This document shows, one piece after another, positions 1-55,678 of a stretch of DNA of 55,678 nucleotides (the first letter of the stretch is position 1; each line of letters begins with the position of its first letter). The notes beneath the pieces are model-generated. The model saw only the letters and a list, made by a program, of their open reading frames with translations, did not search any database and had not been told where the DNA came from. This stretch comes from Deltaproteobacteria bacterium (lineage in GTDB: Archaea; Thermoplasmatota; Poseidoniia; Poseidoniales; Poseidoniaceae), in assembly GCA_028344335.1 (NCBI GenBank), contig JAOMAZ010000008.1:1-55678 (forward strand), written 5' to 3'. The translations under genes were made by a program, and so were the position numbers.

Positions 1-310
1 CCATCGTAGGGTTTGTGAGGAGATGAGATCCGGGGTTAGTAATTTGAGTGTCCTGAATCAATGTTTGGCCAGCAAGATTTTGCATGCTGTAAAATAGATG
101 CTGATTGTTACGAACCCATACTGAATGTAGATTCCCATCAGAGTCGATGACTATTGCTGGCATTGTATCGTTTGAATTTGGTTGGTTGCTAAGTTGGTCA
201 GTTGCATAGACATTGTTTTCTTCAGCACTGCTGAAATCCAACAACATTGGGGACATAGATGAAAAAATAAACAGCATCGATGTCAACAGAGTGAGTTGGC
301 TCTTTTTCAT
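1..310 (-). CDS. Secreted/surface protein, 5' part only (runs off the left edge)
   Basis: An open frame starts at an ATG (308-310) and stays open to the left edge, giving 103 residues. The N-terminus is a signal peptide: MKKSQ, then a hydrophobic stretch to about residue 24, then a polar region (SSAEEN). The following residues include DSDGNLHSVWVRNNQ and LFYSM, which resemble one blade of a BNR/sialidase-type beta-propeller; this resemblance is an inference from a short stretch. An AT-rich TATA-like element lies at about 331-345, roughly 25 bases before the ATG, so the mRNA may be leaderless. The gene starts 134 bases after a tRNA-Pro-like repeat, the same layout as the surface genes at 562-1581 and 4905-8207. 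The C-terminal part and anchor are not visible. Confidence 0.75.
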   Translation of the reverse strand, partial: MKKSQLTLLTSMLFIFSSMSPMLLDFSSAEENNVYATDQLSNQPNSNDTMPAIVIDSDGNLHSVWVRNNQHLFYSMQNLAGQTLIQDTQITNPGSHLLTNPTM

Positions 311-330
311 CAAATCATTATTTGCGAGAG

Positions 331-347
331 ATAAGCAATATATTATT
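331..347 (-). promoter_or_regulatory. TATA-like element for the left-edge surface gene
   Basis: Read on the minus strand, an AATAATATATTGC stretch lies about 25 bases upstream of the ATG at 310, the spacing expected for an archaeal TATA box driving a leaderless transcript. It is called from sequence and spacing alone. Confidence 0.4.
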
Positions 348-403
348 CCGCCGATATCCCGTCTTTTAGTACAAAAAATGATATTCTTTCTTATACTGAT
401 ATT

Positions 404-463
404 ATCAGCGCAAGCAACCTGTTACGGATGCTGAATGCTTGGATGGGTGCGTCTGGGTTGAGC
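404..463 (-). repeat. tRNA-Pro 3'-end-like repeat R1 (att-like remnant)
   Basis: The 22 bases at 426-447 are identical to 8323-8344, which is the 3' tip of tRNA-Pro plus its downstream flank. The match decays through the T-arm region. The leftward extension (404-425) is closely similar to 1672-1693 next to repeat R2. It is not a functional tRNA because no acceptor partner or anticodon arm is present. Its tRNA-end position (444) is 134 bases from the start of the left-edge gene. Confidence 0.7.
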
Positions 464-530
464 ACTGGAATGAACGAAGTGAATGAAGTGCGATGCCTAG
501 GGTCCACAGAACGAGAGATAGCACACGAAG

Positions 531-558
531 TGGGCCCATCCGGACTCTGTCCAAGAAT
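531..558 (-). repeat. tRNA-Pro 3'-like repeat E1 at the end of a surface gene
   Basis: On the minus strand this reads CTTGGAC, a few bases, then TCCGGATGGGCCCA. Both blocks occur in tRNA-Pro (anticodon-stem side, and T-stem plus acceptor), with the T-loop part missing. It lies a few bases after the stop codon of the 562-1581 gene. A close copy (E2) follows the stop codon of the 4905-8207 gene. Confidence 0.6.
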
Positions 559-561
559 TGA

Positions 562-1581
562 TTATTTCTTTTTACGAATCAATGAAAAACACAAAATAAA
601 GAGAATAAACCCTCCTCCTCCAACTCCTGCATATAGCACCATTTCCTTACTCATAGATTCAGTTGTAAGTTCATTCTTTTCTTCTGACTCAATAGTTTGG
701 TTTTGGAAGAAAACTACTTCCTGCAATACATCCATAAACACACAAGCCCCATTTCGACAACTGAATTCACTCGAGACTCTTACAGTAAATTCGACGCTGA
801 TAGAATGCTGGCCATCTGAATTAATTGGCCATTCATCATGGATGTTCGATACTGGAGCATGCACTGACACCTTGAATTTCCACGCAGTTCCATCATTGAC
901 TTCTATCCTTACCGCTGGTAGCGATAATTCCATCTCCAATAGTGCCTGATATCTCCACGATTCCATATCTTCGGGTATGGAGTCGTTCTCGCCGTCAAAA
1001 CCCCCTCTGGTCTGTATCTCGAGGTGGAAATTATCGATCTGATTTCCCTGATTATAAAGGTCGTATTCGAGGTCATAAGTACTACCCGCTTCAATCATGG
1101 CTACTGGTTGAACAGCCTCTACATTAAGGGCAGCAAATTGTAAAATACTAATTATCAACGAATAACTGGTTTCGGCATCCTCTGGGGAGTCCGCTCCATT
1201 CACTTCTTCCACTGTTGCATTAACCCTGAGTACATGAGCGCCCTCAGACATCTGTGGTTCAGCACGAAGGGTAATCTGAAACTCTTCTTCTGAATTAGGG
1301 TCTAAGGTGATTGAACTGGGTCCTGCTGATTGAATTGCGCCTGATTGAATGTCTATGCTAATTTTTTCTCGATATTGACTTGTTGGGTTGCTAACAATAC
1401 ATACCGCTATTCCTTCTAATGTGGCACCAGGGTGTACCTCTATCTCCACATTACTGCTGTTTTTGAGAGAGTGGCATTCAAGATTGACCTCCGGTGCAGC
1501 AGATTGAGCAGAACTAGAATCGATGATTGGTAAGGTTGATGTAAATAGAAGTAACACAACCACCAATATCTTGGCCTTCAT
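562..1581 (-). CDS. Membrane-anchored surface protein, unknown function
   Basis: The protein has 339 residues. Residues 1-25 form a signal peptide (MKAKILVVVLLLF...SSAQSA). The exterior part is beta-rich with two segments resembling NEW3/CARDB-type adhesion modules (for example EGAHVLRVNATVEEV and YDLYNQGNQIDNFHLEI). A single transmembrane helix lies at about 314-335 and the protein ends in RKKK, so it is a type I protein displayed outside the cell. Several N-x-S/T sequons would suit archaeal glycosylation. The ATG at 1581 is the only reasonable start. The gene sits between repeat R2, 130 bases upstream, and repeat E1 just after its stop. No enzymatic motif is visible; a role in adhesion or surface display is inferred from architecture only. 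Confidence 0.8.
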   Translation of the reverse strand: MKAKILVVVLLLFTSTLPIIDSSSAQSAAPEVNLECHSLKNSSNVEIEVHPGATLEGIAVCIVSNPTSQYREKISIDIQSGAIQSAGPSSITLDPNSEEEFQITLRAEPQMSEGAHVLRVNATVEEVNGADSPEDAETSYSLIISILQFAALNVEAVQPVAMIEAGSTYDLEYDLYNQGNQIDNFHLEIQTRGGFDGENDSIPEDMESWRYQALLEMELSLPAVRIEVNDGTAWKFKVSVHAPVSNIHDEWPINSDGQHSISVEFTVRVSSEFSCRNGACVFMDVLQEVVFFQNQTIESEEKNELTTESMSKEMVLYAGVGGGGFILFILCFSLIRKKK

Positions 1582-1671
1582 ATTACTCTGCTAAATGGCT
1601 CTCTACTTGAGTTTAGTCCCGAACGCCCTCGAATATTCTTGGTTAGGCCTTTCCGTACTAGGTCCCAGTAG

Positions 1672-1730
1672 TCAGTGCAAGCAACCTGCTATGGCTGCTG
1701 GTTGCTTGGATGGACCCGTCCGGATTCGGC
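1672..1730 (-). repeat. tRNA-Pro 3'-end-like repeat R2 (att-like remnant)
   Basis: The stretch 1711-1726 (tggacccgtccggatt) matches the tRNA-Pro acceptor and T-stem with one mismatch, and it continues into the same TGCTTGGA flank as 8332-8340. Bases 1672-1710 also match 404-443 beside R1 with few differences. The rest of a tRNA is missing. The start codon of the 562-1581 gene lies 130 bases from the tRNA-end position (1711). Confidence 0.7.
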
Positions 1731-1770
1731 CCCAGAAACAATTTGGGCATCTAGATTAACTACTTGTTCA

Positions 1771-1785
1771 AAATATTATTTATGC
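1771..1785 (+). promoter_or_regulatory. TATA-like element upstream of nurA-herA
   Basis: An AAATATTATTTATGC stretch lies about 50-60 bases before the ATG at 1834. A transcript starting about 25 bases downstream would have a short leader containing AGGGGTGA next to the start codon. Confidence 0.35.
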
Positions 1786-1833
1786 ACTAAGACTATATTC
1801 CGAAAGTGAAACCGAAAGTTTCCACAGGGGTGA

Positions 1834-3087
1834 ATGGCAGTGATTGAAGAGTTCTCAAATATTCTACGCGCATTGTCAACCTCGACAGAATACTATTCGG
1901 CACCACCATCTGGGCCTCCTGAACAATATCCTTCATTATCCAATAATGAACTTGAGAGATTACAACAGACGGTTTATGGGACAATCTTCGGTGGAAAATC
2001 TGCATATTCTTACATGAAGTTAGTTGGAGAGCCAGCCCCAGTTACAGTAAATCTACCATCCCCTGATGAGCTTTCGAATAAATCGTTGTGGAGCATTGAT
2101 GGCAGTAACAAAACATTGGATTACACTGCATTCCATATGATGTTATCACGATCTGCATTAGTTGAATATCAATACAGTACTGTCCCTCTCCCACAACATC
2201 ACTCCATTACAACCAGAGATTGTAGCGGATTATGTATTGTCGATGGAAATATTTTCACCGACAAAGTATACATGTTTAGTCAATCAACGGCTGAACTGAA
2301 GAAAGTAGAGAACACTTCATGGATAGACATTATTCGTAAGGCTACTGAACCACTGATCGTTAGTTATGATTCAAACACATTGGACAAAAAACCCAGTATG
2401 CATGCAATGGGGTGGTGCAACAAATTCATGCAAACTTTAGAGTTGCTATCACAATATGATGTTCCAGTTGATAAACCCGGAGTAGTTATCAGAGATGGAC
2501 CAATATTCCCAATCTATGCTTCAAATGTTGACATTCAGAAATCGTTGGAACATGTCCTCACATGGAATAACAAACTCCTAATTTGCTCCTCAAAAAGAAT
2601 CTCAGAATCAACGTTGTTTTTAGAATTCTTAATGAATCCAGATAATGCGAAAATGATGGAATATTATTTCCCAGAACAAATGATCTCTAAATCTCTATTA
2701 TCCAAACTTCCAGCCGATTATTTGCTATTAAGGAAAATACTGAAACCGGGCCAACGCACCCCCTTTATCGAAGTTTTTCCACATAACCAAAAGAGTATAT
2801 TGAATCATAATTCCGACTTAATACCGATATGTTGCTACTACATGAGAAAAAGACATCCAAACACTATTGTGAGACTAGAATTCCCGAAGAAATATCTCCA
2901 ATCTAATAATCTAGAATGGGCTATATCCTGTGTTGCCTGGCAACATGAAATAGGCTCTAAAGTCCCTCATGTACAAGAATTCGCAGATAGACAATGTCAG
3001 GTATCATCTGAGGTAGAAATTCTAAGGAAAATTACCGCCAGTAAATTGGCAGAAAACATGCTCGAAACAATGGAGGTTTACGAATGA
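1834..3087 (+). CDS. nurA: NurA-like 5'-3' nuclease
   Basis: The protein has 417 residues. NurA nucleases pair with the hexameric HerA translocase to resect DNA ends. The family's metal-binding motifs are visible: DGS at 89-91 within a WSIDGSNKTLDY context, and a RDG motif at 220-222 (VVIRDGPIFPIY). A conserved-looking C-terminal block lies around 375-400 (HVQEFADRQC). The stop overlaps the start of herA by four bases (ATGA), so the two are translationally coupled. Unlike the usual archaeal set, no Mre11 or Rad50 gene lies beside it. The pair lies inside the tRNA-Pro island, on the strand opposite to the flanking surface genes. The family call is good; whether the job is repair or defence is open. 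Confidence 0.82.
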   Translation: MAVIEEFSNILRALSTSTEYYSAPPSGPPEQYPSLSNNELERLQQTVYGTIFGGKSAYSYMKLVGEPAPVTVNLPSPDELSNKSLWSIDGSNKTLDYTAFHMMLSRSALVEYQYSTVPLPQHHSITTRDCSGLCIVDGNIFTDKVYMFSQSTAELKKVENTSWIDIIRKATEPLIVSYDSNTLDKKPSMHAMGWCNKFMQTLELLSQYDVPVDKPGVVIRDGPIFPIYASNVDIQKSLEHVLTWNNKLLICSSKRISESTLFLEFLMNPDNAKMMEYYFPEQMISKSLLSKLPADYLLLRKILKPGQRTPFIEVFPHNQKSILNHNSDLIPICCYYMRKRHPNTIVRLEFPKKYLQSNNLEWAISCVAWQHEIGSKVPHVQEFADRQCQVSSEVEILRKITASKLAENMLETMEVYE

Positions 3088-4859
3088 CTGAAACATTTGC
3101 ATTGAATTATTCTGATTTGCACAATCCATCAATTGTCTCAGGTGGTGGAGCATTTGCTGAATATATTCTACCAACTAATAACTCGATGAAAGAATTGTCA
3201 ATAGGCACAACCATACTGATCAAGGATAAACGCGATAAGAATCTTATATGGATGACTGGGACTGTAATTGAAATGAAATCTCTGTCCCCGTTTATTGCTG
3301 ACAGAGATATTCTTCTTTACAACAAAGCGGGAAGAGATGAGGCAAGTTCAATTCTTCATGAGCTAAGTGGCCCACATAGTGAGCAAAGGTTGATTGCTCG
3401 TGTCCAAATTCTTTCTGAATTAGTCCAAAATATTGATGGAAGTTTCATTCAAACTCCTGTCCAACAACCGGCGAGTAATTGGAGTCGTCTAATTCTTCCA
3501 AAAATGGTTGCTACAGATTCTGAAATACCTACATTGCAGGATATATTGGGCCTAAAGAGAAAAGGAGTACACGTGGGGTATATCGGAGCAGGAAACTTCC
3601 CTCAACAAGAAAACAAACAATTCTTATCATACAACTTGGATGTTGCCAATTTAGACAACAAGCACATGTTCATTGTTGGAGAAAGTGGTTCTGGAAAAAC
3701 AGTACTACTCAAAAAACTAGCATACGAACTAAGACGTTCTGGTAGTTCGAGCCCATCTCCAAAAGTAATAATAACTGATGTTCAAGGTGATTTTCTGCAC
3801 CTACTAATGCCAGATGTTATCGAACCTATACAAAGAACAGGATGGCAGAATCTTATTGATAAAAGTGAAACTGAGGAAGCATTGCAGCAAATGGGTCCAT
3901 TCCAATTACTCTATCCTATGCCAAAAAACCATGATAAGAAAACATTGATGCAACTCAAGACAGTAATAGAAAATAATGGGCATAAAGTTGTAGAAATTGG
4001 ACTCCGGATGCAAGACGTTGAAAATGCTTCAGAAATAGAGTACCTTCTGCGCTTGTCTTCTGAACAAGCAGTTCCTGTCCTGGAAGATGAAATGGAAGCA
4101 ATGCTAGCAGGAGGAGAGACTGTCACTCTTGACAATCTAGAAAATCGGATTCAAAGCATTCTAAATAACGCTGGCGAGGAAAAACAACCGGCAACTTCAG
4201 GCGGAGTCAGATATTACAAGTCAACATTCCGAGCAGTTCTTCGTGGACTTCGACAACTTAGAAATGTCTTTGATCATCATGAGCCATCAAAATTGACTCA
4301 TTTGAATCCGTTAGAATGTCTGAAATTCAATGGAACTAGTGTATTTTATCTTGAACATCTAGATCCTGAAGAGCGTTTGATGTGGGGGATGCAATTAGTC
4401 AAGTGGCTATATGAAAATAAAAGAGAGAAGGGTGAGTTCTTTGTATTCATCGATGAAGCCCATCAATTGATTCCTGCTAAACCACCTACTGCTGGAAAAG
4501 GTGGAACATTTCCCAGACTGCGAGATAACTTCGAAAAGTTAGCTAGAGAAGGTAGGAAATTTGGAATTAATCTAATATTAGGGACACAGTCACCAAGGGA
4601 TTTACATGAAATTGTTCCACAACAATGTCCAACCAGAATAGTCATGAAAATAGACAAGGGGAACGCCAGAGCGGCTCACATCGAAGAAGGTGAAGCAAGA
4701 ATCGCTTCACGATTCGGACAAGGACAAATGTTTCTGCGTTCGCCTTTCAATGGCACCTCTGAGTGGATTAGAGTACATTCAGAAGCACCGCCATTACCTC
4801 ATGAATCAATGACCAAATTCTGGGACAAACTTGCAGATGCAGCGAAGAGTTTGATTTGA
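3084..4859 (+). CDS. herA: HerA-like DNA translocase (FtsK/HerA ATPase)
   Basis: The protein has 591 residues, the usual HerA size. The N-terminal ~125 residues fit a HAS-barrel. Walker A is GESGSGKT at 199-206, Walker B is VFIDEAH at about 452-458, and a GTQSPRDL stretch near 500 matches the sensor region. The region about 255-430 is a helical insertion typical of HerA. The protein is expected to form a hexamer that pumps DNA into NurA. It overlaps nurA by four bases and ends 46 bases before the converging surface gene. HerA proteins act in recombinational repair and, with various nucleases, in antiviral systems; its island location suits either or a mobile-element function. Confidence 0.88.
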   Translation: MTETFALNYSDLHNPSIVSGGGAFAEYILPTNNSMKELSIGTTILIKDKRDKNLIWMTGTVIEMKSLSPFIADRDILLYNKAGRDEASSILHELSGPHSEQRLIARVQILSELVQNIDGSFIQTPVQQPASNWSRLILPKMVATDSEIPTLQDILGLKRKGVHVGYIGAGNFPQQENKQFLSYNLDVANLDNKHMFIVGESGSGKTVLLKKLAYELRRSGSSSPSPKVIITDVQGDFLHLLMPDVIEPIQRTGWQNLIDKSETEEALQQMGPFQLLYPMPKNHDKKTLMQLKTVIENNGHKVVEIGLRMQDVENASEIEYLLRLSSEQAVPVLEDEMEAMLAGGETVTLDNLENRIQSILNNAGEEKQPATSGGVRYYKSTFRAVLRGLRQLRNVFDHHEPSKLTHLNPLECLKFNGTSVFYLEHLDPEERLMWGMQLVKWLYENKREKGEFFVFIDEAHQLIPAKPPTAGKGGTFPRLRDNFEKLAREGRKFGINLILGTQSPRDLHEIVPQQCPTRIVMKIDKGNARAAHIEEGEARIASRFGQGQMFLRSPFNGTSEWIRVHSEAPPLPHESMTKFWDKLADAAKSLI

Positions 4860-4878
4860 GCATCTTCCTTTACAGAAA

Positions 4879-4905
4879 TTGCCCGTCCCGATTCTGTCCA
4901 AGAAT
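4879..4905 (-). repeat. tRNA-Pro 3'-like repeat E2 at the end of a surface gene
   Basis: It is a near copy of repeat E1 (531-558): both read TTCTTGGACAGA on the minus strand, then a degenerate TCCGGACGGGC. It begins right at the stop codon of the 4905-8207 surface gene. It is more diverged from tRNA-Pro than E1 is. Confidence 0.55.
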
Positions 4906-7900
4906 CATTGCCAACGTGTCCATTCCCCACCTGTATGAGCAGGTCGATACCAATTCGCTCCACCCTCTTGCATCCACTCATAACCATCAGTTCCTACAGT
5001 ACCAGCCATCGAAGAATCCGGTGCTGAAGTCTCGACCATGGAAGTCTGATCAATACCTGAATCAGGCTGGAGCATCTGATTGAACTTGAACTCTAGATTG
5101 GAACGAATCCTTTCCAGTCTTAGGGCTTGGTGTGGACCTACCATCTTCCACATGAGTGACCATTCATATGCATCTGAAATTTCAGACAGTTCCTCTTCAG
5201 TGCGTGCTTCAAAGAGCCTGCGCTCATAGGACTTTGTTCGACCATTACGAGTTAGCAAACCGCTGAGAATCCAAAGGCCTAGTGGAATACCACCTAGCAT
5301 CCCAATGAGGTCCCATGCACCCAACCCGATTGCTGTTCCTGGCATTACCAATTCGAATGTTTCAACTGGCTCTTCAGAAGAACTGTATGGGTCTGTTCCA
5401 AGCCTCATCTCATCAGTATCAGCCCAACCATCGTCATCATCGTCAGTATCTTCGTTGTCTCCAACTCCATCGCCATCATAGTCGCTACATTCCCTAGCGT
5501 TTGCAGGGAAGGTATCGTTCTCATCCATGCATCCATCATTGTCCAAATCCCCTGGGCTGGCTAGTTTGGGTAAGACGTCGATAGTGTCATTGAATCCATC
5601 ATTGTCAAAGTCGTTCAAATACGGGTCAGCATCGGTTCCGGATTGGTTGTCGCCAAATCCATCGCCATCATTATCTTCCCATTGTGTTGGATTGTTGGGG
5701 AACATGTCATACAACCTTCCAGCAGGATTGTCGCCATATCCATCTCCATCTGAATCTGCCCATTGTGTTGAATCGGTGATGAATGCATCCGGATTAGTTC
5801 CTGTTTGGGTATCTCCATATCCATCTCCATCTATATCTCCCCATTGTGTTACATCATCGGGGAACTTGTCAGCTCCTATTCCCATTGGGTTGTCGCCCAT
5901 TCCGTCGCCATCTCTATCTTCAGATTGTGTTGGATCGAATGGGAACATGTCTCGAGAATCCTCAACACCATCTCTGTCTGAATCTTTCCATCGAGATAAA
6001 TCATTAGGAAATCCATCATTTAAATCGCTATAGCCATCACCATCTGTATCTATGCAACCATATACATCTATGACTGAAGTTCCGTAGGTATCTGGACAGT
6101 AGTCTCCAAAATTACCAAAGGGATAATCGCCAAAACCATCACCATCTTCGTCGATTTGCTGAGTAGGGTCTGAAGGAAACTGGTCTCCATTCTCTCCATT
6201 CGGGTTGTCTCCAGAACCGTCCCCATCAGCATCTGACCACTGTGTTTCTTCATCAGGGAAGGCGTCGATTACATCTGCGAATCCATCGCCATCTGAATCA
6301 ATGCATCCTAGATATCCTGGCGAAGTACTATTGCCATATTCTGTTGGACAGAAGTCTCCATATGGTCCTAACAACTCATCTCCGAATCCATCAAAATCGC
6401 TATCCTTCCATTGACTGGAATCATCTGGGAATGTATCCTCAAGGTCTGCCCATCCATCAAAATCTGTGTCTGGGCAACCGAATGTGTTGTTCTTGTTTGA
6501 AGTACCATAGGAACTAGGACAATAATCTCCCCTTATTCCTCCAAGATTATCTCCGAAACCGTCGAAATCAGTATCGTTCCACTGAGATGCATCATTGGGA
6601 AATAAATCTCCAAGGTTCGAATAGCCATCAGAATCCATGTCAGGGCAACCAAATCGGTCTATTGTCGAGTTTCCAGATTGAAGATAACATGCATCGCTTT
6701 GAAATCCAGTTGCACTATCTCCATATCCATCATTATCGGAATCAGTTTGTTGAGTTGAATCAGTGGGAAAGGCATCAATCAAATCGAATGTTTCGTCGGC
6801 ATCAGTATCATTCCACTGCATCTTTATCCAATACTCATCCTGCCCATTGCTATTTTCTATAGATTCAATTACAACAATCCCATTGTCTACTAATTCAGCC
6901 CATTCGGTTTCAATCGGTGATTCTAGGTTAAGAGAAATATTGACGTAATTCTGTTGTAATGGAGAATATGAGTGCCATTTATTGTTACTATACCAATTCT
7001 CTTTCGAAAACTGGGACGATAGATGGTTAGATGGAGGGCAAACATCCTGGATTGAAGTATAATTTGAATTAGCAAAGTCGGCATAATAGATGTTGCAATC
7101 GGAACCTCCACTACTACTGAATGCGATATTGTTTCCAGATTTCGTTCCAATTTGGAAACAACTTACTGAGGAATATGCCGCTTGTGATTGACACAACTGC
7201 ACTTCATCGCTATATGATCCGGAATAACTCTTGAATTGGAATTTGTATCTATGATCATCATTGGTAGATGTGTGAGTCCTATATCCAAATCCATATCCAT
7301 CATTTGAAACTACAATTTCATCCAATTCAGCAAAACAAGTGCCACGACCAATACTATCATCGGTAGCTGGATTACCTGATGATCCCACTGAAGTCTGATG
7401 GTACTGGCTTTTTGAGACCTCAGAAGTTCCATTTAGGGCAATAATATTAGTAACGAACTCCGTATATCCATATTGTAAACGGTTATGCATATACGAAGAG
7501 GGGTTATTATGAACAGTGAATGTGTTAATCGGGTAAATTATCACTACATTGTTTTCAGAGATATCAAACAAGCCCTGCTGTCTAATGTATTCAAGGACTT
7601 TGTAATATCCGGCATTTACATCAAGATTTGTGTTCCCTGAACCGGTATCAACACATTTGCTATTACCCCCCTCAATGTGGCGATTTGAAATAGAAATTTG
7701 TGAATCCGTAGATGAATGTTCTTCAAACGTACCATTTACATATTGATCCAGTGTTATGGTCAATGTCTCTGAACTACTAGAAATTCCATTACTTGTAGGG
7801 TCTCCAGAAAGAGAATATGTTGTCCTAAATAGAGAACTATTCCAGAGGAAATAGTCACCAACAATTGGGTCATTAGATTGTGCATAGTGGTTGTTGTGAT

Positions 7901-8207
7901 TTGGAAATTTAGTCATGCTCCAAGTGTTGTTATTCCATACCAATAGCCTCCAAGTTCCCGGATTCTTATCATAATACAATATTGACAAATTATCACCATC
8001 TTCCGCAACTTGATAGAAACCTATTCCATTATCTGAAGGATCGAGATACGGTATTTCCTCGAGGTAGTTCATTGTAGAAAAGTTCGCATTTGTCGATGTA
8101 TTCATCATATCCTCTTCAAAACCCAATTGCGATTCTGGAACTGGGTATGTAATTACAAGACTTACGACCATCATTAGCAGAACTGGGATTGTACAGTTAT
8201 CGCGCAT
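4905..8207 (-). CDS. Giant TSP3-repeat surface protein (calcium-binding)
   Basis: The protein has 1100 residues. The ATG at 8207 is chosen because residues from there form a signal peptide (MRDNC, hydrophobic to about 24) and a TATA-like box lies about 25 bases upstream; the frame extends further only through a TTG at 8246. An N-terminal ~450-residue globular region is of unknown fold. It is followed by about 14 aspartate-rich thrombospondin type 3 repeats (D-x-DGDGYGD...FP-x-DPTQW), which bind calcium in this family. A transmembrane segment lies at about 954-982. A cytosolic tail ends in a short Trp-rich module (DGYEW...NWYR...EWTRW) that recurs at the end of the second TSP3 protein (38527-41862). 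The gene lies between tRNA-Pro and repeat E2. A role in adhesion or particle attachment is inferred. Confidence 0.87.
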   Translation of the reverse strand: MRDNCTIPVLLMMVVSLVITYPVPESQLGFEEDMMNTSTNANFSTMNYLEEIPYLDPSDNGIGFYQVAEDGDNLSILYYDKNPGTWRLLVWNNNTWSMTKFPNHNNHYAQSNDPIVGDYFLWNSSLFRTTYSLSGDPTSNGISSSSETLTITLDQYVNGTFEEHSSTDSQISISNRHIEGGNSKCVDTGSGNTNLDVNAGYYKVLEYIRQQGLFDISENNVVIIYPINTFTVHNNPSSYMHNRLQYGYTEFVTNIIALNGTSEVSKSQYHQTSVGSSGNPATDDSIGRGTCFAELDEIVVSNDGYGFGYRTHTSTNDDHRYKFQFKSYSGSYSDEVQLCQSQAAYSSVSCFQIGTKSGNNIAFSSSGGSDCNIYYADFANSNYTSIQDVCPPSNHLSSQFSKENWYSNNKWHSYSPLQQNYVNISLNLESPIETEWAELVDNGIVVIESIENSNGQDEYWIKMQWNDTDADETFDLIDAFPTDSTQQTDSDNDGYGDSATGFQSDACYLQSGNSTIDRFGCPDMDSDGYSNLGDLFPNDASQWNDTDFDGFGDNLGGIRGDYCPSSYGTSNKNNTFGCPDTDFDGWADLEDTFPDDSSQWKDSDFDGFGDELLGPYGDFCPTEYGNSTSPGYLGCIDSDGDGFADVIDAFPDEETQWSDADGDGSGDNPNGENGDQFPSDPTQQIDEDGDGFGDYPFGNFGDYCPDTYGTSVIDVYGCIDTDGDGYSDLNDGFPNDLSRWKDSDRDGVEDSRDMFPFDPTQSEDRDGDGMGDNPMGIGADKFPDDVTQWGDIDGDGYGDTQTGTNPDAFITDSTQWADSDGDGYGDNPAGRLYDMFPNNPTQWEDNDGDGFGDNQSGTDADPYLNDFDNDGFNDTIDVLPKLASPGDLDNDGCMDENDTFPANARECSDYDGDGVGDNEDTDDDDDGWADTDEMRLGTDPYSSSEEPVETFELVMPGTAIGLGAWDLIGMLGGIPLGLWILSGLLTRNGRTKSYERRLFEARTEEELSEISDAYEWSLMWKMVGPHQALRLERIRSNLEFKFNQMLQPDSGIDQTSMVETSAPDSSMAGTVGTDGYEWMQEGGANWYRPAHTGGEWTRWQ
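5395..6810 (-). repeat. Tandem TSP3-coding repeats
   Basis: This coding region is built of degenerate tandem units of about 80-110 bases, each encoding one or two D-x-D-x-DG calcium loops separated by a short hydrophobic FP-x-D segment. On the plus strand it appears as recurring ccatctccatctgaatct-type blocks. It produces many spurious antisense open frames. Confidence 0.8.
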
Positions 8208-8224
8208 ACCATGTCTAAACCGAC

Positions 8225-8238
8225 TTAAAATATAGGGT
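8225..8238 (-). promoter_or_regulatory. TATA box for the TSP3 surface gene
   Basis: CCTATATTTTAAG on the minus strand lies about 20-30 bases upstream of the ATG at 8207, consistent with a leaderless mRNA beginning at or next to the start codon. Confidence 0.5.
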
Positions 8239-8340
8239 TTGACCAATTACGTTGAGATGTAAAAGAGAATTAAACTAGATACTGCTTCCCTTCGAACAGG
8301 AAACTGCCTCAATCCTTGTTCTGGATGCTGAATGCTTGGA

Positions 8341-8415
8341 TGGGCCCGTCCGGATTTGAACCGGAGTCCAAGCGTCCCAAACGCTCGAGTATTGGCCAAG
8401 CTAACCCACGGGCCC
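8341..8415 (-). tRNA. tRNA-Pro (anticodon UGG)
   Basis: It folds as a complete 75-base cloverleaf. The acceptor GGGCCCG (8409-8415) pairs with CGGGCCC (8342-8348), with A as discriminator at 8341. The anticodon arm has stem GAGCG/CGCTT around loop TTTGGGA, giving anticodon TGG. The T arm is TCCGG-TTCAAAT-CCGGA. CCA is not encoded and no intron is seen. Its 3' end points into the island, and partial copies of its 3' end and flank are scattered through 400-4905, so it is probably the integration site. Confidence 0.93.
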
Positions 8416-8450
8416 AATGGCTCGCCCACCAGCGACCCCATCATAAGACT

Positions 8451-8885
8451 TCAGTCGAGAACCTGCCACTCGTCTTCACTCAACTTCAACAGCAGTCCCT
8501 GCGAATATGCCATTTCAATCAAATCCGATGCTCGTAAAGTAATATTCATCTTCGCCAATGACTTGACTACATTTTCTGCTCTAATAACTCCATCAACAGC
8601 AGCACTGAGAAGACATTCTGTCAAACGGTAAGCATCATCTTCCCTAACTGAGGCAGTAGGCTTAGAGGTCATTTTCTCTGATAATTTAGATTTTAAATGT
8701 TCAGGAACATTGGCCAAGGAAATCTCATTTTGCAATTCTTGCTCATTAGCAGCATGAGATATTATCTCGGTTTTTTCATTGGCAATTACACCACATCGAC
8801 TGCATTTACCCTTGGTGCCAGCCTTTCTGCCAAAGCATTGGGCACAACCACTACATCTCAAGACTGTCCAGGCTGGTGCATCCAT
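8451..8885 (-). CDS. Zinc-ribbon protein of unknown function
   Basis: The protein has 144 residues. The N-terminus has a cysteine cluster, C11-x2-C14-x2-C17 and C28-x2-C31, that looks like a treble-clef or zinc-ribbon metal site. The C-terminal half (about 80-144) is helical and resembles a winged-helix or similar small domain, but no family is recognised. It starts 10 bases after the stop of the pyruvoyl-decarboxylase-like gene (8895-9560) and is probably cotranscribed with it. It may be nucleic-acid binding, a weak inference from the zinc ribbon and basic N-terminus. It ends 36 bases before tRNA-Pro on the same strand. Confidence 0.75.
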   Translation of the reverse strand: MDAPAWTVLRCSGCAQCFGRKAGTKGKCSRCGVIANEKTEIISHAANEQELQNEISLANVPEHLKSKLSEKMTSKPTASVREDDAYRLTECLLSAAVDGVIRAENVVKSLAKMNITLRASDLIEMAYSQGLLLKLSEDEWQVLD

Positions 8886-8894
8886 CTTGATACC

Positions 8895-9560
8895 CTACAA
8901 TGAAAAATCCATTCCAGAATCAGCAGCTCTTGTTCCCGAACTACGTACTGGACCTGCTGGCGCCTTACTGCCAAAGGAGCCATCTGTATCCTCTGCAGCC
9001 TTGGTCGGTGGACCTCGGACTCTTCCTCTGCTTCCCATTCCAATGTTTAGACTATCAGGCATGATCAGAGCAGCCATCGCAACTCCATGATGGCCTTGGG
9101 CTGCTGTCACTTCATCAACTGCAACATCAAAGGCAGTTACTTCTAAGTCACGACTTGCCAACCTTCGTTGCAGGTTGCGTTTTAGGAGGGATTCTGTTTC
9201 TTCGTAATCGAGATCAGTGGCGAGGGTTGAGACGATTGCACATTGGTCGCCTTCTGGAGTTTCTGCTGATGCCCAGGCGACTCCTGCACTGCCAATACCA
9301 CGGTCCTCCGCTGTTGCAATAGCGATGTGGCACTCTACGAGAGAACCCATTGGTAGGTCGTTTGGCTGTACTGCTTCAAACCCAATCGGCAGCATTGCAC
9401 CTTCGACTCTAATGAGACGACAATCGCCTAATCCCAGATCTACTAGGCCTTGGTCAAAAGCATCTTCTTGGTTCTCACCAAATGGTGCAACTGAGGTCAT
9501 TAACCAGCCAGGAGTTGACTTTCCTGAACGGCGCTTTGGGATGTCATCCAAGGGGGGCAT
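8895..9560 (-). CDS. Pyruvoyl-dependent arginine decarboxylase-like protein lacking the cleavage serines
   Basis: The protein has 221 residues. Residues about 18-165 align along their length with archaeal PdaD: an AFDQGLVDLGLGDCRLIRV block, a LPMGSLV block at 69-75, and a HGVAMAALIM block near the end of the domain. PdaD cleaves itself between two serines in a R-I-S-S-I-M-P-P segment to form the pyruvoyl cofactor. Here the same place reads R51-V-E-G-A-M-L-P, with E53-G54 in place of Ser-Ser. The protein should therefore not self-process by the known route and is probably not an active decarboxylase. After about residue 170 comes a Gly/Ser/Arg-rich tail (SRGRVRGPP). A non-catalytic or regulatory paralogue is the best reading; the family assignment rests on remembered motifs. 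Confidence 0.75.
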   Translation of the reverse strand: MPPLDDIPKRRSGKSTPGWLMTSVAPFGENQEDAFDQGLVDLGLGDCRLIRVEGAMLPIGFEAVQPNDLPMGSLVECHIAIATAEDRGIGSAGVAWASAETPEGDQCAIVSTLATDLDYEETESLLKRNLQRRLASRDLEVTAFDVAVDEVTAAQGHHGVAMAALIMPDSLNIGMGSRGRVRGPPTKAAEDTDGSFGSKAPAGPVRSSGTRAADSGMDFSL

Positions 9561-9613
9561 GGCATCAGGACGGCGAAGGGGTTCATGAACAGAATGGTTC
9601 CTCGGTACTGGTA

Positions 9614-9901
9614 ATGAGGTCGCGAGATTTGCTCATTGGTGGCAGTATTGCTAGTCTCATAGTCCTGATTGCCATCGGTAGAAGTGCCGATGGAATTGAG
9701 GGTGGTACTGTGTTCATGCTACTGCTTTTTGGCCTCCTATTAGTCGGAATTATTGTCCTTAATACCAACAGAAAACAAGATATCCAATCCTCAACCAAAG
9801 GAGTCCTCAAACATAATGAAGCAGTTCTTGAGACAAACTTGACAGAAACAAAAGAGGAACTCAAAGACCCTCTAGACGAGGGTTTTGATATCCCTCTCTA
9901 G
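9614..9901 (+). CDS. Small two-helix membrane protein
   Basis: The protein has 95 residues, starting at the ATG at 9614 (MRSRDLLIGG). The frame is open further upstream, but that part overlaps the divergent gene and looks non-coding. Two transmembrane helices lie at about 6-22 and 31-50, followed by a charged cytosolic tail (NRKQDIQSS...). The gene runs divergently from 8895-9560 and convergently into fttA, overlapping its end by four bases. No family is recognised and no good ribosome binding site is seen. It is kept as a gene because of the coherent membrane topology and its fit in the gap. Confidence 0.6.
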   Translation: MRSRDLLIGGSIASLIVLIAIGRSADGIEGGTVFMLLLFGLLLVGIIVLNTNRKQDIQSSTKGVLKHNEAVLETNLTETKEELKDPLDEGFDIPL

Positions 9902-11802
9902 ACCAAGCGCACCGTTTCAAGATTCTTTGGCGCCCAAGTTCTCATGCTGAATTTTTCACGCAAGGAGTGGCCTAATTCATTGCACTTGTGATAATCTCCA
10001 TGATGGCAGATGACATTTTTAGGCCTTGGGCTCATTTCTGAAACGAAGTCGATGAGTTGCTTTCGGTCTGAATGACCACTGAAGCCATCGATGGTTACCA
10101 TTTCGCAGCCAATTTTCACGATTTCAGTTCGACCATCGATGTGCATTGGTACTTCTCCGAATCCCTTTTGCAAGCGGCGGCCAAGTGTTCCTTCTGCTTG
10201 ATAACCGACGAAACATAGAGTGTTGCGCTCATCACCGGCCCAATTTCGGAAATATTCCATGACTGGACCACCATTTAGCATACCGCTGGTTGCCAAGACA
10301 ATACATGGCGAGTGGTCCAAAACGATTGATTCTCTCATATCTCGTCCTTTAACTGGCCTAAACCAACTACTAGTGAATGGGTTATCGCCATCGTCGCGTT
10401 GTAATGATTTTCGTAGAGCGCTAGTTAGATACTTAGGGTGAGAGGCATGTATTGCTGTTGCTTCTTGGATCATTCCGTCCAAGTAAACCGGTACTGGAGG
10501 AATTTCACCGCTGCGGAATAATTCGTCGATTGCTATCATGACTTCCTGAGAACGACCGACTGCGAATACTGGACAGATGACCTTTCCATTCCTTGCCATC
10601 GTTCTTTTAATGACGTCTTGTAATTCCATCGTTGCTTCTTCGCGACTTGGTTGAAAGTCTCCAGCTGCTCCATAAGTAGATTCGATGATGAGAGTTTCAC
10701 AGCGCGGGAAACGTACGCTTGCGGCATCGAATAGCCATGATTTTTCGTATTTTGTATCGCCAGTTAATACCACATTGTGGACTCCGTCACCAATGTGCAA
10801 ATGTACCGATGAGGAACCAAGAATGTGACCAGCATTGTGGAAGGTTAATTTGACATCAGGTGCAATATCAGTAGTTTCATTCCAATTAACGTCGATAACG
10901 TGCTTCATACATTCTCTAATGTGCTCCATCTCATAGGGCGGGCGCTTGCCTTCACTGCTCGAAACCTTCAGATAATCAGTTTGCAATAACAGCATCATAT
11001 CTCTTGTCGGGGGGGTACAGAAAACTGGACCCTTGTAGCCGTACTTGAACAGAACCGGTAGCATCCCTGCGTGGTCTAAATGGGCGTGAGTTAGAACTAC
11101 TGCGTCTATTTTCTCTAATGGTAATGCTTCTGGAGCGTTGAAATATGGCATTGGGTCGGTATCTGATGCGATGTTCACTCCAACATCAATCATGATTCTA
11201 CTTTCATTTGTTGTTATGTAGTGACATGCTCTACCAACCTCTCTATATGAGCCAAGTGCGGTTAATCTAACCCAACTGGGTCCGGCTCTTTTTGGGCGGT
11301 AAATATTGAGTCCGAATTCCTTCAGGAATTTGCGGCGTTCTTGCCAGTGTGCTTGTCGGTAGCCGCGGATATCGTGTGTTGTCTTAGATTCCAATGGAGG
11401 TGTTCTTTCCATTATTAGAATCCAGCCAATCTCATCCATGATTTGATTCTTGATAATTGCTCTCTTTCCTAGGGCAGTGCTTGGGTCATCACATTGGACT
11501 AGGACTTCCTTTAAGCAGCGGTCAAAACTTATGACTGAAATTACAACCTTATCTGGAATCAATTCCCTGATCCGCTTATCTGCATCCTTTTCCTCCATGA
11601 GGATATCATCCGAAGGCCGTACTACGATACTGCGCTTGACGGTTTTTGATATTCTCCCGACTAGTCCATCTGCTCCACCAAAACGGCGGGGGGTTGGGGT
11701 GACGATTGCCACCTTTGCTGCTTCTAAGTCGATTTCATAATCAACATCTTTTGGGATTATTTTTGCTATCTGATCTTTCACTTCTTTGAAGGTTAATCTC
11801 AT
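9898..11802 (-). CDS. fttA: aCPSF1/FttA: KH-domain beta-CASP ribonuclease, transcription termination factor
   Basis: The protein has 634 residues, the normal aCPSF1 length. N-terminal KH-type domains (about 1-170) bind RNA. The metallo-beta-lactamase core follows, with its zinc motif THAHLDHAG near residue 240 and a GDTKY stretch, and then the beta-CASP domain with a C-terminal HHGDYH motif. aCPSF1 cleaves 3' ends of nascent transcripts after U-rich signals and terminates transcription genome-wide in archaea. The ATG at 11802 is chosen over the upstream GTG because GGAGAG precedes it and the N-terminus MRLTFKEVKDQI matches the family. It follows psmB on the same strand with a 110-base gap that contains two competing hairpins. 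Confidence 0.95.
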   Translation of the reverse strand: MRLTFKEVKDQIAKIIPKDVDYEIDLEAAKVAIVTPTPRRFGGADGLVGRISKTVKRSIVVRPSDDILMEEKDADKRIRELIPDKVVISVISFDRCLKEVLVQCDDPSTALGKRAIIKNQIMDEIGWILIMERTPPLESKTTHDIRGYRQAHWQERRKFLKEFGLNIYRPKRAGPSWVRLTALGSYREVGRACHYITTNESRIMIDVGVNIASDTDPMPYFNAPEALPLEKIDAVVLTHAHLDHAGMLPVLFKYGYKGPVFCTPPTRDMMLLLQTDYLKVSSSEGKRPPYEMEHIRECMKHVIDVNWNETTDIAPDVKLTFHNAGHILGSSSVHLHIGDGVHNVVLTGDTKYEKSWLFDAASVRFPRCETLIIESTYGAAGDFQPSREEATMELQDVIKRTMARNGKVICPVFAVGRSQEVMIAIDELFRSGEIPPVPVYLDGMIQEATAIHASHPKYLTSALRKSLQRDDGDNPFTSSWFRPVKGRDMRESIVLDHSPCIVLATSGMLNGGPVMEYFRNWAGDERNTLCFVGYQAEGTLGRRLQKGFGEVPMHIDGRTEIVKIGCEMVTIDGFSGHSDRKQLIDFVSEMSPRPKNVICHHGDYHKCNELGHSLREKFSMRTWAPKNLETVRLV

Positions 11803-11841
11803 TATTATCTCTCCGTTTCCCGCTCTCCTTCTCGCCACCAC

Positions 11842-11873
11842 AGGGTTATGAAAATCAAAACCCTAGTTTAGGG
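11842..11873 (-). promoter_or_regulatory. Two mutually exclusive hairpins before fttA
   Basis: CCCTA (11861-11865) can pair with TAGGG (11869-11873). Alternatively AACCCT (11859-11864) can pair with AGGGTT (11842-11847). The two stems share bases and cannot form together. They lie 40-70 bases upstream of the fttA start, in the psmB-fttA gap. No clear TATA box is seen here, so they could act as an attenuator or partial terminator between the two genes. Confidence 0.35.
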
Positions 11874-11912
11874 GGGATGGGCCACCATAGGTGACTTGGG
11901 GGAATGTGAGGT

Positions 11913-12533
11913 TCACTTCAAGAGTGAGTTGACTTCGTTATCAGTTAGAGCTCTGTAGCCATCTTTTGTGATGACTGCCAAATCCATGCCGTTGCCGCTT
12001 GCAGCATCACGTTGTCCAGATGCTGAAAGAGCACGAGATGCTAATTTTAGAGCCTCTTTTTCAGACATATTATCGCTGAAACCATCTTCTAGGACACCAT
12101 ACATGTAGGGAGAACCTGAACCTGTTGCGCAGTATTGGTCAGGGATACTTCCGCCAGCGGAGTCAATAGAATATACAGACGGGCCATCATCGTCCATGCC
12201 GACTATTAGGAGTTGAACCCAGAAGGGGCGGCCGCCGAGGATGTTGGCAGTTAGGGTGGCGGCTGCAGTGACGCTCATTTTCTTACCACGCTTTAGTTCG
12301 TAGAGGTTGACTTCAGCAGCCAGCATTCGGCTCAGACTTTGAGCGTGTCCAACTAACCCTGCAGTTGTTAAAGCGAGGTTATCGCCGATTTTGAATAGTT
12401 TTTGAACGCTTTTGTTGGCAATGAAGTGCCCCATAGTTGCTCGGTGGTCTGCTCCAACAACAGCTCCTCCATTGAAGCAAATTCCGAGCGTACTTGTTCC
12501 TGTCTTGAATTGCTCCGGCTCCATTGATTGCAT
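11913..12533 (-). CDS. psmB: 20S proteasome beta subunit
   Basis: The protein has 206 residues. A short propeptide (MQSMEPEQFKTG) precedes the catalytic threonine (T13 of this start, in the TGTSTLG motif), which is exposed by self-cleavage. The body shows the beta-type core: GADHRAT, a lysine-containing KLFKIGDNLALTTAG segment, and a GSGSPYMYGVLED motif. It forms the proteolytic rings of the archaeal 20S particle with PsmA, which is not in the window. Starts at 12539 and 12542 are also possible; 12533 is preferred because GGTG lies 6 bases before it. The next gene downstream is fttA. Confidence 0.95.
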   Translation of the reverse strand: MQSMEPEQFKTGTSTLGICFNGGAVVGADHRATMGHFIANKSVQKLFKIGDNLALTTAGLVGHAQSLSRMLAAEVNLYELKRGKKMSVTAAATLTANILGGRPFWVQLLIVGMDDDGPSVYSIDSAGGSIPDQYCATGSGSPYMYGVLEDGFSDNMSEKEALKLASRALSASGQRDAASGNGMDLAVITKDGYRALTDNEVNSLLK

Positions 12534-12602
12534 GATCATCACCTATGACAAGGGCCTCTCAAACGGCGAGGGTCCTTGAGTGTTGAGGCTAGGCGGTATG
12601 CC

Positions 12603-13181
12603 ATGGCTTATCAACCCGACGACAATACATCAGACCGCAGGTTCATGTGCTTAACCCACTACAGCAATGGTATGAATGATGAGGAAGAAGTCAGGGGCCA
12701 ATCCTCACTTGACTCATTCTCTACCGAAATGGTCGAATCTGTCGAGGAGATCTTGGCCACTTCCGCCAACCTCCCTCTGCGCCGTTTGGACATGCCGAGT
12801 TCACGACCAGCAGGTGAAGTTCCGCCACCTCCTGCAAAAGTTCGCTATCATGATCTTGGAAGTAAGTATCCTGCTGCTCCTATTTCTTCAGGTGAAAATG
12901 GCTTGGTATTACACCGAGGCGTGTTACAAGACTTGACTGGAGTAGAGGGTCTATTGGATTGGCTAAGTGATGGGAAAGTTGTCATCGTTGAAGTTGGGCG
13001 TCTGATGCAACGAAAATTGGAATTCAGTACAGCCTTAGCACAATTACATTCCTTTATCGAAGAAGATTTAGGAGGTCAAATCGTTCAACTAACTTCCTCA
13101 AGACTACTTTTGCTACCTCCTGGATGCCGAGGAGTGCGAGGGGTTGAGGATGAAGCCTTTGCTGCCGGCCGTCTGGAGTGA
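12603..13181 (+). CDS. sepF: SepF-like cell division protein
   Basis: The protein has 192 residues. The C-terminal ~85 residues form a SepF/DUF552 domain: DLTGVEGLLDWLSDGKVVIV, a central helix, GGQIVQLTSSRLLLLPPG. SepF bridges FtsZ to the membrane in archaea that lack FtsA. The N-terminal ~90 residues are acidic and proline-rich, as expected of a disordered linker. With the start at 12603 (ATG, AGGCGG upstream) the N-terminus does not show the usual amphipathic membrane helix; the TTG at 12576 would add only MSVEARRYA. It is divergent from psmB and partly overlaps the start region of the ZPR1 gene, probably an operon. Confidence 0.82.
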   Translation: MAYQPDDNTSDRRFMCLTHYSNGMNDEEEVRGQSSLDSFSTEMVESVEEILATSANLPLRRLDMPSSRPAGEVPPPPAKVRYHDLGSKYPAAPISSGENGLVLHRGVLQDLTGVEGLLDWLSDGKVVIVEVGRLMQRKLEFSTALAQLHSFIEEDLGGQIVQLTSSRLLLLPPGCRGVRGVEDEAFAAGRLE

Positions 13182-13186
13182 GTAGA

Positions 13187-13765
13187 ATGGAATCAGATAT
13201 CGATATGCCCTGTCCTATTTGTTCTAAATCTGGACAATTGAAGATGATTTCACATATTGATGATATCCCGTACTTTGGAGAGCATACTCAAGTTACCCTA
13301 TTGTGCAATGACTGTGGATGGAGACAAACTGATTTCATCCCTGCCGATGGTAAGAAGCCTGTTGCATCATCTCTTTTTATCAGTGGGGAGGAGGAATTGA
13401 GAGCTCGAGTTGTACGTTCATCTAGTTGTACTATCTCAATCCCTGAATTGGAATTAGAAGTCAGCCCAGGCACTTCAAACTCTGGTTATGTTAGCAATAT
13501 AGAAGGGGTTCTTGACCGCTTTATCCAAGTGGTTGAGATGGTCTTGAAAGACCTCGATGACCCTACACAAGTAGGTGCTGCAACCCGTATTTTATTGGTG
13601 CTAAATGAGGTGAAAGAAGGACGGGGGGCTGGAATAACGGTAGAATTCCTTGACCCACGCGGTCATAGCATGGTGCTGCATGAGAATACTGTTAATCGGG
13701 AATTGACCGAAGAAGAGTTGGAGAGTTTGCCTGTTGGGCCAGAGCCACCGGTCATTGAGAAGTAA
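13187..13765 (+). CDS. ZPR1-type zinc-finger protein
   Basis: The protein has 192 residues. It has a single C4 zinc finger, CPIC near the N-terminus and CNDCGWRQTD about 33 residues later, followed by the beta-rich ZPR1 homology region (SLFISGEEELRARVVRSSS...PGTSNSGYVSNIEGVLDRF). The eukaryotic homologue, with two such modules, is involved in translation factor eEF1A folding and signalling; archaeal members have one module and are thought to act similarly. The ATG at 13187 is preceded by GGAG. A GTG at 13178 overlaps the sepF stop and is an alternative. It is probably cotranscribed with sepF and converges on trpS with no gap. Confidence 0.88.
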   Translation: MESDIDMPCPICSKSGQLKMISHIDDIPYFGEHTQVTLLCNDCGWRQTDFIPADGKKPVASSLFISGEEELRARVVRSSSCTISIPELELEVSPGTSNSGYVSNIEGVLDRFIQVVEMVLKDLDDPTQVGAATRILLVLNEVKEGRGAGITVEFLDPRGHSMVLHENTVNRELTEEELESLPVGPEPPVIEK

Positions 13766-15133
13766 TCAACGGGCATCTGGAGCAAGGAAGTCCTTAACCA
13801 AATGAGCATTTTGCGCTTTCAATTCTGCGTGTTCATTCATCCATTCCAAGGCCCTGTCAACACACAGTTGTTTCATCTCACCAGCCAATAAAGTTCCTGC
13901 TCTATAGGAAGCGGCGGTATCCCTTAGGAAGTCATCATCATCCTCGAAGAAGAACATCATGTACTGAAACGCCACATCTTTTTCTGGATCTCCACCTAAC
14001 CTGCGGTGTTCCTCAAGTGTGGCTTGACCACCGGAAAAGGCTCGTTTGATTTTCTTTTCTATTAATTCAGGTGAATCATTTAGGAAAATCGTAGTCTTAG
14101 GCATTGAAGATGACATCTTATCTCCTGTTAGTCCAACTGCAAAGCGATGGTAGGTACTCGAAGGTTGTAGCAAACCCATCCCTCCCATCTTGCGCTCCAA
14201 TGACAATAAGCGCATTCTGATATTTGCTCGGTCTTTAGCCGTAGCAGAAGGGATGTGGACCGAACCATGCTTGGGATTGGAAAGGAAGTCAGCAAATCCC
14301 AAATCCGTTAATTCGGCGCAAATATCGGTAAATACCTGATTTTTCTTCTGCCGGTCGTTTTGACCAAGTGCCTCTCCATTTTCATCCTGCACAGAAAGAC
14401 CGATGACTAAACCCCCATTCTTGGCTGGTTTAACATTGAACCAATTCGTTTTGGCAGCCATCCCACGAGTCAGACGCAAGTGTGGGTCTTGGTCAACTCC
14501 AACTGGAACTACAATAGGACGCAAACCGCCGTATTCATCTAATTGTGGATGGATAATATCACCGGCCTGAACCAATGGTGCCTGAACATGCGCAAGATTG
14601 GTATCGCCCGAAAAACCGTAGATAGCTTCCATCTCTGAGAGGTTGGTTTTCTTGCCCAAAGTAAAACCTAATTTTTGCGTAATTGGGCGGGTGGACTGAA
14701 AGTAAACATTGGTCCGGTTAGGGTCTAAACCCATTGCAACATAATTAGAAATATACTCTTCAAGTGCTATACTTCGTGCATCTGCTAGGCTAACGCCACG
14801 AGTTGCATTAGATTCAAGGTCGGCTACAGCAATGGTGACATCACCGCCTTGCTGCTGGAACCAGCGCACTTGGTCGATAACCATCTTGTGGCCCAAATGC
14901 ATTTGCCCACTTGGCATCAAGCCGGTCATTACTCCAAATGGCTTACCAGAATCACGAGCATCAAGAACAACATCAAGGTCTCGATGAGCAAAAACAATGC
15001 CTCGTCGCTGATGCAGACTTGCATCATGAATTGAGGTTGCATCCAGTGGAGTAATACCAAATTGCTCGATGATTCGCGAATAGTCAGTCGACTGGTCGCT
15101 GGACCATGGGTCGATGCGTACCTCGCTTGCCAT
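13766..15133 (-). CDS. trpS: Tryptophanyl-tRNA synthetase
   Basis: The protein has 455 residues. It is a class I synthetase of the archaeal/eukaryotic TrpRS type: the HIGH motif is HLGH at 79-82 (GLMPSGQMHLGHKM), and the KMSKS loop is KMSSSMPKT in the C-terminal third. It also has PVGVDQDPHLRLTR, typical of TrpRS. It charges tRNA-Trp in the cytoplasm. The ATG at 15133 is chosen because GGTGAG precedes it and the residues upstream are not family-like. Its 5' end is 89 bases from the divergent oxidoreductase gene. Confidence 0.95.
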   Translation of the reverse strand: MASEVRIDPWSSDQSTDYSRIIEQFGITPLDATSIHDASLHQRRGIVFAHRDLDVVLDARDSGKPFGVMTGLMPSGQMHLGHKMVIDQVRWFQQQGGDVTIAVADLESNATRGVSLADARSIALEEYISNYVAMGLDPNRTNVYFQSTRPITQKLGFTLGKKTNLSEMEAIYGFSGDTNLAHVQAPLVQAGDIIHPQLDEYGGLRPIVVPVGVDQDPHLRLTRGMAAKTNWFNVKPAKNGGLVIGLSVQDENGEALGQNDRQKKNQVFTDICAELTDLGFADFLSNPKHGSVHIPSATAKDRANIRMRLLSLERKMGGMGLLQPSSTYHRFAVGLTGDKMSSSMPKTTIFLNDSPELIEKKIKRAFSGGQATLEEHRRLGGDPEKDVAFQYMMFFFEDDDDFLRDTAASYRAGTLLAGEMKQLCVDRALEWMNEHAELKAQNAHLVKDFLAPDAR

Positions 15134-15222
15134 CCGCTCACCTGATGTCGTTGCCTTTACATTCAGGGGATGAAGGCTTCGCCACATAGAAGTGGCATGA
15201 GCCATTAAGGAAAGTGATTGGG

Positions 15223-16206
15223 ATGGCGCGGATAGTGGTTCTTGGGGCCGGCCTGATCGGCAAATTCGTGGCATCTCGATTACTTGAGCATGATTTGTTG
15301 GTCGTTGATAATTGCCAAGAACCACTCAATGAATTGAATTGTCAAACTCTTTGCTGTTCAGCTTTTGATGTTCTAAATATGGAAGATGTGGATGTATGGG
15401 TAAATATGCTACCTGGGAGAGTTGGGCATGCAGTAAGGCAACCACTCCTGAATAAAAATCAAACAATTGTAGATTTGGCATTCACAGCAGAAGACCCTCG
15501 CAATCTGCAAGGCGGTAGAATGGTCTATGATGTCGGCATTGCACCAGGACTTTCCAATCTCTGGAGTGCAGCGATTGAGGGAATTAAGAGATTGGAAATT
15601 AAAGTCGGTGGCATCCCTTGTCAGCCCGACGAAGGCTGGTCCTACATGGCGCCATTCTCTCCAAGCGACGTCATTGAGGAATATACTCGTCCAGCAAGAG
15701 TCATCATAGCAGGAGAGCAAAAAGAAATACCTGCCTTGGAAATGCGGCATATGGTCGAAATCCCTAATGTTGGCAAATTAGAGGCTGCAATAACCGACGG
15801 GTTGCGAAGCCTACTCGATACAGTAGAAGCCGAGACTATGCTGGAATATACATTGAGATGGCCAGGCCATTATGAAAAATGGTTAGCATCTAGCCAAGAT
15901 GAAGAATTGGCAAATGAATGGCAATTTGATTCAAGCAGAGAAGAAATGACTGTCATGACGGTTGCCGCCACAATAAAAAACGGAGAGTGGAATGGCTATC
16001 TTATTGACTATGGTAAAGATGATGATTCATCTATGGCAAGGACCACAGGGCTGGTCACTCTAGCGGCTATTGATGCTGCTCTTTCTGGATTGATTCCTGA
16101 GGGGGTGCATCCTCCTGAAGGGGTTCCCGAACTATTGCAATTAGCAGAAAAAAGACTTCAAGATGCTGGTGTGCAAATAGAAAGAGATTCATTCTTCCTC
16201 AAGTGA
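15223..16206 (+). CDS. Saccharopine dehydrogenase-like NAD(P)-binding oxidoreductase
   Basis: The protein has 327 residues. A Rossmann fold starts at the N-terminus (MARIVVLGAGLIGKFVASRLL), and a DLAFTAEDP / YDVGIAPGLSN layout matches saccharopine dehydrogenase and lysine 6-dehydrogenase relatives. The catalytic substrate is not identifiable. The C-terminal part (TVMTVAATIKNGEW...TTGLVTLAAIDAAL) fits the second domain of this family. No other lysine-metabolism gene is adjacent, so the pathway is open. The ATG at 15223 lies directly before the GAG-Rossmann strand. It converges with, and overlaps by 18 bases, the next minus-strand gene. Confidence 0.8.
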   Translation: MARIVVLGAGLIGKFVASRLLEHDLLVVDNCQEPLNELNCQTLCCSAFDVLNMEDVDVWVNMLPGRVGHAVRQPLLNKNQTIVDLAFTAEDPRNLQGGRMVYDVGIAPGLSNLWSAAIEGIKRLEIKVGGIPCQPDEGWSYMAPFSPSDVIEEYTRPARVIIAGEQKEIPALEMRHMVEIPNVGKLEAAITDGLRSLLDTVEAETMLEYTLRWPGHYEKWLASSQDEELANEWQFDSSREEMTVMTVAATIKNGEWNGYLIDYGKDDDSSMARTTGLVTLAAIDAALSGLIPEGVHPPEGVPELLQLAEKRLQDAGVQIERDSFFLK

Positions 16207-17394
16207 TGCAATCCGGGTCTTATCGCGCTTTATCATTATCGAATAGGCCAACATCGAACCTAGCACTAGTGTAACTCCAATAACCGGCAACCACGGTGAA
16301 GAACTCCTCGCATCTCTGGGTATAAGCAACCAAGTGAATCTAAGATCTGAAGAAGCCTCAAAACGCTTTGACCAAGTGAATAAATCATCAGTTTCATGAG
16401 CCGCTATGGTGACTGCGAATGAACGCCCATTGAACCACTGCTCACTCAATATATCAACTTCAACATCACTATCTTCAAAGACTATCTTGACCTCCATTCC
16501 CACTGGTATAGACAATAAAAGATGAGAGCCATCCATCCTCCAGCCTTGTTGAAGTTGGTTTTCATTGACATCCAACATTACTAACTGATTACCCGTAGAA
16601 ACATCGACTATAGAGAGAACCTTTGAATCACTTGCATTGACTCTCCAAGTTACCGGGATATCCCAGTTTCTATCTTCAGAAGATAAGCAAGCTTGAGGTC
16701 GTTCAACTTTCATCCTCCATTCTCCTTCAGCCGAAGTAGTGGATGATGAAAATTGGAATTGGTGGCAGCGTTGGATTACCCATGTCGACCAAGCCTCCCC
16801 CCAAGTTGTGAACCATGCATCGCTGTCAAGAAGCCATTCTTCGATATCTGAATCATGGCGTATTGTTATCTCATCTACTTTTCCAACCCAATAAAAATTC
16901 ACTAATCCACCGGCTTCTGCTTCTGTTTTCACTGTCGATAAAGTGTTCATTTCTTTCTCAAGGCTTCCGCCTCGCCTACCCATATTGTACCAATCCTCAG
17001 GTTGTTCAGGGAAATCTTCTGAATTATGCCACGCAGTTGAGGCTAAGCCAGTTTCATCGCCATGAATAGGAAAGCCTTGTGCGTCAATCATATCATGCTC
17101 AATATAGGTCAACCCATTCTCCACAAAGGTCGAGAGGGGAGTTGAATTCCAATGTGATGCTACGATATTATCCTCAATATATTCTCTACATTCTTTAGCC
17201 ATTGCACCAGGGTCTGCTTGCCAAGAAAGAGAGGGGATTTCATAGCAGCCAAATTCATCTCCCGCTGCCAAGCGTTCATCTGCATAACCTGTTGAAAGCC
17301 AACCATCTACTTCCCATGATGCTGCTGCAACAGGTGTAATAATTGGTTGAAGGATTAGTAATAGCAGCAGCCACCAAGTAAAGCCTCTGCGCAT
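16189..17394 (-). CDS. Secreted, membrane-anchored protein of unknown function
   Basis: The protein has 401 residues. An N-terminal signal peptide (MRRGFTWWLLLLLILQP...AAASW) is followed by an external domain of about 330 residues, rich in Trp and Asp/Glu with several cysteines. A C-terminal helix at about 368-388 and a short basic tail (MIKRDKTRIASLEEE) follow, giving a type I topology. The ATG at 17394 is chosen because the signal peptide begins there; the open frame upstream lacks coding character. No family is recognised. It diverges from the PlsC gene with 104 bases between them. Confidence 0.78.
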   Translation of the reverse strand: MRRGFTWWLLLLLILQPIITPVAAASWEVDGWLSTGYADERLAAGDEFGCYEIPSLSWQADPGAMAKECREYIEDNIVASHWNSTPLSTFVENGLTYIEHDMIDAQGFPIHGDETGLASTAWHNSEDFPEQPEDWYNMGRRGGSLEKEMNTLSTVKTEAEAGGLVNFYWVGKVDEITIRHDSDIEEWLLDSDAWFTTWGEAWSTWVIQRCHQFQFSSSTTSAEGEWRMKVERPQACLSSEDRNWDIPVTWRVNASDSKVLSIVDVSTGNQLVMLDVNENQLQQGWRMDGSHLLLSIPVGMEVKIVFEDSDVEVDILSEQWFNGRSFAVTIAAHETDDLFTWSKRFEASSDLRFTWLLIPRDARSSSPWLPVIGVTLVLGSMLAYSIMIKRDKTRIASLEEE

Positions 17395-17498
17395 GATTTG
17401 CTCGAAATGTCTGCTGTTCAAGACTATACCGGAATAAACGCCTTCAAAGATTATGGTGAGCCGCAGCATAGAATACTGAAAAGCAGCCCCCACAAGAT

Positions 17499-18266
17499 AT
17501 GGGCGATGCTGCTGATGCATGGTTGCGTCTGGGTGATGCAGTCATAATTAAGGGCACAGGCAAGCCACTCAAGCCACCGCTTTCATACAGCGTATTGCAA
17601 TGGACTATTGTTCCACTCATCCGATTTTTTATCCGAATTAAACCATATGGGATTGAACGAATTCCAAAACAAGGCTCGGGAATTTTTGTGGCAAACCACC
17701 TTAGTCATGTTGACCCAGTTATTGTGGTTAGCGTTGTTCGAAAGAAATTACATTATTTAGCGAAAGACGAGCACTTCACTACTCCAGGGGTTTCCTTTTT
17801 TATGAGAGCTACAGGTCAAATCAAAACCGAACGAGAATCAGGCGCTGCGGATGCTTTGGCCAGAGCCAGTGACATATTGGCTGAAGGCCGCTGCTTAGGC
17901 CTATTTCCAGAAGGTACGCGTTCACGAAACAAAGAGCCTCCATTCCTTGCAGCAGGGAAAACAGGAGTAGCACGGCTTGCAGCATCTCACCCTGAAGTAC
18001 CAGTTACCCCGATGGCACTAATCGGAACAAGAGAAGTCATGGCTCCAAAAATCCACAAACTCCCCCGACTCTGGAGAAAGATTCGAGTCAACATTGGTTA
18101 TGGTCGAAGTTGGAATCAATTCTTAGAACAAACAAATGTCAGCCGAAAGGATATAGATGCTATTGCTGGAATGGAGGCAGATGAAAAGAAAGCGGCAATC
18201 GCTGCTCTTTATCGCGCCTTTACTGACCTAATCATGGCTGATATCAAAGAACTAGGTGCACCATAG
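17499..18266 (+). CDS. plsC: Bacterial-type 1-acyl-glycerol-3-phosphate acyltransferase (PlsC family)
   Basis: The protein has 255 residues. The acyltransferase motifs are complete: NHLSHVD with H67 and D72 (HX4D), a RATGQIKTER segment, and FPEGTRS at 136-142. A hydrophobic segment at about 31-46 would place it at the membrane. PlsC esterifies the second position of glycerol phosphate with a fatty acyl group, a step of bacterial membrane-lipid synthesis that canonical archaeal ether lipids do not need. Marine Group II has been reported to carry such genes. It diverges from the 16189-17394 gene and lies 48 bases before thyA. The true acceptor substrate is unknown. Confidence 0.88.
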   Translation: MGDAADAWLRLGDAVIIKGTGKPLKPPLSYSVLQWTIVPLIRFFIRIKPYGIERIPKQGSGIFVANHLSHVDPVIVVSVVRKKLHYLAKDEHFTTPGVSFFMRATGQIKTERESGAADALARASDILAEGRCLGLFPEGTRSRNKEPPFLAAGKTGVARLAASHPEVPVTPMALIGTREVMAPKIHKLPRLWRKIRVNIGYGRSWNQFLEQTNVSRKDIDAIAGMEADEKKAAIAALYRAFTDLIMADIKELGAP

Positions 18267-18314
18267 CCTTCACAATAATTGAAGAACCGGCTAAGGCCAC
18301 CACTCTTCGGTACC

Positions 18315-19109
18315 ATGGAACAGTATCTCGACTTGATGCGCCGTATCCTCGACGAGGGTCAGCCAAAAGGCGATAGGACTGGAACCGGAACCATATCTCT
18401 ATTCGGCCACCAAATGCGTTTTGACCTCTCCAAAGGCTTTCCTATGGTCACTACCAAAAAATTGCACATGAAGTCGATTATCTACGAATTATTGTGGTTC
18501 CTAAGAGGAGAGACAAATATCTCCTACCTGAAAGAACACGATGTTCGAATCTGGAATGCATGGGCTGATGATGAGGGTGAACTGGGTCCAGTTTATGGCG
18601 AACAATGGCGGAAATGGGAGACTGAAGGTGGGCAAGTTGTTGACCAAATAGCAGAAGCAATTGAGATGATCAAGAATAATCCAGATTCACGCCGAATAAT
18701 TGTCTCCGCTTGGAACGTAGGAGCCTTAGACAAGATGGCATTAATGCCCTGTCATGCCTTTTTCCAGTTCTATGTTAACAACGGAAAACTCTCATGTCAA
18801 CTTTATCAAAGAAGTGCCGATGTATTCCTTGGAGTTCCGTTCAATATAGCATCCTATAGCATTCTTGTCCACATGATGGCCCAAGTCTGTGAACTTGAAG
18901 TCGGTGATTTCATCCACACTATCGGAGATGCCCACCTCTATGCTAACCACCTTGAGCAAGCCCGATTGCAAGTCTCAAGAGAATGTCTGGGATTACCCCA
19001 ACTAATCCTAAACCCAGAGAAAATGGACATCGATGACTTCACTTACGAGGACTTTGAAATTCAGGATTATCAACATCACCCGCATATCAAGGCCCCGATT
19101 TCAGTTTAA
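18315..19109 (+). CDS. thyA: Thymidylate synthase, ThyA type
   Basis: The protein has 264 residues with the start at 18315, exactly the length of the Escherichia coli enzyme. It methylates dUMP to dTMP with methylene-tetrahydrofolate. The nucleophile is C146 in a [12 protein letters not shown] context, and the RRIIVSAWN and [17 protein letters not shown] substrate-binding motifs are intact. The product dihydrofolate needs DHFR, whose gene begins 12 bases downstream. The pair resembles bacterial thyA-folA operons and probably came by lateral transfer, since many archaea use ThyX or other folates. A TTG at 18279 would add 12 atypical residues. Confidence 0.97.
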
Positions 19110-19120
19110 GAGGTTGAATA

Positions 19121-19594
19121 ATGAGAATCATCGCCTTAGTTGCTTGCGATTTGAACGGGGCTATCGGCAAGCAAGGCGATCTGCCGTGGAGATTGCCTTC
19201 TGACCTAGCTCGCTTCAAACAACGAACCATGGGATCCCCTATCATCATGGGACGTAAAACCTACGAGTCAATTGGCAGGCCTCTGCCAGGCCGATTAAAC
19301 ATCGTGATTAGCCGGACCTCAAACTTCGAGGGAGTAATCATGGCAAGAAGTCCTGCCGCTGCAATTACCGCCTGCGGTGCTGTAAATGAGGCATTTATCA
19401 TTGGAGGTGGGGAAATTTACCGTCTATTCGACTTAGATATATTGGAAATAACAGTAGTCCAAACGACAATCGAAGGTGCAGACACATTCTTTGAGGTACC
19501 TGAACGAATGGAGGTCTCATCAATAGCAGAATCTCAACAAGGTGAGGAAGATGAACATCCTTGGGTTCTCAAGATTCTGGAACGTACTCAGTAA
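19121..19594 (+). CDS. folA: Dihydrofolate reductase
   Basis: The protein has 157 residues, near the bacterial FolA length. It reduces dihydrofolate to tetrahydrofolate with NADPH. The motifs LPWRLPSDLARFKQRT, IIMGRKTYESIGRPLPGR and IIGGGEIY (the nucleotide-binding glycine loop) are in order. AGAGGTTG precedes the ATG by a few bases. It is cotranscribed with thyA and regenerates the folate oxidised by it. Its last 26 bases overlap the converging MazG-like gene. Confidence 0.96.
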   Translation: MRIIALVACDLNGAIGKQGDLPWRLPSDLARFKQRTMGSPIIMGRKTYESIGRPLPGRLNIVISRTSNFEGVIMARSPAAAITACGAVNEAFIIGGGEIYRLFDLDILEITVVQTTIEGADTFFEVPERMEVSSIAESQQGEEDEHPWVLKILERTQ

Positions 19595-19994
19595 CCCTAA
19601 TTCCAAGTCTACCTTTTCGGCTTGGTCGAGTCATGATTTTATCCATTTTTTTGTGGAAGGCTTTCTCAAGGTCGATTTCCATTGCCAAGGCATTACCCAA
19701 AGTCAATATGAAAACATCTGCCAATTCTTCTTCTAAGTCAGCCTTCGGTTTTCCCTTGGTAACTGCGGCTGCTAATTCTCCTAATTCCTCGATCATCAAA
19801 GTTAGGCGGTAGCCCATGTCATGGCCATTGTTATCAGCAAAGGCATGCTTGTGGTGGAACCTTGCAGTTCTTGCCATCATGGTGTCGAATCTGCCATCGC
19901 AAAGAATCTCTGCGACATCGCTTTCTCCGACTGCTAAAACGCGTTCGCCTGCACCGTCTTTGAGCCATTGGTCGACGTCTGTTGGTCTTGTCAT
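19569..19994 (-). CDS. MazG-like nucleotide pyrophosphohydrolase
   Basis: The protein has 141 residues. It has the all-alpha NTP-PPase core: EELGELAAAVTKG (metal-binding EExxE) followed by EEELADVFILTLG (ExxD), then a helical tail (AFHKKMDKIMTRP). These enzymes hydrolyse (d)NTPs to monophosphates; members of this group act on dUTP or dCTP as well as damaged nucleotides. Its place beside thyA and folA suggests control of pyrimidine deoxynucleotide pools. It converges with folA and overlaps its end. Confidence 0.82.
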   Translation of the reverse strand: MTRPTDVDQWLKDGAGERVLAVGESDVAEILCDGRFDTMMARTARFHHKHAFADNNGHDMGYRLTLMIEELGELAAAVTKGKPKADLEEELADVFILTLGNALAMEIDLEKAFHKKMDKIMTRPSRKGRLGIRVTEYVPES

Positions 19995-20030
19995 AGCATC
20001 ATGCAGAGGAACTTAGTCCTTCAATACCAC

Positions 20031-21053
20031 TCAAGAAAGGTGATCGAGAATCTTTCCAGCAAGCGCCGCCGAAATTCCCTTTATTTCAGAGATTCCATCA
20101 ACACCAGCCTCCTTCAATGCTGCAAAGGAGCCAAGCCCCGCATCCTGCAACTTCTTTGCGGATGCTGGACCTACACCTGGTAGAGTCGAAAAGTCATCAT
20201 CTGAAGCAGGTTCTGCTGCTACAGGAGATTCTTCTTCTTCCTTGACTTCCTCAACAGGTTCTGGTGCCTTGTCTGATACTTCTTCAAGTGCTTCTGCTGC
20301 TGCTAATACTCCTGCTTCTTCAGCAGTGCCATCTTCTTCGTCAGCGGCTGCTGCCAGTGCTGCTGCCTTACGGGCCGCGGTTTCTGCAGTCTTGCGCTCT
20401 TCATTAGCATGGATTTCATCAAGGGTAGGGCCGCTTTCTGAAACTACTCCACTCTGTAATAGTTGACTCTTATGAATAACCGCAGAGCGAACGGGGTAGA
20501 CCTTTCTGACAGCCTTGGAAACTTCATCTTCCATCTCGGTTCCAAGTAGAGATTTTTGTAACTGAGCAAAGGTCTTGCGAGCTGATTGTGTAAGGATGAC
20601 ATCGCGTGCTGCTAAGCGCATTGCACTCTTGACGCTAGACTTGACTCTGCGCTCAGTAATCATCAATGGTTTCAAGCGGACCAAGAAACCATCCTGTGTT
20701 ACGACATCAACAACATCGTCAACTTTTCCACGGTAGCGGCGGATTTGCCTACGAACATGGTCGGACTGGTGACTGTGGCCTATGAATTCAGTTAGTGCAT
20801 CTTGGCCAACACACTCAATAACACGGAAGCGTACTTTGACGTGCATCTTTGTGAAGTCGCCATCGAATTCCTGTTGAGTAATTTCGTAGGTACGTCCTAC
20901 GATGTGTTCTTCTTCTTCTCCGAGAGTCTCGCCGATGCGCTTGAAATCCCAAGGGTATCGTGGTGCACGGATTGTGAACCAACGCTTAGTCTTCCACTTA
21001 TCTTTCTGCTTTCTTGCTGCTGCGCGTGCCTTTGCACTGTTTCGACTTGCCAT
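20031..21053 (-). CDS. rps3ae: Small-subunit ribosomal protein eS1 (S3Ae) with C-terminal HhH domain
   Basis: The protein has 340 residues. Residues 1 to about 215 are a complete eS1 (KWKTKRWFTIRAPRYP..., MRLAARDVILTQSARKTF..., VYPVRSAVIHKSQLL). They are followed by an Ala/Glu-rich linker of about 70 residues and a C-terminal helix-hairpin-helix module (about 288-340: LPGVGPASAKKLQDAG, then ISEIKGISAALAGKIL). Plain archaeal eS1 is about 200-220 residues, so the tail is an added domain. Its function could be extra RNA or DNA binding. GAGGGATC precedes the ATG. The leader contains a perfect hairpin and a TATA-like element. Confidence 0.93.
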   Translation of the reverse strand: MASRNSAKARAAARKQKDKWKTKRWFTIRAPRYPWDFKRIGETLGEEEEHIVGRTYEITQQEFDGDFTKMHVKVRFRVIECVGQDALTEFIGHSHQSDHVRRQIRRYRGKVDDVVDVVTQDGFLVRLKPLMITERRVKSSVKSAMRLAARDVILTQSARKTFAQLQKSLLGTEMEDEVSKAVRKVYPVRSAVIHKSQLLQSGVVSESGPTLDEIHANEERKTAETAARKAAALAAAADEEDGTAEEAGVLAAAEALEEVSDKAPEPVEEVKEEEESPVAAEPASDDDFSTLPGVGPASAKKLQDAGLGSFAALKEAGVDGISEIKGISAALAGKILDHLS

Positions 21054-21074
21054 CTTGATCCCTCAGAGTTTGTT

Positions 21075-21129
21075 GTAGGGGCTACCCTACGAGCAAGCCG
21101 CCGACCGACCTCCACTATTTGAATTATAT
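21075..21129 (-). promoter_or_regulatory. eS1 leader: TATA-like box and perfect hairpin
   Basis: On the minus strand an ATATAATTC element lies at about 21121-21129, after the pdxS stop. Downstream of it GTAGGG (21085-21090) and CCCTAC (21075-21080) form a perfect 6-base-pair stem with a 4-base loop, about 22-37 bases before the eS1 start. Ribosomal protein leaders often carry such structures for autoregulation; here that is only a possibility. Confidence 0.4.
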
Positions 21130-21137
21130 GAGAGGCG

Positions 21138-22130
21138 TCATGCGCCGCGGTCTTCCATTCTTGTTGCAAGACCTTCTAATTCCAGACCTGGCATTGCTTC
21201 TCCCATCATGGCTGAAGCCTCAGAAACAACAGCAGGGTCGTCAAAATGGTGAGTTGCCATAATGATTGCATCTGCAGTAGTTTTTGGATCTGGAGATTTG
21301 AATATTCCAGAGCCGACGAAGATTCCATCCATTCCATGCTTCATCATCAAGGCTGCATCAGCAGGGGTTGCAATACCACCTGCAGAGAAAGTGATGACAG
21401 GTAATCTCCCCATTTCCTTTACTTGTAGCAAGATATTCTTCATGTTAGTATGGAACTCATCATCCAAGTCGCCGAAAGGTGTTGTACATACATCTCCAAG
21501 CAGTGGAGATGTCTCCGATAATTCGTAAAACCTGTCCATGATAATATCAACAGCGATATCCAACTTTTCATCATCCATAGTCTGAACTTGGGCAATTTCT
21601 TGCTGGATTATGCGTGAGTGTGTCACTGCTGCAACCACGTTGCCTGTTCCTGCTTCGCCCTTGGTTCTTATCATTGCAGCACCTTCATGGATTCTGCGAA
21701 CCGCCTCTCCGAGGTTTGTTGCGCCACAGACGAATGGTATGGTGAAATCATTCTTAGCGATGTGGAAAAATGGGTCAGCAGGAGTTAGAACTTCTGATTC
21801 ATCGACCATATCAACACCAAGTTCCTGTAATACAGCAGCCTCCATATCGTGTCCAATTCGAGCCTTTGCCATGACTGGAATAGAAGTGGTCTCGATGATA
21901 CCACGGATTAGGTCTGGATGGCTCATCCTTGCAACTCCGCCATCCTTGCGGATATCGGAAGGAACCCTCTCAAGAGCCATGACTGCAGTTGCCCCAGCAT
22001 CTTCAGCAAGTTGAGCTTGCTCAGGAGTAACCACGTCCATAATGACGCCACCTTGTTGCATGCGAGCAAATCCACGCTTGATCAATTCAGTACCTTTGTA
22101 CATTGTTTCAAGGTCGGTATTAACTGCCAT
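21138..22130 (-). CDS. pdxS: Pyridoxal 5'-phosphate synthase, PdxS subunit
   Basis: The protein has 330 residues, somewhat longer than the usual ~295. It makes PLP from ribose 5-phosphate, glyceraldehyde 3-phosphate and ammonia supplied by PdxT. The TIM-barrel signatures are present: [13 protein letters not shown] with catalytic aspartate, [11 protein letters not shown] with the Schiff-base lysine K89, [13 protein letters not shown] with the second lysine, and the [16 protein letters not shown] phosphate loop. GAGGGATAG precedes the ATG. PdxT is not in the window. It lies between the ferredoxin gene and eS1 on the same strand. Confidence 0.96.
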
Positions 22131-22175
22131 TGCTATCCCTCAATTAGTCAAGAGTAGTTATTGGAAACCGGTGGT

Positions 22176-22454
22176 TCAATCATCAGCAAGAACTGGTGAA
22201 TCGCCGGTTGCGACTTCCAAGTTCAGAGATTCAGTTGCATTGCGCTCAATCCATGCTTCCTCTTCATCAGGAACATCGGTATCGGCAAAGATTGCTTCTA
22301 CTGGGCACTCTGGTATACAGGCGCCACAATCGATGCACTCATCTGGGTCAATGACCAGATAGGTGTCGGCTTCTCTAAATGCCTCTACAGGGCATACTGC
22401 AACGCATTCCTGATACTTATGGTCAACACATGTTGAGATTACTACGTGGGTCAT
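22176..22454 (-). CDS. fdxA: Ferredoxin, seven-iron type
   Basis: The protein has 92 residues. Two cluster motifs are visible: C9...C17-x3-C21P with a non-cysteine in the usual second position, suggesting a 3Fe-4S cluster, and C-x2-C-x2-C-x3-CP (CIDCGACIPECP) for a 4Fe-4S cluster. The acidic C-terminal tail is typical of this small electron carrier. GGAGAG precedes the ATG. It carries electrons in the cytosol; the partner enzymes cannot be told from this neighbourhood. Confidence 0.92.
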   Translation of the reverse strand: MTHVVISTCVDHKYQECVAVCPVEAFREADTYLVIDPDECIDCGACIPECPVEAIFADTDVPDEEEAWIERNATESLNLEVATGDSPVLADD

Positions 22455-22508
22455 CTGCTTCTCTCCATAGCGCCGATTGAGAATACGGATATGAAGCCTT
22501 TTGTGGAT

Positions 22509-22976
22509 TCACTCTTCTTCATAGTCCGGCAAAGCAGGAATTTGTGCTCTTTCAAGCAGTGATTGAAGACTATCTTTGACAACTTGTTGGGTGTCTTGAC
22601 CAGGGAATGCTTTGAATTTGAGACGGGCTTTTACAGTTGCTTTTCCACCAGGTTCACTCAGGATGAGTTTTCCTCGAACAAGGCTGTCAAGGTCTAGGCG
22701 GAAGTAGAGGGCATTATCATCATGTAAGCGTGAATCCAATTGTATCAACAATGTATTCAGCAAGTTTGGACCGAGATTAGAAATTGCTTTGCGGATGGCG
22801 CCGCGGCGGCTTATCTTGGAAGTAATCATATGAACTTTCGAGCCATGGTAGGATTTGGTTCGTTCTAGTTCAATGCTTTCTGGCTCGCCACAAAGCCATG
22901 AAAGAGCATCTGCGATAACCAATTCATCTTCAAGACCTGAAGTGTTAGCTCTCCAAGTTAAGTTTGCGAATGGCAT
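22509..22976 (-). CDS. COG1325/DUF54 predicted RNA-binding (exosome-associated) protein
   Basis: The protein has 155 residues. It matches the archaeal DUF54 pattern: a KSYHGSKVHMITSKISRRGAIRKAI strand-helix core, NALYFRLDLDSLVRGKLILSE, and KARLKFKAFPG. This family is predicted to bind RNA and has been linked to exosome genes by neighbourhood in other archaea. The ATG at 22976 (MPFANLTW) is preferred since GGTGA lies just upstream. It begins 17 bases after the stop of the membrane protein gene. Confidence 0.75.
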   Translation of the reverse strand: MPFANLTWRANTSGLEDELVIADALSWLCGEPESIELERTKSYHGSKVHMITSKISRRGAIRKAISNLGPNLLNTLLIQLDSRLHDDNALYFRLDLDSLVRGKLILSEPGGKATVKARLKFKAFPGQDTQQVVKDSLQSLLERAQIPALPDYEEE

Positions 22977-22992
22977 ATGTTCACCTTTTGGC

Positions 22993-24015
22993 TTAAAATC
23001 CATAAGCCGCTAGTGCTGCCATAAATAAAACGAAAAGAAATGCAGGAACTAAGATGGCTGAGGCGCCCACTCCATAAGCAAACCATTTGTATCCAGACAT
23101 GTAAGCACCTACTCCTACTCCGATGAATAAAAGGCATCCAAGACAAGGAAGAAAGGCAAAGAAAAACTCCATATTTTCGTCATAAGAATATATATGGACG
23201 TTGATTTCTTTAACATGTGAATAGGAATCGGGTAATTTGAAAGTCAATACTCCATCTTTCAATTTACTATCAATAATGTATTCTCCTTCTTCAAATATTG
23301 TGCATGGCCTATCTCCTCCATTGAGATAGAAACCCCTTTCACCAAACCGGTTTTGTGATTGGAGGAATTCATAAGTTCCATGTCCATCACAATAATCAGG
23401 ATCCACATTACCACTGAAAATAGTATTAACTCCATCTCCTTGGCCTAATGATTCAGTACGGGAAACACCATCTTTGTAATATTTAAATTCGACATTATAA
23501 CCGTCAGTAGGCGGCGATAAAAAATCCAATTCCATACTCCCATTCTCATGGATAGTGCCAATGTTTTCGTTTGCATGATATCTTAATTCTCCCTCACAAT
23601 TATAATTTGCACTTGCCCAATCGTCAAACCTGGAATAATCCCCGCCGGAATTTTTCCAATTCAGATCAACCTCATAATAAGAATCGTCGTCACAATTCCA
23701 TCCTAACTCTGTCAAATCGATGCTGAATTCTCCTTGTTCATTAGGCGCGTATAATTCCCCCTCCCAGTCATCTCTATCTCTTTCATTCAATGATTCAATG
23801 CTAATTGCAAAAATGATGCCAACGATGACTGGAAAAAGAAGCCCCAAGAAAAATTGCTTTTTCATCATTTTTCCTTTTACTGGCATCAAAGAAGGGTCGG
23901 TAAAAGCAACATTTTCAGTAGATAATGATGCTGAGAATACGTTTTCTGGGACTGGTGCAGCATCATTTTCAATAACGATACTGGCCGGTGGGGATGAAGC
24001 AGAATCACCGACCAT
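22993..24015 (-). CDS. Multi-helix membrane protein of unknown function
   Basis: The protein has 340 residues. A disordered cytosolic N-terminus of about 50 residues is followed by a transmembrane helix (about 54-73). Next comes an external acidic domain of about 190 residues with Cys and many Asp/Asn/Tyr residues, and then two to three helices at the C-terminus (FFFAFLPCLGCLLFIGVGVGAY..., YGVGASAILVPAFLFVLFMAALAA). No family is recognised. Transfer to the outside and metal binding are plausible from composition only. Confidence 0.78.
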   Translation of the reverse strand: MVGDSASSPPASIVIENDAAPVPENVFSASLSTENVAFTDPSLMPVKGKMMKKQFFLGLLFPVIVGIIFAISIESLNERDRDDWEGELYAPNEQGEFSIDLTELGWNCDDDSYYEVDLNWKNSGGDYSRFDDWASANYNCEGELRYHANENIGTIHENGSMELDFLSPPTDGYNVEFKYYKDGVSRTESLGQGDGVNTIFSGNVDPDYCDGHGTYEFLQSQNRFGERGFYLNGGDRPCTIFEEGEYIIDSKLKDGVLTFKLPDSYSHVKEINVHIYSYDENMEFFFAFLPCLGCLLFIGVGVGAYMSGYKWFAYGVGASAILVPAFLFVLFMAALAAYGF

Positions 24016-24084
24016 AGCCTACTCACCCCGTATGTTATTGGTAATCTTGTTGCCGGATAAAATGAAAAAATACTCCATTCTGAA

Positions 24085-25242
24085 TCAAGTTAGAACTTCC
24101 AAAAGACGGTCCTGCTCGGCTGCTCTACGAAGTTCCAAGGCAATTCTGCGCCCGCTGCTCATCGGTTTTCTCCAAGTTGCATTACCGTATGGGTGGCCTA
24201 CGCTAACATGTACGTTTGTACCGCCACCAACTCTTGGTGCAACATCATATATTGAATAATTCATGTCTTTGTCGATACATGTTTGTAGGCAGAATGGACC
24301 GATGATACCTGGTTCATAATGCTCCTTGCTGGCACTGATGAACTTCTCACCCAATTCGAATGCTGTTTCAAGAAGAGATTCTCTAATTGTCGCTGTATTA
24401 TGTCCAACAACGGTCATTTCTGGAATTTGCTGATGGGCTGGCATGGTCATTTGTTGTGGTGCGGGCAGGCGTACATGACCGTCTAGGGAGGATTCAAACC
24501 TCCAATCTACTCCCAATAGTTCCAGTTTTGGCATCTCCTCTTCCAATGGGCTGTAAAAGAAGTTTAGGTTGAATACTGGTCCAACAACATAGCGCTCGAT
24601 TCTTGCTCCTGTCAAACTGGCTGCATCGATGACACCTTGCTTGATTAAATCCTGAGACTTCTGTTTATATTCCTCGTAAGATGCACAGGTAAAGAATCCT
24701 CTTTCGAGTTTTTTCTCTGCATGGTGCAACTTGACGATGACTAGACAATCGATATCTTGGGGGTCATCGATTGCTTCAGGATAAGGAAGTCCAGCTTTGT
24801 CCAGAATCCAATAATAATCCTGCTCTTCAGTTCTCTCTTCCATTCTCAACATGTTGCGGCTACCAAACATTGGTACATTGAAATCATCCTCGATTGCATT
24901 CATTCCACAATAAGAAGTGAAAGAACGGTTTGGAATATAGATCACATTACGGTCCCTCATTCCTTGCTGAAAGTCAGACTCTAGGATATCGCTGAATTTA
25001 TCGAGGATGACGGCTTTGTCAACCATTCCTCTGCGAACTCTACCTGCAACTGTACGCTGGGCCTTGAAGTAATGAGAGTAGGTTTTTTCTCTCCCTTTTT
25101 GACAGTATGCCACGGTAGGAAAGCCCTCTTCGATGGCGCCATCACAGATATCGAGGGCTGAATGGCTTGCTGTCATGCCGATTCTCAACTTCAATCTGTC
25201 ATAGTCATCCAAAACCGAGGCGATTTGGTCGCGGCTGATCAT
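24085..25242 (-). CDS. purP: IMP-pathway ligase PurP (FAICAR synthesis from formate and ATP)
   Basis: The protein has 385 residues. PurP is the archaeal ATP-grasp enzyme that formylates AICAR with formate. Typical blocks are present: TASHSALDICDGA near the N-terminus, FGSRNMLRMEER, YVVGPVFNLNFFYSP, GPFCLQTCIDKDMNYSIYDVAPRVGGGTNV (the strings are interrupted in the family but in this order), and HPYGNATWRKPMSSGRRIA. The ATG at 25242 is preceded by GGAG with 9-base spacing; a TTG at 25251 is too close to it. The coiled-coil gene 25258-26175 ends 15 bases upstream, so they are likely cotranscribed. Confidence 0.93.
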   Translation of the reverse strand: MISRDQIASVLDDYDRLKLRIGMTASHSALDICDGAIEEGFPTVAYCQKGREKTYSHYFKAQRTVAGRVRRGMVDKAVILDKFSDILESDFQQGMRDRNVIYIPNRSFTSYCGMNAIEDDFNVPMFGSRNMLRMEERTEEQDYYWILDKAGLPYPEAIDDPQDIDCLVIVKLHHAEKKLERGFFTCASYEEYKQKSQDLIKQGVIDAASLTGARIERYVVGPVFNLNFFYSPLEEEMPKLELLGVDWRFESSLDGHVRLPAPQQMTMPAHQQIPEMTVVGHNTATIRESLLETAFELGEKFISASKEHYEPGIIGPFCLQTCIDKDMNYSIYDVAPRVGGGTNVHVSVGHPYGNATWRKPMSSGRRIALELRRAAEQDRLLEVLT

Positions 25243-25257
25243 ATTGGGCAACTCCAG

Positions 25258-26175
25258 TCAATCGAATCTCTGCAACTCCATCAACTGTTCTGTTGTCAGA
25301 GTCTCACCACTCATCAATTTGCTCATCAAGTCTGCTACTTCTTCGCGGGCTGACTTGGAAGGTGCTGAACCACTCTCGATTCCACGGATTGAGCGTAGGA
25401 TGGATTGGGTGCTGTGAAGGCAGCGAATGGAAACTATGTAGTGATGGTGGGCTTGGTCTGCTTCTTTCTTTGAGCGGCGTAGACGGCGGTGGGCATCTTC
25501 TGCCTCTTCGCGCTTTTTGTCTACCTCGCTATTCCAGACAATCATCAACTCGTGAGCCTGTTGGGCTTCTTCGGCTGCTCTGGTGACTTCGATATGGGCT
25601 TCTTCTTGGGCTTCCATGGCGACGCGTAATTCTTCACGTACCACCTTCAATTCCTCGTTACCTTCTTCCGAGAGTTCCATCGAACGGATTTGGGAACGGA
25701 TGTCCTTCATCTTCTTCATTATTTTCTTCTCATTTTTACCGGTGTGGCGCCCCATCTCGAACTCTCGCTCAAAGCGCTGCATATCTCTGCGTAGGCTATG
25801 GACTGTCACTTTCTTTTCACGGCGACCTCGATGGCCATCTTGTTGGGGAGCGGCTTTTTGTTGTCCTCCACCGCGTAATTCTTCCAATTTTTCTTTGGAT
25901 GCTCTGACCACCTTATTGCAGTCTGCCCGAAGCTGTTTTTTATCGCGAACTTCGCCATTCTTTTCCTCTCTTAATTCACGTTGTGAACGAACATTGATAA
26001 TCAATTCACGAACTTCTCCGTTGAGGTTGTTTCGCACAGTCAAATGGTCCTTAGTTCGGCTGTTCCAATCGTCTCGAACCTGTCTATATTCGGTAGCTTT
26101 TTTATCGACTAGCTTCCTCTTATCTTCCAACAGATTCTTCAGTTCACTCATCTTGAAACCACGCAGCCGTATCAT
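25258..26175 (-). CDS. Coiled-coil protein, COG1340-like paralogue 1
   Basis: The protein has 305 residues, almost entirely charged coiled coil (Lys/Arg/Glu-rich), with a Gly/Gln/Pro-rich break at about residue 100-120. The C-terminal section with the A-H-E-L-M-I spaced pattern followed by HHHYIVSIRC resembles the archaeal COG1340 family, and it ends with a short acidic motif (LMSGETLTTEQLMEL). Two other genes in the window (30066-30920 and 36169-37173) share the layout. The function is unknown; these proteins are often guessed to be structural. Starts at 26175 and 26151 are both possible. Two perfect hairpins lie at the 5' end. It is followed by purP. Confidence 0.78.
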   Translation of the reverse strand: MIRLRGFKMSELKNLLEDKRKLVDKKATEYRQVRDDWNSRTKDHLTVRNNLNGEVRELIINVRSQRELREEKNGEVRDKKQLRADCNKVVRASKEKLEELRGGGQQKAAPQQDGHRGRREKKVTVHSLRRDMQRFEREFEMGRHTGKNEKKIMKKMKDIRSQIRSMELSEEGNEELKVVREELRVAMEAQEEAHIEVTRAAEEAQQAHELMIVWNSEVDKKREEAEDAHRRLRRSKKEADQAHHHYIVSIRCLHSTQSILRSIRGIESGSAPSKSAREEVADLMSKLMSGETLTTEQLMELQRFD

Positions 26176-26206
26176 CAAGTTCCCTTGATGACGAGTCGGC
26201 GACTCG
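26172..26206 (-). promoter_or_regulatory. Two contiguous perfect hairpins at the coiled-coil gene start
   Basis: TCATCAAG (26172-26179) and CTTGATGA (26184-26191) form a perfect 8-base-pair stem with a 4-base loop. Directly beside it CGAGTCG (26192-26198) and CGACTCG (26200-26206) form a perfect 7-base-pair stem. In mRNA the first hairpin holds the Shine-Dalgarno-like AAGGGAA and the ATG at 26175. The pair could control translation of this gene or act as a protein-binding site. Confidence 0.5.
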
Positions 26207-26499
26207 CATTCCCCATATGAACCCTGTCAACACCAACTCGTCGAGGGGTGAATAGTAACCCACAGTTTCAAACTCTTCATTAGCATTGAATTAATATCCA
26301 CGCCCATAATAATTAGACCAGTGATATGTCTTCACTTTCAAGCTTAATCGTAGAAATAACCTAAAAGTAATCTTGGAAAGTGTAATGAATGCAATGTTGA
26401 ACAGTGTTTCAATTCTCTGTAGAGATAACTATGTGTAGCAACGACTCAGGCCTTTCCATTAAGTTGAAGTCCTATTCGATGGTGGCTAGGGTGAGCACC
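26176..26499. other. Divergent intergenic region between coiled-coil and KaiC-like genes
   Basis: This 324-base gap contains the two perfect hairpins next to the coiled-coil gene and otherwise no coding frame that I can support. A GTG-started extension of the KaiC-like frame to 26404 is open, but it lacks family similarity. AT-rich stretches around 26280-26330 may contain the promoters; none is clear enough to call. Confidence 0.5.
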
Positions 26500-27183
26500 A
26501 TGTTTCTAGGAAGCATTGCAGGAATCGAGCGAGTCATCCAAAACGACGTTAGGCCACCTTACCTTTCTTTGGTTACAGGCCCACCTGGCTCAATGAAGAC
26601 TGGATTTTGCATGACCATCCTATCAAACCACCTAACAAGGACCGGAGAGTTTGGCCTCTACTGTACAGTTGAAGAATCAGTTGATAGCCTCTTGCGCTCT
26701 TGCGAATCATTCGGCTTGAATCTGCCTCACAACCTTCAAATCACTGATTTTACAGAATTGAGAAGGGAAAATGAAAACATGGATTATCTCAAATTCACCC
26801 GCAGAATGATTGAACACTTCAAACAACAGCACGGCCATAGATTCACTTGCTTCGTCCTAGACTCATTAGGTGCAATCTACAGCCTGACCACCATCGATGA
26901 ACAAATGCGCAAGAAAATGTTCGGATTCTTTGATTTCTTGAGGGCTCAAAATCTCAATGTCTTCATCATTACAGAACGTAATGTTGGAAACCATGCGGAA
27001 TTAGGCGGTAATGAAGGCTTCCTCGCTGATGCAATCATCTCTTTAGGGCTCGACCGTAGAAATGGTACTATTGTGCGCACACTACAACTTGAGAAGATGC
27101 GCCACGTTCGTCATTCAATGGAAAAGCAAGCAATTGAAGTAGGCCCTCAAGGCCCTGTTATCCTTGGACCACTCTTCGACTAG
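26500..27183 (+). CDS. KaiC-like RecA-superfamily ATPase
   Basis: The protein has 227 residues. It is a single KaiC/RadA-type domain: Walker A is GPPGSMKT (27-34), with a Met where Gly or Ser is usual; a YCTVEESVDSLLRSCESFGL segment matches the KaiC signature; Walker B is FVLDSLGAI. The ATG at 26500 is chosen because GGGTGA precedes it by 6 bases and the N-terminus MFLGSIAGIERVI suits KaiC proteins. These ATPases usually work as regulators or in motility/signalling. Its 3' end overlaps the converging roadblock-like gene by four bases, and KaiC-like/roadblock pairs recur in archaea. Confidence 0.85.
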   Translation: MFLGSIAGIERVIQNDVRPPYLSLVTGPPGSMKTGFCMTILSNHLTRTGEFGLYCTVEESVDSLLRSCESFGLNLPHNLQITDFTELRRENENMDYLKFTRRMIEHFKQQHGHRFTCFVLDSLGAIYSLTTIDEQMRKKMFGFFDFLRAQNLNVFIITERNVGNHAELGGNEGFLADAIISLGLDRRNGTIVRTLQLEKMRHVRHSMEKQAIEVGPQGPVILGPLFD

Positions 27184-27572
27184 AGTTTTCTTTGTAAGAG
27201 ATTTTTAGACTCGGCGATTGCATACTTTGCTCGACCGAGCATCGATTTATCGTCGACCACTAATAATAGCCAATGGCTATCCCCGAGGCGGCTAGCGAGA
27301 ACCTCTCCTTCAGTTCCTGAAATTACCAGCTCCTCCATTGGTCCACTTGCAGATTTCTGACTCACTGGGGCTAAAGACTGCATCAATGCGGCCCATCTTC
27401 CCGAAATTACTGAAGCATCACTACCTGAAGGAGAAGTGAAAATTGGCAAGGCCTCAATATCGATAATAACTGCAAGAGAAGCAGAGGCATCAGACCTCAA
27501 GTTCTCCAAGATTCGCATTGGCACATTCAACTGCAGATGAAGAGGGGTCATTGAGATTGTGGCTGAGGGCAT
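27180..27572 (-). CDS. Roadblock/LC7-like small protein
   Basis: The protein has 130 residues. It resembles the Roadblock/LC7 fold: an LRSDASASLAVIIDIEALPIF strand-like opening, a helix at WAALMQSLAPVSQ, LVISGTEGEVLASRLGDSHWLLLVVD, and a final helix (MLGRAKYAIAESKNLL). In archaea such proteins often sit next to KaiC-like ATPases or small GTPases and serve as regulatory partners. It overlaps the GNAT gene by 25 bases and converges with the KaiC-like gene. The match is by pattern only. Confidence 0.6.
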   Translation of the reverse strand: MPSATISMTPLHLQLNVPMRILENLRSDASASLAVIIDIEALPIFTSPSGSDASVISGRWAALMQSLAPVSQKSASGPMEELVISGTEGEVLASRLGDSHWLLLVVDDKSMLGRAKYAIAESKNLLQRKL

Positions 27573-28066
27573 TGTAATGGACCGACCATTGCAACCCCAA
27601 CACTTTGTCGATAATATTGAGATAATTTTCCTTTGGCTTGCAATCCTCTTCGCAAATAGAATTCATAGGCCATATCGTTTTCCTCTCTAACCTCTAATGA
27701 TACATTCAGTATTCCTTCTGTGATTCCTGTTTCAACAAACCTAATCCATACATCAGATGCAAGACCTTGCCCTCGGAATTCTTCAGCTATTAAAAAGGTC
27801 AATATTCGAGAAGAATTATCGTCGATACGCATAGACCAAAGTAGCCCAAATACTTGTAATTCATCCATTGCTTGCTGTCTAGAATAAGTTTCAGGAATAA
27901 GAAAAAAGCTTCCCACTAATGAATCAACTGGCATAGTACGAATCAATTCCAAAGGATATGATTCACCGGTCGCTTTGAAAATTAAGTCTTTGCAGTGTTG
28001 TAAAAAAGCCAATGAAAAAGTACTTGGCATTGGAGAATAGACCCATTTCAAGGCTTGATTTTTCAA
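27548..28066 (-). CDS. GNAT-family N-acetyltransferase
   Basis: The protein has 172 residues. The acetyl-CoA binding signature (FLIAEEFRGQGLASDVW) and the C-terminal N-x-x-A-x-x-x-Y-x-x-x-G pattern (NDMAYEFYLRRGL) are typical of RimI-like enzymes. The substrate is unknown. The start is a TTG three bases after the stop of the 28069-30069 gene, with GAGG in that stop region; an ATG at 28030 is an alternative. It is the third gene of a four-gene operon. Confidence 0.8.
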   Translation of the reverse strand: MKNQALKWVYSPMPSTFSLAFLQHCKDLIFKATGESYPLELIRTMPVDSLVGSFFLIPETYSRQQAMDELQVFGLLWSMRIDDNSSRILTFLIAEEFRGQGLASDVWIRFVETGITEGILNVSLEVREENDMAYEFYLRRGLQAKGKLSQYYRQSVGVAMVGPLQCPQPQSQ

Positions 28067-28068
28067 TC

Positions 28069-30069
28069 TCAGCGCCTCTTATTTGCACGCCCTTCAAGGT
28101 CAGGTCGACCTGTTCCACGATCACCTGATGCGGCTCCCACTCTCTTCTTATTCGATTTCTTTCGTCGGCTCCTAGATTGTTTGGGCTCATCTGCACTTAT
28201 GCTTGAAAGTCCTCCACTTGACAATAAGGCCCCAAAATCTTCTAGAGACATTGATTCACCGCTGGCGGCTTTTCTCTTTACTTCCTTGATGTCAACCTTT
28301 GGAGCCCTGCTTTGACGAGTTCTGTCTGAACTTCCGCCCTTACTCCCTTGGCGCTTACCGCTTGGCTTATTGCCATCCTTCTTCTGAATCCTCAACCAGG
28401 CATCTAATCTGCCTAATTCTCGATTAGTTTCTATTTGTTCCTCACGCTTGGAATTCAGATTCCTCAACAATTTCCCTATTTGGCGGTCAATATCTTTCAT
28501 TTCATGATAATTTCCTTTCAATTCCTTTGTACTTGTTATTCCTTCCAAAGCATCTGATTTGATTGACTCTGTCTCTGATTCAAATAATTTCAATTCTTTT
28601 ACTGCAGCCCTTTGTTGACGGGATAATTGTTGTAATACATGGTGGCATTCTGAACTTATGACTGCGGCTTTGAACATCTCTTGCAATTCCAAGAAGTAAA
28701 TGAAAAGACGAACTTCTTCCCCTGGGCTTGGATAACGGAATGATTTTGCCGTGCCACACAATTTCTCATAAACTAAAGTTATTTCTTCCTCAATTGCTTT
28801 GGTTGGAAGGACGATTTTACTGTTTATCTCATCTCTTTGCTGACGTAGTTTATCCATCTCCTTACGCCTATTTCCTAACTGAGAGATTATTTTTCTTTGC
28901 TCAGTTCTCAAGCCGCTTGTGTCATTGACGACTCCACGTAAGGCTTGAACTATCCTGATTTGTGCTTGCCTTGCCTTTTTGATAGAATCAACTTCTGCCT
29001 CTATCAAACTCTTTTTCTTCCGCAACTCTTTTGCCTCAGATTCAATTTCATTAGTTGGGCGGCTTCTAAGGTCTGCGAACAAATCTTTGTCTTCGTCTGC
29101 TGCTAGCAAATCTTCCTTAATAGTTGAAAATAGTTCTTCAGAACTTAGGCTTTCTCTTGCAGCTTCGACAAGTATTCTTTTTGCCCCTTCTAGAGTTAGT
29201 GATTCAGAAATATCCTTAGTAAGGTCGAATGGATCAAGAATTGGCCACAGATGAGGTACTCTCTGATTTGCTGAAGGTTTGCCAATATCAGGTGCTTTGA
29301 AATCACAATCTTTTCTTTCAACACCGTCTGGTATTCGTAATGAGATAATTTTCTTTGCAGGTAATTGAAGTGATTGCAAGGACACTAGGAATGATTTGAA
29401 CATCGACTCCACTTCCTCATCACCTCCTTGCCAAATATTCTCAGTAAGTTCAACTAATCCGACATCTAAACTCCTCTCTCCATCTTTAACAACAGTACCA
29501 GAATCAGCCAAGAATGGATCTGAAATCAAATTTATTGAGCGTAAGTGAGTCAAAGCAACTATGCTCCAAGCAAAGGGTGAAAGTCCACCTGATTGCTCCG
29601 CTAGGTCTCTATGAAGGACCCAGTTTTGAACAGCCAATAGATAATTGGAAACACGATTATCAGAATCACTCAAAAGCCTTAGCAAAGCAACTTTGTTCTC
29701 AGCAGTTGCATCGCCGATTGATATTCTAACCGGAATACTAGTGCGGTCATTTCTTCCATGAATTGTGGGTATTGAACGATTCTCGTGCAAGATGACATCC
29801 GCAAGACCTCTACCATTCAATTGCCATGAAAATTTCTTGCTAAATGCAGTTGCAGTTTTTCCTTCTGGTAGTGAAACTGAAAGTTCTATTCCGCCTCGAC
29901 GTGGAGATAATCCTAGAGTTGTATTTCCGCTAAAACTGATGCTCGCGCCTTTGTGGTTTTTTTCAAGGGATTTCTGAAGATGATTCAGTATTCCTGAACG
30001 TCGCTTGAAATCCTGCTTATTTGGAGTTGCGTCCTCCATAATAGATGAAAAAGAAGCCTCCTCACTCAT
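28069..30069 (-). CDS. Degenerate Cid1/Trf4-like nucleotidyltransferase fused to a coiled coil
   Basis: The protein has 666 residues. The N-terminal ~310 follow the order of non-canonical poly(A)/poly(U) polymerases: an FSGNTTLGLSP turn at 46-56 followed by GGIELSVSL (59-67) where catalytic enzymes have GS and SDIDL; a VRISIGDATAENKVALLRL segment (114-132) where they have VDI; the helical NYLLAVQNWVLHRDL and LSPFAWSIVALTHL segments; and a LDPFDLTKDISESL block (278-291) matching the PAP-associated domain. The metal-binding Asps are missing at all three places, so it is probably inactive. Residues about 320-570 are coiled coil, and the tail is Lys/Arg-rich. It is coupled by four bases to the coiled-coil gene upstream. 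Confidence 0.75.
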   Translation of the reverse strand: MSEEASFSSIMEDATPNKQDFKRRSGILNHLQKSLEKNHKGASISFSGNTTLGLSPRRGGIELSVSLPEGKTATAFSKKFSWQLNGRGLADVILHENRSIPTIHGRNDRTSIPVRISIGDATAENKVALLRLLSDSDNRVSNYLLAVQNWVLHRDLAEQSGGLSPFAWSIVALTHLRSINLISDPFLADSGTVVKDGERSLDVGLVELTENIWQGGDEEVESMFKSFLVSLQSLQLPAKKIISLRIPDGVERKDCDFKAPDIGKPSANQRVPHLWPILDPFDLTKDISESLTLEGAKRILVEAARESLSSEELFSTIKEDLLAADEDKDLFADLRSRPTNEIESEAKELRKKKSLIEAEVDSIKKARQAQIRIVQALRGVVNDTSGLRTEQRKIISQLGNRRKEMDKLRQQRDEINSKIVLPTKAIEEEITLVYEKLCGTAKSFRYPSPGEEVRLFIYFLELQEMFKAAVISSECHHVLQQLSRQQRAAVKELKLFESETESIKSDALEGITSTKELKGNYHEMKDIDRQIGKLLRNLNSKREEQIETNRELGRLDAWLRIQKKDGNKPSGKRQGSKGGSSDRTRQSRAPKVDIKEVKRKAASGESMSLEDFGALLSSGGLSSISADEPKQSRSRRKKSNKKRVGAASGDRGTGRPDLEGRANKRR

Positions 30070-30920
30070 TCTTCTTCACCTTCCTTTACCTTGTTAGCAG
30101 ACTCTTTTGCTTCCCTCTGCAATTTTTCTTGACGGCGTGCTGCTATGCTCGACATTCCACCTTTCTTGATATTATTTGCAGCTGCATATAAGTCTGGGAA
30201 ACCGGCAACACCTAAGTCTCCAAAACCATCTTGTAAGCGCTTCTTCCAGTATTCAGTTGCCTTTAGTGAATTTTCAAGCGCTGATTCTGCTCTGAATAAT
30301 CGCGAATGTAAAACTCGTTGTTCTTCGATAACTGATGTCCAAGAAGTATGCAACTCATCTGATTCTCCAACCAACTCCACCATTGCATCATGAGCTTTTT
30401 CTGCTGCTTCAAAAAGTGGTTTAATCTTAGATTGTATTTCATTCAACTCCACTAACTCTGGATTTGATGCAATTCTTGCCTTCACTTCGTCTTGATGCTT
30501 ACCGGTTAATTCCTTTATTGTCCTAAGGAATTTGCGCTCAGCCTTATGGTCTCCGGCTCTGGTTTCGAAATCTTGCTCCATTTGTGCAATTTGTTCGACT
30601 AACTTGTCTTTAGCCCATTGTGGATCGGGATTCTTCAAGCGACCTTCTGAAATCAATAATTCTCGCAATTCTTTACTTCGACTGATTAAATCAAAGGCTT
30701 CGGCCTTGTATTTATTTCTCTCAAGTTTGAGTGAAGCAACCTTGGTATTGACATCATCCCGTTTATTTCCAGTCTCTGTTGCAACCGGACTTGTGCCTCC
30801 TAGTTCGCTCTTCAGTTGACTTATTTGCTCTGGTAAGGATGCCAGTAATTGCTCTCTACGATGGAGCACAGCTTTGGCGAGTAAATCGCTCGGCATTGAA
30901 AGAAGGGCTGCTGGGTCCAT
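30066..30920 (-). CDS. Coiled-coil protein, COG1340-like paralogue 2
   Basis: The protein has 284 residues, mostly coiled coil. It shares the core layout of the other two paralogues (AAEKAHDAMVELVGESDELH... then LHSRLFRAESALENS). The ATG at 30920 (MDPAALL) is chosen because a TTTATG element lies about 30 bases upstream; an ATG at 30953 is also open. The stop overlaps the start of the nucleotidyltransferase-like gene (ATGA). It heads an operon with that gene, the GNAT gene and the roadblock-like gene. The function is unknown. Confidence 0.78.
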   Translation of the reverse strand: MDPAALLSMPSDLLAKAVLHRREQLLASLPEQISQLKSELGGTSPVATETGNKRDDVNTKVASLKLERNKYKAEAFDLISRSKELRELLISEGRLKNPDPQWAKDKLVEQIAQMEQDFETRAGDHKAERKFLRTIKELTGKHQDEVKARIASNPELVELNEIQSKIKPLFEAAEKAHDAMVELVGESDELHTSWTSVIEEQRVLHSRLFRAESALENSLKATEYWKKRLQDGFGDLGVAGFPDLYAAANNIKKGGMSSIAARRQEKLQREAKESANKVKEGEEE

Positions 30921-31019
30921 GTTGAACGGGCGCTCGATGCGAGATACCAACATAAAGGTTGGTTAAAGGGTGCACTACTGCCACAAAGGTATTCACACAC
31001 CTGCACGCCCAAAGGATTG

Positions 31020-33605
31020 ATGGGACAGAGTTCGACCTTGGCTGTAGTCTTTGGACTACTCCTAATGTCATTGGTTCCAGTAGCCAATGCCGAACCAGCA
31101 GGTGGAATAGCAATCAACATTAGTTCTGTAGTCATTGAAGGTGATTCTGACATAGGTGTTGGCAGTATTTGGATAAACTTGACCCTAGAAGAAGTCGATA
31201 ATAATGCAGCAAATGCAAGCCTAAGTGCGATGATTACGACATCTGAAGGAGCCGTCATGGCCAGCGTCAGCGAAGCGGTCCAATTAAGCGCTAGCGGCAA
31301 TCAAGCAATTTCATTAGAACTAACGGGGATACAACCAGGTCAACATCAAATTAATCTCAGTTTGAGTGGAGACATCAGCCAGTCTCTGCCAAATGGTTAT
31401 GCCAATTTCTGGAATGCAAGTAGTAATCGCTTACGTCCTTTGGATGTAGGCTTAGCAAGTTTAGCGCAATGGTTGGCAGAGCCAGTGAATGATTCCCAAG
31501 TTGATACAGGGAATAGCAGCATCAGAGATGGCGATTGGGTTCGATTGACCATTCCGATAGTCAATTCTGGAGATATAGATTGGAACGGCTCTATCAGAGT
31601 AATCAGTAGTCAACAGAATGTTATTCTTGATGTTAACCAGAGCATCAACCTGAGTGCCGATTCAACTTTCGATGTCATCATCCAATTGCCACAAGTAAGT
31701 GAAGGCTCACTAGTGGTCCAAGCAAGCCTTTCTAACCTTAGTGATGGAGATTCAAGTGATGATTCAAACAACCTTTCGTATAGTATCCTTGCACCCCCAT
31801 TAGCAGAACTACAACTATCACTAACTAATCTTGGAGAAGAACCTAACCTTGGTGAAAATTTCCAATTCATATTACTTCTTGTAAATCAGGGGGAGGCGGA
31901 TTGGAGTGGCAATATTAGTTGCCTTGCTGCCGATGGAGAAACAATTCTACTATTTGCTTCCCTATCTATCGCTATTTCGACAAATCAATCATGGAATATT
32001 AGCACAGAGGCAAGACCTGGGGAAATAGTCTGCGCCATAGAAGAAGGAGTTAGAGTTTCAACTTCAAGCAACCTCAATGCCAACTATTCTTTTGCAATGA
32101 CTGCAGGTAATCTCATCTTGACTGGGGGGCAAGGAGTTTCATTATCGGGAGGGCCATGGCATGTGGGAGATGAAGTGTTAGCATCTGTATTAATTCACAA
32201 TAATGGTGATGCAGACTCTACTGCCTCATTATGGTTGAAAGAAGATGTAGAATGGAGTAAGGGGGAAATAGTTTCGATACCTCTTGGTAGCAGTCTTGAA
32301 TTAACCTCCTCTCACCTTGTTCAAACAAATGGTTCCCACAATATTAGTTGGAAGGTGTCGAGTAGCGATTCTCTAGTTTCAAGTGATCTATCTGGGATAG
32401 AAAACATAGATTCCAAAACAGAACAGGGGCTCAATATTGAAATTGAATCCATTACATGGGATGCTGTTCAGGGTATTGAGGTCGCATGGAATATCGAGAT
32501 GGATGATGGCCCCTCAAGATTGCTCGATATATCGGTTGGGTTATTGGTACAAGGCCAGCGTGATGAAAGATTAGTAATGCAGTTGGAACTTCAAGCAGGA
32601 CGTAGAAATCTGCTGTCAGATTTGGGGTTATTCGATGGCAGCGCTTTGGTCTATATCGACGTTGATAGAATAGATTGGGGCCTTGAAAGTAGTCAAGTCA
32701 TCAGCCTTGCATTGCCTAGTCAAAGGCCAGAATTGGAATTGACCATCAACCCTCTCAGTACCCCGAGCAGGCCTGAAAGCGGTGAAGAAGTGTCTATTTT
32801 CTGCACCATCAGCAATGATGGTGTACAATCTAAAGAAGGAATGATGCTACTTATTGGCAGCGATGGCACGGTATTTGACGAGGTAGATGTTGGCAGAATT
32901 GAAACTTCAAAGGAGGTAGAATTCACTATTGATTCTTGGCCTACTGGTGATGATGTTCCACTAATTTGCCGTTGGAATGATGGCAATATCCTCACTTCTA
33001 GCAATACCTTCCTATCTGATATGGATTCTGTTTCAAGCCAGCAATCATCAACTGAACTTCTTCCCTTCATGGCTATTGGCACAGGTCTTGCTATTGCCCT
33101 TGGTGCTGCCTTAGTGATTAGGCTAGGTAGTTCTTGGTATGGAGATTCAGAGCAACGGACTGAACGGAAAATAAAACGAGAAAAGGAACGCCAAGAAAGG
33201 TTAGCGGAAAGGGAGAAGTCTAGCGCATTAGCCAGCGATGAGAAACGCGAAATTTCGTGTACTTCTTGCCAGCAAGGCCTCAAGGTTCCATCCTCTTATA
33301 GCGGCACAGTGTCCTGTCCATCTTGCAAACACCAATTCAAGGTTGAAAGCATTACCTTGCCTATCCCTGTTCTAGCCGAAAAAGAATTGGAAGAGGAAGA
33401 ATTGGATGATGAATTAGATTTTTTCGATGATGAATTGGAGGATGAAGTAATTGAAGAGGTAGATGAGGAACTTTCATCTTCCTCATCAGAAGATATCCTT
33501 GGCTGTCCTTCTTGTAGCGCAAAATTAAGAGTCCCACTCGAACAAAGGCCAGCCACTGCTCGTTGTCCGGCATGTAAAACTGAATTTCGTGCTCTTATCT
33601 CTTGA
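31020..33605 (+). CDS. Large surface protein with cytosolic zinc ribbons
   Basis: The protein has 861 residues. A signal peptide covers about the first 25 residues, followed by a long exterior of repeated beta-sandwich modules of the CARDB type (PIVNSGDIDWNGSI, LLVNQGEADWSGNI, VLIHNNGDADSTA). A transmembrane helix lies at about 683-703 and a basic juxtamembrane segment follows. The cytosolic tail has a CTSCQQ...CPSC and a CPSC...CPAC zinc-ribbon pair separated by an Asp/Glu-rich stretch. Such a tail is unusual on a surface protein and may signal inward or bind partners. The ATG at 31020 is preceded by AAAGG. It diverges from the operon ending at 27180. Confidence 0.85.
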   Translation: MGQSSTLAVVFGLLLMSLVPVANAEPAGGIAINISSVVIEGDSDIGVGSIWINLTLEEVDNNAANASLSAMITTSEGAVMASVSEAVQLSASGNQAISLELTGIQPGQHQINLSLSGDISQSLPNGYANFWNASSNRLRPLDVGLASLAQWLAEPVNDSQVDTGNSSIRDGDWVRLTIPIVNSGDIDWNGSIRVISSQQNVILDVNQSINLSADSTFDVIIQLPQVSEGSLVVQASLSNLSDGDSSDDSNNLSYSILAPPLAELQLSLTNLGEEPNLGENFQFILLLVNQGEADWSGNISCLAADGETILLFASLSIAISTNQSWNISTEARPGEIVCAIEEGVRVSTSSNLNANYSFAMTAGNLILTGGQGVSLSGGPWHVGDEVLASVLIHNNGDADSTASLWLKEDVEWSKGEIVSIPLGSSLELTSSHLVQTNGSHNISWKVSSSDSLVSSDLSGIENIDSKTEQGLNIEIESITWDAVQGIEVAWNIEMDDGPSRLLDISVGLLVQGQRDERLVMQLELQAGRRNLLSDLGLFDGSALVYIDVDRIDWGLESSQVISLALPSQRPELELTINPLSTPSRPESGEEVSIFCTISNDGVQSKEGMMLLIGSDGTVFDEVDVGRIETSKEVEFTIDSWPTGDDVPLICRWNDGNILTSSNTFLSDMDSVSSQQSSTELLPFMAIGTGLAIALGAALVIRLGSSWYGDSEQRTERKIKREKERQERLAEREKSSALASDEKREISCTSCQQGLKVPSSYSGTVSCPSCKHQFKVESITLPIPVLAEKELEEEELDDELDFFDDELEDEVIEEVDEELSSSSSEDILGCPSCSAKLRVPLEQRPATARCPACKTEFRALIS

Positions 33606-33643
33606 GGAACACCTTGATGAAGTAAAACCCCCAGAGGATACTC

Positions 33644-34303
33644 GTGGGCTCTGGTCATTTTCAGGAATTTGAAGATGAATACATGGAGACTCTATACGAA
33701 TTTTGGGAAGTTAATCCAACCGCCAAAATACGGACTGGTGAGGTTGCTAAAGCATTGAGTGTAGCTCCCGCCAGCGCCACTGAGATGATTCAAAGGTTGG
33801 CCACAAAGGGTCTAGTTGATTATGAGCCTTACAAGGGCCTTCGCCTTACAGAATCAGGCTTAGAATTCGGGCGCAGGATGAAGAAGAAGCATCGTCTAGC
33901 AGAATGTTTTCTAATCGATGCACTCAATTTTCAAGGCGATTCTCATGAAAATGCTTGTATGTTAGAACACGCCCTAACAGATGAATTGGAAGAAACTTTG
34001 GATTTGCTATTGGGTAAGCCAACACATAATCCAGATGGAAAGGAAATCCCACGCGGCAATGGCCTAGACGTGGATATTTCACTACCAGACTCATTAGTCC
34101 AACTTAAGCACCTTGAAGAAGGCAAAAGGGCATCGATTTATTCAATCCTAATACAACAATATGATAATTCAGTATTAGAGGAATTTGGAATAAAAACTGG
34201 TATTTCTCTTGAAAGAACACCTAAGGGGATCATAATCGGGAAAAACGAATATCAATTGGCTGATGAACTAATGAAACGGATTCTCGTCAAGTATGAACAT
34301 TGA
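33644..34303 (+). CDS. DtxR/MntR-family metal-dependent transcription regulator
   Basis: The protein has 219 residues. An N-terminal winged helix (YMETLYEFWEV...KIRTGEVAKALSVAPASATEMIQRLATKGLVDYEPYKG) is followed by the dimerisation region (KKKHRLAECFLIDALN... and a histidine-containing MLEHALTDELEETLDLLL). A C-terminal FeoA/SH3-like domain follows (ISLERTPKGIIIGKNEYQLADEL). These regulators sense Mn or Fe and repress transport genes. A GTG start is used, with AGAGGAT upstream; the next ATG would cut into the first helix. The stop overlaps the upstream frame of the next gene. Confidence 0.9.
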   Translation: MGSGHFQEFEDEYMETLYEFWEVNPTAKIRTGEVAKALSVAPASATEMIQRLATKGLVDYEPYKGLRLTESGLEFGRRMKKKHRLAECFLIDALNFQGDSHENACMLEHALTDELEETLDLLLGKPTHNPDGKEIPRGNGLDVDISLPDSLVQLKHLEEGKRASIYSILIQQYDNSVLEEFGIKTGISLERTPKGIIIGKNEYQLADELMKRILVKYEH

Positions 34304-34338
34304 AAATCATCATCAACCCGAAGCGGGGGTGGAGCAAC

Positions 34339-36102
34339 ATGGCGCAGGGGGATGAGGATGAGGTTGAGGCCGAGGATACGGTCTCAGATATCCTCTCAAA
34401 GGCCAAACCAATCGAAAACAAAAAGGTCGTTAAAGAACCCGAGGATGAAGTTGAGGATGATGAAAAAACCAGTTTGGTACAACGGATTTCATCTGGCATT
34501 CAATCACTAGGTGTGCTCAGCCAAGAAGAAGAGGAAAGGGTCGAAGCCCAACGAGAGATTGACCTCCGAATTCTCCACGCTTCGAATGAACATGCTGCCG
34601 ATGTGTGGAGTGAAAAGGACCAAGAAAAACATGCATCAATGCAAAAAATGGAGAGGGGACTACTTCGAATTGACCGTTTGATGTTATCAAAAGGAATTCA
34701 TCTCCTCGTGCTATTGCCTAGCATCATGATTTTGTTAGAATTAATGTCTTGGAATTGGAGAGCAGATTCACCTAGTTGGTGGAAAGATAGCATTGAAGAT
34801 ACATTAGGTCTCAGTTTTAATTTTGTCTTATCCAGCCTTGCTTTGGTGGTTTCTGCAGCATGGCTGTTGGGATTACTGATTACTCGTCAAAGACTATCCA
34901 TAACTCAGTCAATTATGGCAGATGAAGTAGAACGGTTTCAACGGATGGGTAGGCCTTTCTCGAGTATGCATGGGTATCCAGCATTGGAAGAGATGACTTC
35001 GGGGACCTTGCGCAATCGAACCACAACTGCAGTACTAGCTGGACTTACATTTTTGCTACTTTTGGCGTGTTTATTTTCAGATACCACGCAAGACGGGGGT
35101 GGAACCCTGTTTTTAGTCAGTCTTGGTACGACCATGCTGACCTTGGGGTTGCATCTAATTAGCCGTGAAGATTCTTATTCAACTGCAGAAGCAGGGGGTA
35201 TTCTTTCAACCTATGAACCACCAGTCCATCCAGCCTTACTTGGACAGGTATTTTCTGACTTGATGCTGACTCACATGGACCCGTTTCTGCGTATGAGATT
35301 TGAAGATTTCATGCAACGCTTCAGGGCGGCTTTACAACCTGGGTTCGACCCAGTCATTGGTAGAGAGCGCCTATTCTATATTCTTCACTTACATCGCAGA
35401 GGGTCACTTTCTAATGAAGAAAGATTTCGAGAAGTTACAGAGATTATCCTTGAAGACGATATTGAGGAAATACTCAACCACCCATTCTTCAATGACGAAG
35501 TCTGGGCTCAACTATTGGATAGAATAAGCAATCGTTGCCCATCATTCTTCAGGATACTTGACCGCTTGGAACATAGTTTGAGAGTTGATATCAAGAGCTT
35601 GAAAAAGGATGATTTGATTTTCGATGTTGACATGGAAAATGTAGTTTATCAGCAAGCAAACCTGTTCTGCCTACTGGTCAATAACGGTCAAGAAGACCGC
35701 TCAGTAGTGCTTCGAATAGAATCGCCTGATTTCCGCCCAAGCCACATTCACCTTAACCTAAACCTACCAGCAGCGGGTGGAATGATTAGTTCAATGCCCG
35801 ACCATATGGACTTATCCAGTGAAGGTGATGATGACGTATTAGCGGCGATTGCTAACCTGCTCAGTGTTGGCCAATTGAATTGGCAGACCCTGCTTCCAGA
35901 ACGACTTGGAGAAGCCACGGTTTCAATTTCCTTAGAAGATGAGAATGGAGATTTGATTTTAGGACGAGTCATCAACCTCAGAGTGCGTAGCGAATGGAAC
36001 CAGAGGTTAGCGAAACTGACTGGTTTGATTTCACTTGCAGGTGGTGTAGTTTCTTTATTCTCGGCCTTGTTTCTGCAAGTCTTTAGTGTTATCAGCACTT
36101 GA
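34339..36102 (+). CDS. Multi-pass membrane protein of unknown function
   Basis: The protein has 587 residues. An acidic cytosolic N-terminus (about 1-115) is followed by a helix pair at about 120-185, a second pair at about 230-275, a 250-residue cytosolic domain with a helical part and a beta-rich part (VLRIESPDFRPSHIHLNLNLP), and a final helix near the C-terminus. No transporter or enzyme motif is recognised. The ATG at 34339 is preceded by GGTGGAG. It lies 35 bases after the DtxR-type regulator and may be coexpressed with it. Confidence 0.78.
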   Translation: MAQGDEDEVEAEDTVSDILSKAKPIENKKVVKEPEDEVEDDEKTSLVQRISSGIQSLGVLSQEEEERVEAQREIDLRILHASNEHAADVWSEKDQEKHASMQKMERGLLRIDRLMLSKGIHLLVLLPSIMILLELMSWNWRADSPSWWKDSIEDTLGLSFNFVLSSLALVVSAAWLLGLLITRQRLSITQSIMADEVERFQRMGRPFSSMHGYPALEEMTSGTLRNRTTTAVLAGLTFLLLLACLFSDTTQDGGGTLFLVSLGTTMLTLGLHLISREDSYSTAEAGGILSTYEPPVHPALLGQVFSDLMLTHMDPFLRMRFEDFMQRFRAALQPGFDPVIGRERLFYILHLHRRGSLSNEERFREVTEIILEDDIEEILNHPFFNDEVWAQLLDRISNRCPSFFRILDRLEHSLRVDIKSLKKDDLIFDVDMENVVYQQANLFCLLVNNGQEDRSVVLRIESPDFRPSHIHLNLNLPAAGGMISSMPDHMDLSSEGDDDVLAAIANLLSVGQLNWQTLLPERLGEATVSISLEDENGDLILGRVINLRVRSEWNQRLAKLTGLISLAGGVVSLFSALFLQVFSVIST

Positions 36103-36168
36103 AAACCCATCAACGATTGAAAGTTGGGCAGGAACAGTATTGAAACGGTTAATGTTCTCGGATAGGTT

Positions 36169-37173
36169 ATGAGCGAACAAACCGATGCCAAAGCAAGCGA
36201 GGTTGTAGCCGAGGGTGAAGACCTACGAGATAAATTGCAGTCGATGGAGAAAAAACTCTCAAAACTGCGCGATATTCGCGGTCAACACAATGATTCGGCA
36301 AACAGGTTTGCAGAACAACGCAATGCCGTTCAGGGTCAATACAAGGAACACAGAGAGAAACTCGATGCTCGCCTAGAAGTTATCAAGGCTATCAGAGTGA
36401 GAATAAAAGAACACAAGGAATTACGCAATTCCATCCAATCCCAAATGAAAGAATTGTTTGGGCAACACAAATCAAACAAAGACACAGCACGCAAGGGACA
36501 GTCAGTGGGAGCAGAATACAACAAGTTAACTGCTGAGGTAAAGTCCATTGAAAATAGGCTTGAAACTTCTGGAACTATTACTCTCGCAAAGGAAAAGGGA
36601 TTAGTGAAAGCAGTTAAAGAAATGCGTCAAAGAATCGCTGAACTTGAACCAGAACTGAAGCATCAGGCTTTAGTTAAGATTGATCTTGATGACATTGAAG
36701 GAACAATTGCAAGGATGAAATCAGAGGCTGATTCTGCTCATAAATTGATGTTGGAAGCTGTTTCTGAGGCGAACAAAGAGGGCAAAGAACTCGATGAATT
36801 GTTTGCTCACCGTGATTTCCTCAAAGCCGAAGGAGATAGGCACCACAATGCCTTTGTCGCTGAGAAAGAAAAAGCGAATGAAATCCATGAAAAGGCCTTA
36901 GAACTTATCAAACAAGTAACCGAGGTCAAGAATGCCATGAAGGCAGAGCGAAAGGAACGCCAATCTTGGATTGATGACCACAATGCCAGCGTTGATGCAG
37001 AAATGCAGAGCGGTGCAGAATCTGAAGATGTTGCCAATGATCTAATTTCAACCCTACTTGGGGAAGGAAATATCTCACTTGGTGGAACAATGGACAGTGA
37101 TACAAGCCCTCAGCAAGCCCGTCTTCGACCCAAGAAGAAGGGAAAGAAAATTTCCGCTACTCGGAAGCGCTGA
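36169..37173 (+). CDS. Coiled-coil protein, COG1340 paralogue 3
   Basis: The protein has 334 residues. It is the clearest COG1340 member in the window: long heptad regions (KLSKLRDIRGQHNDSANRF..., VRIKEHKELRNSIQSQM), the SADSAHKLMLEAVSEANKEG core, an EKANEIHEKALELIK segment, and a basic C-terminal tail (RPKKKGKKISATRKR). It is 66 bases after the membrane protein gene and 12 bases before the sugar nucleotidylyltransferase start. The function is unknown. Confidence 0.82.
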   Translation: MSEQTDAKASEVVAEGEDLRDKLQSMEKKLSKLRDIRGQHNDSANRFAEQRNAVQGQYKEHREKLDARLEVIKAIRVRIKEHKELRNSIQSQMKELFGQHKSNKDTARKGQSVGAEYNKLTAEVKSIENRLETSGTITLAKEKGLVKAVKEMRQRIAELEPELKHQALVKIDLDDIEGTIARMKSEADSAHKLMLEAVSEANKEGKELDELFAHRDFLKAEGDRHHNAFVAEKEKANEIHEKALELIKQVTEVKNAMKAERKERQSWIDDHNASVDAEMQSGAESEDVANDLISTLLGEGNISLGGTMDSDTSPQQARLRPKKKGKKISATRKR

Positions 37174-37185
37174 GAGTTGATTCTT

Positions 37186-38220
37186 GTGAAAGGCGTCATC
37201 ATGGCTGGTGGCCAAGGAAGTAGATTACGTCCATTGACTCTACACAGGCCAAAACCAATGGTCGAAGTAGTTGGAATCCCAGTCATCGACTTCGTCAAAG
37301 ATGCACTTGTCCAAGGAGGGGTAGATGAGGTAATAATCACCACTGGGTATCGTGGTAAATCATTAGCAAATCATGTCGAATCATGGAATTCTGATGGCAT
37401 TAGAGCTTGGGTAAATGAAGAAGAAGTTGCGATGGGGACTGCGGGCTCGGTGAAATTACTAGCGAATGAATTGACTGAGACTTTTATCGTCGGCTCAGGA
37501 GACACACTTGCCTCCTTTGATATCGCGGGATTACTTGCCCTACACAAGGAAAAAGGGGCGATAGCTACTATGGCATTATGGCAAGTAGAAAAGGTCTCAG
37601 AATATGGAGTTGTTGGACTTTCAGAAACCAAAGATGGTGAGATAAACTCAAATCTTGAAAGGGGTTGGATTAGCAGGTTTCAAGAAAAGCCTAGTCCACA
37701 AGAGGCATTCTCAACTGTCATTAACGCAGGCTTGTATATCCTTGAACCTGAAGTGCTTAATTTAATCCCTGAGGGTGAAAAATTCGATTGGTCAAGACAA
37801 GTATTTCCGCAAATGCTTGAACTTGGAATGCCACTATATGCCTGTTTAACAAAAGGAATCTGGTTTGACATTGGTCGCCCTTCAGATCTCCTTAAAGCCC
37901 AAAATATCATTCTTAAAAACCAAGATCTAGTTTGGACACAAATCCCAGAGAAACCAAATTCAGAATCAGATATCAAAGGTACATGCGACAATAGTATCGC
38001 CTTGAAAGGGAGCACTATTGCTGAAGGTTCAATTGTCAAGAACTCATTATTGATGGCTGGTGCATCTGTCTTAAGTGGATGTGAAATAGAAAATTGTATC
38101 ATTGGAAGAGATGCCGTCATCCAAGAAGGTTGTTTTCTAAATAAATGTGTAATTGGGGATGGAGAATCTGTTTCTGCAGGTTCTGAATGGAACGATATCA
38201 GATATCCTAATGATGACTAA
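37186..38220 (+). CDS. Sugar-1-phosphate nucleotidylyltransferase
   Basis: The protein has 344 residues. The N-terminal pyrophosphorylase fold has the signature VIMAGGQGSRLRPLTLHRPKPM and a GTAGSVKLL segment, with SGD in place of the usual NGD metal loop. The C-terminus (about 265-335) is a left-handed beta-helix of hexapeptide repeats (SIALKGSTIAEGSIVKNSLLMAGASVL). These enzymes activate mannose or glucose 1-phosphate for glycan synthesis; the exact sugar is not determined. The GTG start at 37186 fits the MKGVIMAGG pattern of the family. The neighbouring surface proteins are rich in possible glycosylation sites. Confidence 0.9.
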   Translation: MKGVIMAGGQGSRLRPLTLHRPKPMVEVVGIPVIDFVKDALVQGGVDEVIITTGYRGKSLANHVESWNSDGIRAWVNEEEVAMGTAGSVKLLANELTETFIVGSGDTLASFDIAGLLALHKEKGAIATMALWQVEKVSEYGVVGLSETKDGEINSNLERGWISRFQEKPSPQEAFSTVINAGLYILEPEVLNLIPEGEKFDWSRQVFPQMLELGMPLYACLTKGIWFDIGRPSDLLKAQNIILKNQDLVWTQIPEKPNSESDIKGTCDNSIALKGSTIAEGSIVKNSLLMAGASVLSGCEIENCIIGRDAVIQEGCFLNKCVIGDGESVSAGSEWNDIRYPNDD

Positions 38221-38282
38221 TAGTGCATGCCGGTGTAACCTTTAGAAGGGGCACTAAAAAGCAGAGGACTGCCGAGGTGCTG

Positions 38283-38516
38283 ATGATGACTACTCCGATT
38301 CGCCATTACGATAGAACTTGGGAAGAAATTGAGGAAATGCTTGAAAGCGCACAAGAGCGTAAAAAAAAGTGGAAGGATTGGTTTGACCAATGTAAAAATG
38401 ATGGCGATCGTGAAGGAATGGTGGAATCTGCAAGAAATTCTAAAGCACTCGATGGAGTAATAAAATGTCTTCGCTGGACTCTAGGTGAAGAAGGAATCAA
38501 TCATCCTCTTGATTGA
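38283..38516 (+). CDS. Small helical protein
   Basis: The protein has 77 residues, charged and helical (WEEIEEMLESAQERKKKWKDWF...LDGVIKCLRWTLG). GAGGTG precedes the ATG at 38283. No family is recognised. It ends 10 bases before the converging TSP3 gene. The good start signal and coherent sequence support a real gene. Confidence 0.6.
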   Translation: MMTTPIRHYDRTWEEIEEMLESAQERKKKWKDWFDQCKNDGDREGMVESARNSKALDGVIKCLRWTLGEEGINHPLD

Positions 38517-38526
38517 TTTCATCACT

Positions 38527-41500
38527 TTAAATTCGACGTACCCAAGCATGGGTTGCTGGATCACGACTATACCACATTCCAGATGAGTGAGGGTATTCTA
38601 ACCATTCATTTCCATCTGCTCTCATTTGTCCAACTACGGTTGGGTCTGGGTGTTGAGCTTGAGCCTGTTGAGGGGCTTGGTATTGAACTTGAGCCTGTTG
38701 AGCGGCTTGGTATTGAGCTTGAACCTGAGTTTCAGCAGGGTTAGCATATTGTCCAGTAGTTTGCATTGCAGATGCATATTGTTGGTGATACACATCATCT
38801 TCATCCTCAAGGTATTCTTCATCCTCATCTCCGCTCCTTAGCAAGACTACAACTAAAATCAAGACTGCAACAATGCCACCAATGATAAGTGCTATAGTAG
38901 TCATATCAGTATCACCCAATCCTGCTATGCCACTTGTATCCTCACCAAGTGAGCCTTCTTCAGTTCCCTTTGATTTAGAAGAAGGTGGGCAGCCTCTGAA
39001 TCCTTCTTCATCGAGTGTTCCAAATGTATCAGAACAATCATCCGCTTTCGCCCCTTCTGGGTTATCACCATAGCCATCTCCATCTGCATCCGACCATTGA
39101 GTTGGGTCATCTCTAAACGCATCTGCACCATTTCCTATTGTCCACATTGCATCAGCATCTGACCAGCCATCTCCATCAAGGTCTGGACAACCTTTTCTGT
39201 CATGCTGAGAGAAGCCTTTGGTATTACGGCAATTATCAGTACCATCTGCAAATCCGTCTTTGTCACTATCCAAATATTCGTTTGCATCATCAGGGAATGC
39301 ATCAATGAAATCTGCCCAACCATCTCCATCTTTGTCATTACAGCCCAATATTTCACCTAGACTGGAGTCGCCATATTGCAGAGGGCAAGCATCTTGATTT
39401 AGAGCAAGTAAAACATATTCACCAGGCCAAGAATCATCTCGAGTCATGGTCCAAGAATGATTTCCATAATTATCACCGTAACCATCTCCATCAAAATCAC
39501 TCCACTGGGTTGGGTTATCAGGCAATGCATCTGCTCCATCATCCATTGTCCAAATCCCATCAGGGTTGGACCAGCCATCATTATCGCTATCCTTGCAACC
39601 TTGTCTATCTTCAAAAGAACCTCCGGCTTCATTGGGGCAATCATCTGCCTTGTTGCCGTTTGGGTTATCTCCGTATGAATCTCCATCCGAGTCTATCCAC
39701 TGAGTTGGCTCAAGCGGAAGAGCATCGATTTCATCAGCCCAGCCATCATCATCGCTGTCTAAGCAACCGACACGACTGCCATTTTCTGAGTTGCCATTTG
39801 TGTCGGGGCAATCATCAATTTGATCCGCCCAACCATCGCCATCACGGTCAGGGCAACCGATTATCGTACCCTTTGAGGAATTACCAGTCACATCAGGACA
39901 GTTGTCATTACCATCTTCGATACCATCATTATCATCATCGTTATCCTCATCTGCATCTCTACAACCATCTAGGTCTTTGTCAGAAGAAGGTTCACTAATC
40001 CATTCTGGCCTGATGCTAATACTTCGGTCCCAAGCGGTGCGCGGACAGTTATCATCGACATCCAATTTCTGGTCATTATCCATATCCAAATCTTCACTTG
40101 ACGAATCCTTACAGCCATCCATATCCCAATCAGTGCTGGAATTAGGGTCTAATGCATTACTTGTTGAAAGCCACAATAATTCTCCAGTTGGGCAGTCATC
40201 TCCATTATTATCGAGGATGCCGTCATCGTCATCGTCGCTATCACAGGCATCTCCTTGACCATCCGAATCGTGATCCTCTTGGTTGCTATTGTGGGAATCT
40301 GGACAATTATCATCCTCATCGAAAACTCCATCACCATCACTATCTGCACTGCCAAATCCTGAGATATGCCATGCATAAGGTCCGAATGAGCTGCTTGGTG
40401 AGGCGCTTCCGGCACTTGTTGAAGAGAAATCTATCATGCCGCTAGAGGTTCCGGCAACAGCCACATTACCTCGGTCATCTACTGCTAGTGCTCCTGGCCA
40501 ATTATCGCTACTACCATGAGCACTTACCATCCTTGACCATGCACCTGTTGAATCTAAGGAAGCGATGATGCTATCGTTTTCTCCTTGTGAAGTGAATTGC
40601 TGACCTGCGATGCTGATGCTTCCTGCACTTGCCATACTGATGACTGCATTACCACTACTCGGGTCAATTTGTAGGTCGGAGAGGTAATCATAGGTAGAAC
40701 TTCCAACTTGAGTTAAGAAGGACCAACTACCACCTGTAAAGGTGGTTATGAAACCATCATCCTCACCATGGGAAGTTATTGTACGACTGCCAATCGTCAA
40801 TGAGCCTGAAAATACTCCTGCAAGAGTCGGATCTCCTGCAGCGTCAACTGCCAATCCGGTTAGGAATGTGTCTGATGTGGTTGTACCGGATTGGGCATCT
40901 AACCAACCGCCACCACCGTCGATTTTTGCAATCACTGGATGTCCTGAGCCTGCTGCTGTGACTGTGTGGGAACCAAAAGATATCGAATCTTGGAAATTAG
41001 TTGCTAACCAAACATCTCCAACCATATTACTTGCCATAGAGTGAACTTCATTCATTTCATTTCCTTTTGCTTCTACAGACCATTGAAACTGGCCTGAATC
41101 AGTATACTTCGCGACGAAAATATCTGCATCGCTTATACTAACTCCAGCGTTTGAACCGACATCAGTATCACCAAGATAGAATCCACCAATCACCACTCCA
41201 CCTGGAACGGCAGTGATTGAAGTACCCCATACTACATCCAAAGTCGTTGTGCCGCCAGTCTGAGCGTCAGCAGTACCTCGAAGCGACTGAGCCCACTGGA
41301 AATCACCATTGGAATTTAACTTGACAATGAAACAATCGTAAAGACCTGAGGAGGTTAAACTCAATGAGCCAAAAGAGGCAACGTCTCTGAATGAACCTGT
41401 AATGTAAATATCACCATTATCAGCAACCACAAGGTCACCTGGGTTTATTGCGGGAGAATTTGAACCTGATGCTGTTGCAACAGATACCCAACTACCATTA

Positions 41501-41862
41501 CCACCACTATCTAGGCCGGCCATCCAGAATGTAACTGTATCTCCAGAAGTTGCAGAGATACCATCCCAAGAGATAGTTTGACCACCGCCATCCATTTGTC
41601 CACCCAGTACCATATCACCAGTTGCTGCGTGAACATCGATGTATCGAGCATTACCATTTGAGGAACCTGCGGCCATCATTGACCAACCTGTTCCAGAGCG
41701 TGCACTTGCATCAAAACTATCCAATACCTCTAATTCTTCAAGGGGTTTGACGCTTTCTTCATTGGTAACAGTAGGCAAAAAGTATCCAGTCAGAAGAACT
41801 CCAACAAAAAAGAAAACCAGCCTTCGGCTGACTGCTGAATCGACCCCAATGGCACTTGTCAT
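38527..41862 (-). CDS. Giant TSP3-repeat surface protein with N-terminal beta-propeller
   Basis: The protein has 1111 residues. A signal peptide (hydrophobic about 15-32) is followed by a beta-propeller-like region of about 400 residues with SBBP-type repeats (VKLNSNGDFQW, VAKYTDSGQFQW, GDIYITGSF). TSP3 calcium loops follow from about 505 to 985 (DSDGDGVFDEDDNCPDS...), then a transmembrane helix at about 985-1010 and an acidic/Gln-rich cytosolic tail. The tail ends in a Trp-rich module (DGNEW...MWYSRD...AWVRR) that is shared with the 4905-8207 protein. The ATG at 41862 follows AGGAGAC. It probably acts in adhesion to surfaces or particles. Confidence 0.87.
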   Translation of the reverse strand: MTSAIGVDSAVSRRLVFFFVGVLLTGYFLPTVTNEESVKPLEELEVLDSFDASARSGTGWSMMAAGSSNGNARYIDVHAATGDMVLGGQMDGGGQTISWDGISATSGDTVTFWMAGLDSGGNGSWVSVATASGSNSPAINPGDLVVADNGDIYITGSFRDVASFGSLSLTSSGLYDCFIVKLNSNGDFQWAQSLRGTADAQTGGTTTLDVVWGTSITAVPGGVVIGGFYLGDTDVGSNAGVSISDADIFVAKYTDSGQFQWSVEAKGNEMNEVHSMASNMVGDVWLATNFQDSISFGSHTVTAAGSGHPVIAKIDGGGGWLDAQSGTTTSDTFLTGLAVDAAGDPTLAGVFSGSLTIGSRTITSHGEDDGFITTFTGGSWSFLTQVGSSTYDYLSDLQIDPSSGNAVISMASAGSISIAGQQFTSQGENDSIIASLDSTGAWSRMVSAHGSSDNWPGALAVDDRGNVAVAGTSSGMIDFSSTSAGSASPSSSFGPYAWHISGFGSADSDGDGVFDEDDNCPDSHNSNQEDHDSDGQGDACDSDDDDDGILDNNGDDCPTGELLWLSTSNALDPNSSTDWDMDGCKDSSSEDLDMDNDQKLDVDDNCPRTAWDRSISIRPEWISEPSSDKDLDGCRDADEDNDDDNDGIEDGNDNCPDVTGNSSKGTIIGCPDRDGDGWADQIDDCPDTNGNSENGSRVGCLDSDDDGWADEIDALPLEPTQWIDSDGDSYGDNPNGNKADDCPNEAGGSFEDRQGCKDSDNDGWSNPDGIWTMDDGADALPDNPTQWSDFDGDGYGDNYGNHSWTMTRDDSWPGEYVLLALNQDACPLQYGDSSLGEILGCNDKDGDGWADFIDAFPDDANEYLDSDKDGFADGTDNCRNTKGFSQHDRKGCPDLDGDGWSDADAMWTIGNGADAFRDDPTQWSDADGDGYGDNPEGAKADDCSDTFGTLDEEGFRGCPPSSKSKGTEEGSLGEDTSGIAGLGDTDMTTIALIIGGIVAVLILVVVLLRSGDEDEEYLEDEDDVYHQQYASAMQTTGQYANPAETQVQAQYQAAQQAQVQYQAPQQAQAQHPDPTVVGQMRADGNEWLEYPHSSGMWYSRDPATHAWVRRI
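39000..40350 (-). repeat. Tandem TSP3-coding repeats, second copy
   Basis: Aspartate-rich calcium-loop repeats are encoded as degenerate tandem DNA units within the 38527-41862 gene. They resemble those at 5395-6810, although the unit order differs. The plus strand shows many antisense open frames here. Confidence 0.75.
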
Positions 41863-41899
41863 ATTGTCTCCTGTTATTACACCCTGATGAAACCTTGCC

Positions 41900-42844
41900 T
41901 CAGAGTGTTGTCTTTGAAAGACTAATGAGGCTGGCATCTAATCCATGTAATATTGACTCTCCGTGGCCAGGAATATCTCCAATCCATGCTGGCACGAGGA
42001 TTTTTCTTGTGTGTGTTAAGTTTTCTTTAAATTCGGCAAACCAACGCTTCAGCACTGAACCACCTCCACTTTCTAATTCAAAGGTACGGCGTTGGCTTAG
42101 TAGCGCGATTAGTTTAGATTTGGCCATAGAATCTGTATAAGTGGTGGTGTTTTCTAATAATTGTAAATCCGGTGGGTTATCTAGTAATTCTTGCTCTTCT
42201 ATCTCAACCATTTCCTGCCTCCAGGGGTCTTCTAAGACCAACCATTCTCGCTCTTCTTTTTCTCCATCCGGTCCAACTAAGCAGCCACTTAAATGCCATA
42301 ATTTAGCCTGTAAATGTACAGGGCGAAGTCCAAGTCCCGAGAAACCGAGTTGTTCAAGGATTTGTTGAGGACGTACTTTTGGCTCCAAACCCAATTCATT
42401 CCTGCCGAGTTTAATAGCACTCTCATCTAAATCATAGGGTGTTTTGGTAATGTTTTCTTGAAAAAGTTCGACACCGACTTCACATCCTTCCAAAAGATGT
42501 TCCCCAAGCATGGATATTAAATCTGGGCGATAAATAATTTCCACTCCAAAAGGAAGAGAGACCTGTAAGGGTGTTTTGTTTCCGTGTAAAATGAGAAGAT
42601 GCTCTCCTGGAATCGCATCAACCAACCAAGTTTCGATATCTGCTGGTGTTAAACCAGGCCATTCACCCTCTGCACACCAGATATCAGGTCCAAGAAGAGG
42701 ACCCAATCCCCTCTCTATTCTACTTGATTCACAAACTCTGCCCAACCAAAGTAAAGGCCCAGGATTTGATTGTGGTTGACTAACATGCTGCTGCCAAATT
42801 ATTCCGCAACGCTCCAAAAGATTGGACAATGGCTGCGACATCAT
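41900..42844 (-). CDS. Protein of unknown function
   Basis: The protein has 314 residues, soluble, with no signal peptide or transmembrane segment. It is rich in Leu, Glu and Trp (GPLLWLGRVCESSRIERGLGPLLGPDIW; EWLVLEDPWRQEM). No family motif is recognised. It begins 77 bases after eL30 and ends 38 bases before the TSP3 gene, all on the same strand, so it may extend the RNA polymerase operon or be the first gene of a unit with the TSP3 gene. Confidence 0.72.
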   Translation of the reverse strand: MMSQPLSNLLERCGIIWQQHVSQPQSNPGPLLWLGRVCESSRIERGLGPLLGPDIWCAEGEWPGLTPADIETWLVDAIPGEHLLILHGNKTPLQVSLPFGVEIIYRPDLISMLGEHLLEGCEVGVELFQENITKTPYDLDESAIKLGRNELGLEPKVRPQQILEQLGFSGLGLRPVHLQAKLWHLSGCLVGPDGEKEEREWLVLEDPWRQEMVEIEEQELLDNPPDLQLLENTTTYTDSMAKSKLIALLSQRRTFELESGGGSVLKRWFAEFKENLTHTRKILVPAWIGDIPGHGESILHGLDASLISLSKTTL

Positions 42845-42921
42845 CTACTGGCAAAAGACAAAGGCACATCAACATTACAGAATGTTCTTCCAAAATCAAC
42901 CTAAAAAGGCAATGTAGGTAA

Positions 42922-43221
42922 TCATTCGATATTGTTTCGCAGGGTTAACAATTCTGAATTACCAGCATCTAGAATGCAGATAGTACTGATCGAGAATGGT
43001 TTAGCACAGGCTGTGCCAAGTTCTCTGTTAACCAACATTACCCTGTGCATTGCCACATCTGGGTGGCGAGCATGAATCTCATCAATCCATGTTTGGGGGC
43101 AATTTGCTGCCAGAATAATTAGTCTAGCATCTCCCTTTGCACATGCATTCACAGTTTGCTTTTGTCCGAACAACATATTACCGGTGCTCATGGCTATTTT
43201 CAATTGTCTTGTTAGGTCCAT
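42922..43221 (-). CDS. rpl30e: Ribosomal protein eL30 (L7Ae/L30e family)
   Basis: The protein has 99 residues. It is an L30e-type RNA-binding fold: MDLTRQLKIAMSTGNMLFGQKQTVNACAKGDARLIILAANCP, then HRVMLVNRELGTACAKPFSISTICILDAG. GGAGGAATAAG precedes the ATG. It follows rpoA2, the typical archaeal position; in many archaea nusA, rps12 and rps7 come next, but they do not follow here. Confidence 0.92.
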   Translation of the reverse strand: MDLTRQLKIAMSTGNMLFGQKQTVNACAKGDARLIILAANCPQTWIDEIHARHPDVAMHRVMLVNRELGTACAKPFSISTICILDAGNSELLTLRNNIE

Positions 43222-43266
43222 TTCTTATTCCTCCATACTCCACTTTTGTTTCTCAGAAGGTTGCAT

Positions 43267-44823
43267 TCATCCCTCTTCGGGGATGTAATACAATTCTACA
43301 GCGCCAGTTCCCAAACTGATTGGTTGTCCGACGATGATGTTTTCTGCTACGCCAGTTAGGCGATCGCGTTCACCGATTATTCCTGCCTTTAGTAGGTGGT
43401 TAACGGTGACTTCGAATGCTGCACGAGCAAGGATACTGTGCTTGTTTCCACTGACTCCGTGGCGACCAATTGCACGAACTGCTCCCTCACTGGTCATGAC
43501 ATCAGCAACCATCAATAGGTGACGGACATCGACTTCCAATCTTGCTCCTTCCAAAGTTGCCTTCAATTCATTGATGATGGCTTGGCGGGCTGCTTCTATT
43601 CCGAGGTATTCGTAAATCTCGATAATATTATTGGTATAAGTGCGGCTACGGTCGATTCCTTCTAAGTCTGAAACACGAGCTAAGTTGCTACCAATTGTAG
43701 AGAGGTAGAATTCTTCGCTTTGGTCATCTTTCTGTACGTTTGCGCGCTCAATACCAGGAATTCCTTTGAGGCGTAGGTCTCTAACCTTATCTTCTAATTG
43801 TAGTAATTCTGTATAGGAAGGTGGGTTTTCGTTAAGGTCAGCAAGGTCATCTTCCTTTGTCACTCCTGGGATGATTGTCAAAATACGGGGTTTCTTTTCC
43901 TTGTCTGCTATAATGTGTAGGCGTAAAGCACGGGATAATTTGTCCCTTACTTCATCACCTGTCATGTTCTTTTGCTTTAGATTGCCAATCTTGAGTTTAA
44001 GGACCAACTTTCTCTGCGCTACATCAGTCTCTATAGCGGCGATATTCTTTGCCAAAGTGACTTCAATTCCTGCTGCTAACTTACGAGCTGCATCAGCATT
44101 GTTTTTCTTATCCTCATCCAACCTGATGGTCATAGTTGGGGTATCTGGAACTTTTCTAGCATCGACAATTTCGATGATTCTTGGAAGACCTTGAGTGACG
44201 TTGACTGTCGCAACACCCGCATAGTGGAATGTACGCATGGTCATTTGTGTTCCTGGTTCTCCAATCGATTGTGCGGTAGTGATTCCTGCTGCCTCATATG
44301 GGTCGATTAGAGCCTTCTTGAATGCGGCACGGGTTGCATCTATGATATCAGTAGCTTGCTTAGCTGTAATTTTCTTGCGATCACGAGCCCAAAGTGAGTT
44401 GCACAAGTCGGTTAATACACGAGCAGATAGTGGTTTTCCTCCAGTTGCTTCATCAGCCTTCACTAGGGACTTATGGATTGGGTCTTCCACGATTTTATCG
44501 TAATAAAGTCCCAACTTACTATCTTCATCATACACCTCAAGTTCCTGAACTACCTTTGTGCGGCGGCGACGGCTGGCTACTCTTCGGCGAACTACGGTGG
44601 TTGCACCAACATCTGAACTATCTGAACGGCCTCCTGCTGCAGCGAGGATAATCTGGTGTAATTTGTTTCCAGTCTCTGAATCAGTTTTACAGAGGGCTGC
44701 AATCTCTTGGGAAGTTAGGACTTTGACATCGTCCCACTTGCGGTCATCTGCAAGCAGGTGCGCGAATTCTTCTGGCACCTGCATATCCATAAGCTTCTTC
44801 TTGGTTGCACTCTTTACTACCAT
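43267..44823 (-). CDS. rpoA2: DNA-directed RNA polymerase subunit A''
   Basis: The protein has 518 residues, against about 390-400 in most archaea. The C-terminal portion is canonical ([53 protein letters not shown] in part). It forms the C-terminal part of the largest subunit, including the trigger loop. The first ~110 residues are an added N-terminal segment. Its first 44 residues match those of RpoH (MVVKSATKK..., [11 protein letters not shown]). The start at 44823 is preceded by GGAGGTGG inside the end of rpoA1, whose stop it overlaps. Confidence 0.97.
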
Positions 44824-47800
44824 CACTTACCACCTCCTTTCGCAGCCTTGCTCTTCGTACCCAGTACCTTGTCGATTATGACATCGGTATTAACGGGCAT
44901 TCCGTGCACGCTTCGGCATGGGTCGATTCCATCTTCTCCATACTCGAATTGAATAATTCGGTCTGCGGTGTTTCTAACCGATAGTTTTGCATCCTTGAAG
45001 ACCTTTAGGTCGTCCATTGCGTTAATCAGTCGGCGTTGCATGTATCCTGACTTACTGGTACGAACCGCGGTATCGACCAGTGATTCTCTTCCAGATACTG
45101 ATAGCATGAAGAACTCTGTTGGTTCAAGGCCACGCTTGAAGGAAGAAGAGATGAATCCCTTTTCTCGAGCACCCTTTAGTCCACGGGGGAAGTGGGGTAG
45201 AACTCTATCCTTGTATCCACGTTCCAAACGTGCACCACGTACCTTTGCTTGACCGATTGAACCGGCCATCATCGTCAAGTTATCCATCGAACCACGTGCA
45301 CCAGAGATTGCCATATTTACTGCAGCATTGTCTCCACTGCTCTCGGTTAGGTTAACCTTTGCAATATTACCAGATTCGGCTTTTCCTTCATCCAAGATGA
45401 CCATGATATTCTCTTCCATGGTCTCAAGCGGAGTGCGTCCTGGGCGGGCTTCATAACCACGTCCATCCTTTCCAAAACTATTCAACTCTTCATCTACCTT
45501 ATCACGTGCTTCGGAATTAATTTTCTCAATTCTCGCTAGTGCTTCAGGGGGTAAGTCTTCATCGTCGATTCCAGTTGTGAATCCTAGTGCGGTGCATGCA
45601 CCGATAGTTAAGCGTGTCATGTCATCAAGGAACTTAGCTCCTTCAGTTGGACCGTTTGTCTGGACAACTGCATCCAGTAGGCGTCCATCTTCAGCACCGA
45701 TCGCTCTCTTGTCGAGTGTTCCTACAACAGTTCCTGAATTGATGATAACATCTTCATTGGAACGACTGCGGAAACGAAGCATGATGTTCTCTGGCACGAT
45801 TAGGCCAATTAGATCTGCACCGTTAAAGCCGGGTTTACCATCATCCATCGTGACTTCTTTAGGTAGAGGGCCAGTATAATCGATTCGTCCCAAAATATCC
45901 ATACCAACTGTCTTATCGACCTTGGTACCTGGCCTTGTTAGCAAGTAGGCTCCAGAGATGTGATCGTGTATTCCACCAATAACGGCACCACCATAGCGAG
46001 GAGTGAGGATGTGTTCTTGTACACGCATCAGAATCTTTGCTTCTGCACGGGCTTCTTCTCCCTGAATTACGTGCAGGTTCATTTCATCACCGTCGAAGTC
46101 AGCGTTGTAGGGGGTACATACTGCCAAGTTAAACCTGAAGGTTCGGCCAGGCATAACACGGATTTCGTGAACCATCATCGACATTCTGTGTAGTGAAGGC
46201 TGTCGGTTGAAGATTGTAACATCTCCATCGATTAAGTGGCGTTCAACAATCATTCCTGGGCGGGGTGTGCCGTCAAGGTCGAAGGTAGATAAGCGGTCTT
46301 CTACTCGAGTTCTGTAGCCGTTTATTTCAGGAGAACCACAGTGAGGGCATGATACCTCTAGGTGCTCTGGGTATGCCTCATCTGGGTTTGCTAACTCCCA
46401 CTTCCAGCGGTAGTGGAGGACTGCACGAGGGTCGTCTTCAGCCAATGGTTGGTGGCTGGCGTCTTCACCCTGTAGATTAGACAAAGTTGCTGCTTCATCC
46501 ACTTCGTAATATTCTTCCATTTGTGGGGCGCCACCAATTTCGGTATCAGTGCGGCGAGTCATCTTACGAATGACGATTCCCGGAAGGAAATTAGGGGCTG
46601 GCATGACACTGTCGAGGTCTGTGCGTAAGGTGGTCTCGGTTTGACAGTCGGGGTTGTGACAACGGAATCCAGCGTTAATTTGCTTTGAACGATCATTGAT
46701 TCTGACACGACGGCCATCTGCGCGGATTACGTAGTTAACACCAGGGTGCACATTTGGCCCACGTAGAATCATCTGTCTCATCTGTTCACGGTTTCTTGTT
46801 GTAACACGAATTGGTACGGTCAGTTCCTTGGCGATTTGAGTAGGCACTCCAACCTCGTTGATTCCCAAGAATGGATCTGGGGATATAACTGAACGGGCAC
46901 AGAAGTTGACACGCTTTCCAGATAAGTTGCTACGGAAACGTCCTTCCTTACCTTTCAAGCGTTGTGTTAGAGTCTTCAATGGACGACCTGAACGGTGGCG
47001 AGCCGGTGGAATTCCACTGGTTTGGTTGTCGAAGTAAGTTGTAATGTGGTATTGTAGAAGTTCCCAGAGATCCTCAACGATTAGTTGTGGAGCACCTGCG
47101 TCACGGTTTTCACGTAGGCGCTGGTTAATTCGTAAAACGTCGACTAACTTGTGAGTCAAATCGTCTTCTGAGCGGTCTCCGCTGTCAAGGGTTATTGAGG
47201 GGCGTACAGTGATTGGTGGTACAGGGAGTACGCGCATGATTGACCATTCTGGTCGGTTAGACTTGTCCATACCGATGAAGATTAGGTCATTGATTGGTAT
47301 TTTCTCTAACCATTCTCTGATATCACGTGCATTGAGTTTCTTTTCGCTACCTTTTGCTGTGGTTCCAGATTCTGCTCTCTCCTTGAAGGTGGTTGGCTTA
47401 TCGAGCATGATTTTTCCTTGCTCTTCACCACAGTGCATACAAACTCGGCGCTTAGCACTGCAACAAATCTTTTCGACTTCCTTGATAATCTTAGAAAACT
47501 CAGTCGAACCCAATCCGTGCTTTTGGATGATATCGATGATACGTGAGCGATAATAATCTTGCTCTGATTTTTCTGCATCACTTGGATGAGTACCTTTAGC
47601 TTCGTGAAGAAGAACGCGGCTACAAGAGTTGCAAGTTGTCTTCAGTGCGGTCTTGATTAGACCAACGAAACCAATGTGAATTACTGGAAGTTCCAATTGG
47701 ATGTGTCCAAAGTGAGATGGGCATTCATCATACTTGTTTCCACAAGTATCACAACGGATTCCTGGTTCAATGACTCCCATCTTGGGGTCCATCAATCCTT

Positions 47801-47945
47801 GGCGGTATGCGTGTCCGTCATCCTTGTAAGTATCTGCTGTCTTAACCTCAACGGCTGACATCTTGCGGATCTCGTTAGGGTCCATCAGGCTGAAGCGAAT
47901 GCTGGAAATTCGCTTTGGTATCAGTGAAGTTGCGTTAGTTCTCAT
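44823..47945 (-). CDS. rpoA1: DNA-directed RNA polymerase subunit A'
   Basis: The protein has 1040 residues, against about 880-900 in most archaea. It carries the catalytic NADFDGD loop (614-620), the N-terminal zinc sites ([25 protein letters not shown]) and [13 protein letters not shown]. Between residues about 421 and 562, just before the [10 protein letters not shown] segment, there is an insertion with C429-x4-C434 and C533-x2-C536. The start overlaps the rpoB stop by four bases. Confidence 0.97.
46260..46685 (-). other. Cysteine-containing insertion within rpoA1
   Basis: This encodes residues about 421-562 of A', between ...[11 protein letters not shown] and [12 protein letters not shown], where most archaeal A' proteins go across with only about 20 residues. 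It has two cysteine pairs (CHNPDC and CPHC) about 100 residues apart, which could form one zinc site, and an acidic middle part. Confidence 0.65.
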
Positions 47946-50900
47946 CTCTGGTCCTCCAGTTCAAGTCTCATTGCAACTCCCAGAGATTTCATCTCATCAA
48001 GTAGCAGTTTGAATGCATAGGATGTTTGTACCTCGTGCACCTCTGCGCCCGGCCCTAAGACCGGACTAACATAGGTCCGCCTTCGCCAATCATACCAAGC
48101 GATATGACCGGATTCAGAACAAACCAATAATTTCTCTCCGTCCGACTGGTCGAGCAGTCTATCCTTGATGACCATCGATACTCCATGGGCGATTAGACAG
48201 TCTCTTTCCATCTCTCCGAATCTTAGTCCACCTTGGCGGGCACGTCCTTCGGTTGGTTGGCGTGTAAGGATTTGTACGCGTCCACGGGAACGAGCGTGTA
48301 TCTTTCCTGAAACCATGTGGTGCAACTTCTGGTAGTAGATGACTCCGAGGAAGATTTCAGCTGGGTATTGTTCACCGGTTTCACCATTGTACATGGTCTC
48401 ACGACCAGTGTGGTTGAATCCATGGCGGGTTAACCCTTCACGGATACTAACTTCTTTCTCCCCACTGAATGCCGTTCCATCGATGAAGCGTCCATCCATA
48501 GAACCGACCTTTCCACCAATCATTTCGAGGACGTGGGCAACAGTCATGCGGCTTGGAATCGCGTGTGGGTTGATGATTAGGTCAGGGATGATTCCATCAC
48601 GAGTGAATGGCATGTCTTCCTGATTGACTAAGCGTCCAATAACTCCCTTTTGTCCGTGCCGACTTGCGAATTTATCGCCGACTTCTGGAACCTTGTGGCT
48701 GCGCATGGTAATTCTACACAAGCGGCCGCTGTCTAGTGATTCTGTCACGTATACATTGTCTATCCAACCTAGTTCTCCGTGGCGAACCAGCATTGATGAC
48801 TCTCTGCGTTCTTGTGCTTGTAAGAAAGCGCCTGCACCTGTTTCTTCGAGGAAGCGCGGAGGGCTTGTCTTACCGACAAGAACATCTCCTCCTTCCAAGA
48901 AGGTCTCTGGAGTTGGCAATCCATCCTCTTCCAAGTGCTCATATGACTCTGTAGGTTTCAATCCCTTGACTTCTTCAAGACCTGAACCTGGGATTTCAAT
49001 CTCTTCGATTTGTCCACCTGGGTAGCGTCGACGCTCTGCATTGTAAGTGCGGATGAAAGTTGAGCGGCTCATCCCACGCTCAACACTCGAACGGTTCATG
49101 ATAACTGCGTCCTGCATGTTGTACCCATGTAGAGACATGATTGCAACGATGAAGTTCTGTCCACCTGGGCGTTGAAGGAATTTTGTAGTTTCCATTGCTC
49201 TTGTTCCAACGATACTGCGCTGTGGGTAATGGAGTACGTGTAGGCGAGTATCAGGACGTAAGCGGTAGTTTGCACTTGGAAGGCCAAGGCTTTGCTTGAC
49301 CATTGCTGTTCCACCAGTGACACGAGGTGTAGAATTGTGCTCTGGATATGGAATCAGGCTAGCGCAAACTCCCATAATCAACTGTGGGTCGATTTCCACA
49401 TGAGTATGCTCTAGACTATATTCAAGTGGTACTTTGAAAGTCTCTTCTTCCCAACTACCATTTGGCATTTGTACACGAGCCTTCAACTTAGCATGGTCAA
49501 CACCCTCTGCACCGAGGTTGGTCCAGACGATGTTTTCGTAAGTCAGTGGACGGCCTGCGATTTTTTTGCAGGAAGAGGGTGCTACGGCAGGTAAGATGAA
49601 TGGACGAGGAGCGACTAGTAAGTCCTCTTCTTCTTCAGCATCTACCCACTCAACAATACCTTGGTTGAGCAGCTCATCGAAAACCATGTCTCCAGACCTT
49701 AAGCTCTCAAGATCCTCGTTTGTTAAGCGTGGTGTACCATCGTGGAGGATAAGTAGTGGGCGTAGAATCCTCCCTTTGTCGGTATTGATGAAGATATCCT
49801 TGTTGACTGAATCATAGCGGATACAAACTTCCGAGCGGATTGAACCACGGCGACGAGCATTCTTGAATTGCTTTACCAAGTTCTTCCCTCGCTTATGGAT
49901 TCCATAGATATCACCGTTTACGTGGATTCGGTCTCCATCTGTCCAGTCATCTGGTTGGAATACATCCATCTCATCCAAGCGGGCTTTGATTTCCATTTCG
50001 TCAACTTGTTCTGAAACGTCGATCATCTGGCTGGCATTCTTTACCAGACCACAGTTTTGACCTTCTGGGGTTTCGTTAGGACAAAGGCGACCCCATTGCG
50101 TTGGGTGCAAATCTCTAGCCTCGAAGTGAGGTTGGGAGCGGACCAGTGGACTGGTTACTCTTCTCATGTGAGACAAAGATGCCAAGTAAGTGGTTCTATC
50201 TAGCAACTGGCTAACACCGCTGCGTCCACCAACCCAATTACCTGTTGCAAGAGCGTGCATGATCTTGGAAGTAAGAACGTCTGGCCTCAAACACGAAGTG
50301 ATTTTCAAGTCACGCTTGCGGTTGTGGTGGCGCTCTAATTGGTACTTTAAATCACGAGCGAGTTGGTTCATTGAAACACGGAATAAGTCTTCGAATAAGT
50401 CCCCTGCCAAGCGAACTCGCTTGTTTGCATAATGATCTTTATCGTTTGGAGGCTTGTCATCAAGAGCCATCTCGAGTACTTGACGGACAATTCTTCCGAT
50501 GAAGATTGCTTTCTTCTTACGGTCCTCTGGTTGGTCTCCCAAGTGAGGAAGAACTTCTCTATCGAGTAGTTGTTGAACGCGGGCTTCACGGTATTCTTTC
50601 TGCTGTCCAGCAGCGAATTTCTTCTCTAACCACTGGTGGGCTTCCTCGATGTTTTCTACCATGTACTCTTCATTATCTTTGACTTCATTGATGTTAGCAA
50701 CGATGTACTTGAAAGTTTTAGTTGGCCCTGCAATTGCTTGGAAGATATCCTGGTCATTCTCAATTCCCATTGCTCTCATTAGTAGAACTACTGGGATTGC
50801 GGTGGTTCCCGCAGTACTGATCTTTACCATCAGCATTCCATCACGGCGCTTCTCAACAGTAAGGGGCTTGCGCACTCCTTCTTTTTGTGAGAAAATCTTA

Positions 50901-51556
50901 GCGACTTCGGTTTTCTTGGCGTAGCGCTTGTTGATTTCGATAGTTACTCGGTTTGGAGCTAAGTCTTCCATGGAAATTAGTACACGTTCGGTACCGTTGA
51001 TGATGAAGTAGCCTCCAGGGTCTAGAGGGTCTTCGCCCTTCTTGCGCCACATGTCGTGAGTAATTTTCATGTCCTCTTCGGAGTGGGATGGGTTTAGGAC
51101 GCGGTCATTGACCAAATGGTTTGGATGGAGATTGCAACGAGCTGAGCGGGTCATGATAGGAAGGCTTCCTACCTGAACTCCCTTCTCTGGGTTTTGTGGC
51201 ACTCCATTGCGGTAAATTGTGAAGTCTATTGTTACTGGAGACATGTAGGTTAACTTACGCAGCCTACATTCCATTGGAGTGGCATCGTGCTCACTGCCGT
51301 TTGCTTCGCGGATAGTTGGACTACTCAATTGTATATTCTTCAATCGAACCATGATGTCTTGATCGATAACGTCAAGTTTGATTATTCCACCTTGATCATC
51401 ATCATTTTCTTCATCAGTTCCAACGCTGATTGAACGGACGATACGTTCCATTCTTGAAAGGCGACTATCGCTAGACGGGATACAATCGTCATAGGATGCT
51501 AGTTGATGGTTCACGAGGCTGCGCTCGCGGAAAAATGCTGTTATTATCTCCTGCAT
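47942..51556 (-). CDS. rpoB: DNA-directed RNA polymerase subunit B
   Basis: The protein has 1204 residues, unsplit. Canonical motifs are seen: TERVLISMEDLAPNRV, RLCPNETPEGQNCGLVKN, GYNMQDAVIMNRSSVERGM, KVPEVGDKFASRHGQKGVIG, and GGLRFGEMERDCLIAHG at the C-terminus. The ATG at 51556 has a strong GGAGGG 8 bases before it; the open frame starts nine codons earlier. rpoH ends 13 bases upstream. Confidence 0.98.
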   Translation of the reverse strand: MQEIITAFFRERSLVNHQLASYDDCIPSSDSRLSRMERIVRSISVGTDEENDDDQGGIIKLDVIDQDIMVRLKNIQLSSPTIREANGSEHDATPMECRLRKLTYMSPVTIDFTIYRNGVPQNPEKGVQVGSLPIMTRSARCNLHPNHLVNDRVLNPSHSEEDMKITHDMWRKKGEDPLDPGGYFIINGTERVLISMEDLAPNRVTIEINKRYAKKTEVAKIFSQKEGVRKPLTVEKRRDGMLMVKISTAGTTAIPVVLLMRAMGIENDQDIFQAIAGPTKTFKYIVANINEVKDNEEYMVENIEEAHQWLEKKFAAGQQKEYREARVQQLLDREVLPHLGDQPEDRKKKAIFIGRIVRQVLEMALDDKPPNDKDHYANKRVRLAGDLFEDLFRVSMNQLARDLKYQLERHHNRKRDLKITSCLRPDVLTSKIMHALATGNWVGGRSGVSQLLDRTTYLASLSHMRRVTSPLVRSQPHFEARDLHPTQWGRLCPNETPEGQNCGLVKNASQMIDVSEQVDEMEIKARLDEMDVFQPDDWTDGDRIHVNGDIYGIHKRGKNLVKQFKNARRRGSIRSEVCIRYDSVNKDIFINTDKGRILRPLLILHDGTPRLTNEDLESLRSGDMVFDELLNQGIVEWVDAEEEEDLLVAPRPFILPAVAPSSCKKIAGRPLTYENIVWTNLGAEGVDHAKLKARVQMPNGSWEEETFKVPLEYSLEHTHVEIDPQLIMGVCASLIPYPEHNSTPRVTGGTAMVKQSLGLPSANYRLRPDTRLHVLHYPQRSIVGTRAMETTKFLQRPGGQNFIVAIMSLHGYNMQDAVIMNRSSVERGMSRSTFIRTYNAERRRYPGGQIEEIEIPGSGLEEVKGLKPTESYEHLEEDGLPTPETFLEGGDVLVGKTSPPRFLEETGAGAFLQAQERRESSMLVRHGELGWIDNVYVTESLDSGRLCRITMRSHKVPEVGDKFASRHGQKGVIGRLVNQEDMPFTRDGIIPDLIINPHAIPSRMTVAHVLEMIGGKVGSMDGRFIDGTAFSGEKEVSIREGLTRHGFNHTGRETMYNGETGEQYPAEIFLGVIYYQKLHHMVSGKIHARSRGRVQILTRQPTEGRARQGGLRFGEMERDCLIAHGVSMVIKDRLLDQSDGEKLLVCSESGHIAWYDWRRRTYVSPVLGPGAEVHEVQTSYAFKLLLDEMKSLGVAMRLELEDQR

Positions 51557-51569
51557 GATTAATCCCTCC

Positions 51570-52190
51570 TCAATTACCCTCAACTATTAGGCGATAAGCC
51601 ACTGAGATACCGGCCGAGAGACTGTGCCTCTTGACTCGAATAACTCGGTCTGCCAACCATCCGGCTGCAAGGGGAATATGTTCTGGGTCAGCTGCTGAAA
51701 GAAGCATGTCGTCTTTCTCCGCCATCTCTTTGATGACTTGTACAACAGGGTCTGTGATGAGAATCTTCGGAAGTAATTCCTTAGCAAGACGGTCCTCTCC
51801 GGTTTCCTCATCAGGCTTGATTAGGTTCCATGGAGCAAGGACTTCTTCTTCATCTTCCATCGGAACTAGCTGTTGGTGAGGCACCATGATATGGTTTAGA
51901 ACATTGAACTTGGTCAAACCCATTGGGAAATCATCTTCATCGACGGCCTTAGCATTGATGGTAATCTTCTTGCTTCGGCGTTTGCGACGGGTCGCTCCAA
52001 CTTCACGAATAACATCCATCAGAGAACTAAACTTATCTTCATCTTTGGAAAGTGAGACGATTGCTGATACTTCATCAAGTGAAAGTTGTTTGATGTCAGC
52101 CATGTTTCTATCAGTGGCGAGTTTGTGAGCGTATTCCTCATCGACACCTAGTTCCATTAGACGCTTTTTTGTAGCGCTTTTTACCACCAT
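51570..52190 (-). CDS. rpoH: DNA-directed RNA polymerase subunit H with N-terminal extension
   Basis: The protein has 206 residues; archaeal RpoH is normally about 75-110. The C-terminal ~110 residues are RpoH (HIMVPHQQLVP, LPKILITDPVVQVI, RVIRVKRHSLSAGISVAYRLIV). The first ~90 residues are added: a 44-residue part shared with RpoA'', followed by a basic stretch (ATRRKRRSKK). GGTGA precedes the ATG. It is the first gene of the operon and follows tRNA-Lys by 53 bases. Confidence 0.93.
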   Translation of the reverse strand: MVVKSATKKRLMELGVDEEYAHKLATDRNMADIKQLSLDEVSAIVSLSKDEDKFSSLMDVIREVGATRRKRRSKKITINAKAVDEDDFPMGLTKFNVLNHIMVPHQQLVPMEDEEEVLAPWNLIKPDEETGEDRLAKELLPKILITDPVVQVIKEMAEKDDMLLSAADPEHIPLAAGWLADRVIRVKRHSLSAGISVAYRLIVEGN

Positions 52191-52240
52191 TTTTCTTCAC
52201 CCGCCAGTACCCATTTCAGAGGAGGCTTGAAGTCGTCAGA

Positions 52241-52317
52241 TGGCGGGCTTGACGGGGTTCGAACCCGCGCGAACCGGGTTAAAAGCCCGGCGCTCTACCT
52301 GACTGAGCTACAAGCCC
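52241..52317 (-). tRNA. tRNA-Lys (anticodon UUU)
   Basis: It folds as a complete cloverleaf. The acceptor GGGCTTG (52311-52317) pairs with CAAGCCC (52245-52251), with G as discriminator (52244) and a CCA encoded at 52241-52243. The anticodon stem CCGGG/CCCGG surrounds loop CTTTTAA. The T arm contains GGTTCGAACC. No intron is seen. A TTTTACATA element about 40 bases upstream could be its promoter. It lies upstream of rpoH in the same orientation. Confidence 0.94.
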
Positions 52318-52335
52318 TACTCATAGTCAGGGCTG

Positions 52336-52445
52336 TCCGCCGACCGAGGGTCGGTATGTAAAACCATCGGCAGAGGAGCCATAGGCTGCGCACAGAGCCC
52401 CATGGTGAGAGGGGAGGTGCGCTCCAACCATGACTTTACATCCTG
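52336..52445. other. Structured GC-rich region, possible small RNA or leader
   Basis: CCGACC (52340-52345) and GGTCGG (52349-52354) form a perfect 6-base-pair hairpin. Immediately beyond, ATGTAAA (about 52356) and TTTACAT (about 52437) are complementary across about 75 bases, with smaller inverted repeats inside (GGCT/AGCC and ATGGT/ACCAT). The region lies between tRNA-Lys and the methyltransferase-biotin ligase gene. It could be a small RNA, a leader, or just the divergent promoter area. Confidence 0.3.
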
Positions 52446-52501
52446 CGCTATCAAACCTTCGCGGCAAAACGCCGGTTTTCAACAAAATAAGGTGATTATT
52501 C

Positions 52502-53914
52502 ATGCGCACATCATTCGCTGAAGACAATGTCAATCGGGAGTTAGAAGGCTCTATCGGAGAGGCTGAAGAGGTGGGGTGGTCCGCACCTGATGGCGCGATG
52601 CTAGATTTACTTGTCCCGCCGACAGTATATCCGCCGGGTGAAGATACCGGAATTTTATGCGATTCTGTGCTCTCATTAGGTCCTGGAAATGGTCGCTCAC
52701 TCCTAGAGATTGGTTGCGGTTCTGGAGCCGTATCATTGTGGGCTGCAATGAGGGGTTTCAGAGTGTTCACTTGTGACATAAATCCACTTGCTGTAGCAGC
52801 AGTCCGAGGCAGAGCAGAAGAGATGAGTTTATCTTCAAGATTAACGGTTGTAGAAGGCGGTCCTGGAGAAGGAGAAATTAAACAATGGGCCCAAGGAAAA
52901 CACGATGTTATCATCTGGAACCCACCCTATTTGGACCCACCTAGCGAAGGCGACCCAGTATTAGGTCCACTGGAAGAAGCAGGTATGGTAGATCTGGATT
53001 GGGAACAAGGCAGTGGAGTTGTATTATTAGATGCTATCGAAGAAGGGGATTTATTGAATGATGATGGCATAGTTTTGGTAATCCGCTCATCAACCACAAT
53101 CGGCAGATACCTTGGAGAGGAAGCTATCGGAAGAGGCTGGGCCCAACGCTCAGCGATTGCTATAACATTTGATGATGGGGAGCACCTAGAAGTTCTAGCA
53201 TTCTGGCGACCATGGAATGCTCGTCCTGTTGAAGAAGTAGGGGTCGTTTCCTCAACAAATGGTCTAATGCTTGAACAAGGCGGTAAAATAGGGCGTTGTA
53301 TTAGGGCCTTAAATCAAACCAAAGGCAGAGGCCAAAGAGATTCAAAATGGATTTCAAAAGAAGGCGACCTACTATGCTCTTGGATAGTACCAGTGAATGA
53401 TGCAGGAATTCTTCAATTATCAGCAGGGATTGCACTGATGCAAAGCCTTGATTCAATTGAAATTCACCAAGATGAAAAAATCAACCATTGGATGAAGTGG
53501 CCAAATGATGTGTGGATTGGAAAAAGAAAGTTTGCAGGTTGTCTTGCTGAAGGCAAAAGTAAAGGTCAAGAAAACAGATTTGTGGTTGGCATCGGTGCCA
53601 ACTTCATAGATAAGGAAGAAGACTTTCCTGTTGCTACAATTAAGCATCAAAATAAAGATTTCCAAAAACGCTTAGATGCTGCTTTAGCGGGCTTGCTAGA
53701 GTCTAAGCAAGGAGTTCCTAACATAGAGAATCACGAGATAATTAATCTAGCCTGGGGGATGATGTCAGCCGGCCTCTACAATGGCCAAGAAATCCAACTA
53801 TCAAAGCAAACAGGTTCCGCAGTAGGACTAACAAATGAGGGGCACTTATTGGTTGAATTTGAAGATGGGGTTAAAGAAATTTCAGCAATGGACGGAATAC
53901 GATTCCTAATCTGA
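52502..53914 (+). CDS. Fused HemK2-like methyltransferase and biotin-protein ligase
   Basis: The protein has 470 residues. Residues 1 to about 240 are a HemK2/Mtq2-like methyltransferase (VYPPGEDTGIL at 42-52, LEIGCGSGA at 68-76, NPPY at 140-143), a family that methylates the GGQ glutamine of the release factor. Residues about 245-470 are a BirA-type ligase (SSTNGLMLEQG, QTKGRGQRDSKW, KWPNDVWIGKRKFAGCLAEGK, and a C-terminal domain), which biotinylates carboxylase subunits. The frame runs on with no stop between the domains. GGTGAT precedes the ATG. The fusion is not one I know of. Confidence 0.85.
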   Translation: MRTSFAEDNVNRELEGSIGEAEEVGWSAPDGAMLDLLVPPTVYPPGEDTGILCDSVLSLGPGNGRSLLEIGCGSGAVSLWAAMRGFRVFTCDINPLAVAAVRGRAEEMSLSSRLTVVEGGPGEGEIKQWAQGKHDVIIWNPPYLDPPSEGDPVLGPLEEAGMVDLDWEQGSGVVLLDAIEEGDLLNDDGIVLVIRSSTTIGRYLGEEAIGRGWAQRSAIAITFDDGEHLEVLAFWRPWNARPVEEVGVVSSTNGLMLEQGGKIGRCIRALNQTKGRGQRDSKWISKEGDLLCSWIVPVNDAGILQLSAGIALMQSLDSIEIHQDEKINHWMKWPNDVWIGKRKFAGCLAEGKSKGQENRFVVGIGANFIDKEEDFPVATIKHQNKDFQKRLDAALAGLLESKQGVPNIENHEIINLAWGMMSAGLYNGQEIQLSKQTGSAVGLTNEGHLLVEFEDGVKEISAMDGIRFLI

Positions 53915-54481
53915 TAAATTGCCTAAATCAACTATTAGAGTATCACTTTCAGAAAGGGCCTGTTGTTGCGACATCCAATAACCCCAAGCTGCAATGGCCA
54001 TTCCCAAAAATAGGGCAATCCAAGGAGTTAGCCATTGATGCTCAACATCCATGTCTAGTTCAATAGCAGAATCTGTACGCAAGTGTAGAGTCCATTCTCC
54101 ATCACTTACAACATCAAATTGGGATTCCAAACTGCCTCCTTCTTTCAATTCATGATGCTGCCAGTCCTCCGCGGAAGGCATATCATGGCCTTCAACCCAA
54201 GCCATTGAAACCAACCCACAATCACCAGAATCATCCACACCAGGACATTCTACCAAATCTAAGTCCAAAGAAACTTCATCTCCATCATTGAGGTCAAAGG
54301 TTTGCCAAGTCTCACCGATGGGTGAGGTACCAGGAGGTAAGTCAACATCGAGTTCTGGAGGTTCTATAGCCGAAGAAGGGTCCCAAAACAACAAGATAAA
54401 AGAGGCAACTACGAGACAAGAACCAACCAAGATTGCAACATCTGTAATCTTTGCCTCTCCCCCCGAACCACCACCAGCCAT
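53906..54481 (-). CDS. Two-helix membrane protein of unknown function
   Basis: The protein has 191 residues. A short cytosolic N-terminus (MAGGGSGGEAKITD), a helix at about 14-33, an external acidic beta-rich domain with two Cys pairs (about 34-150), and a helix at about 153-172 are visible. The ATG at 54481 is preferred because GGGAGG precedes it; an ATG at 54523 has no such site. It overlaps the end of the converging methyltransferase-ligase gene by nine bases. Confidence 0.72.
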   Translation of the reverse strand: MAGGGSGGEAKITDVAILVGSCLVVASFILLFWDPSSAIEPPELDVDLPPGTSPIGETWQTFDLNDGDEVSLDLDLVECPGVDDSGDCGLVSMAWVEGHDMPSAEDWQHHELKEGGSLESQFDVVSDGEWTLHLRTDSAIELDMDVEHQWLTPWIALFLGMAIAAWGYWMSQQQALSESDTLIVDLGNLSD

Positions 54482-54506
54482 GAGGCCTCCCAAAGCGAAG
54501 GTGGAT

Positions 54507-54965
54507 TCAATCCTTTGCCTCATGAGGCATGGTTGAAATTAGAATCGCAAAACTGCCAATCAGCAAAACCCACCCCAGTGGGTCCATCATATATGGCGCC
54601 TCAAAACTATCCTGTCCTGAAGAGAAAAGGAACCGCCACCAATCGATTGTCATATTCCTAACTCCTGATGCCGAAGATGCTATTCCAAAAATTAAATTCC
54701 AACATTGGAGTACAAAGGTTGATACTGAAAGAATCATGATTCCTCGAATTGCTTCAATTTTTTGTAAAAATGAAAGTTCAGGTAGAATATAGCCGAGGTG
54801 TGAATCTTGTGCTGACCACCATTTTGCCAATAGCCCGACGCTTGCAATTTCTTGTTGAATCGGAGTGCTATCTTCTAATGCGTCCTCGACCACAGCAGTA
54901 AGGTCTTCATCAGCTTCGATGATCTCAATCACCGCTTCATTTTCAGCATCCTCTTCAGTACTCAC
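54507..54965 (-). CDS. Two-helix membrane protein of unknown function
   Basis: The protein has 152 residues. An acidic N-terminal half (about 1-35) is followed by helices at about 73-95 and 128-145. The start is a GTG at 54965, since no suitable ATG lies upstream. It is followed by the membrane protein 53906-54481 on the same strand with a 25-base gap, so the two may work together. No family is recognised. Confidence 0.7.
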   Translation of the reverse strand: MSTEEDAENEAVIEIIEADEDLTAVVEDALEDSTPIQQEIASVGLLAKWWSAQDSHLGYILPELSFLQKIEAIRGIMILSVSTFVLQCWNLIFGIASSASGVRNMTIDWWRFLFSSGQDSFEAPYMMDPLGWVLLIGSFAILISTMPHEAKD

Positions 54966-55016
54966 AAGGGCTGCCTGCCATCATGACAAGGAAAAGGACT
55001 TCGCAGGAAGAAATAC

Positions 55017-55307
55017 TCAACTGCCTCTTTTGCGCGGGGGTTTTTGAATACCGAGTCTTTCCCTTACCAGTTTGATTTTACCAGAGGAAGTGTTTGTTTT
55101 CAGGCCCAATTTTTCTAAAACTTCCCTTGAAGACGGATAATCTTGAAGTTTCACTCTGATTATCGCCTTTTCATCTACCAAGTCATACAAACGATAGCCC
55201 TTTGGAAGAAGTTCATTTAGTGAATCTCGAGTTGTTGTAGATGGAACTTCTAAGCCTATCCAGCGGCGCTTTCCGCGCTTTGCCTTGCTCAACTTTTTGC
55301 CGGCCAC
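55017..55307 (-). CDS. Small basic protein, possible RNase P subunit (Pop5/Rnp2-like)
   Basis: The protein has 96 residues, strongly basic at both ends (MAGKKLSKAKRGKRRW and KPPRKRGS). It has a RWIGLEVPS strand, an EKAIIRV strand and a SGKIKLVRERLG end that resemble Pop5 (where the patterns are R-Y-I-A-F-E-V, G-I-I-R-V and S-G-T-I-K-x-L). It is shorter than usual Pop5 (about 110-120). The start is a GTG at 55307. The assignment is tentative; any other small RNA-binding protein could fit. Confidence 0.5.
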   Translation of the reverse strand: MAGKKLSKAKRGKRRWIGLEVPSTTTRDSLNELLPKGYRLYDLVDEKAIIRVKLQDYPSSREVLEKLGLKTNTSSGKIKLVRERLGIQKPPRKRGS

Positions 55308-55359
55308 ATCCCCCCGAGGAGGGCTATGCTTGATAGCCTACTGCGTCGCCAACCATAAC

Positions 55360-55678
55360 GTGGGCGATTTGGAGGGTAGCCAAGAAGTAGAGGTGGAAAC
55401 ATCTGTTTTAGGGTTCGCTCGCATTATTGCAGTTTTACTCTCGCCACGCACATTCCCTCATCTTCTGCTATTGGTTTTGGTCAGTACTTCTTTATTTCAA
55501 ATCGTAAAAATCAAGCCACAGCACAGCGAATCTGTCGCAATTGCATTTATTTCATTTTCTTTTTCCTATGTCATCATTGCATTAGCAGCAAGAAAACAAC
55601 GCTGGATTGACTTAGTCCACACAACTTCTTTCAGAGAAACTGAAACCAAAGGAGCGAGCGCTTGGTTGATTCATCAAT
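55360..55678 (+). CDS. Membrane protein, 5' part only (runs off the right edge)
   Basis: A frame open from a GTG at 55360 to the right edge encodes at least 106 residues with two hydrophobic helices (about 18-44 with some charges, and about 60-76, ending in AARKQRWIDLV). The exact start is uncertain: other GTG and TTG codons are in frame and no strong ribosome binding site is seen. It diverges from the 55017-55307 gene. The family is unknown because most of the protein is off the edge. Confidence 0.55.
   Translation, partial: MGDLEGSQEVEVETSVLGFARIIAVLLSPRTFPHLLLLVLVSTSLFQIVKIKPQHSESVAIAFISFSFSYVIIALAARKQRWIDLVHTTSFRETETKGASAWLIHQ

Follow-up and report, generated by a model that had tools for sequence, protein, structure and literature searches.

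The Marine Group II archaea count among the commonest microbes of the surface ocean, and we know of no account of how they vary the proteins that are met by viruses and grazers. The stretch of DNA analysed here (55,678 nucleotides, hereafter the window) comes from a member of this group and raises the question of how genes for mutually unrelated secreted proteins have come to be lined up beside a gene for tRNA-Pro(UGG), interspersed with sequences that resemble the end of that tRNA. A preliminary description of the window proposed that surface-gene cassettes had been inserted repeatedly and site-specifically at the tRNA. This proposal is strongly supported, because relatives provide a pair of empty and occupied loci, the halves of the sites occur in reassorted combinations, tandem units are joined by the expected junctions and the cargo differs from species to species. 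We consider it very probable (about 85%) that positions 1-8416 represent a tRNA-Pro-anchored island that arose by repeated site-specific integration of small, usually one-gene units.

Copies of the tRNA-Pro 3' end in the window

The contig ends inside the island, the other end of which lies beyond it. The part available contains three copies of a repeat designated R (405-470, 1672-1737 and 8317-8356) and two copies of a shorter repeat with a different continuation, designated E (534-558 and 4881-4905), both kinds being covered by the repeat families D8, D10 and D11 of the window. The 22 identical bases (GGATGCTGAATGCTTGGATGGG) reported as common to the first R copy and the tRNA end are present, about 16 of them belonging to the 3' flank of the tRNA. 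When up to two mismatches were allowed, the R pattern matched only the three sites of the window in the whole bin (1.32 Mb, 57% complete), and a reversed control matched nowhere. The E pattern yielded nine matches in 146 genomes of the family (control, zero), carried only by five of the six members of the window's genus (g1) and by one further genome, G012 (g8); the bins compared are 57-87% complete, with one genome sampled per species. The repeats thus recur at the tRNA-Pro loci of other genomes, as the preliminary description had expected: seven of the nine E matches are found there, one lies beside a tRNA-Val gene, and the ninth is on a scaffold of G002 that also bears tRNA-Pro, with an N gap between the two. 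Chance is excluded as the source of the repeats, which are genuine and greatly exceed what it would produce.

One core with exchangeable arms

Alignment of the half-sites reveals a core common to all sites, GGGCCC(A/G)TCCGG, which is the 3' end of tRNA-Pro(UGG), and this end is the attachment target (the half B' of attB). The left arm is P (GCTTGGATGG), Q (CACACGAAGTGG) or a unique sequence, and the right arm is B' (the tRNA itself), P' (ATTCTGTCCAAGAATC, the E repeat), M (GTTGAGCACTGGAATG) or, again, a unique sequence. In the window's genus, P and Q are each joined to B', P' and M, so that every one of the six possible pairings occurs: P-B' at position 8347 of the window (also in G005, G004, G002 and G012), P-P' at position 7616 in G005 and in a degenerate version at 1717 of the window, P-M at 450 of the window and in G004, Q-B' in G001 and G003, Q-P' at 537 of the window, and Q-M at position 1020 in G001. 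Crossovers inside the core are therefore required, and arms of unrelated sequence have been exchanged exactly there. The features of the window are listed in table 1.

Table 1. Attachment sites, cargo genes and the tRNA gene in the island part of the window.
Feature	Position	Strand	Basis and details
tRNA-Pro(UGG)	8337..8416	-	ARAGORN; Rfam RF00005 at 8341-8415
Site P-core-B'	8323..8373	+	Half-site table; left arm GGATGCTGAATGCTTGGATGGGCC, core CGTCCGG 8347-8353, followed by the T-arm of the tRNA; bounds the tRNA-proximal unit on the right
Cargo gene, 1100-aa secreted protein	4905..8207	-	ORF; DxDxDG (thrombospondin-3-like) repeats, TM segment, C-terminal EWTRWQ motif
Site x-P' (second E copy)	4860..4914	+	Half-site table; core CGTCCCG 4884-4890, right arm ATTCTGTCCAAGAATCATTG; bounds the 4905-8207 unit on the left
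herA-like ATPase gene (cargo)	3084..4859	+	PADLOC HerA 8.9e-24; DUF87/HerA_C
nurA-like nuclease gene (cargo)	1834..3087	+	PF09376 NurA 8.8e-10
Site P-core-P'-like (second R copy)	1672..1747	+	Half-site table; left arm GGCTGCTGGTTGCTTGGATGGACC, core CGTCCGG 1717-1723
Cargo gene, surface protein of the choice-of-anchor T family (339 aa)	562..1581	-	NF041740 1.5e-51
Site Q-P' (first E copy)	513..567	+	Half-site table; left arm CACACGAAGTGGGCC, core CATCCGG 537-543, right arm ACTCTGTCCAAGAAT
Mini-unit M, noncoding	450..543	+	About 87 bp core-to-core
Site P-core-M (first R copy)	405..480	+	Half-site table; left arm GGATGCTGAATGCTTGGATGGGTG, core CGTCTGG 450-456, right arm GTTGAGCACTGGAATGAACG
Cargo gene cut by contig end	2..310	-	ORF; secreted-protein N-terminus, signal-peptide-like

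The complete P-core-P' site, TTGGATAGGCC-CATCCGG-ATTCTGTCCAA, consists of two inverted arms of about 11 nt (TTGGAYAG) around a spacer of 7 nt. Judged from its sequence, it has the layout of a tyrosine-recombinase site, similar to that of archaeal dif, which is arranged as 11-6-11 (PMC8371274). R and E had been correctly recognized as copies of the tRNA-Pro end; they are, nevertheless, not types of repeat peculiar to gene starts and gene ends, but rather the two halves, left and right, of a single recombination site, and what had been taken for a tRNA-Pro lacking its T-loop corresponds to the complete P-core-P' layout of inverted arms and 7-nt spacer. Several half-sites are degenerate (4884 and 1717, the right arm of the latter agreeing with P' at 14 of 20 positions), so part of the island in the window may be fossil. 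Folded as single strands, the mini-units were not unusually stable (z from -0.2 to -2.0). The long forms of the site patterns had no match in IMG/VR, and a 16-mer form had four, which is near chance for a collection of such size.

Empty and occupied loci in relatives

Two genomes of one genus, G042 and G012, have the same gene (85% identical proteins) next to tRNA-Pro. In G042 the locus is empty, with this neighbour running directly into the tRNA (ATCAGTGAATNGAGTGGGCCCGTCCGGATTTGAACC); in G012 a matching left flank extends up to the core and is followed by P' (ACTCTGTCCAAAAAT), a 1,243-bp insert, and then P, the core and the tRNA. The only cargo of the insert is a gene for a 370-aa protein with a signal peptide and TM segment. 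The difference between the two genomes is the pattern that would be left by a P-core-P' circle integrating into X-core-B'. The P-core-P' site at position 7616 in G005 lies between tandem units and is the junction predicted for tandem units or for a circle.

Comparison within the window's genus adds to this picture. On the right of the same lipoprotein gene, G004 and G005 agree over about 430 bp, and their sequences separate precisely at CATCCG. This unit is present in more than one species, as is the mini-unit M, which occurs in the window, adjoins tRNA-Pro in G001 (L107 1020-1106) and has a partial copy in G004; in addition, a DEAD-box helicase gene adjoins a core site in both G001 and G002. 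Units have thus been recombined between species. On the tRNA side, the proteins encoded nearest the tRNA are 92-97% identical among the window, G004 and G005, and across the window, G004, G005, G002 and G012 no cargo protein of the tRNA-Pro island matches another. The alternative that the preliminary description had allowed for, a fixed gene set conserved among relatives without variation, is not what we found, the cargo being different in every species.

In G002 the distance between the end of the lipoprotein gene and tRNA-Pro is 159 bp, and no E site is present there. In most other genera examined, conserved genes are immediate neighbours of tRNA-Pro or lie no more than a few hundred bases away; G019 and G050 are examples of genomes in which accessory genes adjoin it. 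Contigs end 37 bp to 1.1 kb beyond tRNA-Pro in G003, G004 and G001, which is only suggestive as a sign of strain variation. G002 also shows what looks like an inversion of 8.5 kb, reaching from an E site at the DEAD-box helicase gene to tRNA-Pro, but it was dropped from consideration, as the adjacent run of Ns is a scaffold gap.

The cargo

Secreted, anchored or lipoproteins make up most of the cargo, and to this extent the notion of surface-gene cassettes stands, but the units also carry NurA-HerA and a DEAD-box helicase. The stop codon of the gene for the 1100-aa protein sits within the P' arm; the protein itself has no Pfam match and, repeat similarity excepted, no homologue at the tRNA-Pro loci of relatives. 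The 339-aa choice-of-anchor T protein has a signal peptide and a C-terminal TM segment followed by RKKK. The herA-like gene is missing in 38 relatives, save for a remnant of 31-33 aa in G022, and a search of viral contigs and phages retrieved no HerA. In the relatives, the cargo comprises a thrombospondin-3 surface protein and lipoproteins (G004), membrane proteins (G005) and the DEAD-box helicase.

How the units may move

The genomes display the sites, loci with and without an insert, arms exchanged at the core, a P-core-P' junction between tandem units and a turnover of cargo between species, and on this basis the following scheme can be put forward. Each unit would behave as a circle with the attachment site P-core-P', and recombination of this circle with the tRNA-Pro 3' end (X-core-B') would create X-core-P' (E) on the far side and P-core-B' (R) on the tRNA side. 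The tRNA would stay intact and hence reusable as a target, later units could use either the tRNA or a half-site already present, and units may leave again as circles. The reaction would presumably be catalysed in trans by a tyrosine recombinase, either a XerA-like protein of the host or one supplied by an element outside these bins, and the possible benefit would lie in varying those surface proteins that viruses or grazers encounter.

The observation that no integrase is visible in the island holds, and it extends to the relatives: Pfam searches and annotation of the units identified neither a recombinase gene nor a recognizable integrase fragment in any of them. A single protein with the PF00589 domain is encoded in each of G000-G003 (four of the six bins of the genus), and 36 of 39 genomes have one or more. 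The protein from G000, encoded next to a RimK-like gene (L079 5368-6504) and not on the window's contig, is closest to archaeal XerA (PDB 5hxy, 2.1e-36); its best NCBIfam profile is NF040815, yet it stays under the cut-off of that profile, and its score against the NCBIfam integron integrase is 104.9 (cut-off 265). The archaeal phage integrase PF16795 did not occur in any of eight genomes, and serine recombinases were restricted to one each in G000 and G005. The inverted TTGGAYA arms, used to look for dif, gave only scattered, unconserved matches besides the G005 site itself, and no Marine Group II dif was identified. Recourse to XerA is thus a guess, since no dif with similar arms was found, and the action of the host XerA-like protein in trans on the tRNA-Pro sites, in the manner of IMEX-like elements that use host Xer at dif, is a possibility only.

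It is conceivable, and we propose it only tentatively, that the system is run by the host, with the XerA-like or another resident recombinase capturing and shuffling one-gene surface-protein circles at tRNA-Pro and at other tRNAs (tRNA-Val in G002) in an integron-like manner for the sake of surface variation, and with the mini-units of about 90 bp as non-autonomous relatives. A different origin of the units, which we regard as somewhat doubtful, is from integrative plasmids or viruses that had an integrase of their own and used tRNA-Pro as attB, internal deletions having left single genes and half-sites. Integrases adjoining tRNA-Glu in G004 and G005, the entry of integrase-bearing Charybdis elements into tRNAs of Marine Group II (PMC12324425), the degenerate state of some half-sites and the resemblance of NurA-HerA to mobile-element or defence cargo would all agree with such decay. 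The 1.24-kb insert of G012, however, has one intact gene and both half-sites and is not visibly deleted, the units contain no recognized remnant of an integrase, and the half-sites reassort among very small units, including the noncoding one of about 87 bp.

Site-specific integration would be dispensable if homologous recombination or replication slippage between the tRNA-end repeats were shuffling the region, and the tandem repeats of about 93-108 bp with tRNA 3' ends that follow tRNA-Ala and tRNA-Trp would fit slippage. We consider this improbable for the tRNA-Pro island, where the common core is short (about 10-12 bp) and unrelated arms are, nonetheless, joined precisely at it, and where the empty and filled loci differ by a gain of unrelated DNA rather than by a duplication.

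The preliminary description also attached importance to a constant leader of 130-134 bases between the repeats and the genes. The spacings are real in the window (134, 130 and 134 bases for the gene starts at 310, 1581 and 8207), but the constancy fails in the relatives, where they are 78, 97, 101, 128 and 211 bases; it is a coincidence, because of this variation and because gene orientation flips relative to the sites in G004 (13680-16064, +) and G012 (6684-7796, +). We therefore see practically no room for interpreting R and E as a leader or promoter element and a terminator of surface genes with an accidental likeness to the tRNA end, for although R precedes three gene starts and E lies at the 3' end of two genes in the window, the reversed order in G004 and G012, the range of spacings, the R copy without a gene (the M unit), the presence of E at species-specific junctions and the empty/filled pair refute it.

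Relationship to other tRNA-associated elements

The island belongs to the broad kind of additive, tRNA-anchored flexible genomic islands known from streamlined marine bacteria, namely Ca. Actinomarinales (PMC7771536), Methylophilaceae (fGI-2; PMC10872708) and Alteromonas (fGI1; PMC4119200). The likeness concerns the fixed position at a tRNA, the gain and loss of cassettes between close relatives and the directly repeated tRNA 3' ends at insertions (in Methylophilaceae, the last 20 nt of tRNA-Lys; PMC10872708), and in the Actinomarinales also the envelope-related cargo (PMC7771536). Correspondingly, the tRNA-Pro locus is conserved in location and variable in content (occupied in g1 and in G012, unoccupied in G042 and for the most part elsewhere), and its cassettes end in tRNA 3'-end direct repeats. 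Unlike the marine-bacterial islands, it resides in a Marine Group II archaeon and mostly takes up one surface-protein gene (1.2-3.5 kb) or about 87 bp of noncoding DNA at a time; moreover, left and right half-sites can be defined, their reassortment followed and a P-core-P' junction seen. The earlier statement that no such system has been described holds for these archaea in the literature searched, but not for marine bacteria, given the islands just cited; in the literature on Marine Group II genomic islands (with subscription journals outside the search) we found no description of the tRNA-Pro locus.

Archaeal elements with tyrosine integrases likewise use the 3' half of tRNA genes as attB, restore the tRNA and may have att sites passing the tRNA, but they carry their own integrase and have a core of 40-50 bp (PMC8371274), compared with no integrase and about 10-12 bp here. 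Tycheposons are similar in carrying cargo and in residing at tRNA genes of marine prokaryotes; being defined by a size of 4-200 kb and a tyrosine recombinase (as described in PMC10872708), they do not include the present units, which measure 0.09-3.5 kb and have no recombinase. Charybdis elements occur in the same host group, the Poseidoniales, and several integrate beside tRNA genes; they are, however, circles of about 4.6 kb with a structural module and, in integrated forms, an integrase (PMC12324425), which none of our units has. Archaeal integrons and CALINs (PMC9668308) are somewhat similar as tandem single-gene cassettes separated by recombination sites, whereas here there is no IntI, attI or GTTRRRY/attC-type site, the array is anchored at a tRNA and gene orientation is free. 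An integron was rejected on the same grounds, the only candidate for IntI being the XerA-like PF00589 protein of G000 on another contig; as for attC features, P-core-P' lacks GTTRRRY and its hairpin is no better than those of shuffled sequences (z -0.38).

What is new, then, is the archaeal host, the one-gene units free of recombinases, the explicit reassorting half-sites and the mini-units of about 86-108 bp at several tRNAs, and this small, recombinase-free archaeal form of island appears to be undescribed. It extends the idea of tRNA-anchored additive islands from bacteria to Marine Group II archaea and reduces it to one gene per cassette. The half-sites P, Q, P' and M around GGGCCCRTCCGG provide an explicit handle on surface-protein variation in this group, predict where the ocean metagenomes already available should contain circles, junction reads and differences between strains, and define DNA substrates for testing a candidate recombinase.

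Copies of tRNA ends at other tRNA genes

The tRNA-Pro locus is the richest of several of its kind. A search downstream of the respective genes yielded nine copies of tRNA 3' ends for 42 tRNAs in g1 (none with shuffled sequences, 20 per probe) and one copy for 43 tRNAs in other genera, the intron-containing tRNA-Trp being left out of these counts. Copies lie at +93 from tRNA-Ala(UGC) in G000, at +98 from tRNA-Met in G001 and, in G004, at +108 and +216 from tRNA-Trp and at +191 from tRNA-Arg. In G002 a copy is located at +1501 from tRNA-Val, and genes for large secreted proteins stand between the copies of the tRNA-Val 3' end. A related hairpin sequence, CGTGATGCTGAGTRATGTTCAGT, occurs eight times in g1, in six cases within about 170 bp downstream of a tRNA.

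Gene content and relics at tRNA-Pro

Among the genes carried by units inserted at tRNA-Pro, the nurA-herA pair is lacking from nearly all relatives, and it may represent a defence module rather than a repair pair, because the top PADLOC match is a defence-associated HerA. The P' arm, i.e. the right arm of the recombination site whose core is the 3' end of tRNA-Pro, is followed by ~55 bp that in the window encode a C-terminal EWTRWQ motif and in G004 (one of the six genome bins, G000-G005, of the same genus) retain only a broken relic of that motif; this suggests an ancestral surface gene ending at the P' arm.

Other tRNA loci of the genus

Copies of the tRNA-Val 3' end set apart the genes for a 1530-aa secreted protein and a 326-aa protein at the tRNA-Val(UAC) locus of G002. 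A thrombospondin-3-like surface gene takes their place in G000 and G004, and G003 has no such surface gene there. Noncoding, tandem mini-units of ~93-108 bp (191 bp at tRNA-Arg), each terminating with a 3'-end copy of its own tRNA, lie downstream of four further tRNA genes and are possibly non-autonomous mini-elements or slippage products.

A hairpin, CGTGATGCTGAGTRATGTTCAGT, is dispersed in tRNA 3' flanks of the genus (e.g. in contigs L029, L077, L148 and L165), with six of its eight copies located at most ~170 bp downstream of tRNA genes; it has no Rfam entry and no match outside the genus among the family genomes searched. The tyrosine integrases at tRNA-Glu(UUC), mutually 39% identical, represent conventional integrative elements in the same genus at a different tRNA.

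Coordinates of the features discussed (L-numbers denote contigs of the genus, each with its own coordinates).
Feature	Sequence	Positions	Remark
nurA-herA pair	window	1834-4859	accessory cargo
P' arm and downstream ~55 bp	window	4881-4970	
P' arm and downstream ~55 bp	L030 (G004)	13552-13620	
tRNA-Val(UAC) locus	L144 (G002)	3539-9731	second tRNA-anchored variable locus after tRNA-Pro
Mini-unit, tRNA-Ala	L154	605-710	
Tandem mini-units, tRNA-Trp	L165	~770-996	
Mini-unit, tRNA-Arg	L165	1493-1690	
Mini-unit, tRNA-Met	L148	2357-2460	
Tyrosine integrase	L074 (G004)	1510-2550	directly downstream of tRNA-Glu(UUC)
Tyrosine integrase	L075 (G005)	4680-5657	directly downstream of tRNA-Glu(UUC)
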